Of a stretch of 50,016 nucleotides of DNA, positions 1-50,016 are shown one piece after another. The DNA comes from Candidatus Gastranaerophilales bacterium (lineage in GTDB: Bacteria; Bacillota; Clostridia; Lachnospirales; Lachnospiraceae): NCBI GenBank assembly GCA_023663225.1, contig JAMPHU010000020.1, positions 1-50,016 on the forward strand, given 5' to 3'. Below the pieces are notes generated by a model that saw only the letters and a program-made list of their open reading frames with translations, was not told where the DNA came from and did no database searches. Position numbers and translations under genes: made by a program. How positions within the stretch are numbered: the stretch's first letter is position 1; every line of letters begins with the position of its first letter.

Positions 1-1
1 T

Positions 2-62
2 AGTACCGACGGCTCGCTAGCGTCTGCTTATGGAGTATACCATCCACACAATTCGAATTACA
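2..62. repeat. Partial copy of dispersed palindromic repeat (right half), cut by the window edge
   Basis: Bases 2-29 are identical to 5570-5597, and bases 30-62 resemble the 33-bp end motifs at 5598-5630 and 5856-5888. Only the right half of the hairpin element described at 5485-5630 is visible, because the window starts inside it. It lies in the same orientation as the 5.5-kb copy, so the two copies bracket the three-gene operon at 323-5318. Confidence 0.75.
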
Positions 63-129
63 GCATCAGGCAAAAATGATCTGCATTGTGAGGAGGATAT
101 GTTTTTTGGTCTTGAAATTGTGGGAAACA

Positions 130-285
130 GGAGCATAGGTTACAGAGAAGAGTTTCTGTGACGTGAGTCAGATGTGGAGATGAGACTCCGGCGATGCCCG
201 TCCAATGGCGGGCATTGCCGTGAATGAGGCTCATCGGAACGCCCATCTGGCCGTCACAGAAACTCTTCTCTGTAACCTATGCTCC
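130..285. repeat. Long hairpin with 33-bp perfect inverted arms
   Basis: Arms 130-162 and 253-285 are perfect reverse complements. Inside the loop is a second stem built on ATGCCCG and CGGGCAT around 195-220, and CAGATG/CATCTG match further out, giving a nested cruciform-like structure of about 156 bp. It lies downstream of the stop codon of the minus-strand kinase gene and could act as a 3' processing or termination structure, but no T-run follows on that strand. It may instead be a non-autonomous repeat element. The rest of 1-322 shows no convincing gene. Confidence 0.7.
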
Positions 286-322
286 GTCCCTGTCCCTAAG
301 TGTCCCTAAGCCGAAACCACAA

Positions 323-2995
323 TCACTGTGCTTCCCACTCCCGCAAGATCTGTTCGCACATATCGCCATCCACTTCGCTGACCGCCTCCTTCAGACGGGC
401 GAACAACTCGCTATAGGGCGATTCATAGCTGTATTTCCCCATCTCCAGGATGACTTCTTCCATCAGATCCATGTCCAAATTCTCGATGGCTTCCCGCATT
501 TTGGTAAAGTATTCGGACAGAAGACGGCGAGAGATTGCTTCTTTGCCGGTGGAATCGCTGGCCTCCTCGCGGAAGTAGGGCTCCAATATCTCCAGATAGC
601 TCAGATATTGCTGTAACATGGGTTCGGTGTTTTTTTGGATAAAAGATGTATCGCGGGCGTTGCCGGCCTTTTCCAGGGTCGCCGCCTTGTCGGAGAGGCT
701 GTTTGCGCCAATCTGACGGGAACTGCTCTTAAGCGCGTGTACTTCTATCGTGTAGTTCGCCCAATCGTTCTGCTCTAAAAAGCCGCGGATAGTGGCGGTC
801 TTTTTTTCGATGACATGATAGTAGTCGCCCAAGACCGTCCAAAACAGCTTTTCGCCTCCAAGCAGACGGATGGCAGATCGGGTGTCTAGGTCGCCTACCA
901 CGGGGGTATCGGCGGTTTCTTCCTGGGAGAAGACAGGCGCGTGAACCTTTTTGATTTTTTCTATCGGCAGCCATTTCTTGATCTTGGAGATCAGCACCAT
1001 CAACTCGATGGGTTTGGGGATGAAATCATTCATGCCCTCCTTCAAAAACATCTCCTGTACGCCGTCCACAGCGTTAGCTGTGAGGGCAATGATGGGCACA
1101 TCATTGTACTCCGAATGAAAACGTCGTATGATATGAGTGGTCTCCACGCCGTCTAATTCCGGCATCATGTGATCCATCAACACGATGTCGTAGTGGTGGA
1201 CAGAGATCTTGGCGATGGCCTCCTTGCCGCTGGGGGCGGAATCCACATGCATCTGTAAAGGTTTTAACAGACCTTCCGCCACAGTCAGATTGATGGCATT
1301 GTCGTCCACGATCAGGATATCCGCGTCGGGAGCGATAAAGTCAAAGTCATCCTCCTTTTGGCCGGAGAAATCGTGCTGCTTCTTGTTGAGCATCATCGCC
1401 AGATTCAGGCAGTAGAGCGGCTTTTTCAAAGGGACGATGTTGGTGAGATCATATTTGATATCGTCGTCAAAATGGATCAGCGGAACCACCGTCACATCGG
1501 GATGATCGAGCGCGTACATTTCCACGTCAAAGCCAGACATGCTCTTTTCCAGGAACAGATAGAGCTCGGCGTCTGTCTTGATGAGAGTGACCTCCTCGGG
1601 GGAGCGCAAAGTCTGCATAGCGACTCCCAGAGCCTTGCCGGTCTTCTCTAACTGTGCCTGTATGTAAGGGTTCTGAATACAGGAGAGCAGTAATATTTTG
1701 TCGGGTTTATCGACCTGGACGCTATTGCAGGGGTCCAGCACTTTCTGCGGAAGGGAGAAGGAAAAAATGCTTCCCTTTCCGTATTCGCTTGTCACGTCGA
1801 TGGTGCCGCCCATAAGCGTGAGCAGTTGTTTGCTGATCGCCAACCCTAAGCCGGTGCCCTCGATATTGCGGTTGCGCTTGCTGTCCAACTGTTGGAAGGA
1901 TTGAAAAAGCTTGGCCATATCTTCCGGTTTGATGCCGATACCGGTGTCCTCCACCGAGACATTCAACATGATCTGATCCGAATCCGGAGACGGGGGAGTA
2001 CAGTTCATGTGGATGATGATCTGGCCGTTGAAGGTAAATTTGACCGCATTGTTGGCCAGGTTGATCAAGATCTGTTTGAGGCGGACGCTGTCGCCCTCCA
2101 ACATATGGGGCAGAGTGGGCGAGATATCCATGATCAGCTCCACGTCCTTGCCTTTCAAGCGGGTAGTCAGAATATTGACCACATCGTTGACCATGGACAT
2201 CAGTTCATATTGGTCTATGGTAATATCCATCTTGCCGGACTCGATCTTGGAGAAATCCAGTATGTCGTTGATAATGGCCAACAGCGATTTTCCGGAAGAT
2301 TTGATCTGGTTGATATAATCTCTTGCCACGGGAGGCAGTTCCTCCCTGAGCGCCATCTCCGCCATACCGATCACAGCGTTCATGGGGGTGCGGATCTCAT
2401 GGCTCATGTTGGCGAGAAAATCGGACTTCATGGTGGCGGCCCGCTTAATCTCCTGATTGGCCAAATATGTCATGTAGTTGCCGTATGCCATATCGGAGAG
2501 GATGCCTGAGATCGTGTAAAGAAATTCGGCGGCTTTGTCAATCTGTTTCAAGGGCATGATGTTGACGCGTTGAATAGACTCCAGAAATTCGTCGATGGAG
2601 AGGATGCCCAGCTCCTCGGCGATCTGGCGGATCTCGTTCAGATCCGCTGCCTCGGTGAGCACCTGGCCGCCGATAAAGCAGCCCACCAGCTTCCCGTCGG
2701 CCATAATAGGGGCGGAAAAGTCTACCAGTCCCGCATGACAGTGGTAAGTGGCCGGACGGCCCTGCTGAAGGGTCAGTTCGGCCCCCTGTCTGTCACATTG
2801 TTCACATCGTTTGCGTCCCAACGGCGAGCGTCTGCACATCAGGCAAAAATCAGAAAAATTAGAACCCTCTGTCACGGCTTTACCGCGGGAGTCCGTGGTC
2901 AGAGCGGCGATCCCTGTGAGTTGAGAAAAGGAATCTTGCATTTTTTGCAGGATGTCCACTTTGAGCAGGTCTGTTAAATAGATTTCTTCATCCAT
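323..2995 (-). CDS. PocR-domain hybrid sensor histidine kinase with receiver and HPt domains
   Basis: Soluble 890-residue hybrid kinase. The N-terminal 1-170 looks like a PocR sensory domain, with a cysteine-rich stretch (CLMCRRSPLGRKRCEQC) and HCHAG. The kinase core follows, with H-box NMSHEIRTPMN (His199) and N, G1 and G2 boxes up to about residue 410. Next is a degenerate receiver-like segment (about 425-540), a full receiver (about 555-680, ILIVDDN, phospho-acceptor Asp608, conserved lysine in IPKPIE) and an HPt domain with EVHALKSSS (His753). About 90 residues of helical tail end the protein. No membrane segment is visible, so it probably senses a cytoplasmic ligand. It is the last gene of a minus-strand operon, 20 bp after the response regulator. 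The final phosphoacceptor target is unknown; the neighbouring regulator is the obvious candidate. Confidence 0.88.
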   Translation of the reverse strand: MDEEIYLTDLLKVDILQKMQDSFSQLTGIAALTTDSRGKAVTEGSNFSDFCLMCRRSPLGRKRCEQCDRQGAELTLQQGRPATYHCHAGLVDFSAPIMADGKLVGCFIGGQVLTEAADLNEIRQIAEELGILSIDEFLESIQRVNIMPLKQIDKAAEFLYTISGILSDMAYGNYMTYLANQEIKRAATMKSDFLANMSHEIRTPMNAVIGMAEMALREELPPVARDYINQIKSSGKSLLAIINDILDFSKIESGKMDITIDQYELMSMVNDVVNILTTRLKGKDVELIMDISPTLPHMLEGDSVRLKQILINLANNAVKFTFNGQIIIHMNCTPPSPDSDQIMLNVSVEDTGIGIKPEDMAKLFQSFQQLDSKRNRNIEGTGLGLAISKQLLTLMGGTIDVTSEYGKGSIFSFSLPQKVLDPCNSVQVDKPDKILLLSCIQNPYIQAQLEKTGKALGVAMQTLRSPEEVTLIKTDAELYLFLEKSMSGFDVEMYALDHPDVTVVPLIHFDDDIKYDLTNIVPLKKPLYCLNLAMMLNKKQHDFSGQKEDDFDFIAPDADILIVDDNAINLTVAEGLLKPLQMHVDSAPSGKEAIAKISVHHYDIVLMDHMMPELDGVETTHIIRRFHSEYNDVPIIALTANAVDGVQEMFLKEGMNDFIPKPIELMVLISKIKKWLPIEKIKKVHAPVFSQEETADTPVVGDLDTRSAIRLLGGEKLFWTVLGDYYHVIEKKTATIRGFLEQNDWANYTIEVHALKSSSRQIGANSLSDKAATLEKAGNARDTSFIQKNTEPMLQQYLSYLEILEPYFREEASDSTGKEAISRRLLSEYFTKMREAIENLDMDLMEEVILEMGKYSYESPYSELFARLKEAVSEVDGDMCEQILREWEAQ

Positions 2996-3015
2996 GGCAG
3001 ATAAGCTCCCTTCTC

Positions 3016-3867
3016 TTAATTATTCTTCCGCTTGAAAACATCGTTGATCGAAGTAAACAGCATGTTTTTGTCGATCGGTTTGAGCAGATATCCCTGAGGC
3101 TTCAGGGATAGTACTTTCGTGATCTTGTCCTTGTCCGTGACACCCGTGAGGAAGATGACGGGGAGCTGACTGGTGGCGTCATTGGCGCGCAGCTTCTCCA
3201 GGACGGCGGCGCCGTTTTCCACCGGCATCTCATAGTCTAACAGGATCAGGTCAGTCTTCTTGTTGTCTAAGAATTTTAGAGCGACTTTTCCGTTGATGGC
3301 AGTCGCCACATCATAGTATTCACGCAGATGCTCCTTGAGCATTTTGAGCATCATAGGGTCGTCGTCCACCACTAAGATGTGCTTGCGTCTGGCGGCCTCC
3401 GCTTCCGCAGCGGCCTGGGCGGCTCTGGCTTCGTCCTCCGCGGCAGCTAAGTTGGCGCGCACTTCCTCCATCAGGGCTTCTTCCTTCTCCTTTTGTTTCT
3501 TATCGTTTAAGAATGTCAGGAGGCGTTCCTGGATCGCCGTGAAGGTGATCGGTTTGGTGAAGATCAGGTTGGGACCGATGGTAGATGTCTGGAGAAAATC
3601 GGCGCAGTCAGTCTCCGACCCGATGATGGCAAAAGGAATCCTTTCTTTTTGGAGGGTGGCTTTGGTTGTGGAAATTCGGGTAATGTGTTCTCGCATCTCC
3701 TGATTGAGACAATAGACGAAAATATCCGGCTTGAAACAGCGAAAATGGCTGATGATATCATCATAGCGGGTGGATGTGGTCACCGATTCAAAATCTTCGC
3801 TCATCTGTGTAAAAAAATCATCTATGACAGCATTGTTTCTTCCTGTCAGCAGTACCTTGTATTTCAT
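3016..3867 (-). CDS. Two-domain response regulator without DNA-binding output
   Basis: 283 residues. The C-terminal domain is a canonical receiver: ILVVDDDPMM, phospho-acceptor Asp211 in LLDYEMP, threonine in FLTGV and lysine in LLKPI. Residues 1-120 resemble a second, degenerate receiver that lacks the acidic triad. The two are joined by an Ala/Glu-rich, probably coiled-coil linker (about 125-163). There is no HTH or enzymatic output, so it probably acts as a phosphorelay intermediate or through protein contacts. The start is supported by GGAGGG upstream. It lies between the chemoreceptor-like gene (53-bp gap) and the hybrid kinase (20-bp gap), in the same operon. Confidence 0.83.
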   Translation of the reverse strand: MKYKVLLTGRNNAVIDDFFTQMSEDFESVTTSTRYDDIISHFRCFKPDIFVYCLNQEMREHITRISTTKATLQKERIPFAIIGSETDCADFLQTSTIGPNLIFTKPITFTAIQERLLTFLNDKKQKEKEEALMEEVRANLAAAEDEARAAQAAAEAEAARRKHILVVDDDPMMLKMLKEHLREYYDVATAINGKVALKFLDNKKTDLILLDYEMPVENGAAVLEKLRANDATSQLPVIFLTGVTDKDKITKVLSLKPQGYLLKPIDKNMLFTSINDVFKRKNN

Positions 3868-3920
3868 TTCAAATTTCCCTCCAAAATCATTTTAGATATT
3901 TTAAATATTTAACATATTGT

Positions 3921-5318
3921 TTAAACAGCGGTTTTTTCAGAGCCTTCCGCGGACTTAATCACATCCGAAAGAGCGGTGAGAGCCTGGGAGAAGCGTCCAA
4001 ACGCGCCGAGAGCCAGTTCAAAGTCGCTCATAGCGGTATCCTTGTCGCCCTCCTCGTTGTGATTCCAAGAGTCGCAGGCATATTTATGCAATTCCTCATG
4101 GTATGCGACCGCCTGCTTGAAGGCGTCGGAACCTGTGATGCGGGGATCGGTCTGTTTTGCGGCCCACTTGCCAAACTTGCATCCCTGAGGATTGTTGAGC
4201 TGCTTGATCAGCAGGTGCTCAAAACCCATAATGTTATTGTACAACCGCCAGGTCAGTGTCAGGTGGTCGATCTCGAACACCGTCAGCCAATCAGGATTTG
4301 TCAGCCGCGAATTGTGTTTGGCCATGTCGTTTCTGGCATTGTCCACATCTCGGGAGATATGGTACATATGTACGCCGGTGTCCATACAGCTCTGGGACAG
4401 TGTGCTGTAACTGTCGGAGATCGTCTCGATGCCGTCCAAAAAGGTCTGGGTCAGGGAGGACTGCGTGTTGATCTCATCATAGATACTGTCGATCTCCTTG
4501 CGGATCGTGTTCAACTGGCCGTTCATCACCTGAAGGCTTTGAATCGATTTGTGCACACTGTCGTTGCCCGCCTGGAGATCTTTCGTGGTGGTGTCGATCG
4601 AGTCGGAGATGACGGAGATACTGTCTGTGAGCTCCGCCACATACTGCGCCACGTCGTCGGCACATTCCGTGGTGTTGGACGACAACTGGCTCATCTGCTG
4701 GGCTACCACACCAAAGCCTCGTCCGGCTTCACCTGCGCGCGCCGCCTCAATGGAGGCGTTCAAGGCAAGCAGGCTGCTTTCGTCGGCGAGTGAGCGGACG
4801 TTGTCGATGATCTCGTTGATCTTCACCGTTTTTTCCTTGAAAGCGATGACCTGTCTGTTGATGTCTTTTATCTGTACAGAGGAGTCATTGACAATGTGGA
4901 TACTGTTGTTCATGTCGTCGGAACATGCCCTGGAGGCATTCGTCAAACTGCGGGAGTTGTCCTGGATGCTGTGGGCGGCGGTCTGAATGTTTTGGATGGA
5001 AGCGTCCAGATTGTGGCTGGAACCCCGCATATTGGAGATGGAATCGGCCTGTGAGTGAACCAAGTCGAGCATCTCTTTGACGACCTTGCCGTCGGCGATC
5101 CGCTCCATCGCTTTGTTCATCCGCATGACAAAGCCGTTGTTGATGTGCAGGATGGCAGTCAGCATGGCGTTGTACTTTTCCGCCAAGGCCTGGTCATGGA
5201 ACGCGGAAACGTCGATAGCCGAGAAAGTGCCTTCGATCACCTGATCCATATTCGTCATCAACAGGGAGATGTCTTCCACGTAGGGATTGGTTTTCGCATT
5301 TTTCTTTTGCTTTCGCAT
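3921..5318 (-). CDS. Soluble methyl-accepting chemotaxis-like protein with C-terminal CZB domain
   Basis: 465 residues with no signal peptide or membrane segment. Residues about 60-330 are coiled-coil and include the chemoreceptor signalling tip ([20 protein letters not shown]). The C-terminal 110 residues fit a CZB (chemoreceptor zinc-binding) domain, with His in EIDHLT, Cys-Trp in GCKFGKW and a His pair in YHEELH. CZB domains bind zinc and respond to metal or oxidants; that role here is inferred from the family. It is the first gene of the operon with the regulator and PocR kinase. The start has an AGGAGG site on the minus strand, and a good promoter lies about 50 bp upstream. Confidence 0.87.
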   Translation of the reverse strand: MRKQKKNAKTNPYVEDISLLMTNMDQVIEGTFSAIDVSAFHDQALAEKYNAMLTAILHINNGFVMRMNKAMERIADGKVVKEMLDLVHSQADSISNMRGSSHNLDASIQNIQTAAHSIQDNSRSLTNASRACSDDMNNSIHIVNDSSVQIKDINRQVIAFKEKTVKINEIIDNVRSLADESSLLALNASIEAARAGEAGRGFGVVAQQMSQLSSNTTECADDVAQYVAELTDSISVISDSIDTTTKDLQAGNDSVHKSIQSLQVMNGQLNTIRKEIDSIYDEINTQSSLTQTFLDGIETISDSYSTLSQSCMDTGVHMYHISRDVDNARNDMAKHNSRLTNPDWLTVFEIDHLTLTWRLYNNIMGFEHLLIKQLNNPQGCKFGKWAAKQTDPRITGSDAFKQAVAYHEELHKYACDSWNHNEEGDKDTAMSDFELALGAFGRFSQALTALSDVIKSAEGSEKTAV

Positions 5319-5366
5319 AATCTCCTCCTAATTGTTGTTCAAAAGAAAAGGGTACAATATGAGTAC

Positions 5367-5395
5367 ATTATACCATACGAAAAAAAAACCCGCAA
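5367..5395 (-). promoter_or_regulatory. Promoter of the minus-strand signalling operon
   Basis: On the minus strand, a TTGCGG -35 (5395-5390) and a perfect TATAAT -10 (5372-5367) are 17 bp apart, with an extended TGG before the -10. The -10 is about 49 bp upstream of the chemoreceptor-like start codon. Confidence 0.7.
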
Positions 5396-5484
5396 TGATA
5401 CTTTTTGCAGGGGTGCGGCTTAATGTTCATTCAATTATAAAAGGACGTAGCAAGTGTCTTTGCGAGTGTTGCAGCAAGTGTCAT

Positions 5485-5630
5485 TGTGCGGATGGTATCT
5501 TCCAACGCAGACACGCTTTCGCTGCACCTCGCTCGTAGCGGTACATAAGCTGCCAAAGTACGGCAGCTAAGTACCGACGGCTCGCTAGCGTCTGCTTTTG
5601 GAAAATATCATCCGCACAATTCGGATTGCA
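5485..5630. repeat. Dispersed palindromic element, copy A
   Basis: A nested imperfect palindrome. The outer arms are 5485-5510 (TGTGCGGATGGTATCTTCCA and following) and 5590-5618. The inner stem pairs CGGTAC plus AGCTGCC (5539-5554) with GGCAGCT plus GTACCG (5562-5576). The right end carries a 33-bp motif (5598-5630) repeated at 5856-5888 with one mismatch. The right half recurs at window bases 2-62. No ORF was found in it. It is probably a non-autonomous (MITE- or REP-like) repeat. Confidence 0.75.
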
Positions 5631-5659
5631 ACATTTGGCAAGATCACATGACATTGCTG

Positions 5660-5812
5660 GTTACTGAGCTCCAGTGGGGTAATTGTTCCCATGAGGAACC
5701 GTTGAAACACGTCGGCACTTAGCTGACGTACTTTGGCAGCTTATGTGCCGCTACGTGTTTCAACGAGCGGAAGCGTGTCCGAATGGGAACCATTGCCCCG
5801 CTGGAGCGTAAC
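5660..5812. repeat. Second large palindrome, inverted relative of copy A
   Basis: The outer arms 5660-5692 and 5785-5812 are imperfect inverted repeats (GTTACTGAGCTCCAGTGGGG against CCCCGCTGGAGCGTAAC). The inner stem GTTGAAACACGT (5701-5712) pairs perfectly with 5753-5764. The core 5728-5752 is the reverse complement of 5537-5561, with one mismatch, so this hairpin shares its core with copy A in opposite orientation. Together with copy A it fills most of the gene-free stretch 5319-5937. Confidence 0.7.
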
Positions 5813-5855
5813 TTTCCGGCAACGTTCTGCAACTTCAAAGGACTGAATAGTTGCG

Positions 5856-5888
5856 TTGGAAAATATCATTCGCACAATTCGGATTGCA
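5856..5888. repeat. 33-bp direct repeat end motif
   Basis: 32 of 33 bases match 5598-5630 in the same orientation (start TTGGAAAATATCAT, end CGGATTGCA). The two copies bracket the palindrome at 5660-5812, as would be expected if they marked repeat boundaries or a tandem insertion. Confidence 0.7.
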
Positions 5889-5937
5889 GATAATATTTCC
5901 ATATCTACCGATTGCCACAGCAGCGCCCCCACACTTT

Positions 5938-8157
5938 TCACTCCGCCAAATACATTTTCAAGCCATCCTCAATCTTTTGTATCGTGTCCTCCTTAGACTG
6001 CGAGCCGGTGAGGTATCCCTCCAAGGTCTCGATCAGCACGGAGCGGATCATGTCGTCTTCCCGGATCGGGGTGTCTAAGGTCTGACAGAGGGCGATCAGT
6101 CGGTCGGATAGTTCTTTGGGATAATCGCCTATGGTGAAAGGTTCATAGCCGCCGTCCACCTCGATCATGGTCTCGGCGCTGGCCTGGGAGCGGTTTGCGG
6201 CGGCCTGTATCTGCAGGGAGGAGAGGTTTACCGGAAAACCGCTGTAGTGATCCACGTCTTGTATCGTCTGGGACAGGGCGAAGCGCAGGAAATCTTTTGC
6301 CGTGTCCTGATATTGGCTTTTGGTGCAGACGCCCATCTGCAGGGATGGGATAAAACAGCGCTCGAAGGCTGTGAAATCACCTTGGATATATTCTACCATC
6401 GACAGGGGAGCCATGCAGTTGTTGAAGCCTTTGACGGTCTGGAAGGCGAGTTTGCAGGCGGAGGGCAGATTCCACATGTTTGATGTGCGCCGCATCTCCT
6501 GCGAGGCGGCGCTTTCGCTCTGGAGCGGCACAATCCCGCAGTTGTCCGCGATCGCTTTCAGGTATTCCAGATTTTCGCCCAGGGCCTCCCTGTTCAGCGT
6601 CTTGCCGTCTATGATCTGATCGCAGAAATAAGGGTAGAAGAGGTCTACCAGCTCCTCCGTCGTCTTTTCTCCCAGGTAGCTTATTTCTTCGCGGGATAAA
6701 AATGCGGCCAGCGCCTTGAGGGTTTCCATGTCTTTGGGATCGATATCCCGACCCAACGCCATGGAAAAGCCAAACTGGAGCGGGACGACATACCGGCTGC
6801 CGTCCTCATTCACATAGGAACCGGTGATGGTGGAGAGCAGTTCGCCGTTTGCCTCCATCTCGTCCACGACATCGCCCAAGTCCGCCAGCAGACCTTTTTC
6901 AATGTAAGTGTTCTGATTCAGATGATCCAAGACCAGAATGTCCGGTGCGTTCTCTCCGGTGAGCAGAGTGTTGAGCTCCTGGTAGACGGCATCTTTGTCC
7001 AACTCTTCATAGGAGTAGGCGGAATACACGTATTGGATGTCGATGGCCACCTCGGGATGCGCGCGGTGGTACAGCGCCGCGGCGTTTTGCAGCAGATAGC
7101 TCTCGTACACGGTGTACAGTGTCAGGCGCGTGGTCACTTCCGTGACGGCGTTCGGGTCATACTCATATTTTTTAAGCAGGCAGCCGTTCCCCGACTGTTC
7201 AAACAGCGCAAAGAATTGTCCGTTCGAAAGCGCCGCCATGTCGGTGCACCATCGGTCTGTCAGGACAAAATCGGTGTCGTTTGGCTCCATGAGTTTTTCC
7301 CAGTCGCTCCCGTCCGCGGGGCAGCGAAAAACGCCTTCCGAACTTGCGGCGAAAAGCGTCCCGTCCGGCTGGGCGCAGAAATGGAGACTGCCGGATCCGT
7401 TTTGGGGGAGGACGGACGAAGAGGCGTCCTCCGCGCTGCCCTCCGGACGCTTTTCGATGGAGACGCCGGAATCGTCCGGGGAAGAAAGGTATAGATTTTT
7501 TCCGTCCGTGAAGACATTCGCGTCCATGTAATCGGAGGCGTCCTCGCTTGTCAGCACGCTGCCGTCCTCTCCGGACAAAAGATCCAGGGAGGAGTAGGAG
7601 ACGGAGAAGAGGGAGCCGTTTTCTAAGGCCGCCATGGTCAGAACCCGCTCATAGCTCCCCCAATCTTCGTCGGGGATCGTCCACTTTTCGGGGGTGATCT
7701 CTTTCACCTCCCCGCCTTCGGCTCTCCACAGATGGGATTTGTAGGCGTCCTCGCCCGCCGCGACGTAGCCAGCGTACAGATATTGCACGCCGTCTTTGTC
7801 CTGCAGAAGCATGGTTTCCAGCCAATCCCCACAGTCCAATGTAAAAGAGGCGAGCCAGTCTCCTGTCACGTCCTCAAAGCCTTCCTCTTTGTATGACCAT
7901 TCCTGAAAGTGGGTGTGGCCGTCTTCCTGCTTTGTGGCAAGCAGATGCACTTCGTCTTCCACAGCAAAGATTTGTCTGACGCTGTAATCCGCCAATTCCC
8001 CGGGTAGCGCGACTTCGGTCTCTGTGTAGCGGCCGCTCTCCGGCTGAGGCGCGCTCTCCCCTCCTTCCGGTTTCCCGCAGCTTCCCAGGGAACCGGACAG
8101 GACGACGGCGCACAGAAGCGCCGTGATATACTTGACGTACTTTTTCTTTTTTCTCAT
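5938..8157 (-). CDS. Large lipoprotein: propeller-like N-terminus plus extracellular solute-binding domain
   Basis: 739 residues. A basic N-terminus, hydrophobic stretch and lipobox LGSC (Cys27) predict a membrane-anchored lipoprotein. Residues about 40-340 are short repeated strand motifs with Asp, Gly and Trp, resembling a beta-propeller. Residues about 350-739 resemble an ABC-type family 1 solute-binding protein (LTLYTVYESYLLQNAAALYH, DILVLDHLNQN, QFGFSMALGRD). It is about 300 residues longer than a simple binding protein. No permease or ATPase gene is adjacent, so it may serve a remote transporter or a sensing role. Minus strand, with an AGGAGG site before the ATG. It is divergent from recJ. 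Confidence 0.8.
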   Translation of the reverse strand: MRKKKKYVKYITALLCAVVLSGSLGSCGKPEGGESAPQPESGRYTETEVALPGELADYSVRQIFAVEDEVHLLATKQEDGHTHFQEWSYKEEGFEDVTGDWLASFTLDCGDWLETMLLQDKDGVQYLYAGYVAAGEDAYKSHLWRAEGGEVKEITPEKWTIPDEDWGSYERVLTMAALENGSLFSVSYSSLDLLSGEDGSVLTSEDASDYMDANVFTDGKNLYLSSPDDSGVSIEKRPEGSAEDASSSVLPQNGSGSLHFCAQPDGTLFAASSEGVFRCPADGSDWEKLMEPNDTDFVLTDRWCTDMAALSNGQFFALFEQSGNGCLLKKYEYDPNAVTEVTTRLTLYTVYESYLLQNAAALYHRAHPEVAIDIQYVYSAYSYEELDKDAVYQELNTLLTGENAPDILVLDHLNQNTYIEKGLLADLGDVVDEMEANGELLSTITGSYVNEDGSRYVVPLQFGFSMALGRDIDPKDMETLKALAAFLSREEISYLGEKTTEELVDLFYPYFCDQIIDGKTLNREALGENLEYLKAIADNCGIVPLQSESAASQEMRRTSNMWNLPSACKLAFQTVKGFNNCMAPLSMVEYIQGDFTAFERCFIPSLQMGVCTKSQYQDTAKDFLRFALSQTIQDVDHYSGFPVNLSSLQIQAAANRSQASAETMIEVDGGYEPFTIGDYPKELSDRLIALCQTLDTPIREDDMIRSVLIETLEGYLTGSQSKEDTIQKIEDGLKMYLAE

Positions 8158-8220
8158 GTTGATTTAACCTCCTGTTTTTTAACATCGTTGTTTACTATAC
8201 CGACCGGTTGTAGCAAAGTG

Positions 8221-8239
8221 GTATCCAAGGTGTATCCAA
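8221..8239. promoter_or_regulatory. Direct repeats in the divergent intergenic region
   Basis: GTATCCAA occurs at 8221-8228 and 8232-8239, 11 bp apart (one helical turn), between the lipoprotein gene and the recJ promoter. The spacing suits a tandem operator, but no regulator is identified. Confidence 0.35.
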
Positions 8240-8247
8240 AATGAATG

Positions 8248-8276
8248 TTGACAAAAAAACGAGGTTATGCTATTTT
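8248..8276 (+). promoter_or_regulatory. recJ promoter
   Basis: A perfect TTGACA -35 (8248-8253), a 17-bp spacer and TATTTT as -10 (8271-8276). The predicted leader contains a small CCCCG...CGGGG hairpin (8284-8304) before the structured element at 8346. Confidence 0.75.
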
Positions 8277-8345
8277 AGCCATACCCCGACAGACTGCGGC
8301 GGGGCATTTGTCTGGAATGAAAAGAAAAAATGAGGGATTAGATTG

Positions 8346-8475
8346 AAAAATAAGCTCGATAGCTTATTTTTCAATCGGCTATTTGTTTCTGAGCGAAAAC
8401 AAATAGCCTTGATGGCAGACGAGAAATCGCCTTCGCGAATTTCTCGTCGCCTCTTCGCGACAAGTCGCTCAGAAA
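8346..8475 (+). repeat. 130-bp structured leader element, copy 1 (5' of recJ)
   Basis: It matches 35661-35790 at 127 of 130 bases. It contains hairpin A (8346-8371, perfect 11-bp stem), hairpin B (8377-8408, 12-bp stem) and hairpin C (8418-8448, 10-bp stem extended by CGC/GCG). The 11-mer TTTCTGAGCGA at 8386-8396, mostly in the loop of B, is the exact complement of 8465-8475, allowing a pseudoknot or an alternative fold. It is open in the recJ frame: a TTG at 8343 preceded by GAGGG would append 48 residues to RecJ. Flanks 8334-8350 and 8478-8495 are near-duplicates, suggesting insertion with target duplication. Confidence 0.85.
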
Positions 8476-8486
8476 TGGGGATCAGG

Positions 8487-10256
8487 ATGGAAAAATGGTT
8501 TGTGGCTGCTAAAAGAGCGGATTTTAATAAGTGGGCGGAGGAATTTCACATCAATCCTGTCCTGGCCAGAATTTTGCGAAATCGCGATCTGACTTCGGAG
8601 GCGGAGGTGGAAAAATTTCTTCACGGCACGCTGCAGGACTGTTATTCCCCGTGGCTTCTGAAGGATATGGACCGCGCGGTGGCGGAGATCTTACAGGCGG
8701 TCGCGAAGGAAAAGCGCATCCGCGTCATTGGCGACTATGACGTGGACGGGATCTGCTCCTCCTATATTTTGACCAGGGGACTGCAACTGTTGGGAGCAAA
8801 GGCGGACACGGCGATCCCCCACCGCATCCATGACGGCTACGGACTCAACGAGCATTTGATCAAAGAGGCGGGGGAAGATGGCATAGAGCTGATCGTCACC
8901 TGTGACAACGGCATTGCGGCGGCCAAGCAGATCGAGCTGGCCGACGCTATGGGGATCGGCGTCATTGTCACAGACCATCACGAGGTTCCCTATGTCATGG
9001 AAAACGGGGAGAAGAGAGAACTTCTGCCCCAGGCGTTGGCGGTGGTGGATCCCAAACAGGCGGGTTGTACCTATCCGTTTCCCCAGATCTGCGGCGGCGT
9101 GGTGGCTTACAAATGTATGCAGGCTTTGTGGGAGCGGACGAAAGATAAACGTTTGGAGACAGCCATGGATGAGTTTTTACAGTTTGCCGCCATCGCTACC
9201 GTGTGTGACGTCATGGAGTTAAAAGACGAGAACCGGATTTTGGTGAAGGAGGGACTTGCGCGGCTGCGCTGTACCAAGAATGAGGGGATACGGGCGCTTG
9301 CGGAGGTCAACGGCATCGATCGAAACAGCCTTTCGGCTTATCATCTCGGGTTTATCATAGGGCCTTGTCTCAATGCCACGGGCAGGCTGGACACGGCGGG
9401 GCGGGCGCTGGAACTTTTACAGAGCGGCACGAAGGCGGAGGCCATGCGCGCGGCCAGAGAGCTGAAAGATTTAAACGACAGCCGTAAGAGCCTGACCCAG
9501 AAAGGGGTGCAGGAGGCGATCGCCTACATAGAAGAGAGACATCTGGAAAAAGATCCTGTCATGGTGATCTTTCTGCCCCATGTGCATGAGAGCCTGGCGG
9601 GGATTATCGCCGGACGGCTTCGGGAAAAATACAATCATCCGGTATTTCTGCTCACCAGGGGGGAGGAGGGCGTCAAGGGTTCCGGCCGCTCCATAGAAGG
9701 GTATCATATGTACGAGCATATGAGCGCCGTAAAGCAGTATTTTACCAAGTTTGGCGGGCATAAGCTGGCGGCGGGCCTCTCCATGCGGGAGGAGGATATC
9801 GAGGCGCTGCGGCGGGCGTTAAATGAGGACTGCGGCCTTGCGGAGGAGGACTTTGCGCCGAGAGTGCATATCGATGTGCCCATGCCTCTTTCCTACGCAG
9901 ACGAGGAGCTTGCCGAAGAACTGGCGCTGTTGGAACCCTTTGGCGTGGGGAATCCCAAACCTCTTTTTGCCCAAAAAGAATTGACTTTTTTGTCGGGTGT
10001 GAAGATGGGGGCCAACAAGAATTTTGCCAGATACAGAGTGCGCACGCCGGAGGGCATGGAGGCGCAGATGGTGTTTTTTGGGGATCTGGAGCGATTTGAG
10101 GCTTTTTTGGACGAAAAATACGGCCCCGGAAGCGGGGAGGCCCTGTATGAGCGGGGCGCGGGGAGGGCCTATTCGGTCTCGGCCGCCTATCAGCTCTCCT
10201 TGAATACCTACAGAGGGCAGACGGAAGTACAGTTTATCATGCAGCATTATTGCTGA
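8487..10256 (+). CDS. recJ: Single-stranded-DNA-specific 5'-3' exonuclease RecJ
   Basis: 589 residues from the ATG at 8487. RecJ degrades single-stranded DNA in recombination and mismatch/base-excision repair. DHH-family motifs are visible: GDYDVDGICSSY (metal-binding Asp), VTDHHE, and the DHHA1 motif GGHKLAAGL near the C-terminus. The frame stays open upstream to a TTG at 8343 with its own ribosome site, giving a 637-residue form whose extra N-terminus is encoded by the 130-bp element. RecJ homology starts at MEKWFV, and GGGGATCAGG precedes that ATG, so I choose 8487. Whether the longer form is made is open. The gene is monocistronic, with a hairpin downstream. Confidence 0.93.
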   Translation: MEKWFVAAKRADFNKWAEEFHINPVLARILRNRDLTSEAEVEKFLHGTLQDCYSPWLLKDMDRAVAEILQAVAKEKRIRVIGDYDVDGICSSYILTRGLQLLGAKADTAIPHRIHDGYGLNEHLIKEAGEDGIELIVTCDNGIAAAKQIELADAMGIGVIVTDHHEVPYVMENGEKRELLPQALAVVDPKQAGCTYPFPQICGGVVAYKCMQALWERTKDKRLETAMDEFLQFAAIATVCDVMELKDENRILVKEGLARLRCTKNEGIRALAEVNGIDRNSLSAYHLGFIIGPCLNATGRLDTAGRALELLQSGTKAEAMRAARELKDLNDSRKSLTQKGVQEAIAYIEERHLEKDPVMVIFLPHVHESLAGIIAGRLREKYNHPVFLLTRGEEGVKGSGRSIEGYHMYEHMSAVKQYFTKFGGHKLAAGLSMREEDIEALRRALNEDCGLAEEDFAPRVHIDVPMPLSYADEELAEELALLEPFGVGNPKPLFAQKELTFLSGVKMGANKNFARYRVRTPEGMEAQMVFFGDLERFEAFLDEKYGPGSGEALYERGAGRAYSVSAAYQLSLNTYRGQTEVQFIMQHYC

Positions 10257-10393
10257 GTTTTATTTTGATTATACTTTTTTCATTTTTATCTCACAAATTG
10301 AACACAAAATGGACACATTTGGGCATTATGATGTTATCAGATCGTTAAGGAAAGCGATTTCATTAGCGATTTCCCCCCCTCATAAGAAAAAGG

Positions 10394-10422
10394 AAAGGTT
10401 CCGGCTGGCGTCCGGAACCTTT
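10394..10422. terminator. Terminator-like hairpin between recJ and murE
   Basis: An 11-bp perfect stem, AAAGGTTCCGG and CCGGAACCTTT, with a 7-nt loop. On the plus strand it is not followed by a clear T-run; on the minus strand it is followed by TCCTTTTTC. It lies about 140 bp after the recJ stop, in a 291-bp gap that otherwise holds only AT-rich sequence. Confidence 0.55.
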
Positions 10423-10547
10423 CTGCGTGTCTGAGAGGCGGCTGGGGGACGCCGAAAAATTTCTTTTTGGGGTGGTAGAAAAACGGAAAATAGAGTAAAA
10501 TAAAACAAAACTCTTTTTTATACTTGTTTTTGAGGAAGGTGCACAAT

Positions 10548-12014
10548 ATGAAATTAGCAGATTTGCTCAAAGGTCTGAAATATACCTGCGCACAGGGAAA
10601 CGTGGATCGGGATGTGGCAGGGGTGGTATACGACTCCAGGAAGGTTTCAAGGGATTGTCTGTTTATCTGCATCGAGGGGGCCAATTTTGACGGACACGAT
10701 TATGCGCAGGATGTGGTCGAAAAGGGAGCCGGGGCGTTAATCGTCTCCAAGGAAGTGCAGGGGGTGTCGGATAAGGATGTGACTGTCATCCGCGTGGAGA
10801 ATACCAGGTACGCCATGGCGTTTATCTCTGCAGCTTATTTCGGACATCCGGCGGAGAAATTAAAAGTGATCGGCATTACGGGCACAAAGGGCAAGACCAC
10901 CGCCACCTATCTGGTGAAGACGATCCTGGAAAACGCCGGCTATAAGGTGGGGCTGATCGGAACCATAGAGGAGATCATCGGCGATACCCATATTCACGCG
11001 GACAACACTACGCCAGAGTCCTATCTGTTACAGCAATATTTTGCGCAGATGGTGGAGGCGGGGTTGGATGTGGTGGTGATGGAGGTATCCTCCCAGGCGT
11101 TGATGCTCCATCGGACGCAGGGGTTTGTGTTCGACTACGGGATCTTCACCAATCTGGAGCCGGATCACATCGGCCCCAATGAGCACGCCAGCTTCGAAGA
11201 ATATCTGGCCTGCAAGAGTCTGTTGTTTCGCCAGTGCCATGTGGGCATCGTAAACGGCGACGACAGTCATTGGAGGCAGGTGACGGCTTCGGCCACCTGT
11301 CAGCTTGAAAGCTTTGGCATGGGGGAGGCGTGTATGCTTCGGGCCGCTGATCTGCGTCTGGTGCGCAGACCCGGCGAGCTGGGCGTGGCTTTTTCAGTGA
11401 AAGGGTTGATGAATTTTGAGGTAGAGGTGCGCACGCCGGGGCGGTTCAGCGTGTACAACGCTCTGGCTGCCATCGCTATTTGCAGACATTTTAAGGTGCG
11501 CAGGCAGGATATCCAAAAAGCGCTGCTCACCGCCACCGTGAAGGGGCGCATCGAGATGGTAAAGGTGTCGGATCAGTTTACGTTGCTCATCGACTATGCG
11601 CACAATGCCATGGCGCTGCAAAGCCTGCTTGTGACGCTGCGGGAGTATCAACCCCACAGGCTGGTGTGTCTTTTCGGCTGCGGGGGCAACCGCTCCAGGC
11701 AGCGCCGCTTTGAGATGGGGGAAGTCAGCGGCAAACTGGCGGATCTGACAGTGATCACCTCCGACAATCCCCGCTTCGAGGAACCCCAGGACATCATAGA
11801 AGATATCAAGACAGGCATCGGGCGCACCGCTGGAAAATATGTGGAGATCTGCGACCGGAGAGAGGCCATCCGCTATGTCATAGACCACGGAGAGCCGGGA
11901 GATATCATCGTCTTGGCGGGCAAAGGACATGAGGATTACCAGGAGATCAAGGGCGTAAAATACCCCATGGATGAGCGCGTGATCATACAGGAAATTTTGG
12001 AGGAACGCAGTTGA
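10548..12014 (+). CDS. murE: UDP-N-acetylmuramoyl-tripeptide synthetase MurE
   Basis: 488 residues. It adds the third amino acid to UDP-MurNAc-L-Ala-D-Glu in cytoplasmic peptidoglycan synthesis. The ATP-binding loop GITGTKGKTTATYL, DNTTPES, the DYAHN motif and the C-terminal SDNPRFEEP are visible. In the Mur ligase family DNPR goes with meso-diaminopimelate as substrate, so a meso-DAP cell wall is inferred. The start at 10548 is preceded by GAGGAAGG with a normal spacing; the frame opens slightly upstream but without support. Its last codons overlap the priA start (TTGA), indicating translational coupling. Confidence 0.95.
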   Translation: MKLADLLKGLKYTCAQGNVDRDVAGVVYDSRKVSRDCLFICIEGANFDGHDYAQDVVEKGAGALIVSKEVQGVSDKDVTVIRVENTRYAMAFISAAYFGHPAEKLKVIGITGTKGKTTATYLVKTILENAGYKVGLIGTIEEIIGDTHIHADNTTPESYLLQQYFAQMVEAGLDVVVMEVSSQALMLHRTQGFVFDYGIFTNLEPDHIGPNEHASFEEYLACKSLLFRQCHVGIVNGDDSHWRQVTASATCQLESFGMGEACMLRAADLRLVRRPGELGVAFSVKGLMNFEVEVRTPGRFSVYNALAAIAICRHFKVRRQDIQKALLTATVKGRIEMVKVSDQFTLLIDYAHNAMALQSLLVTLREYQPHRLVCLFGCGGNRSRQRRFEMGEVSGKLADLTVITSDNPRFEEPQDIIEDIKTGIGRTAGKYVEICDRREAIRYVIDHGEPGDIIVLAGKGHEDYQEIKGVKYPMDERVIIQEILEERS

Positions 12015-14254
12015 GCGGACGCTACGCAGATATTATCATAGATATTTCCCATGAAAAATTGGATAGAACGTTTCAGTACCGCGTTCCGGAGAAACTGCAA
12101 GACTCGTTGGAAGTCGGGATGTGCGTCATGGCGCCCTTTGGGAACGGGAATGTGCTGCGCAAAGGATATTGTGTGGCGCTGGGGGACGACTGCAAATTTG
12201 ACCCTGCCCGCACAAAGGAGATCGCCGGAATCGCCAAAAAGGGAGTGGGTGTGGAAGATCAGATGATCGCTGTGGCCGCTTTTTTGCGGCGGCATTACGG
12301 GGGGACGATGATCCAGGCGCTCAAGACCGTGCTCCCCGCCAAGCGCGCGGTAAAACAGTTAGAGCGGAAAAAAATACGCCGGATCCTGGACAGGGAGGCA
12401 GTGATTTCTCTTTTGGGCGAGTGCGAGCGGAAGCGCCAGACGGCGAAGGCGCGGCTTCTGCGGGAGCTGGCCGACCAGGAGGAGCTGCCCTACGAGTGGA
12501 TCACGGGCCGCCTGGGGGTGAGCGCCGCCACGGTGCACAGCCTAGAGCGGGCGGGCGCTCTTCTTGTGAGCAGCGCCACCGATTACAGAAATCCGGTGAA
12601 ATTCTCCGAAGCGGGGGAAAAGCCAAAGGAACTGAGCAGAGAGCAGCAACGTATCGTGACAGAAGTGTTGCAGGATTTTGACGCCGGCAGGACGGGAACG
12701 TATCTGATCCACGGCATTACCGGCAGCGGCAAGACCGAAGTGTATATGCAGTTGATCGCTGAGACGATTCAAAGAGGCAGGCAGGCGGTGGTGCTGATTC
12801 CGGAGATCGCCCTGACCTATCAGACTTTGCTGCGGTTTTACAGACGGTTCGGTGAGCGGGTCAGCGTGATGAATTCCAGTCTGTCGCAGGGAGAGAAGTA
12901 CGACCAATGTGAGCGCGCCAAGAAGGGTGAGATCGATGTGATCATCGGGCCCAGGTCTGCGCTGTTTGTCCCTTTTCCCAGGCTGGGACTGATCGTGGTG
13001 GACGAGGAGCATGAGAGCAGTTACAAGAGTGAGAGCACACCCAAGTATCACGCCAGGGAGGCGGCCTTAGAGATTGCCAGACTGCAGAAGGCCAGCGTGG
13101 TGCTTGGCTCTGCGACGCCCTCTTTGGAGGCGTACTATCGCGCGATGCAGGGCGAGTATCGATTGTTTCGGTTAAAGGAGCGTCTGTCGGGGGGCGCGCT
13201 TGCGCATGTGTCCGTGGTGGATCTGCGGGCGGAGCTGCGGGAGGGGAATCGTTCCATTTTCAGCAGGAAACTAAAAGAGCTTCTGGCTGACAGGCTTCAA
13301 AAGGGGCAGCAGAGTATGCTTTTTTTGAATCGCCGCGGATACGCGGGGTTTGTCTCCTGCCGCGCCTGTGGGCAGGTGATGAAATGTCCGCACTGTGACG
13401 TGTCGCTGTCCGAGCACAAGGACGGGAAGCTTCTGTGCCATTACTGCGGCTATGAGACTCCAAAACCTGCGCACTGTCCCAAGTGCGGTTCCAAATATAT
13501 CATGGGTTTCAAGGCGGGCACCCAGCAGATCGAGGAAAAACTCAAAGAACTTTTTCCGCAGGCGCGGACGCTGCGCATGGACGGGGACACCACCAAGGGA
13601 AAGGATAGTTACGAGCGCATTTTATCCGCTTTTTCTAACGGGGAGGCGGATGTGCTGATCGGGACGCAGATGATCGTCAAAGGGCATGATTTCCCCAATG
13701 TGACTCTGGTGGGGGTGCTGGCTGCGGATCTGTCCCTGGGGGCAAACGATTACCGCTGCGGCGAGCGGACTTTTCAGTTGCTCACCCAGGCGGTGGGCAG
13801 GGCTGGCAGAGGAACGCTTCCCGGCGAGGCGGTGATCCAGACTTACCAGCCGGAGCACTACGCGGTAATACACGCGGCGAAGCAGGATTACGAGGGCTTT
13901 TACGAGGAGGAGATTCTGTACAGAGAATTGTCCGGCTATCCGCCCGTAGAGCATATGATGGCGGTGCAGATTTACGGAAAAAGGGAAGATGCTGCAAAAC
14001 AGCTTGCGGAAAAGCTATCAGACGTGGTAAAGTCTATAGGGGAGAACAGCAGGTCGGACGCCGTGAGCGTGATCGGGCCTGCGCCTGCATCCATCGGAAA
14101 GGTCAACGATATCTTCCGATATGTATTTTATGTAAAGCATGGAAAATACGAGCGGCTGATCTACATAAAGGATGTGCTGGAGGAAAAATTGCAGTTCCTT
14201 CCGGCCAGGGAGGAGACGGTACAGTTTGATTTTGATCCCATGAACATCTTGTGA
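12011..14254 (+). CDS. priA: Primosomal replication restart helicase PriA
   Basis: 747 residues. PriA recognises stalled forks and reloads the replisome. Visible features: N-terminal 3'-DNA-binding region (about 1-100), Walker A GITGSGKTEVY, DEEH box, a block of paired cysteines (CRACG, CPHC, CHYCG, CPKCG) typical of the PriA zinc-binding insert, and the helicase C-terminal motif QAVGRAGRG. It starts with TTG overlapping the murE stop. The next gene, def, follows after 32 bp, as in the conserved Bacillota cluster. Confidence 0.95.
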   Translation: MSGRYADIIIDISHEKLDRTFQYRVPEKLQDSLEVGMCVMAPFGNGNVLRKGYCVALGDDCKFDPARTKEIAGIAKKGVGVEDQMIAVAAFLRRHYGGTMIQALKTVLPAKRAVKQLERKKIRRILDREAVISLLGECERKRQTAKARLLRELADQEELPYEWITGRLGVSAATVHSLERAGALLVSSATDYRNPVKFSEAGEKPKELSREQQRIVTEVLQDFDAGRTGTYLIHGITGSGKTEVYMQLIAETIQRGRQAVVLIPEIALTYQTLLRFYRRFGERVSVMNSSLSQGEKYDQCERAKKGEIDVIIGPRSALFVPFPRLGLIVVDEEHESSYKSESTPKYHAREAALEIARLQKASVVLGSATPSLEAYYRAMQGEYRLFRLKERLSGGALAHVSVVDLRAELREGNRSIFSRKLKELLADRLQKGQQSMLFLNRRGYAGFVSCRACGQVMKCPHCDVSLSEHKDGKLLCHYCGYETPKPAHCPKCGSKYIMGFKAGTQQIEEKLKELFPQARTLRMDGDTTKGKDSYERILSAFSNGEADVLIGTQMIVKGHDFPNVTLVGVLAADLSLGANDYRCGERTFQLLTQAVGRAGRGTLPGEAVIQTYQPEHYAVIHAAKQDYEGFYEEEILYRELSGYPPVEHMMAVQIYGKREDAAKQLAEKLSDVVKSIGENSRSDAVSVIGPAPASIGKVNDIFRYVFYVKHGKYERLIYIKDVLEEKLQFLPAREETVQFDFDPMNIL

Positions 14255-14286
14255 TAAGAGAGTTTGCATCAGTGGAGGAGAAGGAA

Positions 14287-14763
14287 ATGGCAATACGCAA
14301 TATCAGAGAGTATGGAGATGAAGTGCTGACCAAGAGATGCAAGGAGGTGATCGAGATGACGCCTCGCGTCAAAGAGCTGATCGAGGATATGTTGGAGACG
14401 ATGTACGAGGCGAACGGCGTAGGTCTGGCAGCTCCGCAGGTGGGCATTTTAAAGCGGATCGTGGTGATCGACACCACGGGTGAGGATCCGTACATCTTCA
14501 TCAATCCCAGGATCGTGGAAAGCAGCGGGGAACAGACAGGCAGCGAGGCGTGTCTGAGCGTGCCCGGCAAGAGCGGCACCGTGACCAGACCGGACTATGT
14601 GAAGGTGGTGGCGCTGGATGTGAATATGAAGCCGATCGAGGTGGAGGGAACGGAGCTTTTGGCCAGAGCGATCTGCCATGAGCTGGATCATCTGGAAGGG
14701 CATCTGTATGTGGAAAAAGTGGAAGGGGAACTGCAGGATGTGGTTCCTGAGGATGAGGAGTAG
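14287..14763 (+). CDS. def: Peptide deformylase
   Basis: 158 residues. It removes the N-formyl group from nascent proteins using a divalent metal. All three family motifs are present: GVGLAAPQVG, EACLS (alanine in place of the usual glycine in EGCLS) and HELDHLEGH with the metal-binding histidines. The ATG at 14287 has GGAGGAGAAGG just before it; the earlier GTG at 14251 overlaps priA and adds non-homologous residues. It is 5 bp upstream of fmt, which performs the opposite reaction on initiator tRNA. Confidence 0.95.
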   Translation: MAIRNIREYGDEVLTKRCKEVIEMTPRVKELIEDMLETMYEANGVGLAAPQVGILKRIVVIDTTGEDPYIFINPRIVESSGEQTGSEACLSVPGKSGTVTRPDYVKVVALDVNMKPIEVEGTELLARAICHELDHLEGHLYVEKVEGELQDVVPEDEE

Positions 14764-14768
14764 CGGCT

Positions 14769-15740
14769 ATGAAGATTGTTTTTATGGGAACGCCCGATTT
14801 TGCCGTGGGCGCGCTGGAGGCGATTTTGCGGGCAGGGCATGAAGTGGTGGCGGTGGTGACACAGCCGGACAAACCGAAGGGCAGGAGCAGACAGCCAACC
14901 TATCCGCCTGTGAAGGAATGTGCCTTAAAGCACGGGATCCCCGTGATGCAGCCTAAGCGCATCAAGACCCCCGAGGCGGTGGAGGAGCTGTTAAAATACC
15001 CTGCGGATGTGTATATTGTGGCGGCTTTCGGGCAGTTTTTATCTCAGGAGATATTGGATATCCCGCCGTACGGATGTCTCAACGTCCACGCGTCCCTGCT
15101 TCCCAAATACAGAGGCGCGTCGCCGATTCAGCACGCGATCATCGACGGGGAGGAGGAGACCGGCGTCACCATCCAGCAGATGGTCCTGGGGGTGGACTGT
15201 GGGGATATGCTGTACCGCGAAAAGGTCAAGATCCTGGATACGGACACCTTTCAGACGCTCCACGACAAGCTTATGGTCTTGGGCGGGGAAGCTGTGACAA
15301 AGACGCTTGTCCTCTTGGAAGAGGGGAAACTGGCGCCCGAGAAGCAGAAAGAGGAGTTGTCCAGTTATGCGCCCCTGATCGAAAAGCAGATGGGTCGGAT
15401 CGATTTTGGCAAAAGTGCGGTAGAGTTGGATCGACTGATCAGAGGATTGGATCCCTGGCCCAGCGCATACACTTTTTACCGTGGCAGGCAGTTGAAGCTG
15501 TGGAAGGCCGTGCCGGTGAGTCCGGTGGAGGCCGTGAAGGAGGTGGCGGGGATGTCCGTGACGCCCGCGGAAGTGACCGCCGTCACGAAGGATTATATCG
15601 AGGTGGCGGCAGGGGTCGGCAGTCTGCGCATCTACGAGCTGCAGTTGGAAGGGAAAAAGCGTATGAATACCCATGACTTTCTGCTGGGGGTCAGGATAGT
15701 CCCCGGCGAGTTCTTTGGAGAAAATGGGAGTGTGAGGTAA
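14769..15740 (+). CDS. fmt: Methionyl-tRNA formyltransferase
   Basis: 323 residues. It transfers a formyl group from 10-formyl-tetrahydrofolate to Met-tRNA(fMet). The N-terminal transferase domain carries IVFMGTPDFAVGALEA at the start and NVHASLLPKYRGASPIQ with the catalytic Asn-His region. A C-terminal oligonucleotide-binding domain follows (about 205-315). The length is normal for the family. It is coupled to def and followed by rsmB after 42 bp. Confidence 0.96.
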   Translation: MKIVFMGTPDFAVGALEAILRAGHEVVAVVTQPDKPKGRSRQPTYPPVKECALKHGIPVMQPKRIKTPEAVEELLKYPADVYIVAAFGQFLSQEILDIPPYGCLNVHASLLPKYRGASPIQHAIIDGEEETGVTIQQMVLGVDCGDMLYREKVKILDTDTFQTLHDKLMVLGGEAVTKTLVLLEEGKLAPEKQKEELSSYAPLIEKQMGRIDFGKSAVELDRLIRGLDPWPSAYTFYRGRQLKLWKAVPVSPVEAVKEVAGMSVTPAEVTAVTKDYIEVAAGVGSLRIYELQLEGKKRMNTHDFLLGVRIVPGEFFGENGSVR

Positions 15741-15782
15741 GGAGCATGTCTGGCGGCAGTTGCGGCCGCAGGAGGGATCGAT

Positions 15783-17177
15783 ATGAGGGAGGCGTCGTTT
15801 GGGCCCAGGGAGATCGTGCTGGATATTTTGCTGACGTTGGAGCGGGAGGATGTGTTTTCCAACCGCCTTATCGCTTCTGTTTTGGATAAATACGATTATC
15901 TGGACGGCAGAGATAAGGCTTTTATCAAGAGAGTGGCGGAGGGAACCATAGAGAGGCAAATCGAACTGGACTATGATCTGGATCAGATCTCCTCCACGCC
16001 CGTGAGAAAGATGAAACCTCTGATCCGCTGTCTGCTGCGCATGAGCGCTTATCAACTGCTTTATCTGGACGCCGTGCCGGACAGCGCGGTCTGCAACGAA
16101 GCATGTAAGCTGGCGCAAAAGCGCGGTTTTCAAAACCTAAAGGGATTTGTCAACGCCGTGCTGCGCAATCTCGCCAAGCAAAAGGGGGCGCTTGCCCTGC
16201 CGGATGAAAGCGACGGCGGCATCCGCAGACTTTCTGTGCAATACTCCGTCCCCGAATGGCTGGTTCGCATGTGGATGGAGGAATACGGGATTGAGATTGC
16301 GGAGACACTGTTAGAGGGAGCGCTGAAAGTCCATCCGGTGACGATTCGGTTTCGGGCAGATTTGGCGGAGTCAGAGCGAAGCCGTTTTTTGCATGAGATG
16401 GAAGAAATGGGTGTCATTGCAAACAGAAGCGTTTATCTGGGGAATCTGTACACGCTGGAAAATGTGGAGGGAGTCCGCTCCCTGCCCGGTTTTGCGCAGG
16501 GGATCTTCACCGTGCAGGACGTAAGCTCCGCTCTGGCGGTGGAAGCGGCCGGGATCCACAGAGGAGATTTTGTCATGGATGTCTGTGCGGCGCCGGGCGG
16601 AAAGAGTATGTTCGCCGCCGAAAAGGCAGAGCGTGTGCTGGCGCGGGATCTCACGGAGGGGAAGCTCGCCATACTGGAAGAAAATCTAAGGCGTATGCGG
16701 ATATCCAATGTGATCACAGAGCGTTACGACGCCACGCAGACAGACGAGAATTATCTGGGTCAGGCGGATGTGGTGCTGTTGGATGTGCCTTGTTCGGGCC
16801 TCGGCGTGATGAGCAGGAAGCGGGATATCAAGTACCGCGCCACACCGGAGAGTCTCTCGGAGATCGTAAAGCTGCAGAGACAGATCGTAGCCCACAGTTG
16901 GCAGTATGTGAAGCCCGGCGGCATCCTTCTCTACAGTACTTGTACGATTCACCGCGCGGAGAATGAGCAGATGGTGGAGTGGATCCTGGAGCAGTTCCCT
17001 TTTGAGCCCGCGGATCCGGATGACTTGCCGGAAAACTTGAAGGCGCAGCGGGACTTGGTCAGACAAAAGCAGGCGGTGTGCGGGAAGGCTTCCTCACAGA
17101 ATACAGGGATACAGATGCTCCCCGGATATATGGATGCGGACGGTTTCTTTTTTGCCAGGCTGAGGCGCAAGGCATAG
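15783..17177 (+). CDS. rsmB: 16S rRNA m5C967 methyltransferase RsmB
   Basis: 464 residues. An N-terminal NusB-like RNA-binding domain (about 1-140) is fused to a Rossmann methyltransferase domain. The SAM loop DVCAAPGGKS, the catalytic-cysteine motif DVPCSGLGVM and the second cysteine in YSTCTI are all visible. The start is preceded by GCAGGAGGGATCGAT. It belongs to the priA-def-fmt cluster; a zinc metallopeptidase gene sometimes found between fmt and rsmB in other Clostridia is absent. Confidence 0.95.
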   Translation: MREASFGPREIVLDILLTLEREDVFSNRLIASVLDKYDYLDGRDKAFIKRVAEGTIERQIELDYDLDQISSTPVRKMKPLIRCLLRMSAYQLLYLDAVPDSAVCNEACKLAQKRGFQNLKGFVNAVLRNLAKQKGALALPDESDGGIRRLSVQYSVPEWLVRMWMEEYGIEIAETLLEGALKVHPVTIRFRADLAESERSRFLHEMEEMGVIANRSVYLGNLYTLENVEGVRSLPGFAQGIFTVQDVSSALAVEAAGIHRGDFVMDVCAAPGGKSMFAAEKAERVLARDLTEGKLAILEENLRRMRISNVITERYDATQTDENYLGQADVVLLDVPCSGLGVMSRKRDIKYRATPESLSEIVKLQRQIVAHSWQYVKPGGILLYSTCTIHRAENEQMVEWILEQFPFEPADPDDLPENLKAQRDLVRQKQAVCGKASSQNTGIQMLPGYMDADGFFFARLRRKA

Positions 17178-17236
17178 TAAGAGTAAGTGATAGTAAGCGA
17201 CAGGAAGTCTGCGGATTCGGGAGAGATGGTGCACAT

Positions 17237-18313
17237 ATGGCGGAACTTATGGAAAAAACGGAAACGGTGAAAGAGAGGCGGGATGTCAAATCCCTTTCTC
17301 TGGAGGAATTGACAGAGGAACTCACCGGACGGGGGGAGAAACCCTTTCGGGCGAGACAGCTCTATCAGTGGATGCATGTGAAGTGCGCGCGAAGCTTTGA
17401 GGAGATGACCGATCTCTCCAAGGGACTCAGAGAGCGGCTGCGGGAATGGTATGATTATACGGCATTACAGACGGTGCGGGTGCAAGAGTCGAAAGACGGC
17501 GACACCAGGAAATTTCTCTTTGCCCTGTCGGACGGGAATGTGGTGGAGAGCGTCTGGATGCGGTATAAGCATGGCAACAGTGTGTGCATCTCCTCTCAGG
17601 TGGGATGCCGTATGGGCTGTCGGTTCTGCGCGTCCACTTTAGACGGGCTGGAGCGGAATCTTTTACCCTCCGAGATGTTGGATCAGGTCTACGCCATCAG
17701 AGCCGCCACAGGGGAGCGGGTATCTCATGTGGTGGTCATGGGGACTGGAGAGCCGTTAGATAATTATGATAATCTGCTGCAATTTATCAGACTGTTGACG
17801 GATGAAAACGGGCTCCACATCAGTCAGCGGAATATCACGGTGTCCACCTGCGGACTCTTGCCCGCCATGCGGCGGCTGGCGGAGGAGCGGCTGCAGATCA
17901 CGCTGGCATTGTCCCTCCACGCTGCGGACGACGAGAAGAGAAAGCGCCTGATGCCGGTGGCGGAGCGGTATGCGATCTCCAATCTGATGGAAGCGTGTGA
18001 TTATTATTATAAGAGGACGGGGCGGCGGATCACTTTTGAGTACAGCCTGATAAAGGGTGTCAACGATACCGAGAAGGACGCGAAGGCGCTTGCCGCGCTC
18101 TGTGGGCCTCTTTGCTGCCACATTAATTTGATTCCTGTAAACCCCGTAAAAGAGCGGAGTTTCGTACAATCAGATGTCCACAGAACGCAGATGTTTAAAA
18201 ATATGCTTGAAAAAAATCAAATAAATGTTACTATTAGAAGGGAAATGGGACGAGATATCGACGGCGCGTGCGGACAACTGCGACGCAGATACCAAGAAGA
18301 AATGACCTCGTGA
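17237..18313 (+). CDS. rlmN: Dual-specificity 23S rRNA/tRNA adenine-C2 methyltransferase RlmN
   Basis: 358 residues. A radical-SAM enzyme methylating C2 of A2503 in 23S rRNA and A37 in tRNAs. It shows the CX3CX2C cluster motif (CRMGCRFC), MGTGEPLDNYDN and the C-terminal catalytic cysteine in DIDGACGQLRRR. The frame is open back to 17078, overlapping rsmB, but homology starts near MAELMEK, so ATG 17237 is used. It lies 18 bp before the PP2C gene. Confidence 0.94.
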   Translation: MAELMEKTETVKERRDVKSLSLEELTEELTGRGEKPFRARQLYQWMHVKCARSFEEMTDLSKGLRERLREWYDYTALQTVRVQESKDGDTRKFLFALSDGNVVESVWMRYKHGNSVCISSQVGCRMGCRFCASTLDGLERNLLPSEMLDQVYAIRAATGERVSHVVVMGTGEPLDNYDNLLQFIRLLTDENGLHISQRNITVSTCGLLPAMRRLAEERLQITLALSLHAADDEKRKRLMPVAERYAISNLMEACDYYYKRTGRRITFEYSLIKGVNDTEKDAKALAALCGPLCCHINLIPVNPVKERSFVQSDVHRTQMFKNMLEKNQINVTIRREMGRDIDGACGQLRRRYQEEMTS

Positions 18314-18331
18314 CCAATGGAGGAATGAAAC

Positions 18332-19057
18332 GTGCTTAAGACGTTTTCCATAACGGATATCGGCAGAAAAAGAAAAGTAAATCAGGATTATGCGTATACT
18401 TCAGAGAAGTTAAGCGGCAATCTTCCCAATCTGTTCATTGTTGCAGACGGTATGGGCGGACATAACGCCGGAGATTACGCCGCCAAGGTCACGGTGCAGA
18501 CCATTGTGGAGAAGGTGGCGTCCTCTTCTGAAACGAATCCGGTACAGATCTTGGGGCATGCCATTGCGGTGGCCAACTCGCTGATCTACAGGCAGGCAGG
18601 GGAGAAACCGGAGTATGAAGGCATGGGCACTACCGTGGTGGCGTCCACTTTTGTGAATAACTGTCTCTACGTGGCAAATGTGGGTGACAGCAGATTGTAT
18701 GTGGTCAACAATAAGGAGATCAGGCAGATCACCAGAGACCATTCCCTCGTCGAGGAGATGGTGAGAATGGGCGGTATCGACAGAGATCAGGCGCGGCATC
18801 ACCGCGACAAGAATATCATCACCAGAGCGGTGGGCGTCAGTGAGACGGTGGAGGTAGACTTCTTTACCGTAGGATTGGAAAAAGGCGACCTTGTGCTGAT
18901 GTGCACAGACGGTTTGACAAATATGCTGGAAGATGAGGAAATCCGCATGATCTTGAGCGGAGCGAGGGATATCGTGGAGAAATCCCAGGAATTGGTGAGG
19001 GCTGCCAACGAGAACGGCGGCAAGGACAATATCACTGTAGTCTTGATCGAACCGTGA
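18332..19057 (+). CDS. prpC: PP2C-family Ser/Thr protein phosphatase (PrpC/Stp type)
   Basis: 241 residues. A cytoplasmic Mn/Mg-dependent phosphatase that reverses phosphorylation by the neighbouring PASTA kinase. Metal-binding motifs VADGMGGHNAG, GTTVVA, VGDSRLYVV and TDGLTNML are present, and the ending GKDNITVVLI is typical. The GTG start at 18332 has GGAGGAATGAAAC upstream. It is directly followed by the kinase gene, the usual pair. Confidence 0.94.
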   Translation: MLKTFSITDIGRKRKVNQDYAYTSEKLSGNLPNLFIVADGMGGHNAGDYAAKVTVQTIVEKVASSSETNPVQILGHAIAVANSLIYRQAGEKPEYEGMGTTVVASTFVNNCLYVANVGDSRLYVVNNKEIRQITRDHSLVEEMVRMGGIDRDQARHHRDKNIITRAVGVSETVEVDFFTVGLEKGDLVLMCTDGLTNMLEDEEIRMILSGARDIVEKSQELVRAANENGGKDNITVVLIEP

Positions 19058-19129
19058 TCAGGATACCGTTGTCTGCGCCGTCTTTGATCCAGATTTGAGT
19101 CGCTGCAAAGCAGCGGCATGGAGGATAGT

Positions 19130-21253
19130 ATGGTTAAAATCGGAATGATGATAAGTGAGCGCTACGAGATCTTGGAAAAGATCGGTACGGGCGGGATGTC
19201 GGATGTATACAAGGGAAAAGATCACAAGCTGAACCGTTTTGTGGCAGTCAAGGTATTGAAGCAGGAGTTCAGTGAGAATGAGAATTTTGTTTCCAAATTC
19301 CGCATTGAAGCCCAGGCGGCTGCGGGGTTGATGCATCCCAATATTGTGAACGTCTACGATGTGGGCGAGGAAAGCGGTATGCACTACATTGTGATGGAAC
19401 TGGTGGAAGGCATCACATTGAAGAAGTATATTGAGAAAAAGGCGCGGTTGTCCTACAAGGAGGCGGTGAGCATCGCGATCCAGGTGAGCATGGGGATCGA
19501 GGCGGCTCATAACAATCATATCATTCACAGGGATATCAAGCCGCAGAATATCATTATTTCCAAGGACGGCAAGGTGAAGGTGACGGATTTTGGCATTGCC
19601 AAGGCGGCCACCAGCAACACCATCACCTCAAATGTCATGGGATCCGTGCATTATACCTCGCCGGAGCAGGCCAGAGGCGGCTACAGCGACGCCAAGAGCG
19701 ATATCTATTCTCTGGGTATCACTATATTTGAGATGTTGACGGGGAGAGTGCCCTTTAACGGCGAGACCACGGTGGCGATCGCCATCAAGCATATTCAGGA
19801 GGAGATGCCTTCTCCCAAGGAGTATGTGCCGGAGATCCCGGGAAGTGTGGAGAGTATCGTCTTAAAGTGCTGCCAGAAGTCGCCGGATCGCCGCTATCAG
19901 GATATTCAGGAGTTGATCGCGGACTTAAAACAGTCTTTGCTCAATCCGGATGATGATTTTGTGGTGGTGAACGATCCTGATATGGACGGCGGCACCCGCA
20001 TGATCTCCGACAATGATATGGCGCAGATCAAGCGTCATTCCGCCTATCACAGCGAGGAGGAGTACGAGGAGGAAGAGGAACCCCTGCGGCTGCGCTCCGA
20101 CACGGAGTCCCTGTACGAGGGCGAGGAGGAGTATGAGGACGGGGACGACTATGACTACGACCCGAAGATGGAGAAAGTGACTACCGTTTTGGCCGTGCTC
20201 GGCGGAATCATTATCTGCGCGATCTTTATCGTGGTTGTGTGGAAAATATTTGGAGATAGAGAGGAGGCCGAAGGCTGGGACAGTCCGATTATCAGTTCCG
20301 AGACACAGACGGAGGAGCTTCGGGTGGATATGCCCGTTGTGACGGGGAAGCGTGTGGAGGATGCGAGGAGCGCGCTGACGGCGTTAGGGCTGTTGGTGGA
20401 GGTCGCTTATGTGGAGTCGGAGACCGTTCCTGCGGATGAGGTGATCAGCGCGGACGTTTCGGTGGGTTCTTCCATTCAGACCGGCAGCACGGTCACGCTG
20501 ACTGTGAGCGCGGGGACGGAGGGGATCGAGGTTCCGCAGGTGGCAGGCAAGACCGCAGAGGAGGCTACCAGGGAATTGACCTCGGCAGGCTTTTTGGTCA
20601 ACCGGACGGAGAGCAATTCCGACACGGTGGAGAAGGATTATGTGATCTCTCAGATGCCTGAGAGTGGAAATAAAGCGCCCAGAGGGACTGTCATTACGAT
20701 AGAAGTGAGCGTCGGGCGCGGGCGTGTGAGTGTGCCCAAGCTGATCGGTCTGACCGAGGAGGAGGCTGTGGCCAGAGCCATCGAGGCGCAACTGGAGGTC
20801 AGCAGCGTGAGTTATGTGTACAGCAGCGAGGTGGAGGTAGGGCAAGTCTGTTATCAGAGTTATTCCTACGGCTCCTATGTGGATCCGGATACCAAGATCG
20901 ACCTTCGGGTGAGCAAGGGCAAGGAGGCCGTCACCTACCGATACAGCGCCAGCATCACGGCGCCCACTGTGGAGGAGGCGCCGGACTATGTCTCGGGGAC
21001 GGAAGTCAATGTGAAGCTGGAGACGGACGACGGCGTGGTTCTTTTGGATACCAACACCAGCAGTTTCCCGCAGTCAGCCAACTATTTCGGGTTGACCTCC
21101 GCGGGCGGCACCATCACCATCACCTATACCGTGACCACGGACGGCGGCACCACGGTTGACCCGGAGACCGGAGCCACGATCAATCTGCCGGGCAGCACGG
21201 AGAGCAAATCTTTTACCAGAAGAGTAGAGTTTACGCAGGATACGACGGGATGA
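19130..21253 (+). CDS. prkC: PASTA-domain Ser/Thr protein kinase (PrkC/Stk1 type)
   Basis: 707 residues. The N-terminal kinase domain (about 1-265) shows GTGGMSDVYKG, the AVKVL lysine, HRDIKPQN and DFGIAK. A very acidic juxtamembrane stretch follows (about 310-345), then one membrane segment (VLAVLGGIIICAIFIVVVW), then three PASTA repeats (PVVTGKRVEDA, VPQVAGKTAEEA, VPKLIGLTEEEA) and a C-terminal extracellular Thr/Val-rich domain. PASTA repeats bind muropeptides or lipid II, linking cell-wall state to growth and spore germination in relatives. GGAGG at 19120-19124 supports the ATG at 19130; the ATG at 19118 overlaps that site. The stop overlaps rsgA (ATGA). Confidence 0.94.
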   Translation: MVKIGMMISERYEILEKIGTGGMSDVYKGKDHKLNRFVAVKVLKQEFSENENFVSKFRIEAQAAAGLMHPNIVNVYDVGEESGMHYIVMELVEGITLKKYIEKKARLSYKEAVSIAIQVSMGIEAAHNNHIIHRDIKPQNIIISKDGKVKVTDFGIAKAATSNTITSNVMGSVHYTSPEQARGGYSDAKSDIYSLGITIFEMLTGRVPFNGETTVAIAIKHIQEEMPSPKEYVPEIPGSVESIVLKCCQKSPDRRYQDIQELIADLKQSLLNPDDDFVVVNDPDMDGGTRMISDNDMAQIKRHSAYHSEEEYEEEEEPLRLRSDTESLYEGEEEYEDGDDYDYDPKMEKVTTVLAVLGGIIICAIFIVVVWKIFGDREEAEGWDSPIISSETQTEELRVDMPVVTGKRVEDARSALTALGLLVEVAYVESETVPADEVISADVSVGSSIQTGSTVTLTVSAGTEGIEVPQVAGKTAEEATRELTSAGFLVNRTESNSDTVEKDYVISQMPESGNKAPRGTVITIEVSVGRGRVSVPKLIGLTEEEAVARAIEAQLEVSSVSYVYSSEVEVGQVCYQSYSYGSYVDPDTKIDLRVSKGKEAVTYRYSASITAPTVEEAPDYVSGTEVNVKLETDDGVVLLDTNTSSFPQSANYFGLTSAGGTITITYTVTTDGGTTVDPETGATINLPGSTESKSFTRRVEFTQDTTG

Positions 21254-22125
21254 GAGGAAAGATCATAAAAGGGATCGCGGGTTTCTATTATGTGAAGAGC
21301 CGCGACGGTGTCTATGCGTGCAAGGCGCGGGGCGTCTTTCGCAAGGATAAGAAGAAGCCGCTTGTGGGGGACGATGTGGAGCTGGAAGTCCTGGACGAGG
21401 AGGCTAAGGAGGGGAATATCACGCAGATTCTTCCAAGGCACAGCGAGCTGATCCGTCCGGCGGTGGCAAATGTGGACCAGGCGTTGGTGATCTTTGCCGT
21501 GGTGAAACCACAGCCTAATTTCAATTTGTTGGATCGTTTTTTGATTATGATGAAACAGCAGAATATCCCCTGCGTCATTTGTCTCAACAAGATCGATCTG
21601 GACGAAGGAGGACTTATACGCTCCTATGAGGAGATGTATCAAAGGGCCGGGTATGTGGTTTTGCCTGTGAGCGCCGAGAAGGAGATCGGGATCGACGCGC
21701 TGAAAACGGTTCTCGCAAATAAGACGACCACTGTGGCAGGCCCAAGCGGTGTGGGAAAATCATCCCTCATCAACTGTCTGCAAAAAGGAGTGGTCATGGA
21801 GACCGGCCGGATCAGTGAGAAGATTGAGAGAGGCCGCCACACCACCAGACATTCCGAGCTGATCGCCATGGATCAGGAGACCTATGTGTTGGATACGCCG
21901 GGGTTTAGCTCTCTGGGGCTATTTGGATTGGAGAAGGAGGAACTGTCAAGATTTTATGAGGAATTTACATCCTATGAGCGCGATTGCCGTTTTGGCGGCT
22001 GCTCTCATATAAGCGAACCCGTATGCGGCGTGCGGGACGCGGTGGAGAATGGACAAATCAGCCGCAGGCGGTACGAGAATTATTGTCTGCTCTATGAGGA
22101 GCTTAAGGAGCGGCGCAGATACTAG
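21250..22125 (+). CDS. rsgA: Ribosome small-subunit-dependent GTPase RsgA
   Basis: 291 residues. A circularly permuted GTPase assisting 30S maturation. An N-terminal OB-fold is followed by the permuted motifs NKIDL (G4), GPSGVGKSSLIN (G1) and DTPGF (G3). The C-terminal zinc knuckle is FGGCSHISEPVCGV. It overlaps the kinase by 4 bp, as in most Bacillota. The usual downstream genes rpe and thiamine pyrophosphokinase are absent; a signalling gene follows instead. Confidence 0.95.
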   Translation: MRGKIIKGIAGFYYVKSRDGVYACKARGVFRKDKKKPLVGDDVELEVLDEEAKEGNITQILPRHSELIRPAVANVDQALVIFAVVKPQPNFNLLDRFLIMMKQQNIPCVICLNKIDLDEGGLIRSYEEMYQRAGYVVLPVSAEKEIGIDALKTVLANKTTTVAGPSGVGKSSLINCLQKGVVMETGRISEKIERGRHTTRHSELIAMDQETYVLDTPGFSSLGLFGLEKEELSRFYEEFTSYERDCRFGGCSHISEPVCGVRDAVENGQISRRRYENYCLLYEELKERRRY

Positions 22126-22203
22126 ACTTTCAATATGTAAAACGGAAACACGAGCAATTCTTTGTAACAGATGGTGCAATTATTTTTTCAGGAGATGAAA
22201 ATC

Positions 22204-24771
22204 ATGGAAAAAAGAACGACACGTTTTCTAAATACAAGTCGTATTTGTGTATCACTTTTCTGTATCTTTATATTTATCGTCCAGGCGCTATGCATCAATC
22301 TCTTGGCAGAAGATGCCATTCGGGAGATGGGTGTCTTTTATATGTCGGGAATCAGCGAACAGGTATCCTCCCATTTTGGAACGATCATTGAACTTCGACT
22401 GTCCCAGGTGGAATCGTTAGTCAATTCGGTTCCCCCCGAACGCATTACGGGAGAAACCTCCATGAGAGTTGCCCTCACATACAATGCCCGCTCCGCCGGA
22501 TTTGAGTACTTGGCATTTTATACGGAGGACGGCAGTTTCCATATGATCTATGGTTCCCAGATGACGGCGGATGTGCCGGAGGCATTGAAGCGCTCCTTTC
22601 AGGGAGGCAAATACAATGTCTGTGCGGGAACGGACGAAGCGGGGACACCGATCGTATTGGTCGGAGTGCCGGCGGTTTACCCCATGAGTGATGGGACTAC
22701 AAGCGTCGCGCTGGTGGCCGGACTGCCCACCAGTTACCTGCGTGAAACATTGGACAGCAATATTCAAAGCGGCATCATAGAATATTCCATTATCCGCAAT
22801 GACGGCAGCTATGTTTTACATAACAGCGATATCGCAGAGACAAATTATTTTGATCGAGTGGGGGACTTATATGAGACCTGCGGCGGGAAAAAGCCTGCCC
22901 AGTATGCAAATGAACTTCGCAATGCGCTGGAGACCGACATCGATTATACCAGCGAAGTCCTGATCGCGGGCGAGAGATGGAACGTCTATTGTACTAATCT
23001 TCCCAATTCGGAGTGGCATCTGCTTTTGAAGGTTTCCCACAGTACGTTGGATAAAACTGTCAATATGCTTCAGAGAATATGGTCCGGCATTTCCTTTGGC
23101 GGCTGCTGTCTGATCATTGGCGCACTGCTGATTGTCTTTGCAGGGTATTACCGTTTGACGAAAATGCATATGCATGTGTTGGACGACGCCAGAAAGACCG
23201 CGGAACAGGCGCAGATGTACGCAGAGCGTTCCAACAGGGCGAAGAGTGAGTTCCTGTCCAATATGAGCCATGATATCCGCACGCCGATGAATGGCATTAT
23301 GGGGATGACAAGCGTCGCGATCAACAATCTGGATAACCCGCCCAGAGTGCGTTCCTGCTTAAAGAAGATCCATGTGTCCAGCAGGCATCTGCTGGGACTG
23401 ATCAACGATATGTTGGATATGTCCAAAATTGAGAGCGGCAATCTGATATTGAATATGGAGCCGATTTCCGTTCGCGAGATCATGCAGAATGTCGCAACCA
23501 TCAGTCAGGCGCAGATTCAGGAGAAAGAGCAGCAGTTTCGTATTTATGTACATGAGATTTACCATGAAAATGTCTGCTCGGACAGGATCCGTCTGAGTCA
23601 AATCCTGTTAAACATTGTTGGAAATGCGGTAAAGTTTACTCCGGAGGGCGGCACCATTACCATTGATTTGTATGAAGAACCCTCTCCAAAGGGGAAAGAC
23701 TATATCCGTTCTCACCTGCATGTCAGAGATAACGGTATCGGCATGTCCAAGGAATTTCAGAAAAGAATATTTGAGGCGTTTGCGAGAGAGGACAATGCCC
23801 GCGTGGATAAAGAGGCCGGAGCCGGAATGGGCATGACGATCACCAAGTATATTGTGGACGCTATGGGCGGCGCTATCACCGTGGAGAGCGAGCAGGGAAA
23901 AGGCAGTCATTTTCATGTCGCGATAGATATGGAAATCACCACGGGCGAAGAGAAAGAGCTGAAGCTGCCGACCAAACGTGTTCTGGTTCTGGATGAGGAT
24001 GAAACGGTGGGCAGCCTGGCCGTCTCCGTGTTGGAATCCATTGGGTTGGAGGCGGACTATGCGACAGATATCCGGCAGGCGCTTCAGATGATAGAGGAAT
24101 GCAGCGGCAGGGGCGAGCCTTATCATATGCTCCTGCTGGATCAGAATATCAAGGGGCAGGAGGGAAAAACGGCTGCCCGGGAGTTATCCGATCGTTTTGG
24201 ATCAAAGCTGCCCGTCATACTTCTTACAAACGGCGAGTGGGATGAAGTCGAGGACAGCGCTCAAAAGGCCGGTATCTGTGGCGTGATATCAAAGCCGCTG
24301 TTTCGGTCCGGACTGTATTATGGCCTGCGCCCGTTCGTGGAAGCGAAAACGCCGCAGCAGGAGCAGAATGAGACATCTGACGTGGACTTGACCGGCAGGA
24401 GGCTCCTTCTGGCGGAGGACAACGAATTGAACTGGGAAATCGCTCATGAGATTCTCGGCGCATTTGGGTTGGAATCGGAGTGGGCGCAAAACGGTCAAAT
24501 CTGTGTGGAGAAATTTGAGACGTCTGAACCGGGATGGTACGACGCGATATTGATGGATCTTCGTATGCCCGTTATGACAGGATTTGAAGCGGCTGCGGCC
24601 ATCCGAAGTCTCAAGCGGGAGGATGGGCAGACCATCCCCATTATTGCGATCAGCGCGGACGCCTTTCAGGATGACATTCAAAAGTGCCTTGACTGCGGGA
24701 TGAACGCGCATACGCCAAAGCCTTTGGATCCGGAAAAAGTTCTCTCCGTGTTGGGGGAATATTTGCATTGA
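22204..24771 (+). CDS. Membrane hybrid sensor histidine kinase with two receiver domains
   Basis: 855 residues from ATG 22204 (GGAG upstream). Membrane segment at about 14-35, a large extracellular Cache-like sensor (about 40-285), a second membrane segment (LIIGALLIVFAGYY) and then the kinase core, with H-box NMSHDIRTPMNG (His356) and ATPase motifs DNGIGMS and GAGMGMTIT. Receiver 1 (about 590-710) has the Asp in LLLDQNIKG. Receiver 2 (about 730-855) has LLLAEDNELN, Asp785 in LMDLRMP and TPKPLD. There is no HPt domain or DNA-binding output. The adjacent solute-binding lipoprotein (32 bp downstream) suggests ligand presentation to the sensor domain. Confidence 0.88.
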   Translation: MEKRTTRFLNTSRICVSLFCIFIFIVQALCINLLAEDAIREMGVFYMSGISEQVSSHFGTIIELRLSQVESLVNSVPPERITGETSMRVALTYNARSAGFEYLAFYTEDGSFHMIYGSQMTADVPEALKRSFQGGKYNVCAGTDEAGTPIVLVGVPAVYPMSDGTTSVALVAGLPTSYLRETLDSNIQSGIIEYSIIRNDGSYVLHNSDIAETNYFDRVGDLYETCGGKKPAQYANELRNALETDIDYTSEVLIAGERWNVYCTNLPNSEWHLLLKVSHSTLDKTVNMLQRIWSGISFGGCCLIIGALLIVFAGYYRLTKMHMHVLDDARKTAEQAQMYAERSNRAKSEFLSNMSHDIRTPMNGIMGMTSVAINNLDNPPRVRSCLKKIHVSSRHLLGLINDMLDMSKIESGNLILNMEPISVREIMQNVATISQAQIQEKEQQFRIYVHEIYHENVCSDRIRLSQILLNIVGNAVKFTPEGGTITIDLYEEPSPKGKDYIRSHLHVRDNGIGMSKEFQKRIFEAFAREDNARVDKEAGAGMGMTITKYIVDAMGGAITVESEQGKGSHFHVAIDMEITTGEEKELKLPTKRVLVLDEDETVGSLAVSVLESIGLEADYATDIRQALQMIEECSGRGEPYHMLLLDQNIKGQEGKTAARELSDRFGSKLPVILLTNGEWDEVEDSAQKAGICGVISKPLFRSGLYYGLRPFVEAKTPQQEQNETSDVDLTGRRLLLAEDNELNWEIAHEILGAFGLESEWAQNGQICVEKFETSEPGWYDAILMDLRMPVMTGFEAAAAIRSLKREDGQTIPIIAISADAFQDDIQKCLDCGMNAHTPKPLDPEKVLSVLGEYLH

Positions 24772-24803
24772 TATAGCTGATCGATGAAGGGAGCAAGTTA
24801 GCG

Positions 24804-26084
24804 ATGAAAAAAAACATGATCTTGATCTGTATTCTGATTACCGCCGTTTGTTTGGCTTCCTGCGGCAGTAACCCCACGAAGGTCGAATCGGATGACCAAA
24901 CGGATGACCGGGAGGATGTGGAATTGACGCTATGGACTTTTCCGGTCGGCAACTGGGGCAATCCCACGGCGGTATCTAACATACTGACAGGATTTCACAA
25001 GGAATATCCCAATATTCATATTTCCGTGACATATCTGAACTACGACAGCGGAGATGAACAAGTCAATCAAGCCGTTTTGGATGGCTGTCCCCCCGATCTG
25101 ATTTTGGAAGGGCCGGAGCGCCTTGTGGCAAATTGGGGCGAACAGGGATGGATGGCAGATCTGTCTGATTTATGGGAGTCTGAGAAGGCCGACGCAATTT
25201 ATGAGACGATAAGACAAGCCTGTCAGCACGGAGACGGGGCGTACTATGAATATCCGCTGTGTATGTCCGCTCACTGTATGGCGATCAATTATGATATGTT
25301 CCAAGAAGCCGGCGCTCTTCAGTACATTGACGAAGAGACGCACACCTGGACTACGGAAGGGTTTATCCAGGCAGTGCAGGCTCTGACTGAAAACGGGCAG
25401 GAAAGAGTAGGCATGATATATTGTAAAAATCAAAGCGGCGATCAGGGAACGCGCGCCCTCGTAAACAATTTGTATGGCGGCGCCTATACCGATGATGCAC
25501 ACACCGTTTACACCGTTGACAGCGAAGACAACCGAAAGGCTTTGCAGCTTCTTTATGATTTAGAGGGCATTACCTTTGAACCGGATCTTACCTCTGCGGA
25601 TGCGATCAATCTGTTTTGTCAAAAGGAAACGGCTATGTGCTTCTGCTGGAACGAGTCTATGGAGGTTCAGCAGACGCTCAACAACGCCGATCTGGATTTT
25701 GAGGTGTTTCCCATGGCGTTTCCCACCGATGCGAATGAGCCTAAACTACAGGGCGGAATCTGGGGTTTCGGCATTTTTGACAGTGACAGCAGCGAGCGGA
25801 TCGAAGCCGCCAAAACCTTTATCTCCTATATCATGGAAAACGATGTTCCATACACAAGGGCGGTCAGGACGTCTTCCTATTGGCCTGCCAGAGATATGGG
25901 AAATATCTATGAGAATGATATCCTTATGACGGAATACAGTATTTTCCTGCCGTATATGGACGATTATTACCAGATTACGCCCGGATGGACGCAGGCCCGC
26001 ACCGCCTGGTGGAAGATGCTGCAAGAGATTGGCGCGGGGGCAGATATTGCGGAGGCTATGAAAGATTTTCCTGCGGGTGAATGA
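24804..26084 (+). CDS. Extracellular solute-binding lipoprotein (family 1)
   Basis: 426 residues. Signal peptide with lipobox LASC (Cys20 in AVCLASCGSN), so probably lipid-anchored outside the membrane. The binding-protein fold is suggested by VELTLWTFPVGNWGN, PDLILEGPERLVANWG, AINYDMFQEAGAL and GGIWGFGIF, as in sugar ABC importers. No ABC permease or ATPase is nearby. It follows a hybrid kinase, so a co-sensor role is plausible (inference). Length is normal for the family. Confidence 0.88.
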   Translation: MKKNMILICILITAVCLASCGSNPTKVESDDQTDDREDVELTLWTFPVGNWGNPTAVSNILTGFHKEYPNIHISVTYLNYDSGDEQVNQAVLDGCPPDLILEGPERLVANWGEQGWMADLSDLWESEKADAIYETIRQACQHGDGAYYEYPLCMSAHCMAINYDMFQEAGALQYIDEETHTWTTEGFIQAVQALTENGQERVGMIYCKNQSGDQGTRALVNNLYGGAYTDDAHTVYTVDSEDNRKALQLLYDLEGITFEPDLTSADAINLFCQKETAMCFCWNESMEVQQTLNNADLDFEVFPMAFPTDANEPKLQGGIWGFGIFDSDSSERIEAAKTFISYIMENDVPYTRAVRTSSYWPARDMGNIYENDILMTEYSIFLPYMDDYYQITPGWTQARTAWWKMLQEIGAGADIAEAMKDFPAGE

Positions 26085-26090
26085 TAAATA

Positions 26091-26119
26091 TTGTTTTCTT
26101 CAATCAAAAGGGTTATAAT
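26091..26119 (+). promoter_or_regulatory. Promoter of the 144-residue unknown gene
   Basis: TTGTTT (26091-26096), a 17-bp spacer and a perfect TATAAT (26114-26119), 38 bp upstream of the ATG at 26158. Confidence 0.6.
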
Positions 26120-26157
26120 GAATCCAGTTACAGCTCGACATTTTGGGAGGAATTACA

Positions 26158-26592
26158 ATGGCTGAAAATAATACAAAACCTGTACATGATGGTGTTTCGC
26201 CTGTCAATGTTCCAGAAGGAGACGAGGACAAGGCATTTCAAGCACTTTGGGAGTATCTTGTTCCGGCATATGGAAAAGCGCAGACAGCACAAGGAGAAAT
26301 CATCCGAATCGCAGGCAGGGTGCAACATGAATTTTTGGATAACGGCTGTATCAACTGGGATGAAGGTTTTCAAAAAATGTTGGACACCTTTTTGAAATAT
26401 CTTCAATTAGGTAATAGTTTTAGCAAAGAAGAGTTGAATGATGCAGAAATTTTAGTACATCTCCTAAAGGAAAACGGAAAAAAAGGATTTATAGATGAAC
26501 GCCTGACCACGGTTTTGTGTAGCTGTGCTATGGCTTGGGTGAAACAGAACCCAGAGGTTATAGCGCCTTTGGAAGCAGATTACAATAGATAA
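26158..26592 (+). CDS. Uncharacterised small soluble protein
   Basis: 144 residues, acidic, no membrane segment. I do not recognise the family. It looks mainly helical (AFQALWEYLVPAYGKAQTAQ, FQKMLDTFLKYLQL) and carries a conserved-looking CSCAMAW segment near the C-terminus. ATG 26158 has GGGAGGAATTACA upstream and its own promoter. It is the first gene of a lower-GC islet that also holds Fic and YunG-like genes, and converges with the small minus-strand gene at 26621-26812. A short ATAGA/TCTAT hairpin with CTTTT after the stop may terminate it. Confidence 0.7.
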   Translation: MAENNTKPVHDGVSPVNVPEGDEDKAFQALWEYLVPAYGKAQTAQGEIIRIAGRVQHEFLDNGCINWDEGFQKMLDTFLKYLQLGNSFSKEELNDAEILVHLLKENGKKGFIDERLTTVLCSCAMAWVKQNPEVIAPLEADYNR

Positions 26593-26620
26593 TTGCGTCT
26601 ATCTTTTGACCGATTTTCAA

Positions 26621-26812
26621 TCATCTAATTCCCATTGCTTTTTCCCATTCGGATATTTTATTTTTTTCTTCGTTCGGTTCCAGTTCATGGAAAAATTTGA
26701 ACACATTTTCTTGACTTACACCTGTGTCATCACGCATTTGCTCCTCATTTTCCATCTGCTTCACCAATTCTATAAAATCTGTTCTCCATTCTCCCATTTT
26801 ATGTCCTTCCAT
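26621..26812 (-). CDS. Small charged protein, unknown
   Basis: 63 residues from the ATG at 26812 (MEGHKMGEWRTDFIELVKQM), rich in Glu and Lys and probably helical. GGAGGG stands 8 bp before this ATG on the minus strand, which favours a real gene over the overlapping hydrophobic plus-strand frame. No family is recognised. It converges with the unknown gene at 26158 and is divergent from fic. Confidence 0.5.
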   Translation of the reverse strand: MEGHKMGEWRTDFIELVKQMENEEQMRDDTGVSQENVFKFFHELEPNEEKNKISEWEKAMGIR

Positions 26813-26950
26813 GACGATTCCCTCCATATTGTATTCGTGTATAATGCAGATGTGCTACAAAAATATGCTTTATTACAATAATTATAGTACTATTTTTTCG
26901 GATTTTCAACCTATTTTACTACTATCTATAAAATTTTGTCTATTCGCTAA

Positions 26951-27013
26951 AGTGAAAAATAGTGAAAAAATAGTGAAAGAATAATGGAATTTTGAGCTGT
27001 GGACTGGTATAAT
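26951..27013 (+). promoter_or_regulatory. fic promoter region with tandem AGTGAAAAAA repeats
   Basis: AGTGAAAAAT, AGTGAAAAAA and AGTGAAAGAA stand in near-tandem at 26951-26983, followed by an extended -10 TGGTATAAT (27005-27013) with no good -35. The A-tracts could bend DNA or bind a regulator. The predicted transcription start is about 27020, only a few bases before the first ATG of fic. Confidence 0.45.
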
Positions 27014-27021
27014 AAGATTAT

Positions 27022-28155
27022 ATGGAAAAGGAGATGGTTGCTCTGATAAAGGTAAATCTCACCAATGATATTTTAAAAAGAATATCTGCTATTGAAAAGA
27101 ATTGTCATTCTTTTAGTACGGTTGTCATTCCGGCCGCCGCTATCAATAAACTTAGAAAAAATTCCAAAAAGAAAAGTTCGTATGCTTCCAATAAAATTGA
27201 AGGGAACCCGCTTACGGAGAGACAGTCTGATGCAGCGATCGAAGGCGATGCACACAGGCATTTTATGAAACCGGAGCAGGAAGTAAGGAATTACTATATG
27301 GCATTAAATCTTTTGGAGGAGAAGGTGAGGGCGGATGAGGTTTTTTCAAAAGATTTAATTATGGAAGTGCAGGCGTTGGTTCAAAAAGGAGCGTCAAAAG
27401 AAAAAATAGGTTTGCGTGGCGCAATGCCTCCTGGAGTACTGTTTGCAGTATATGATTCTGAGACGGGAAGTCCGGATTATATTCCGCCGGAGTATGTTGA
27501 CATTCCGAGATTATTGGATGAATTGATACAATATGTAAATACAACGGATGACCATCCGCTGATCATGGCAGCAGTTGTACATTATCAGTTAGTAACGATA
27601 CATCCTTTTGAAGACGGAAATGGACGTACCGCCCGTTTAATGTCGGGGTTTGTTTTGGATAAATATGGATATGGGTTTGGTGGTATCGGTTCTTTAGAAG
27701 AGTATTTTGCTTATGATGCGGATGAATACTATCGCTCTTTGCAGATGGGACTGCCGGCATTATATTATTCAGGGAGAGACAATCCGCCGCATCCTGAAAT
27801 TTGGATTGATTATTTTCTGCGCATGGTTGAATTGTATTCATCAAAAGTATGTAGTTTGTCATTAGAATCGAGTGATGATAGTCTTTATGCCGCGCTTTCT
27901 TATTTGAATTGGAAAGAGAAAGAATTTCTTGCGTTTTTATTGAAGAAACATTTGTATGAGTTTACGCCGATCGATGTGAGCAAAATGTTAAAGGTTTCAA
28001 ATAAGACGATTATTAATCGATGTGCAAAGTTGTCCGGCAATGGGTTTCTCATTCCGATCATGGTAAAGGAAAGGATTCGCTCCTATCGGTTTAGTGATTT
28101 TACCATGACAAATGAGACGAAGATTCTAAGGGAAATTACAGATCGGTCATTATGA
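27022..28155 (+). CDS. Fic-domain protein (AMPylase-type), self-inhibited class
   Basis: 377 residues. The Fic core HPFEDGNGRTARL (catalytic His194) is intact; Fic enzymes transfer AMP or other nucleotide groups to protein hydroxyls. An N-terminal helix has S56-x3-E60-G (SNKIEGN), the (S/T)xxxE(G/N) inhibitory motif, giving a class II arrangement that blocks ATP until relieved. The C-terminal about 80 residues look like a winged helix (SKMLKVSNKTIINRCAKL). The start is unclear: ATG 27022 lies almost at the predicted transcript start, while GGAG at 27030-27033 would suit a start near 27043. A YunG-like gene follows after 30 bp. Confidence 0.85.
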   Translation: MEKEMVALIKVNLTNDILKRISAIEKNCHSFSTVVIPAAAINKLRKNSKKKSSYASNKIEGNPLTERQSDAAIEGDAHRHFMKPEQEVRNYYMALNLLEEKVRADEVFSKDLIMEVQALVQKGASKEKIGLRGAMPPGVLFAVYDSETGSPDYIPPEYVDIPRLLDELIQYVNTTDDHPLIMAAVVHYQLVTIHPFEDGNGRTARLMSGFVLDKYGYGFGGIGSLEEYFAYDADEYYRSLQMGLPALYYSGRDNPPHPEIWIDYFLRMVELYSSKVCSLSLESSDDSLYAALSYLNWKEKEFLAFLLKKHLYEFTPIDVSKMLKVSNKTIINRCAKLSGNGFLIPIMVKERIRSYRFSDFTMTNETKILREITDRSL

Positions 28156-28185
28156 TATAAAACGAAGGCAGAAGGAGAGATTGCA

Positions 28186-28620
28186 ATGAAAGAATATCGA
28201 TTTTATGGCTGGGAGCGGGCCGATGTGTCTGTCGTAGCCGATGAATATAGGAAGATTCAGAACCCCAGGCATTTATATGACTTGCTTTCGGAAATCTGGT
28301 GTGCGGATACGTGCGCGCCGAGAATGAGGGACAGTTGGACGAAGGAAAATCAGACGTTGGGCCAGTGTTCTGTCACGGCATTTCTCGCACAGGATATTTT
28401 TGGTGGGGAAGTCTGCGGCATATTGCGGCCTGGCGGAAATTATCATTGCTATAATGTGGCGGGGGATTGTGTATTTGATCTGACAAGCGAGCAGTTTGGA
28501 GACGAGGCGCTTTCCTATGAGCAAAACCCCGTTCAGTCACGAGAGGTGCATTTTGCAAAGGAAGAAAAGCGCCGCAGGTACGAATATTTGAAAGAAGAAC
28601 TGAAAAAGAAGTTGTCCTAA
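28186..28620 (+). CDS. YunG-like protein of unknown function
   Basis: 144 residues, soluble. It resembles the YunG family: TLGQCSVTAFLAQDIFGG, a GGNYHCYN core and FDLTSEQFG. The Cys (GQC), His (YHCYN) and Asp (FDLT) are arranged as in a cysteine-peptidase or transglutaminase-like fold, but no activity is established. ATG 28186 has AGAAGGAGAGATTGC upstream. It is probably cotranscribed with fic and ends at a terminator-like hairpin at 28682. Confidence 0.65.
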   Translation: MKEYRFYGWERADVSVVADEYRKIQNPRHLYDLLSEIWCADTCAPRMRDSWTKENQTLGQCSVTAFLAQDIFGGEVCGILRPGGNYHCYNVAGDCVFDLTSEQFGDEALSYEQNPVQSREVHFAKEEKRRRYEYLKEELKKKLS

Positions 28621-28681
28621 TTATTTTTTTGTTCCAATGCCAGTCCGATCAGCCGAGCTCCCCGTCTGCAATGGATGCCGG

Positions 28682-28714
28682 AAAAAGTGCAAAGTATGCC
28701 TGAACACTTTTTTT
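28682..28714 (+). terminator. Rho-independent terminator after the fic operon
   Basis: The stem AAAAAGTG (28682-28689) pairs with CACTTTTT (28705-28712) and runs into a T-tract. The 15-nt loop is rather long. Confidence 0.55.
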
Positions 28715-28750
28715 CTAAATTTTATCTGGTAGGATAGAATGAGTGCAGAA

Positions 28751-28787
28751 GAAAACCAAGTGACTGCAAAGCAGGCATTTGGTTTTC
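28751..28787 (+). promoter_or_regulatory. Leader hairpin upstream of the chemoreceptor gene
   Basis: GAAAACCAAGTG (28751-28762) pairs with CATTTGGTTTTC (28776-28787), with an inner CTGC/GCAG stem. It ends 41 bp before the ATG at 28829. Known c-di-GMP riboswitch signatures were looked for and not seen. It could influence translation or RNA stability. Confidence 0.45.
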
Positions 28788-28828
28788 CCGCGCCATCAAA
28801 GCAAACAAAGCAAAGCGAGGTACATAAG

Positions 28829-30829
28829 ATGTTAAAGACAATCAAAGGAAGGCTTACGATCAGCGTAATCGGAATTGTGGTGTGCAGTATTCTTTTGACT
28901 ACCGCGGGGATTATGGCGGTCGCGGGAAAACGACTGGTTCAGGATATGACGCAGGCTTTGCAGCTCAATGCGGATAAGTATGCGGAGGAGATCAACACAT
29001 GGATTGAGAATGAGAAAATGTTGACGGACGGAACGGCCGCCGCCATAGAGGCCGGCGGACAGATGGACACGGACTTTCTACAGTCGGCGGTGGATATTTA
29101 TGCGGACGGAAGGGCAGAGCTTTTGAATCTGTATTGCGGTACCCCGGATGGTCGCTTTATTCAATCCAACCGCGAGGCGGAGATTCCGGCGGGATATGAC
29201 CCGACGGCGCGCGGTTGGTATCAAGCGGCAGCCGCAGAAGGAAAGGCCGTTGTGACAGACCCCTATTGGGACGTAATGACAAACCAGATGTGTACCACCA
29301 TTGCGGCTCCCATCTATCTGCAGGGCGAGCTGGCGGGAGTCATCGGCCTGGATGTGACACTCCAAACGGTGACGGATTTGACGGGAAGCATCAACTATGA
29401 GGAAGGTGTGTACGGCTTTCTCGTGGATAGCAACGGACAGTATGTGGCACATGAAAATAAAAATTATGAACCCACAAAGGACACGGTGACGGCTGTGGCG
29501 GATATTCTGCCGGATGTGGCGGGGATGCTGGGAGGAATCGATAGCGACGTCAGGAAATTGACGGACTATGATGGACAAAGCTGTTATTTTGCGATTGCCG
29601 AGATAGAGGGAAGCAGTTGGAAGCTGGGCGTTGTGGCGCCCGCCGCCAATGTGACGGCCTCTCTGATGGCAATGATCGCCGTGGCGGTTCTGATTGCCCT
29701 TGTTGTCATTGGTTTTGTGGCTTTGTTTATGGCGGGATTGATCGGCAGGATGTTGGCTCCCATACAGATGTTGAAACAGTTTGCCTCCGGAGATTTTTCG
29801 GAAAATGCGTCTGTCGATAAGAACATTCCCAAAGAATACAAAAACGAGACGGAACAGATTAAAACTGCCACCGTGGAAGTGCGTCAGCAGATTCGCGAAA
29901 TTATTTTGAATACGAAGCAGGAAGCCGGAACGATCAGCACGATCGCCGAGGGAACTTCCGCCAAAATGACGGTGTTGAACAGCGATATTTCCGGCATCTC
30001 CGGTCTGGTGGGACAGGTGATGGGCCAGACCAAGAAAGCGCAGGCGTTGGCGGAGGGAATCCGCGGCAACGGGCAGGAGTTGGGAGAGTCTGTGGAGAAT
30101 GTTGCGAGAAAAGCAGGAGAGGCGGCGGAGCAGTCTAACGACATCATGGAGCGCGCGGGCAGAGAGCATGAAAACTCCAAGGCGTCCGCACAGGAGGCCG
30201 TTGCGCTCTATCAAAAGACCAGAGGGGAACTGGAGAAAGCCATCACAGACGCGCAGAGAGTGCACGAAATAGACACTCTGACGGAAGAGATCCTTGCCAT
30301 CAGCTCGCAGACCAATCTTCTGGCGTTAAACGCGTCCATAGAGGCTGCGAGGGCGGGAGAGGCCGGCAGAGGATTTTCCGTTGTGGCGGACGAGATCAGG
30401 CAGCTTGCGGACAATTCCAAGCAGGCGGTCGATAAAATCAGACAGGTGACCGAGAGCGTGGTGCGCAACGTCGGCTTTTTGTCCGAGAGCTCAGGGAAAC
30501 TATTGGAGTTTATGAACGGAAAAGTGATGGAAGATTATGAGAAGATGACGGAGCTTGCAAGGATGTACCAGAAGGATGCGGAGTTTTACCATGATATTTC
30601 CGGCGAGTTGGGCATTTCTTCCAAGGAAATGAGCGCGAGTATGGTTGAAATCAACGATTCCATCGTCGCCATTACGGGATTGGTGGATGAGATTGCGGAT
30701 TCCATGCGGAGCATGGAGCGGTCGGCGGAGGATTCCAACGGCAATTCTGAGGCGGTGGTTGAGCAGATGAAAGAATTGTTCCGTCTGAGCGAACTCTTAA
30801 ACCAGACTGTGGCGTCTTTCAGAGTATAA
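28829..30829 (+). CDS. Transmembrane methyl-accepting chemotaxis protein with double Cache sensor
   Basis: 666 residues from ATG 28829 (GCGAGG upstream). Membrane segment at about 10-30, a periplasmic-type dCache domain (about 35-280), a second segment ([19 protein letters not shown]) and a cytoplasmic signalling helix bundle with the tip [21 protein letters not shown]. The sensor has [12 protein letters not shown] and DPYWD, which fits the dCache_1 pattern linked to amino-acid or amine ligands; the ligand remains inferred. A GHKL kinase gene follows after 10 bp. An in-frame ATG at 28739 would add 30 polar residues and lacks a ribosome site. Confidence 0.9.
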
Positions 30830-30839
30830 GGAGAGGGAA

Positions 30840-32159
30840 ATGTTAGGCGGTTCGGTATGGATGGCGATGCTGCGGTTTGCGCTGAGTCTGGGGGGAACGA
30901 TGCTGTTATTTTCCCTGATGAGCGAATCTCGGTTTGACAAAAAGAAGACGGCTTTTTGCTATTTGTGTTTTGGCGTGTCGATGACAGCGGCGGCTTGTGT
31001 ATGGTATGCGCTGCATTGGGAGAGCTGTGTAAAAGCGGTGGCGTTTGTCATGTATATGTGTTTTGTGGTATTTGCCATATGGCTCAGTGGAGACCCCGTC
31101 TATCTGTCGCTCTACAAGCTGGCGTTAAACTTTTATCTGCTCGCGGTATTTCTGGTGGGCGGCATCGAGATTGCCGTGCTTTTTTTCGAGCGCAATGTGT
31201 GGGTGGACATCATCGCGCGAGCAGTCATGATTTTGCTGATGGCGTATTTTATCGAGAAGAAGGTCAAGGATTCGATCCGCGGATTCAGTTACTATGTGGA
31301 GCATGAGCTGGACAGGTTCAGCGTCACAATTATGATTATCAGTATACTCTTCGGCATCGGGTTTATCTTAAATCCGAATAGCAAAGATCAGACGCCTTAC
31401 CGACTGTTTCAGTTGGGAATGAATTTCTTTCTGACGGGCGCGCTGCAGCTCTTGGTGTTCCGGCTCTATCTGCACATCGGAAAGGAGAAAGAGTTTCAAA
31501 AAGAAAACCAGCTTATGCACTTGAACCAGCGTCTTCTGGAGAGAAATATGGAGCTTTTGGAGGAGTCCGCGGAAACCGGCAGACAGATCCGACATGACGC
31601 GAGACATCATAACACGGTGATCGCTGAGTATGCCCGCAGGGGACAGAATGACGAACTGTTGAAGTATCTGCGGGAATATCAGAGACAGACAGAAGTGGGC
31701 GCTCCGGATACCATCTGCGCCAACACGGCGGTGAACAATCTTCTCTCCGCGTACACGGAGAAGGCGCGGAAAGCGCGGATTCGCGTCAAGCTGGATGTGG
31801 AGCTGGGCAGGGAGCCGGTCATACCCAATATCGACTTGATCACCATACTGGCGAATGCCTATGAAAACGCCATTTACGGCTGCATGGAGGTACAGAGACA
31901 GACGCGAGAGCGGGAATGTCTCATTCATTTGATGATTAGAACCAAGCAAAACAAACTGGTCATTTTCTGCAGCAACACCTGCACGCCGGAGACGGAGCTG
32001 AAAAACGGGCAGCCGAAACCGGAGGCGACGGGTGGTATCGGCGTGCTGAGTATCATCAAGACTGCCAAAAAATATGAGGGGGAATATGATTTCAAAAATG
32101 ACGGCGGCCTGTTTGTGTTCCGCTTAATTATGAACATTCCCGCACCGGATAGTGATTGA
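30840..32159 (+). CDS. GHKL-family membrane sensor histidine kinase (AgrC/LytS-like)
   Basis: 439 residues. About six hydrophobic segments span residues 1-205, followed by a dimerisation helix with RQIRHDARHHNTV (His252 as the likely phosphorylated residue) and a GHKL ATPase domain (ILANAYENAIYGC as N box, ATGGIGVLSI as G box). This architecture belongs to AgrC-type kinases, which often sense peptides through the membrane domain. The partner LytTR regulator lies 64 bp downstream. The chemoreceptor gene directly upstream suggests a shared transcript. Confidence 0.85.
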   Translation: MLGGSVWMAMLRFALSLGGTMLLFSLMSESRFDKKKTAFCYLCFGVSMTAAACVWYALHWESCVKAVAFVMYMCFVVFAIWLSGDPVYLSLYKLALNFYLLAVFLVGGIEIAVLFFERNVWVDIIARAVMILLMAYFIEKKVKDSIRGFSYYVEHELDRFSVTIMIISILFGIGFILNPNSKDQTPYRLFQLGMNFFLTGALQLLVFRLYLHIGKEKEFQKENQLMHLNQRLLERNMELLEESAETGRQIRHDARHHNTVIAEYARRGQNDELLKYLREYQRQTEVGAPDTICANTAVNNLLSAYTEKARKARIRVKLDVELGREPVIPNIDLITILANAYENAIYGCMEVQRQTRERECLIHLMIRTKQNKLVIFCSNTCTPETELKNGQPKPEATGGIGVLSIIKTAKKYEGEYDFKNDGGLFVFRLIMNIPAPDSD

Positions 32160-32223
32160 CAAACGACATCTGAATGTTTATCATGGTAAAAAATAAGTGT
32201 ACGGGACGGGAGAGGTGCAGGAT

Positions 32224-32964
32224 ATGTATCTGATAGCGCTCTGCGACGATGAGGCGGCAGAATTGGACAAGACGGAACAAATGCTGCGCAAGTATGAGAA
32301 GACGCACACCGTGGAGTTTTTGACACAGCGATTTGAAAACGCGGAAGATTTGCTCTATCAAGTGAAAGAAACGGGATATGAGCCGGATTTTATCCTGATG
32401 GACATCTATCTGCCTGAGAAAATGGGGATTCAGGCGGCAAAAGAACTGCGGGATATGGGGAGCGGCGGGAAGATTATTTTTCTTACGACCTCCAAAGAAC
32501 ATGCGCTGGAGGCGTTTGGCGTGGATGCGGCGCAGTATTTGGTAAAGCCTGTCTCGGACGCGGTACTGTTTCCCGTATTGGACAGATTGTTGGAACATGC
32601 GGAGGATATGCGCAAACGGTATCTGCTTTTGAGAGTCGATGGCAAGATCAAGCGGATCGCAGTTGATCATATCGCATATTGTGAGGCGCAGGGCAAGAGA
32701 CAATATCTGCATTTTGTGGATGGCGGCCAATGTCTGCTGCGGATCACCATGACGGAGATTTATGAGATGCTCTCCCGCTACGAGGAGTTTGTGCGGGTGG
32801 GCATCGCTTATATTGTCAACTTGGGGCATGTGGACAGTTTTAATGCAAGAGAGCTGCAGATGGATGACGGCAGGAGGATTTATCTGCCGCGGGGAGCGTA
32901 CCAGCCTTTGCGGGAGCGGTATTTTGCGTATTATTGCGGCGAGGAGAAGGAGTTAAATATATAA
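32224..32964 (+). CDS. LytTR-family response regulator (AgrA-like)
   Basis: 246 residues. An N-terminal receiver (LIALCDDEAAEL, phospho-acceptor Asp60 in LMDIYLP, lysine in YLVKPV) is followed by a LytTR DNA-binding domain (about 140-245: DHIAYCEAQGKRQYLHF, FVRVGIAYIVNLGHVD). The ATG at 32224 follows GAGAGGTGCAGGAT; the GTG at 32197 is unlikely. It is the presumed partner of the GHKL kinase. Its target genes are not visible; the upstream operon itself is a candidate. Confidence 0.88.
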   Translation: MYLIALCDDEAAELDKTEQMLRKYEKTHTVEFLTQRFENAEDLLYQVKETGYEPDFILMDIYLPEKMGIQAAKELRDMGSGGKIIFLTTSKEHALEAFGVDAAQYLVKPVSDAVLFPVLDRLLEHAEDMRKRYLLLRVDGKIKRIAVDHIAYCEAQGKRQYLHFVDGGQCLLRITMTEIYEMLSRYEEFVRVGIAYIVNLGHVDSFNARELQMDDGRRIYLPRGAYQPLRERYFAYYCGEEKELNI

Positions 32965-33036
32965 GCTGTTTTCGTCCAGTAAAAATGTGCGCAGTCCCAT
33001 TGTTGTGATACCGTTTTCATCTCGCAATTCAATTTT

Positions 33037-33074
33037 ATTCCGAAAATATGTGTTTAAACACACTTTTTCGGAAT
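33037..33074. terminator. Strong hairpin after the LytTR regulator gene
   Basis: ATTCCGAAAA (33037-33046) pairs with TTTTCGGAAT (33065-33074), and the interior contains the perfect palindrome GTGTTTAAACAC (33050-33061). No T-run follows, so it may be a transcript-end or processing structure, or an operator-like site upstream of the Bce-type regulator. Confidence 0.4.
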
Positions 33075-33149
33075 GGAAACAGACTTTGGCGAATCTTTTA
33101 ATCATATGCAAAAACCCGCCGATAAACAATATGAGGAGGAAGTGCGGAT

Positions 33150-33812
33150 ATGAAGATTTATATTGTCGAAGATGAAGCGGCCATCAGGAATGAGCTTATC
33201 GTCCTTCTAAAAAAATATGGTTATGCCTGCGAAAGCAGTGATGATTTTGAACATATTACGGATTTGATTCTGGAATCGGAGCCGGATCTTGTGCTGGTTG
33301 ACATCAATCTGCCATTTCAGGACGGCTTTGTCGTTTGCAGGGAGATACGCAAAAGATCAGATGTGCCGATGATTGTCCTGACGAGCAGGAATACAGATTT
33401 TGATGAACTTTTGAGCCTGAATATTGGTGCGGACGATTTTATTTCTAAGCCTTATCATGCACAGGTTTTGATCGCCCGCATCCAAAAAATATTGAAAAGG
33501 ACATATGAGGCAGGGGCAAACGCCGTGCTTTTTCATAAGGGATTAAAAGTCAATCTGTTAAGAGCGACGATGTCATGCAATGACAAGGAAGCAGAACTGA
33601 CAAAAAATGAATTGGGTATTTTGCGCCTGCTGATCCTGAATAAAGGGAATGTGATACCGAGAGATGCCATCATGGATGAACTGTGGCAGAACGAGGAGTT
33701 TATCGATGAAAACACTCTGAATGTGAATATCGTCCGGCTGCGGAAGAAATTGTCGGAGATAGGACTGCCGGATTATCTGGAGACAAAACGTGGGTTGGGG
33801 TATCGAGTATGA
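33150..33812 (+). CDS. bceR: OmpR-family response regulator, BceR type
   Basis: 220 residues. A receiver domain (IYIVEDE, phospho-acceptor Asp51 in LVDINLP, lysine in FISKPY) precedes a winged-helix DNA-binding domain (about 125-220, ending YLETKRGLGYRV). The AGGAGGAAGTGCGGAT site precedes the ATG. Its stop overlaps the kinase start by 4 bp. With the intramembrane-sensing kinase and the ABC pair it forms a BceRS-BceAB module, which detects and removes peptide antibiotics acting on lipid II cycle intermediates. The gene symbol is by module similarity. Confidence 0.87.
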   Translation: MKIYIVEDEAAIRNELIVLLKKYGYACESSDDFEHITDLILESEPDLVLVDINLPFQDGFVVCREIRKRSDVPMIVLTSRNTDFDELLSLNIGADDFISKPYHAQVLIARIQKILKRTYEAGANAVLFHKGLKVNLLRATMSCNDKEAELTKNELGILRLLILNKGNVIPRDAIMDELWQNEEFIDENTLNVNIVRLRKKLSEIGLPDYLETKRGLGYRV

Positions 33813-34825
33813 AGATTACAGAATATTTAGCAGATAAGTTGTTTTCCATTGCCGCCTGTCTGACAGCGGTTATTTTTACGGGGTGGATTTTCTGGATGGC
33901 AGAGATGCGGATCGAATTTATCATTTTGGCAGAGATTGTATTCTCTGCCGCATTTTTAGTCAGTTTTTTGTGGGATTTCAGGCGGAAGGAAAAATATTAT
34001 AAAGAATTGTGGAGTTTATGGGATGGCCTGGACGATAAGACATTGTTCGCAGAGCTTATGAAAAAGCCCATGTTTTTAGATGGAAAACTGGTATATCAGA
34101 CGATCAAAAGCACGGATCAATTTATGAACGACCGTATCTCGGAAGCCGATGCGGCGAATCACGAATACCGCGAATATATTGAAATGTGGATACATGAAGT
34201 GAAAACGCCGATTACCTCCGCTCGTCTTATTGTTGAAAATGACAAGAACGAGACAACGCTTCGGATTGACAATGAGCTGAGTAAAATCGGGCATTTTGTT
34301 GAGCAGGCATTGTTTTATGCGAGAAGTACCACTTTAGAAAAGGATTTTAAACTGGAAAAGATCACTTTGCGGGAATTGGTGCAAGAGGCGTTAAAGAGTT
34401 ATTCCAAACAGATGATAGAGGTAGGCGGAGTGCCTGCATTTGAAAATTTGGAGTTATCTGTCTTTGCGGACAGAAAATGGTGTGTGTTTATCATGGAGCA
34501 GATTATTGCCAATGCAGTCAAATATCATAAGGGAAGCTTAAGGTTGTCATTTCGCGGAGGAACTTATGAGAATGGCTGTTTCCTTTTGATTTCAGACAAC
34601 GGGATCGGGATTGCGAAAGCGGATCTCCCTCGCATATTTGACAAAGGCTTTACGGGGGAGAACGGACGCAGAGGCGCGCAATCAACGGGGATCGGACTCT
34701 ACTTGTGCAGGAAACTGTGTGAAAAAATGAATATGGGCATATCGGCGGAAAGTGAGCAGGGAAAGGGAACCGCTATTAAACTCACATTTCCCAAAGGGAA
34801 TTTTTACGACCTTACATTTTTGTAA
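33809..34825 (+). CDS. bceS: Intramembrane-sensing histidine kinase, BceS type
   Basis: 338 residues. Two N-terminal membrane segments (about 12-30 and 36-55) are separated by only a few residues, the hallmark of this kinase class, which relies on its ABC transporter to sense the drug. The H-box is MWIHEVKTPIT (His129), and the ATPase boxes are ANAVKYH, DNGIGI and STGIGLYLCRKL. The last codons and stop coincide with a BceR-type operator. Confidence 0.88.
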   Translation: MKITEYLADKLFSIAACLTAVIFTGWIFWMAEMRIEFIILAEIVFSAAFLVSFLWDFRRKEKYYKELWSLWDGLDDKTLFAELMKKPMFLDGKLVYQTIKSTDQFMNDRISEADAANHEYREYIEMWIHEVKTPITSARLIVENDKNETTLRIDNELSKIGHFVEQALFYARSTTLEKDFKLEKITLRELVQEALKSYSKQMIEVGGVPAFENLELSVFADRKWCVFIMEQIIANAVKYHKGSLRLSFRGGTYENGCFLLISDNGIGIAKADLPRIFDKGFTGENGRRGAQSTGIGLYLCRKLCEKMNMGISAESEQGKGTAIKLTFPKGNFYDLTFL

Positions 34826-34875
34826 GGGAAATGTAATCTAAAGAAATGGCAGGAATTTTGTCAAGGCTATACAAT
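34812..34875 (+). promoter_or_regulatory. BceR-type operator and dependent promoter of the ABC genes
   Basis: TTACATTTTTGTAA at 34812-34825 matches the TNACA-N4-TGTAA inverted repeat described for BceR-like regulators. The site includes the kinase stop codon. A -10 TACAAT (34870-34875) has only a poor -35 (TGGCAG, 34847-34852), as expected for an activator-dependent promoter. The operator is centred about 60 bp upstream of the predicted start of transcription. Confidence 0.65.
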
Positions 34876-34903
34876 GGAGGAAAACAAAGAAAGGAGTACT
34901 TTT

Positions 34904-35656
34904 ATGCATAGCCCGATTTTAGAAGTTTCTGATATCCAAAAGTATTATGGCGGCGGGGGGAATATTACAAAGGCGGTGAACCACATTTCTTTTTCTGTGG
35001 AAAAAGGAGAATTTGTTGGGATTATGGGTGCGTCTGGCTCTGGAAAAACCACATTGCTAAACTGTGTCTCTACTATTGACACTGTGACCAGCGGACATAT
35101 TATGGTGGATGGCAGCGATATAACGCTGCTAAAAGGGAAAAAGCTGGCCGCTTTCCGGCGGGAAAAGCTGGGTTTTATTTTTCAGGATTTCAATTTGCTT
35201 GACACGCTGACTGCGTATGAGAATATCTCCCTCGCGCTCTCCATCTTGGGTGTCAAAGCGGCAAAGATCGATGACAGAGTGGGAAATATGGCGAAGGCTT
35301 TAAATATTGAGGAGGTTATGGACAAATATCCATATCAGATGTCGGGCGGGCAAAAACAGCGTGTGGCCGCGGCCCGTGCGATGGTGAGCAACCCCGCGCT
35401 GGTTCTGGCGGACGAACCGACCGGATCGCTGGATTCCCGTTCTTCAGAGATGCTGCTTGCAATGCTGGAAGAATTAAATCAAAAATTTTCCGCAACGATT
35501 CTGATGGTGACACATGATGCTGTCTCCGCAAGTTTTTGTCATCGTATCTTGTTTATCAAAGATGGAAAGATTTTTAATGAGATTCGCCGTGCGGCAAAAC
35601 CGAGAAAAGATTTTTTCAATGAGATTATGGGAGTGGTTTCGGTGATTGGAGGTTAG
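34904..35656 (+). CDS. bceA: ABC transporter ATP-binding protein, BceA type
   Basis: 250 residues. Walker [10 protein letters not shown] (42-50), signature [10 protein letters not shown], Walker [13 protein letters not shown] and H-loop VTHD are all present. It energises the adjacent FtsX-like permease in peptide-antibiotic resistance and signalling. AAAGGAG at 34888-34894 supports the ATG at 34904 rather than the in-frame ATG at 34874. The 3' end contains the GGAGG that would originally have served the permease gene, now separated from its start by the 130-bp element. Confidence 0.9.
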
Positions 35657-35660
35657 AGTA

Positions 35661-35790
35661 AAAAATAAGCCTGATAGCTTATTTTTCAATCGGCTATTTG
35701 TTTCTGAGCGAAAGCAAATAGCCTTGATGGCAGACGAGAAATCGCCTTCGCGAATTTCTCGTCGCCTCTTCGCGACAAGTCGCTCAGAAA
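35661..35790 (+). repeat. 130-bp structured leader element, copy 2 (between bceA and bceB)
   Basis: It differs from 8346-8475 at only three positions (two in the loop of hairpin A, one in the arm of hairpin B), with identical length and orientation. Hairpins A (35661-35686), B (35692-35723) and C (35733-35763) are conserved, and TCGCTCAGAAA at 35780-35790 again complements the loop of B. The frame is open into the permease: a TTG at 35646 gives 52 extra residues whose element-encoded part is nearly identical to that fused to RecJ. Flanks GAGGTTAG (35649-35656) and GAGGGTTAG (35792-35800) look like a duplicated target. Confidence 0.85.
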
Positions 35791-35801
35791 TGAGGGTTAG
35801 C

Positions 35802-37796
35802 ATGAGATTAATTTTTCGCAATACAAGAAAAAATATAAAGGACTACTTGGTTTATTTTTTGACATTGATGATCGCCGTCAGTATGTTTTATGCTTTTAAT
35901 TCTGTTCAGACACAACCCGCGCTCCATGAACTGGATGCCACAAAACAGTTGCTTTCCGATCAGTTAGGGATTTTGCTTTCCGCGCTGTCTGTCATTGTGG
36001 CGGTGGCGCTTGCTTTTCTGATTTTATATGCGAATCAGTTTTTGCTAAAGCGTAGAAAGAAGGAATTGGGCATTTATACTCTGCTTGGCATGGAAAAACG
36101 AAAAATTGCCGGAATTTTTGCGGGGGAAACATTGTGCGTGGGTTTCCTGTCCCTTGTATGCGGTCTGGTTTTCGGCTTTTTGCTTTCACAGGGGGTTTCT
36201 CTGTTTTCCCTGCGTCTGTTTGCGGTAGATACTGCTAAATTTCAGATGGTATTTTCCGTAAGCGCATGGAAAAAGACGGTGGGGTGTTTCGCATTGATCT
36301 TTTTGATTGTCATGTTGTTTAATGTGCGGACGGTTGCCGGCGTAAAACTGATCGACTTGTTGACTGACCACAGAAAAAATGATGTTTTGGCGATAAAAAA
36401 CAAGGCGATTTCTGTTTTATTGCTTATTTTATCCATCGTCAGCCTTGCGGTATCAGGAGCTCTGTTGGAACAAAATGGAATTTTGCCAAGCAGGGAAAAT
36501 GCATGGTTTCAAATAGCGGCGCTGTGTTGGGCGGTTGGAACGATTCTTTTCTTTTATTCTGTTTCCGCGGTGTTGTTGGCAGTTGTAAAGGAGAATCGAA
36601 AGGTATATTTGAGAGGACTGAATACGTTTCTGACCAGACAGATTGGAAGCAAAATCCGCATGGATTTTGCGGTCTTGTCCCTTGTATGCGGTCTGCTGAC
36701 CGTGGCGATCGGCGGAATTTCTGTCGGGATCAGCTCCGCAGTCACCATGAATGAGGCATCGAAAGCAGCTTTGCCTTTTGATCTGAATGTGTTGGCTCAG
36801 ACAGATATCTGCGGCGAGACGGACATCGTGTCCTATTTGAAAACGCGAAATGTCGATATGGATGAATATGCGGAGAAAATGGAACAGATAAGCCTATATG
36901 AGGCAGATGTGACGTATGGAAGCCTGTTTGATGGACAGAATGTGGATTTGTGGCATATCGACACGGAAATTCCGGAAATGGGGGTGACGGTCATTTCCAT
37001 CACTGATTTTAACCGTTCCCTTGCCATGCAGGGGAGACAGGAGTATTCGTTGGACGGGAATACCTTTTTGATAAACTGTAACTATGAGGGAACCAGACGT
37101 TATATAGAAAAATTTTTGGAGAATCATAAGCAGATTGAGGTGGGAGGTTTTACGCTGGAAGCGGCCTTGGACAAAGTGCTGTCGGAAACCTATTGGATGA
37201 CATCGGTTGGAAATAATGATCGCGGCACACTTATTGTTCCAGATGAAGTCGCGGCAGTCTGTCATAAAGAGGCGAATGTCTTGCTCGTCCTATATGGAGA
37301 AATGACCGACTCAGACGAAGTGCTGCAGAAAATGATTCCGATCGGGTTGGAATGGGAGACGGAAGGGTATCGCTATTCAGAAAAGGTTATGCTGAACGGT
37401 ATGTATTATGGCGTGGGCGCACTCATGGTATTCCTATGCTGCTATATTGGGCTTGTCTTCCTTCTAATATGTGCCGCACTATTGTCTTTGAAACAATTGA
37501 CGGAAACGGCTGACAATATATATCGGTACGGTCTGTTGCAAAAACTTGGCGCGGATGATGCTATGCTTTATAAGACGCTTTTTAAGCAAGTATCTGTTTT
37601 CTTTCTTGCGCCACTTTTGTCCGCGGGTATCTTTTCCACTTTTGGGATCGGAAAAGTGAGTGCGGTTATGGAAGATTTTATGAATATGCACATTTCCACT
37701 CATCTGGGAATGACAGTAAGTATGCTGTTGATTGTCTATGGCGGTTATTTTCTTGCCACATACTTTGCCTGTAAACGCATGGTGCAGGAAAAATAA
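35802..37796 (+). CDS. bceB: FtsX-like ABC permease, BceB type
   Basis: 664 residues from ATG 35802, which has GAGGG upstream. About ten membrane segments are seen, with a large extracellular domain of about 200 residues (about 335-550 region, IPEMGVTVISITDF and neighbours) between segments 8-10 and the C-terminal group, as in BceB proteins that bind peptide antibiotics. The N-terminus MRLIFRNTRKNIKDYLVYFLTL is the usual family start. The upstream 52-residue extension comes from the inserted repeat and has no counterpart in the family. Confidence 0.9.
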   Translation: MRLIFRNTRKNIKDYLVYFLTLMIAVSMFYAFNSVQTQPALHELDATKQLLSDQLGILLSALSVIVAVALAFLILYANQFLLKRRKKELGIYTLLGMEKRKIAGIFAGETLCVGFLSLVCGLVFGFLLSQGVSLFSLRLFAVDTAKFQMVFSVSAWKKTVGCFALIFLIVMLFNVRTVAGVKLIDLLTDHRKNDVLAIKNKAISVLLLILSIVSLAVSGALLEQNGILPSRENAWFQIAALCWAVGTILFFYSVSAVLLAVVKENRKVYLRGLNTFLTRQIGSKIRMDFAVLSLVCGLLTVAIGGISVGISSAVTMNEASKAALPFDLNVLAQTDICGETDIVSYLKTRNVDMDEYAEKMEQISLYEADVTYGSLFDGQNVDLWHIDTEIPEMGVTVISITDFNRSLAMQGRQEYSLDGNTFLINCNYEGTRRYIEKFLENHKQIEVGGFTLEAALDKVLSETYWMTSVGNNDRGTLIVPDEVAAVCHKEANVLLVLYGEMTDSDEVLQKMIPIGLEWETEGYRYSEKVMLNGMYYGVGALMVFLCCYIGLVFLLICAALLSLKQLTETADNIYRYGLLQKLGADDAMLYKTLFKQVSVFFLAPLLSAGIFSTFGIGKVSAVMEDFMNMHISTHLGMTVSMLLIVYGGYFLATYFACKRMVQEK

Positions 37797-37993
37797 GGGG
37801 GGATGGTGTTACCTGAATAAAGATAAAAACTTGGGTATGTGGACTATTTATTATCAATGCTTTCAGATATATAATCATGAATGTTTATACTGTTATTGAG
37901 CATAATATGTGAAAAGATTGATTTTTGACTGGGTATGTGATAGCCTTTTATTTGCAGTAAGGTAAAAAATGAAGAATATTATATGCTCGGTTG

Positions 37994-38022
37994 TTGAATT
38001 CTGATAACTGAGGTGGTATAAT
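37994..38022 (+). promoter_or_regulatory. Promoter of the small gene/GNAT pair
   Basis: TTGAAT (37994-37999), a 17-bp spacer and an extended perfect -10, TGGTATAAT (38014-38022). It lies 36 bp before the ATG at 38059. The rest of the gap 37797-37993 is AT-rich without recognisable features. Confidence 0.7.
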
Positions 38023-38058
38023 GTGAGTGATGATAATGAAACGAAAGGAGAAATTGAA

Positions 38059-38232
38059 ATGAATGCATGTGCGTTAAAACCTGTAATGCCTTTTGTGACG
38101 AGAAACAAATTGGAAAGAACACCTGCAACAGAGGATAATAGGAAAATGGTCGAATTTATGGATTCTCACAATTTTTCCTTTGATATTGATGTTGAGGCTA
38201 ATAATTTAAAATGTACAGTGACAGAGAAGTAG
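38059..38232 (+). CDS. Small protein upstream of GNAT, possible antitoxin
   Basis: 57 residues, start supported by AAAGGAGAAATTGAA. No family recognised. The N-terminus contains MPFVTRNKLER and the C-terminus is acidic. It has its own promoter and lies 6 bp before a GNAT acetyltransferase. Small gene plus GNAT pairs include type II toxin-antitoxin systems, but the usual ribbon-helix-helix antitoxin sequence is not evident here, so this is only a suggestion. Confidence 0.6.
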   Translation: MNACALKPVMPFVTRNKLERTPATEDNRKMVEFMDSHNFSFDIDVEANNLKCTVTEK

Positions 38233-38238
38233 CACGAG

Positions 38239-38784
38239 ATGGATATAATAAAATATACTTCGGAATACGAGAATTTGAAATATCAGTTTACATGTGGGAA
38301 TATAGTAATTGATAATTTTTTGAAAAATAGTGATGCTCTGGACGAAAACCAGGGCATTACTTATGTTTTATTATCTGATAAAAAAGATGCAATTATTGGT
38401 TACTATAATATAGAAGTAGGAAGGGTAGACCAAATAGAAGAGATCGGTGGCAATGTAGTCTATAAACCTATGGGTGGGACTGTTAATATTAATTATTTAG
38501 CGGTGGATAGCAAATATCAAGGTACAAAAATTGCGGAAGTAAATGGGGAAAATATATATTTGGGAGACTATTTGTTACGGGATTGTGAGAAAAGAATTTT
38601 AAAATTAAGAAAAGAAGTTGGAGTGGTTTTTGTTACATTATATTCTACCAAACAAGGGTATCATTTATACCATGAAAGAAATAGCTATGTGGATTTTGAA
38701 GATGATATGAGCACATTTGTGACAGAGAGTGATGCGGAGTGTTATAAATTATACAAATGTGTAGATGATATAATTGGGGTATAA
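38239..38784 (+). CDS. GNAT-family N-acetyltransferase
   Basis: 181 residues. GNAT fold features: an early IDNFLKN segment, GYYNIEVG, the central strand INYLAVDSKYQGTKI (acetyl-CoA-binding region, with QGT in place of the usual QGxGxG/A) and a C-terminal FYxK-like segment, VTLYSTKQGYHLYHERNSY. The weak pyrophosphate loop is unusual. Substrate unknown: tRNA (as in GNAT toxins), protein or small molecule are all possible. It lies at the left edge of the AT-rich block and is cotranscribed with the 57-residue gene. Confidence 0.75.
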   Translation: MDIIKYTSEYENLKYQFTCGNIVIDNFLKNSDALDENQGITYVLLSDKKDAIIGYYNIEVGRVDQIEEIGGNVVYKPMGGTVNINYLAVDSKYQGTKIAEVNGENIYLGDYLLRDCEKRILKLRKEVGVVFVTLYSTKQGYHLYHERNSYVDFEDDMSTFVTESDAECYKLYKCVDDIIGV

Positions 38785-38800
38785 GTGATTCATTCCGTAA

Positions 38801-39224
38801 ATGATGCCACTTGCTATGCAGGTGGGTATAATTCGCATGGTGCGTAAATGCTCCCCTTGGCTGATGGCGGTGGAAAAAGTGTATGCAGATAGTAGCGCGA
38901 AAAAGGAGCTTATTTCGATAATTTCTGTAGTAGATCATGTGATGGTTCCAACGGATTGATAGACAGCTTTATCTGACTTTTATGGATATTGAAAAATGGA
39001 CATATCCGCGATCCTTATTGCATGTTGCCAACCCAGGAGGCAACTGTGAGCCAGACATATGCCATGGAGTATAAGGTTACAGAGATATACAGCATTTTGC
39101 GCTCAATACGCTTTTGCTTAAAGATATAACAGCAGACGCTAATTATGGCAACAGAAATGAGTTTACGGATCTTGAAAGTGGAAAAAGTAGACTAATACGA
39201 AAAAACAAGAAGGGAACAACAAGA
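38801..39224 (+). pseudogene. Decayed coding sequence between GNAT and ATPase genes
   Basis: No intact gene of useful length. An open frame at 38801-38959 (52 codons, ending VVDHVMVPTD) has coding-like composition. Further on, one frame reads LPTQEATVSQTYAMEYKVTEIYSIL up to about 39117 and another continues DITADANYGNRNEF into the ATPase frame, suggesting a frameshifted remnant. The original gene is not recognised. The sequence has no palindromes or RNA-like features. Confidence 0.4.
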
Positions 39225-41033
39225 ATGAAAAATAGCGTAGAACTTAAACAGTTGGTGGATGATCAGGATTTTATAGATAATATGAATGAAGCTTTTTCGG
39301 ATTTACGAGCAGATTATGAATTGACAATGGATACATCTTTGGAAAAAATAAATGAGTTAAACCAGTTACATGTAGATGTAAAAAATCATCTATCGGATTT
39401 AACTTCGCTTTCAAGGAAATCCAGTGGAACAATTTGTGGATTAAGAGGAACAGGAAAGACTCATTTAATGTTACTTGCTAGACATAATCTAAATTTCAAT
39501 CTTTGGAAAAGTGAAAAAGATAATAATTTGTGTATTTATCTCAATATGAAGCGTTTATGTTTGCCCAATAATTGCGACAATGATACATTTAACCGTGTCT
39601 TTAGCATTTTTATATATGAGGAAATATCTGCACAATTGTTAACTATACTGAAAGCGATGCCAGGAAAGTCATTTCTTGAAAAAGTTCAAAAGGTATTCAA
39701 TAAGAAGAAAAAAAATCTTCAGTTGAGTCTTCAAAAAGCAATTATATATATTTATACTATGAATGCAATTGCACATGAAGGAAATGAGCAAATCCGTAAT
39801 ATTGGTGCAGGAAGTTATGAAAAAGAGGATATAAATAAGGAAATTTCCGAGTTTGTTAATGAACTTAATGCATCATTAAAAGAAGTGGTTCCTGAGATTG
39901 GTATATCAATTAATGAAACAGAAATGTCTGAAACTACAAAAAGATTAAAAACCAATAACACATATTGTCAGTATCTCAATGTAAAGAGTGTGAGAAGTCA
40001 ACTAATAGAAATTATCTCATTATTAGGACTTGATTCAATTACATTCTATATAGATGAATGGGAGAAGATAAGTACAGTTCATAAATGTCAAGAACAGACT
40101 GCATCATATATTGATAAGATAATGGATGATCCCATATATTTCTGGATTGGGATTGTTCCATATAGAGGTGGATTATATTGTTTAGATAACGGCGCAGATT
40201 TACAACATCAGATTAATCTAGACGAGAGTCTTGTATTTGAAGCCTCAGATCAAGAGCGGAATCTATGTATAAATTATTTTAAAGAATTAGTAAATCGAAG
40301 ATTAAAACATTATTTTCCGGATAAAGGATATACATATGGCATAATGTTTAATTCGGATGACAATTTTGCAAGCCTTGTCATGGCGAGTATGGGAAATACC
40401 AGAGATTTTGGAACCATGCTTTTTAAATGCTGGTCGGGTTATCAAACATATAGGAAGTCACATCTTTCACCTGGAAGACCATTTAAATATATTTCTAATC
40501 AGATGATTGTGGATGCGATAAAAGATAATGGAGATAAGAAGTATTCTAATATTGAAAGTCAAAATGATGTTGTTAAAGTTTGGAGTGATATAAAAAATTA
40601 CTGTATTAGTAAAAAGTCTAGCCATTTTGCAATAGAAGAAAAATCGGAATCGTTAGATTGTTTGAGAGAACATGAGTTTTCAGAACTAATATACCATCGG
40701 TTATTGCATCTGAGAAAGACACATGTACCGGCAAAAGATACTGATGTTGAGAGTAAACTATCTATATACGCAATTAATTATGCTGCAACATATTCTCTAC
40801 ATTCACAGGAAAAAAAGATGTCGTTCATTATTGAGTATAAAACGATACATGATCGTGTTAGACGTTATATATATAATCCGAAAGAAGTGTTGAATCAGAT
40901 TCGAATTTCAAGCGGTGAAATTTTTCCATGTATTAGTTGTTCAATGCCTATTAATCCTAATTCGATGAAAGCGGCTTGGGAAAAGAATTCGTGTCCGTTT
41001 TGTGGAGGTAAAATATATAGAGGTAATGCTTGA
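39225..41033 (+). CDS. P-loop ATPase with C-terminal zinc ribbon, likely defence-associated
   Basis: 602 residues from ATG 39225 (AAGGGA upstream); the frame is open further back into decayed sequence. Walker A is GLRGTGKTHL (72-81), and Walker B is TFYIDEWE (273-280), in the ORC/AAA or STAND style. A long helical insert lies between them (150-250). The C-terminus has paired cysteines, CISC (569-572) and CPFC (590-593), forming a zinc ribbon. No nuclease or helicase motifs are visible. It is 100 bp upstream of a nuclease gene and part of the same AT-rich block as two methyltransferases, so a role as motor or regulator of that restriction system is inferred. Family not identified. Confidence 0.7.
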   Translation: MKNSVELKQLVDDQDFIDNMNEAFSDLRADYELTMDTSLEKINELNQLHVDVKNHLSDLTSLSRKSSGTICGLRGTGKTHLMLLARHNLNFNLWKSEKDNNLCIYLNMKRLCLPNNCDNDTFNRVFSIFIYEEISAQLLTILKAMPGKSFLEKVQKVFNKKKKNLQLSLQKAIIYIYTMNAIAHEGNEQIRNIGAGSYEKEDINKEISEFVNELNASLKEVVPEIGISINETEMSETTKRLKTNNTYCQYLNVKSVRSQLIEIISLLGLDSITFYIDEWEKISTVHKCQEQTASYIDKIMDDPIYFWIGIVPYRGGLYCLDNGADLQHQINLDESLVFEASDQERNLCINYFKELVNRRLKHYFPDKGYTYGIMFNSDDNFASLVMASMGNTRDFGTMLFKCWSGYQTYRKSHLSPGRPFKYISNQMIVDAIKDNGDKKYSNIESQNDVVKVWSDIKNYCISKKSSHFAIEEKSESLDCLREHEFSELIYHRLLHLRKTHVPAKDTDVESKLSIYAINYAATYSLHSQEKKMSFIIEYKTIHDRVRRYIYNPKEVLNQIRISSGEIFPCISCSMPINPNSMKAAWEKNSCPFCGGKIYRGNA

Positions 41034-41133
41034 ATAGTATGTATTATGTCTTTTCAAGGTAAATTCGGTTTTTGACACAGTGGTTTAGAATTAAGGCATA
41101 GACGGATAGAGGACGCAACTGGAGGAACTTTTT

Positions 41134-43185
41134 ATGAAAACGTATAGAATTCATGGAGATAATATTGTTGAGTGTGAACGAATTGCAAACCTTATTATCG
41201 ACACGCTAAAACCTGAGAATATTTCCTCATTTTTGCTATCACCATCAACGGTTGCAATGGATGTCAAGGCTACTTTTATGGGTTTACTTATAGAGTGGCG
41301 GTTAATATTATTGCCGGGATTTAATAAGAATACAAAAAGGCGCTGGAGCGGGAATATTTTTGATGCTCTAAAAGAGGCGGGCAGTTTCTTTGATGAGACG
41401 CCAGATGCTATTATCTCGTTGGTTAAAGGTGAGAGCGAAAAAATAATGCTCGGCATAGAATTCTGTTCTGCTTTGCAGGCTGGAAATCAAGCGTGGCAGC
41501 GTAGTGCTCGTGCATTTTCTACTGGAAGGACAGGATGCCCGTATCTTTACATAGTGGACTTTGTAAAATATGAGCTCGACAATGAAACCAGAAGTCGCAA
41601 GAACCTTAGATTCCCTAATGCTGCTGTACCGTATAGTTATGTAAATTATTCGAAAACAACTGGGAATTTTGTTGCCCAATTATATACAAAATCAGAAGAG
41701 TTTGACAGAACTCGTGATGCTGATATTGCACATTTTGATGAGAACGATTTTGGAAGTAAGGAGCTTGGTGAATTTATAGTTAAACTAATGCTTGGAGTAG
41801 ATACAGCAGAAGAAGAAAATGTGATTCTTGAGAAGAACATGAATGTTGTCCGGTTTCTTGCTGACCACTTTGATGGTAATACCAATTTTACTGCTGAAGA
41901 GTGGCAGGAAGTATATGACTTATCGGACGAGGATATTGTCGATTACTCTGTGGCCAAGCGGCGATTTGGTTTTCATAAAACAGTTGCCGAAAAGAGTCGC
42001 CACGGAGCATCAGAGAATGTGCTTGAATTGGTTGATAATTTAAGTGTTGGACTTGCTTCACGCGATTTACCTTTCGGTATAATTCCTGCGTGCGACAGAC
42101 CTATCTTTGCTGCAAATCTGTCAAGGCTTTATCCAAGTGCTGAAGAACAAATTATTGAATCTATCGGAGCGGATGAGAAGCATTTAATAATAGCCATATT
42201 CAAGGGGTTTAAACCTCATGGTGATGACAATCGACCTGATAGAGGTTTACTACCGTTGGCAGCAATGCTTTCGACTTCTGATGTTGACATTATGACCTAT
42301 ATATATGGACCGATGATAGAAACAAATTTGAACCTTTTAGATAAGAATCCGATTGCATTGGCAAATAGAAACGGGTTATGGCGTTCAATTCTTGCGCTAA
42401 GTAATTATGTTGTTTTGGATATTCCTGTCCTTGCGGGAAAGAAATATGATGCAGAGCGAGTTTACGATACGAGTAAGATTAAAGAGCATTTTATAAACAC
42501 GGGAACCAACAAAAAAATTAGTGCTAAGCCTGCCTTTTCAAATGTTCCTGTGAATTTTGGAGAAGATGACGTGGATACAGGTATTCACTATCTTTTTACT
42601 CATATTATTGGAAAGTATTGCTTTGAAGGAATGTGTAATCCTCCTGGAGGTGATTGGAGTGGTTTTTCTGTTATTGATGGTGAATATGAAAATAGGTGGC
42701 TTTCTCTTCCGAGAGTAAGTGCTGTTGTAAATGGAAAACGTCCAGATCACATATTGGAACTCTTCGATGTATTTGAGAAGCCTCTATTACTGTCCATAGA
42801 ATCAAAGGAAAGATCTTCTGATCTGGAGGAAGATGTAGGGACGAAACTGGTCGCCTATATTGAAAAGCTAATGAACTATATACCAAGCGCAAAACGAAGA
42901 ATTTCCCCAGAAATTCAAGATTGGCGGTGGGGAGATACACTCGTTAATTTCAAAAGTTTCGAGATCATATCTGCTGCTGCATACTTGAAAAAATATGCTG
43001 AGCCTGCAATTACCGTGTTTGGAAAAAATTGTGAAATTCTTTTTGTGATGGAACCCATCATGGCTACAAGAAGAATTGGTTGGAATATTGAAATCATACC
43101 TTCGACAGAGCGAAGCAAAAAATTGAAAAAATTTATTATTGAAAAGTATACTGAGTGTGGTGACAAACAGTTTTCTTTTATTTAA
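41134..43185 (+). CDS. Large restriction-endonuclease-like protein
   Basis: 683 residues, no membrane segment. A PD-(D/E)xK-like signature is seen at RPDHI (Asp538) and LLLSIESKER (Glu556, Lys558), each after hydrophobic strands. A second region near the N-terminus (about 91-127: DAIISLV, LGIEFCSALQAGNQAWQR) also resembles a nuclease core but lacks the standard ExK lysine. Being next to an HTH controller and two adenine methyltransferases strongly suggests the cleavage subunit of a restriction-modification system. The specificity is unknown. ATG 41134 has CTGGAGGAAC upstream. Confidence 0.65.
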   Translation: MKTYRIHGDNIVECERIANLIIDTLKPENISSFLLSPSTVAMDVKATFMGLLIEWRLILLPGFNKNTKRRWSGNIFDALKEAGSFFDETPDAIISLVKGESEKIMLGIEFCSALQAGNQAWQRSARAFSTGRTGCPYLYIVDFVKYELDNETRSRKNLRFPNAAVPYSYVNYSKTTGNFVAQLYTKSEEFDRTRDADIAHFDENDFGSKELGEFIVKLMLGVDTAEEENVILEKNMNVVRFLADHFDGNTNFTAEEWQEVYDLSDEDIVDYSVAKRRFGFHKTVAEKSRHGASENVLELVDNLSVGLASRDLPFGIIPACDRPIFAANLSRLYPSAEEQIIESIGADEKHLIIAIFKGFKPHGDDNRPDRGLLPLAAMLSTSDVDIMTYIYGPMIETNLNLLDKNPIALANRNGLWRSILALSNYVVLDIPVLAGKKYDAERVYDTSKIKEHFINTGTNKKISAKPAFSNVPVNFGEDDVDTGIHYLFTHIIGKYCFEGMCNPPGGDWSGFSVIDGEYENRWLSLPRVSAVVNGKRPDHILELFDVFEKPLLLSIESKERSSDLEEDVGTKLVAYIEKLMNYIPSAKRRISPEIQDWRWGDTLVNFKSFEIISAAAYLKKYAEPAITVFGKNCEILFVMEPIMATRRIGWNIEIIPSTERSKKLKKFIIEKYTECGDKQFSFI

Positions 43186-43203
43186 ATTATATTTGTGAAA
43201 ATA

Positions 43204-43242
43204 TCGCAATAGCTTGCGAAAAACTATAAAATGTAGTATAAT
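43204..43242 (+). promoter_or_regulatory. Controller/methyltransferase promoter with overlapping operator
   Basis: TTGCGA (43214-43219), a 17-bp spacer and a perfect TATAAT (43237-43242). A perfect palindrome, TCGCAA-TAGC-TTGCGA (43204-43219), covers the -35 box, well placed for repression by the HTH protein encoded 27 bp downstream. A looser ACTA/TAGT pair lies in the spacer. Confidence 0.65.
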
Positions 43243-43268
43243 ATCTCTTATAACGGAGGTGAGCGGTA

Positions 43269-43487
43269 ATGGCTGTTTCTTATAATAAATTATGGAAGCT
43301 GTTAATCGACATGAAAATGAGCAAGGCAGAGTTGAGGAGGATTTCCGGCATTTCTCCTAATACAATGACAAAGTTAAATAAGGATGAGGAGGTTACCCTC
43401 GCTGTTCTAAGTAAAATCTGTGAAGCTTTGGGTTCTGATATAGGAGATATCATCGAATATGTAGGCTCCGGTAAGGAGGAAAAATAA
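43269..43487 (+). CDS. XRE-family HTH regulator (restriction controller-like)
   Basis: 72 residues. A single Cro/C1-type helix-turn-helix: MSKAELRRISGISPNTMTKLNKDEE, then a SKICEALGSDIGDIIEY helix. Its size and position match the controller (C) proteins that time methyltransferase and nuclease expression. ACGGAGGTGAGCGGTA precedes the ATG. Its stop overlaps the methyltransferase ATG by one base. It probably binds the TCGCAA/TTGCGA palindrome in its own promoter. Confidence 0.82.
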   Translation: MAVSYNKLWKLLIDMKMSKAELRRISGISPNTMTKLNKDEEVTLAVLSKICEALGSDIGDIIEYVGSGKEEK

Positions 43488-44380
43488 TGAAACAAATTAA
43501 GGACAACAGTGTATCGGCTGTTATCCCGGTTGACTATATATCTAATTCTGATTGTATCGATGGAATGAAAGAACTTACTGATAATTGCGTGGATTTAGTC
43601 ATTGCAGATCCACCATATAACCTTTCAAAAAGCGGTGATTGGAAATGGGATAATAGTGTTTCACTTGCTGGCATGGGTGGTAACTGGAACATCACAAATG
43701 AAAATTGGGATAATATGTCTTTTGATGATTATTTCAATTTCAGTTTAGCTTGGCTAAAAGAGGCAAAACGCATATTAAAGCCAACTGGATCAATGTGGAT
43801 TTTTGGGACTTATCATAATATTGGAATTATAAACGTAGCTTGTCAGTTATTAGGAATAGAGATTATTAACGAAGTCATCTGGTATAAGAAAAATGCTTTT
43901 CCAAATCTTTCAGGGCGAAGGATGACGGCAAGCCACGAAACAATTCTGTGGACTCATTCTGGCGGGAAAAAGAGAACGTATTATTTTGATTATGATTATT
44001 CTAAAAATGGTGAGTTTCCCGGTGATGAATTAAAAGTAGTGGGTAAGCAGATGAGGACAGTATGGGATTTGTCCAATAATAAGAAGGCAGAGGAACTGAA
44101 GTACGGAAAACATCCAACTCAAAAGCCGATCAAGGTGCTGACAAGGATGATTAAACTGTCTTCAAAACCCGGAGATATCATGTTAACCCCTTTTTCTGGC
44201 GCCGGGAGTGAGTGTGTTGCTGCCAAGATGACTGGTAGGCATTACATTGGGTTTGAAATTGAAAAAAAATATTGTGATATTTCTGAGGAACGTTTAACTA
44301 ATGCAGAAGTAAAAAGTGAGCAATTGAATATTTTCCAAATCCCACAGGAGGAAATAGTTGATGATAAAACCGGTAATTAA
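43487..44380 (+). CDS. DNA adenine-N6 methyltransferase, beta class
   Basis: 297 residues. The catalytic motif IADPPYN (Asp41-Tyr44) comes first and the SAM-binding motif PFSGAGSE (235-242) last, the circular order of beta-class enzymes. DPPY points to N6-adenine. The intervening segment (about 60-80 and 135-210) would hold target recognition. It is translationally coupled to the HTH gene and overlaps the next methyltransferase by 20 bp. It is presumably one of two enzymes protecting the two strands of an asymmetric site. Confidence 0.88.
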   Translation: MKQIKDNSVSAVIPVDYISNSDCIDGMKELTDNCVDLVIADPPYNLSKSGDWKWDNSVSLAGMGGNWNITNENWDNMSFDDYFNFSLAWLKEAKRILKPTGSMWIFGTYHNIGIINVACQLLGIEIINEVIWYKKNAFPNLSGRRMTASHETILWTHSGGKKRTYYFDYDYSKNGEFPGDELKVVGKQMRTVWDLSNNKKAEELKYGKHPTQKPIKVLTRMIKLSSKPGDIMLTPFSGAGSECVAAKMTGRHYIGFEIEKKYCDISEERLTNAEVKSEQLNIFQIPQEEIVDDKTGN

Positions 44381-45164
44381 GTGGAGCGGAAGCAAGCGTA
44401 TGCAATCCGCAAAGATTAAATCCTTCTTCCCAGATACGTTAGGCACGTATTACGAGCCTTTTATTGGAGGAGGTTCTATGCTATATGCTGTTAATCCAGA
44501 TAGATGTGTATGCGGAGATATATGTAAACCTTTAATCGATTTGTGGACAGAGATTAGGGATAATCCAGAAGCTCTTGCAGAGGGTTATGCTTTACGCTGG
44601 ACACGACTTCAAGAAGAAGGTTATACAGCTTATTATGAGATCCGTGATGACTTTAATTCTGATAAGTCGCCGTATGATCTCTTGTTTTTGTCAAGAACGT
44701 GTGTCAACGGACTCATCAGGTTTAATGACAAGGGTGAATTTAACAATTCTCTTCATTATTCTCGTCCGGGAATAAAACCGGATAGCCTAAGGAAAATCAT
44801 CATTGATTGGTCAACACACATTCAAGGCGTAGAATTTTTAGCAGAGGATTATGTGGCGACAACTGCTACGGCTAAATCAGGCGACGTGGTGTATCTTGAT
44901 CCACCATACTTTCACACTAAAGGCAGATATTTTGGAACTATAGATTATGACCGATTCCTTGAATATCTTGAGGACTTAAATAATAGAAACATTAAGTATC
45001 TTCTTTCATTTGATGGAAAACGCGGAGATACTGACTATACTGTTAACCTGTCAAAGGAATTATATAAGAGACATGAGTTTATTCCTTCAGGAAATTCCAC
45101 ATTCAAAAAAGTAATTGATAAGGAAACACAGAAGGTATATGAGTCGCTGTATATGAATTTTTGA
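44361..45164 (+). CDS. Dam-like DNA adenine methyltransferase, alpha class (D12)
   Basis: 267 residues. Motif I YEPFIGGGSM (31-40) precedes the catalytic DPPY (180-183), the alpha-class order; KWSGSKR at the N-terminus is the usual D12 family start. AGGAGG lies 9 bp before ATG 44361, inside the upstream gene. Together with the beta-class enzyme it gives two unrelated adenine methyltransferases in one locus, a pattern found in systems with non-palindromic recognition sites (established for type IIS systems; inference here). Confidence 0.88.
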   Translation: MIKPVIKWSGSKRMQSAKIKSFFPDTLGTYYEPFIGGGSMLYAVNPDRCVCGDICKPLIDLWTEIRDNPEALAEGYALRWTRLQEEGYTAYYEIRDDFNSDKSPYDLLFLSRTCVNGLIRFNDKGEFNNSLHYSRPGIKPDSLRKIIIDWSTHIQGVEFLAEDYVATTATAKSGDVVYLDPPYFHTKGRYFGTIDYDRFLEYLEDLNNRNIKYLLSFDGKRGDTDYTVNLSKELYKRHEFIPSGNSTFKKVIDKETQKVYESLYMNF

Positions 45165-45344
45165 TTCCCGCGAGTAATGCACAAAGTCCCGTGCTTGCAG
45201 CGGGGTTGTTCGTGTATTTAAGGATTTTCTGCATTTTACCGTTCAAATTTGCATCTTACATTTTTTCTGTTGATTTCTTTTGTGGTGTGATATATGTTGA
45301 GTATATCGGCTAAAATACAAAAAGAAAAGGATGGAATTATTAAA

Positions 45345-46736
45345 ATGGGAGTTATTTTATTTGCGGTTTTTGCGGTTATGGAAATTGTGCTTACAGCGCT
45401 TGGCTTTACAAAATATGGAAGCCTTTGGCGCAGGAACAGATTATTTTTCCGTGCGGCTGAGTTTGCGCTCATATTGCTTGTAATGCTTTTGCCTGTAACA
45501 GGGCAGAAATGGAGATTCGCAGGCTGCCTCGTGATCCTCGGGATACGCCTTGCCATATCCGGTATCATATATTTTATAAAGCGCGGCGGTATTGAAAAAG
45601 TGAAAACAAGGGCAAAAGCGGTTGCCGGTACAGCGATGAGTATTCTCCTTATCGGTTTCTCACTTTTCCCTGCTTTTATCTTCACTGACTATAATGGACT
45701 GCCAACAAGCGGCCAGTATGAAGTAAAGGAAACGCAGGCAATACTGATCGACAACAGCAGACTTGAGACGAATGAAAATGACGGTTCTAACCGTGAGATA
45801 CCGATTCACTTCTACTACCCAGAGGGCGGTGCGGCAGACTGCCCTCTGGTGTTATTCGCTCACGGCTCATTCGGCTATTATCACAGCAATTATTCATTGT
45901 ATGCGGAACTTGCAAGCAATGGCTATGTTGTGGCAAGCATTGACCACCCTTATTACGCTTTTTTTACAAAGGACACAGAGGGCAAAACAATTATAGTGGA
46001 CTTCGAATTTATGCAGACTGCCATTAATATGCAGTATAGTTCCGATTTTACGGAGACGGAGGATGATTTTAATACGATATGTGAATGGATGTCTATCCGC
46101 ACGGCCGATGAAAACTTTGTGCTCGATAGCATAAAAACTGCTAAAGCTTCCGGTTCGCTTGATACGGCATGGTATACGGAATCTGAGGATGCAAGGGCGG
46201 AAATTCTGGGAGTACTTGAAATGACGAACACAGAAATCATCGGGCTGATGGGACATTCTATCGGAGGCGCGGCAGCGGTACAGCTCGGCAGGGAGCGCGG
46301 CGACATTACTGCGGTAACCTGTATTGACGGCACAATGCTCGGTGAACAAATATCATTTAGCGACGGAAAGATTAATTACAATCCCGAGCCTTACCCGATA
46401 CCGATACTTTCCCTTGACAATGCAAGTCATTGGGAATCTTATGTTGTTGATGACAGAGAGACGGACTATGTAAACAAGTATTTACTTGACAATGCAACCT
46501 GCGGCAGAGAAGCCCATTTCGATGGTACGGAGCACATGGATTTCACAGATCTGCCGCTTTTTGCCCCCGCATTGGCGAAAATGCTAGGGAAGGGCGATGT
46601 GGACTCATCGGAATTTATCCCCGAAGTGAATCATATCATTCTTGCATTTTTTAATTGTTATCTTAAAGGAGAGGGCGAACCGAGCATTGAACCTTGGAAT
46701 GGACAGACAGCGGAAAATTCGACAGGTGTATTGTAA
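45345..46736 (+). CDS. Membrane-anchored alpha/beta hydrolase (PAF-acetylhydrolase-like)
   Basis: 463 residues from ATG 45345, or 480 from ATG 45294; neither has a good ribosome site, so the start is uncertain. Three or four hydrophobic segments (about 1-115) are followed by a hydrolase domain: oxyanion region VLFAHGSFGYYHSNY, nucleophile Ser305 in GHSIGGAAA, and a likely catalytic His in GTEHMDFTD. The pattern resembles platelet-activating-factor acetylhydrolase and dienelactone hydrolase relatives. Substrate unknown, possibly a lipid or ester at the membrane. Its stop is directly followed by the LytTR gene ATG. Confidence 0.75.
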   Translation: MGVILFAVFAVMEIVLTALGFTKYGSLWRRNRLFFRAAEFALILLVMLLPVTGQKWRFAGCLVILGIRLAISGIIYFIKRGGIEKVKTRAKAVAGTAMSILLIGFSLFPAFIFTDYNGLPTSGQYEVKETQAILIDNSRLETNENDGSNREIPIHFYYPEGGAADCPLVLFAHGSFGYYHSNYSLYAELASNGYVVASIDHPYYAFFTKDTEGKTIIVDFEFMQTAINMQYSSDFTETEDDFNTICEWMSIRTADENFVLDSIKTAKASGSLDTAWYTESEDARAEILGVLEMTNTEIIGLMGHSIGGAAAVQLGRERGDITAVTCIDGTMLGEQISFSDGKINYNPEPYPIPILSLDNASHWESYVVDDRETDYVNKYLLDNATCGREAHFDGTEHMDFTDLPLFAPALAKMLGKGDVDSSEFIPEVNHIILAFFNCYLKGEGEPSIEPWNGQTAENSTGVL

Positions 46737-47183
46737 ATGATCATAAATATTTTTCAAATTGAAAAAAAGGAAAAAGAGCGGCTGGAAATTTACTGCCATG
46801 AGGTAAACAGTGAAATAACGGAGATCGTCCGTTTTGTCAAATCCAGACAGGGACAGCTTACGGGTATGATCGAAGGCGCACAGTATGAAATTGCCGTTTC
46901 CGACGTGTTTTATATGGAAGGAGTGGACAACAAAGTATTTATTTACTGCGAAAAACAGGTATATGAGACACGTCAGAAGCTGTACGAGTTGGAGGAAGCT
47001 TTAGGGGGAAAGCATTTTCTGCGCGTATCGAAATCCGCGCTGCTGAATCTCATGAAGATCGAGTCGATCAAACCCTCGCTGAACGGCAGATTTATTGCTG
47101 TCCTTCAAAACGGCGAGCAAATCATAGTTTCAAGAAAATATGTGCCTGAGCTGAAAAAAGCTCTGAAAGGTGGGAACTTATGA
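46737..47183 (+). CDS. LytTR DNA-binding protein without receiver domain
   Basis: 148 residues. The C-terminal about 100 residues form a LytTR domain (AQYEIAVSDVFYMEGVDNKVF, HFLRVSKSALLNLMKIESIKP, IIVSRKYVPELKKAL). There is no receiver domain. It overlaps the DUF3021 gene by 4 bp, the standard LytTR-DUF3021 regulator/membrane-inhibitor pair in Bacillota. It probably regulates its own operon. Confidence 0.85.
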   Translation: MIINIFQIEKKEKERLEIYCHEVNSEITEIVRFVKSRQGQLTGMIEGAQYEIAVSDVFYMEGVDNKVFIYCEKQVYETRQKLYELEEALGGKHFLRVSKSALLNLMKIESIKPSLNGRFIAVLQNGEQIIVSRKYVPELKKALKGGNL

Positions 47184-47620
47184 GTCTGAAAGAAATGCTT
47201 TACAGGTCGCTTATGATATATTTTATTCTTGTCGCTTGTATCACAGCAGGGATTGCGATCCTTGGTTCCGTTTTAGACCCTGAGGCAAGGTTCAAATACA
47301 GCGCATTTGTCTCGCCGTTTATTTTTGCGGCGCTGGGAGTTATTCCGAATCTGTTTATGTATTCTTCAAAAGAGTTATCGGACAAGCAGATCATTCTGCG
47401 CAAAATAATACAGTTTGCGGTTATAGAGGCAGAAGTAGTGGGCGTCTGCGTCATAAGTCCTATAATTCACACGGAAAAAGCCGAAGTTGTCATAGGAGTA
47501 ATGATCAGTGTGCTGGTGATATTTATACTTGTCCATTTTATCCTTATTATGAACAGCTATTTTTCTGCAAAGCAGCTTACAAAGGAGCTTATGCAGTTTC
47601 AGAAAAAATATAGAGTGTAA
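47180..47620 (+). CDS. DUF3021 membrane protein
   Basis: 146 residues with four hydrophobic segments (MIYFILVACITAGIAILG, FVSPFIFAALGVIPNLFM, VIEAEVVGVCVISPI, VIGVMISVLVIFILVHFIL) and a basic C-terminus, as in the DUF3021 family. Members are encoded with LytTR proteins and are thought to hold them in check at the membrane. Confidence 0.8.
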   Translation: MSLKEMLYRSLMIYFILVACITAGIAILGSVLDPEARFKYSAFVSPFIFAALGVIPNLFMYSSKELSDKQIILRKIIQFAVIEAEVVGVCVISPIIHTEKAEVVIGVMISVLVIFILVHFILIMNSYFSAKQLTKELMQFQKKYRV

Positions 47621-47632
47621 AAATCGTAGAGG

Positions 47633-47842
47633 TTGGAAGAGTTGCCCATGCGTCATCAACTTTATGGAGAAGAACCATGGCATAGTCGGGGAACCCGATT
47701 TTTGCCTGTAGATAATTATTTGATATTTTATCTGCCGGAAGAAACTCAGAAGACAGTAAATATTGTTCGCATAATGTATGGTGGCAGAGATGTACGCAGG
47801 CAGTTAAGCGATTTACTACAGTTACAGGAGGAAAGAACATAG
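47633..47842 (+). pseudogene. Truncated RelE/ParE-family toxin
   Basis: Only the C-terminal half of a ParE-like toxin remains: RFLPVDNYLIFYLPEE, then VNIVRIMYGGRDVRRQL, matching the end of the fold. A full toxin is about 100 residues, and the N-terminal helical hairpin (about 35-40 residues) is missing. A TTG/ATG start (47633 or 47648) could still yield a short peptide, but it should be inactive. No antitoxin gene is next to it. Confidence 0.65.
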
Positions 47843-48088
47843 ATGTCAGATAGGGAATGTAATATAGCATTTAAAAGTATAGAAACTCCAATCGGCTACA
47901 TTATGTCAGGGAGAGATGCAGTTTATATTGATAGCTTTGAACAAAAAAATAATATGCTGATATTTAGAGGTGAAATCAATAGTAGATTTTGTTTATCCGA
48001 ATATCAAAAATATAGATGGTATTCCTATCAGCTGGTTTTGAAAAATGTTAAAGTATATAAATGTGAAAGCATTGATGCAAGGAGTTGA
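47843..48088 (+). CDS. Small hypothetical protein
   Basis: 81 residues, soluble and rich in Tyr and Phe (IGYIMSGRDAVYIDSF, CLSEYQKYRWYSYQ). No family recognised. CAGGAGGAAAGAACAT precedes the ATG, a good ribosome site located inside the ParE remnant. It overlaps the start of the next small ORF. It may be an immunity-type fragment, given the mosaic context. Confidence 0.5.
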   Translation: MSDRECNIAFKSIETPIGYIMSGRDAVYIDSFEQKNNMLIFRGEINSRFCLSEYQKYRWYSYQLVLKNVKVYKCESIDARS

Positions 48089-48374
48089 AAGTAATGTAAA
48101 GAAAAAACTGCTTGAGGAACTGGAGGAGTATGAAGATTGGGAGATTAAAAAAGAAGTGACAGAAGAAGGGGTTGCCTTGGAGGGGCGGGCAGAGAGTATA
48201 AGCGGAATTTTGATAGAACTGAAATCAAATGATATCAGCTATGAGATAGAACCCCCGTACCCCTATGAAATCCCTGTGTACAAGAAGCTGTGGACGGAGG
48301 AGGATGTAGAACTGCTGAAGGCGATGAATCCGGGACTTAATGTGACGGCAGAGGAATTGAATTCGCTAAACTAA
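48075..48374 (+). CDS. Small hypothetical acidic protein
   Basis: 99 residues from ATG 48075 (an in-frame start at 48045 is possible). Very acidic and partly helical (KKLLEELEEYEDWEIKKEV), with a Pro-Tyr stretch, EPPYPYEIPVYKKLW, and a C-terminal ALLKAMNP-like end. Overlaps the upstream ORF by 14 bp. Family not recognised. Confidence 0.45.
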   Translation: MQGVESNVKKKLLEELEEYEDWEIKKEVTEEGVALEGRAESISGILIELKSNDISYEIEPPYPYEIPVYKKLWTEEDVELLKAMNPGLNVTAEELNSLN

Positions 48375-48433
48375 ACGGTATATAATTGGTACATGGATAT
48401 GTTGAAACGATAGAACATTAGGGGAGAGTAAAG

Positions 48434-49012
48434 ATGGCGGAGCTAAGCTTTTATGAGCCTGCGGACATTGAGATTCATATCAAGGGAATAGGAATGGTAT
48501 TGAGGGATAAGTCGCTGATCGCAGTTGCAAAGGCCAGTGGGAAGGTTCTTGCGGTCGGGGAAAAGGCGCGGATTGCCAGGGAAAATTCGGATACCGTCCA
48601 GGTGATTTCTCCGCTGCGGCGTGGAAGGATTGCGGATTACAGCGCTGCGGTGGCGATGTTTCGGTATATGGTGGAAGAGACTTGGGGAAAGAAGCTGTTT
48701 CGCAAGCCGCATATCACCGTCTGCGTGCGCGGCGGGATGACGGAGGTGGAGAGGAAAACTCTGGAGGACGCCTTTTTAACGAGTGCGGGGAAACTGACAG
48801 TTTATGAGGGGGATTTGAGCCAGTTTACTGAGGAGGTGCAGAAGCCTCAGGCAAAGCAGTATGCGGCGTATGACGTGTTGATTGGTATTGGCAAGGATGC
48901 ACCTGAAAAATACGTCTCAGAAATGATTTCAGAGGTTTTTGACTATGCGGCGCAGCAGGGGATTTCCGCTGCACGGGTGGAGAAACTTATAAAAGTGAGG
49001 CTATTGAAATGA
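48434..49012 (+). CDS. Half-length MreB-like protein lacking the nucleotide site
   Basis: 192 residues, GGGGAGAGTAAAG before the ATG. Residues 10-140 align well by eye with MreB/Mbl subdomains IA and IB: IKGIGMVLRDKSLIAVAK, GKVLAVGEKA, ISPLRRGRIADYSAA, MFRYMVEE and HITVCVRGGMTEVERK. The phosphate-1 loop (DLGTANT in MreB) is replaced by YEPADIE, and the whole second half with DIGGGTTE is missing (MreB is about 340 residues). The tail (about 145-192) is different. It should therefore not bind ATP normally. Overlaps the SUKH gene by 4 bp. Function unknown; a filament modulator or a degenerate duplicate are both possible. Confidence 0.65.
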   Translation: MAELSFYEPADIEIHIKGIGMVLRDKSLIAVAKASGKVLAVGEKARIARENSDTVQVISPLRRGRIADYSAAVAMFRYMVEETWGKKLFRKPHITVCVRGGMTEVERKTLEDAFLTSAGKLTVYEGDLSQFTEEVQKPQAKQYAAYDVLIGIGKDAPEKYVSEMISEVFDYAAQQGISAARVEKLIKVRLLK

Positions 49013-49830
49013 AAGAAGGCTTTTATTTTTACAGAAACAAGGTTTATTATGGCTGTTACAATGATACTCAAGTTTCTGGACAGGGAAGAATTACCATGAT
49101 TAAACCGGAACATATTCAATCCAACCATCCTATAGACGAAGATGACTGGGTCGTCCGATTGTGGGATAATCACAGCTTACTTGAACCGGAATATACGGAC
49201 TTGCAAGAAATGCTTAAAAAAATGAATATGTTTATAAATCTCGGAATGGGACAAGTAATTGATTTTTCAGAAGTAGAAAATAAACTCAATATTATTTTGC
49301 CGAAAGAATTAAAGTTAATCTATTCCGCTATTTATAATCAGGAAGAATATTTCACAGGCGCAGAACACTTTTTATTACTTGATGAAATTTATGCGGAACA
49401 GGGAATTATTGTTTTTTTTAAGAAAAAGCGGACAGCAATTGCGGGATATGACATAGAAAGTGGGTGTCTTGCACAATTTTACAAAAAGGAATGGCATATT
49501 GAGAGGAGCGGTTTTTGCTGTTATCAATTTTGTGTAGGCAGAATACTTACGATTGCAATGGAAAACAAGCCCGTTTTTAAAAAAGGGCGGTGTAAAGGTA
49601 AATTTGTAACAACACTCGATATCGAAAAGGAATTGGAACATTTTTGCAATGAGAAATATCACATTTTGTCAGAATTTAATGTATATGGAATTGCAGTAAT
49701 GTATTCAGACGATAAACTCCTTGCATGGATAAGAAGTAATGGGGTTTATGCAGATATTCACGCAGGAGCTGTTGCTGAAGCACATTTGGAAGCATTTGCA
49801 AAACATTTGGAACAGGTTGTGTGGAAGTAG
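49009..49830 (+). CDS. SUKH (SMI1/KNR4)-domain protein
   Basis: 273 residues, soluble. FSEVENKLNIILPKELKLIYSAI (about 85-108) matches the core helix-strand of the SUKH superfamily, which includes immunity proteins against contact-dependent and polymorphic toxins. Other stretches (LLLDEIYAEQGIIVFF, QNVVGIAGYDIE-like) fit the same fold. It overlaps the MreB-like gene by 4 bp and is cotranscribed with it. No toxin gene is visible within the window. Confidence 0.65.
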   Translation: MKEGFYFYRNKVYYGCYNDTQVSGQGRITMIKPEHIQSNHPIDEDDWVVRLWDNHSLLEPEYTDLQEMLKKMNMFINLGMGQVIDFSEVENKLNIILPKELKLIYSAIYNQEEYFTGAEHFLLLDEIYAEQGIIVFFKKKRTAIAGYDIESGCLAQFYKKEWHIERSGFCCYQFCVGRILTIAMENKPVFKKGRCKGKFVTTLDIEKELEHFCNEKYHILSEFNVYGIAVMYSDDKLLAWIRSNGVYADIHAGAVAEAHLEAFAKHLEQVVWK

Positions 49831-49964
49831 GAACGCTTTTCCGAAAAGGGAGTTGTAAAAGAGGATAGGTCTGGTTCCCTATGAAAAGATTTTTGAAAAA
49901 CACGAATTATCTGTAGCGATGAATTATAAAACGATAGAAAATAAATCAGAAAGTGTGAAAGATG

Positions 49965-50016
49965 ATGGAATTTGATATCAGTAAATTTGATGAATATAGA
50001 GAAAATAACCGCTTAG
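49965..50016 (+). CDS. Start of an AlbA_2/Schlafen-type ATP-binding protein (partial)
   Basis: Only 17 codons before the window ends: MEFDISKFDEYRENNRL. This matches the usual N-terminus of AlbA_2 (Schlafen-type, RecG-like regulator) proteins, which continue with an EVK motif; the window's final base is compatible with a Glu codon. An additional ATG sits just upstream at 49962. An overlapping frame (49868-49975, GLVPYEKIFEKHELSVAMNY) may be a remnant of another gene. Confidence 0.45.
   Translation, partial: MEFDISKFDEYRENNRL

Follow-up and report, generated by a model that had tools for sequence, protein, structure and literature searches.

The question raised by this locus is what short repeated sequence stands directly before two unrelated genes of the window (the whole analyzed stretch of 50,016 nucleotides), and how these genes remain translatable. 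The two copies (8346-8475 and 35661-35790) are identical at 127 of 130 bases, with mismatches at positions 8356, 8357 and 8399, and lie in the same orientation, as the preliminary description had reported. A covariance model returned both as strong matches, with bounds of 8341-8478 and 35656-35793, and the element is therefore slightly longer than the 130 bp first stated; the other four matches listed for the window were weak and on the minus strand, and are attributable to the palindromic arms. Pfam domains showed that the genes directly 3' of the copies are indeed unrelated: one codes for RecJ (DHH, DHHA1 and RecJ_OB), the other for an FtsX/BceB-type permease, whose gene comes after that of an ABC ATPase. 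The two loci comprise the following features, of which the Shine-Dalgarno sequences (SDs) and SD-like motifs were read from the sequence.

8248..8276, + strand: promoter-like site 5' of copy 1 (10/12 consensus match, with TG)
8332..8341, + strand: SD-like GAGGGATTAG left of copy 1
8341..8478, + strand: element copy 1, upstream of recJ (covariance-model bounds, E 1.2e-43)
8477..8480, + strand: SD GGGG, 3' end of copy 1
8487..10256, + strand: recJ from the conserved ATG (Pfam RecJ domains; orthologues start alike)
34874..35656, + strand: bceA-type ABC ATPase gene (domain search)
35648..35652, + strand: GGAGG left of copy 2
35656..35793, + strand: element copy 2, 5' of the bceB-type permease gene (covariance model, E 2.9e-39)
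35792..35796, + strand: SD GAGGG, 3' end of copy 2 (start codon ATG at 35802)
35802..37796, + strand: bceB-type FtsX permease gene (PF02687)

The element had been described as separating a ribosome site from the start codon. Its placement is as described; the separation is not, since each copy has a second SD on its 3' side (GGGG at 8477-8480, GAGGG at 35792-35796) and the host gene is thus not cut off from a ribosome site. The left-hand motifs, GAGGGATTAG and GGAGG, are probably the original ribosome-binding sites of recJ and bceB, respectively, and SD-like sequence is also found to the left of many other copies. In copy 2, where the base of the first hairpin is partly decayed, the left SD spacer is overlapped by the stop codon TAG of the ABC ATPase gene (35654-35656). 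The SD at 8477..8480 is presumably the one used by recJ, because the spacing between the model end and the start codon is most often exactly 8 nt (62 of 96 copies). The promoter-like site upstream would place copy 1 in the 5' UTR of recJ; this is not evidence of function.

Copy 1 and its flanks fold with a free energy of -67.4 kcal/mol, compared with a mean of -41.3 for dinucleotide shuffles (z -6.6). The predicted RNA consists of three hairpins and a pseudoknot, which joins the loop of P2 to the strand directly before the 3' SD:

8341..8376, + strand: hairpin P1, 16 bp (fold; covarying base pairs)
8377..8408, + strand: hairpin P2 (fold; covariation)
8386-8396, + strand: pseudoknot 5' strand TTTCTGAGCGA in the P2 loop of copy 1 (fold; covariation)
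8411..8451, + strand: GATGGCA junction and hairpin P3 (fold; covariation), in which GGC 8414-8416 pairs with GCC 8449-8451, and 8418-8427 with 8439-8448
8465..8475, + strand: pseudoknot 3' strand TCGCTCAGAAA of copy 1, directly before the SD (covariation; its 11 nt are 100% complementary to 8386-8396)
35701..35711, + strand: pseudoknot 5' strand of copy 2 (letters as in copy 1, 27315 bases further)
35780..35790, + strand: pseudoknot 3' strand of copy 2 (letters as in copy 1)

An alignment of 30 copies (29 distinct) supports this structure: the three hairpins and the pseudoknot pair in 98.0% of cells, and 14 base pairs are altered on both sides, while in controls with the partners slid by 1-3 columns only 38-48% of cells pair. 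Of the 107 copies, 103 contain a pseudoknot pairing 6-8 bases long and four contain none; the former count includes a few probable chance pairings (e.g. L180, L088, L289). The two strands change together across types, as CTGAGCGA/TCGCTCAG, CGGAGCGT/ACGCTCCG, CGAAGCG/CGCTTCG and CAGAGC/GCTCTG, and an extra type (GACGAGC/GCTCGTC) was read by eye in four copies of genome G439 (L445, L448, L449 and L451). In these four copies P1 is as usual and P2, P3 and the pseudoknot are different, followed by an SD and a start codon.

The linker between P3 and the pseudoknot reads CCTCC(TT) in L161 and similar copies of genomes G145 and G146, and is absent from some subfamilies; these are the letters of the 16S anti-Shine-Dalgarno, and the linker could pair with either SD. 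P1 of copy 1 (8343-8370) scores as promoter-like on both strands (TTGAAA-16-TATTTT), either as a by-product of the palindrome or as a possible promoter. The idea that the element keeps its SD open was unsupported by nested folding, a model outside which the pseudoknot lies: openness of the 3' SD was 0.372 in elements and 0.384 in shuffled elements (n=94), and it was higher (0.454 vs 0.372) when the element was left out.

A search of the source genome with the 130 bp revealed a dispersed family occupying 17 places. The 20 matches consisted of (i) seven full copies, 98-100% identical and standing before unrelated genes (copy 1 and six others at this identity to it), (ii) three copies cut by contig ends (L008, L012, L013), (iii) three partial copies that retain the 3' end (L009, L010, L014), (iv) four places of a related type with a different 3' end (L011, L015-L017), and (v) three matches to the complementary arm of P1 alone (L018-L020). 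The family extends beyond this genome. A DNA match was obtained in 11 of 61 genomes of a first set (the source genome counted), and covariance model R1, at a threshold of E 1e-7, had matches in 42 of 393 genomes of the order, the positive ones representing 21 of the 174 genera; these 393 genomes, at least 90% complete, were drawn from a larger group, the best candidates (up to eight) were scored per genome, and among the positive genomes the coordinates of G353 and G468 are those of G146 and G145. Element length is about 100-170 nt across the family, and approximately 130 bp in the source genome. Copy numbers can be high: we counted 32 left ends in G439 and 31 in G109, with the reversed pattern found 0 times, and eight G439 copies are identical across 129 bp and have different flanks.

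Rfam 15 gave no match in the window at the gathering score and none for five loci at E up to 1. Phage and plasmid records held no match to the element, and viral contigs none for three exact patterns, so carriage by phages or plasmids was set aside; these negatives also count against mobility, as matches there might be expected of a mobile element. We found no paper on such an element in the open-licence literature, and it may have been published elsewhere.

Across the family, as in the window, the element tends to stand before start codons. An ATG opening an ORF of at least 80 aa lies within 16 nt of 87 of 107 copies, compared with 1479 of 21400 random positions (6.9%) on both strands of the same loci. 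Within 40 nt, a start codon with an acceptable ORF is present at 96 of the 107 copies and is ATG in 89 of these. The 11 remaining copies comprise three first members of tandem pairs (L260, L288, L289), seven copies near an ATG or GTG with too short an ORF (L064, L084, L252, L253, L267, L268, L279), and L065, with no start codon nearby. The 107 copies were drawn from 68 + 37 loci, chosen to leave aside contig-end loci and orthologues such as L182, L183, L186, L188 and L190; from the resulting matches, those below 34 bits (23 + 24, antisense arms and weak matches), L066 (at a contig end), and L176 and L184 (the orthologues of L167 and L162) were excluded. These counts are not independent, because many of the copies come from the genomes behind the model and copies within a genome are related.

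Occupied and empty sites could be compared in G145 and G146, a close species pair in which matching copies have flanks that are 91-98% identical in most cases. For eight of the fetched copies both flanks match between the two genomes, and 11 others were compared with the best place in the partner genome (12 comparisons). The element is present in one genome and absent from the other at nine sites: L161, L163, L170, L172, L178, L180, L185, L189 (partner loci include L161/L210, L170/L214 and L189/L209) and adk, the filled side of which was read across two contig ends. At L172, both the partner and the left flank bear an older right end, and this copy is therefore nested. Among the other loci, the partner of L187 retains a short right end, the upstream flank of L181 is unmatched in the partner, L191 matches solely places in its own genome, and L177 has no place in G145.

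The junctions are of more than one kind. The empty adk site reads AGGAGGTATCACATG and the filled one AGGAGGTAT on the left and AATGGAGGTATCACATG on the right, which repeats the SD. In the case of L161, the empty site reads GAGGTGTACTGATATGG and the filled one GAGGTGTACTA and GGAGATTGATATGG (left and right), showing that the 3' SD is new in this case. L170 resembles adk; L178 and L189 resemble L161, and the sites L161, L178 and L189 hold an SD missing from the partner. The remaining sites are intermediate or drifted, with a spacer in L163 and L180 that differs more than simple insertion predicts. The site pairs are compatible with gain and loss alike. For copies of the source genome and of G439, no element-free partner site and no close relative were found among 39 genomes, and a repeated search of 138 genomes with 7 of 16 probes (best candidates, up to four per genome) also gave none. 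A region of G146 (contig C6, ~42447-43646, containing L191, L212 and L217) carries tandem copies of a small gene, at least one with an upstream element; we take the gene to be similar to Nif11-like peptide precursors.

Left and right flanks of one copy are more alike than expected (4.93 vs 4.55 when permuted within genomes; 105 copies, 0 of 5000 permutations), and they match at 7 or 8 of 8 bases in 24 of 105 copies, compared with 10.5 when shuffled over all copies. Exact 8-base repeats flank several copies, e.g. L262, L264, L278 and L256. Together with the adk site, these data speak for a classical MITE, mobilized by a DDE transposase and flanked by target duplications of fixed length, whose preference for SD sequences would be due to chance; the element also resembles MITEs in being short (<600 bp), non-coding and multi-copy (seven full copies in the source genome, 32 left ends in G439). 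However, a search of copy 1 for terminal inverted repeats, a MITE feature, gave internal hairpins and the pseudoknot pair, and no repeat joining the two ends. As for the constant target duplication of MITEs, 8-base repeats occur in some copies and not in others: flanks are unequal in most of the eight identical G439 copies and likewise in most of nine more G439 copies with both ends, and L161, L178 and L189 hold an SD that their partner sites lack. A simple 8-base target duplication is contradicted by these cases and is at most a partial feature, and we regard a classical MITE as unlikely. In our reading, short homology at the SD joins the ends, and either the element or the target supplies the 3' SD.

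Nested and shortened copies provide further information. Five tandem pairs occur in which 5-6 nt separate the two elements, and in two of them the upstream member is a weak match (34.7 and 47.3 bits); this arrangement indicates that the spacer behind the element's own SD is also a target. Of 30 left-end loci, 29 were inspected, and the 28 of these not situated at a contig end all lead to a right end, in some cases with a base change; in G439, 6 of 18 inspected left ends are without the searched right ends though the contig continues, and four of these six were traced to the other pseudoknot type. Conversely, 40 right ends without the searched left pattern (17 in G448, 3 in G145, 20 in G109) all have an ATG or GTG 3-16 nt further on. 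Among them, 19 contain a sequence resembling the P2 loop, and some of these are full variants in which the left part or P3 is of another kind. In 15, a crude pattern detected neither P2 nor the usual linker, and the shortest consist of nothing but the 13-mer. Such short 3' ends fit 5' truncation, and they would equally arise if selection for the 3' SD preserved this end while the left part was lost. In the mini-elements L376, L382, L400 and L416, a P1-like hairpin is almost directly joined to a CGCTCCGGAATGG right end.

The covarying structure, the placement and orientation, the variation between sites, the tandem nesting and the identical copies with different flanks are direct observations. 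We consider it probable that the element is a short, non-autonomous mobile element that spreads within Lachnospirales by inserting, in the sense orientation, between the SD and the start codon of a target gene. As its RNA would end in an SD behind the hairpins and the pseudoknot, insertion would leave the old SD upstream and put an SD before the start codon, which would then be used for initiation. The variable sites would represent gain rather than loss, and the junctions would arise at the SD by the joining of short homologous stretches; the 3' SD is a target repeat in some cases and new in others.

Movement by a Y1 (HUH) transposase, as in REP or IS200/IS605-like elements, with hairpin ends and insertion 3' of a short target without duplication, would account for the hairpin at the left end and for the left joint, usually located after ...TA; L161 can also be interpreted as conservative insertion after T. 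REP elements (moved by RAYT) and IS200/IS605 derivatives are short, hairpin-rich repeats mobilized in trans, and the element is hairpin-rich as well. In contrast to them it is found at start codons. Of the eight element genomes searched for Y1_Tnp (PF01797), four were positive, the source genome not among them, and no transposase with ends matching those of the element was found within this search; as the assemblies are incomplete, this is not decisive. We regard a Y1-moved element as quite unlikely. With no inverted repeat joining the ends of copy 1, and Y1_Tnp present in only part of the genomes searched, we file the element under neither MITEs nor REP/RAYT.

A similarly improbable reading is a SINE-like bacterial retroelement that homes to SDs, in which the anti-SD strand of the target (CCTCC) would anneal to the SD with which the element RNA ends and prime reverse transcription. 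If true, it would explain (i) the sense orientation and the site directly before start codons, (ii) the SDs on both sides, the left one being the copy of the target and the right one a hybrid, and (iii) the tandem pairs, through entry at the SD of an earlier element, and the copies consisting of the 3' end only. Group II introns begin with GTGTG, as do many copies of the element, and right ends without a left part occur in both; in contrast to these introns, the element is far too short and gave no Rfam match, and the element-free adk site differs from the joined flanks.

The short non-autonomous element that we favor works as a small interspersed repeat, and is a variant of that known class. 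Like BOX, RUP and SPRITE of pneumococcus and Correia elements of Neisseria, it is short, non-coding, strongly folded, multi-copy and presumably moved in trans. According to two sources (PMC3049150, PMC10969869), Correia elements lie mostly immediately upstream of genes and SPRITE is enriched near gene 3' ends. In contrast to all four, the present element occupies the spacer between SD and start codon in one orientation, has an SD at its 3' end and a covarying pseudoknot, and is without an end-joining inverted repeat and apparently without a constant target duplication. Rickettsia palindromic elements are mobile palindromic repeats located inside reading frames and translated, whereas the element lies upstream of the start codon and lacks a continuous frame in most copies. 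No part of a gene is more sensitive than the spot that the family occupies, and it is apparently tolerated there because a ribosome-binding site follows it. Its many natural leader replacements provide material for studies of how structured leaders act on initiation, and if the targeting is real, the family points to an SD-specific integration activity in common gut bacteria.

A conserved cis-regulatory RNA of a regulon (a riboswitch or protein-binding leader), with copies kept nearly identical by gene conversion, would fit the covarying pseudoknot directly before the SD and the narrow spacing between element and start codon. We nevertheless hold it to be very unlikely. There is no evident common pathway among the host genes (recJ, the FtsX permease and others, which in the source genome we assume to be RpiR-, BlaI-, SpoIIAB-, McrB- and Dus-like), the element is present or absent at nine sites between close species, eight copies are identical within G439, and Rfam gave no match. 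Furthermore, a recJ match was present in 117 of 121 genomes, and the 29 best-scoring orthologue loci contain no confident element match; the two weak matches in them do not precede recJ.

The preliminary description is thus partly supported: the element is a leader at translation starts, in one orientation, that varies in presence between close species and leaves the gene translatable. Its further proposal, that the insert adds the same 40-odd residues to the host proteins, we consider extremely improbable: both window copies and five of the seven full copies of the source genome (L001, L002, L005, L006, L007; L003 and L004 contain stops) are open in the frame of the gene, but the frame runs on through the entire element in only 23 of 96 copies overall, and many copies in other genomes begin with GTGTGA. 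In-frame extension is accordingly rejected as a general role on frame counts and possible for single genes of the source genome; the open frame of the window copies fits the common spacing and stop-free frame of their subfamily. The SD at the 3' end accounts better for the preserved translatability.

The 29 recJ loci without a confident element match also speak against a shared extension; at plus-oriented loci read from the true start, RecJ begins with MEKWF, MEKWY or MEKWL at the same ATG. At the recJ locus of G016 (L114), CGCTTCGGAATGGAGATTAAG lies within the last 30 bases, directly before the ATG. By its letters it is perhaps a decayed right end of the element family, in which case entry at recJ may have occurred repeatedly.
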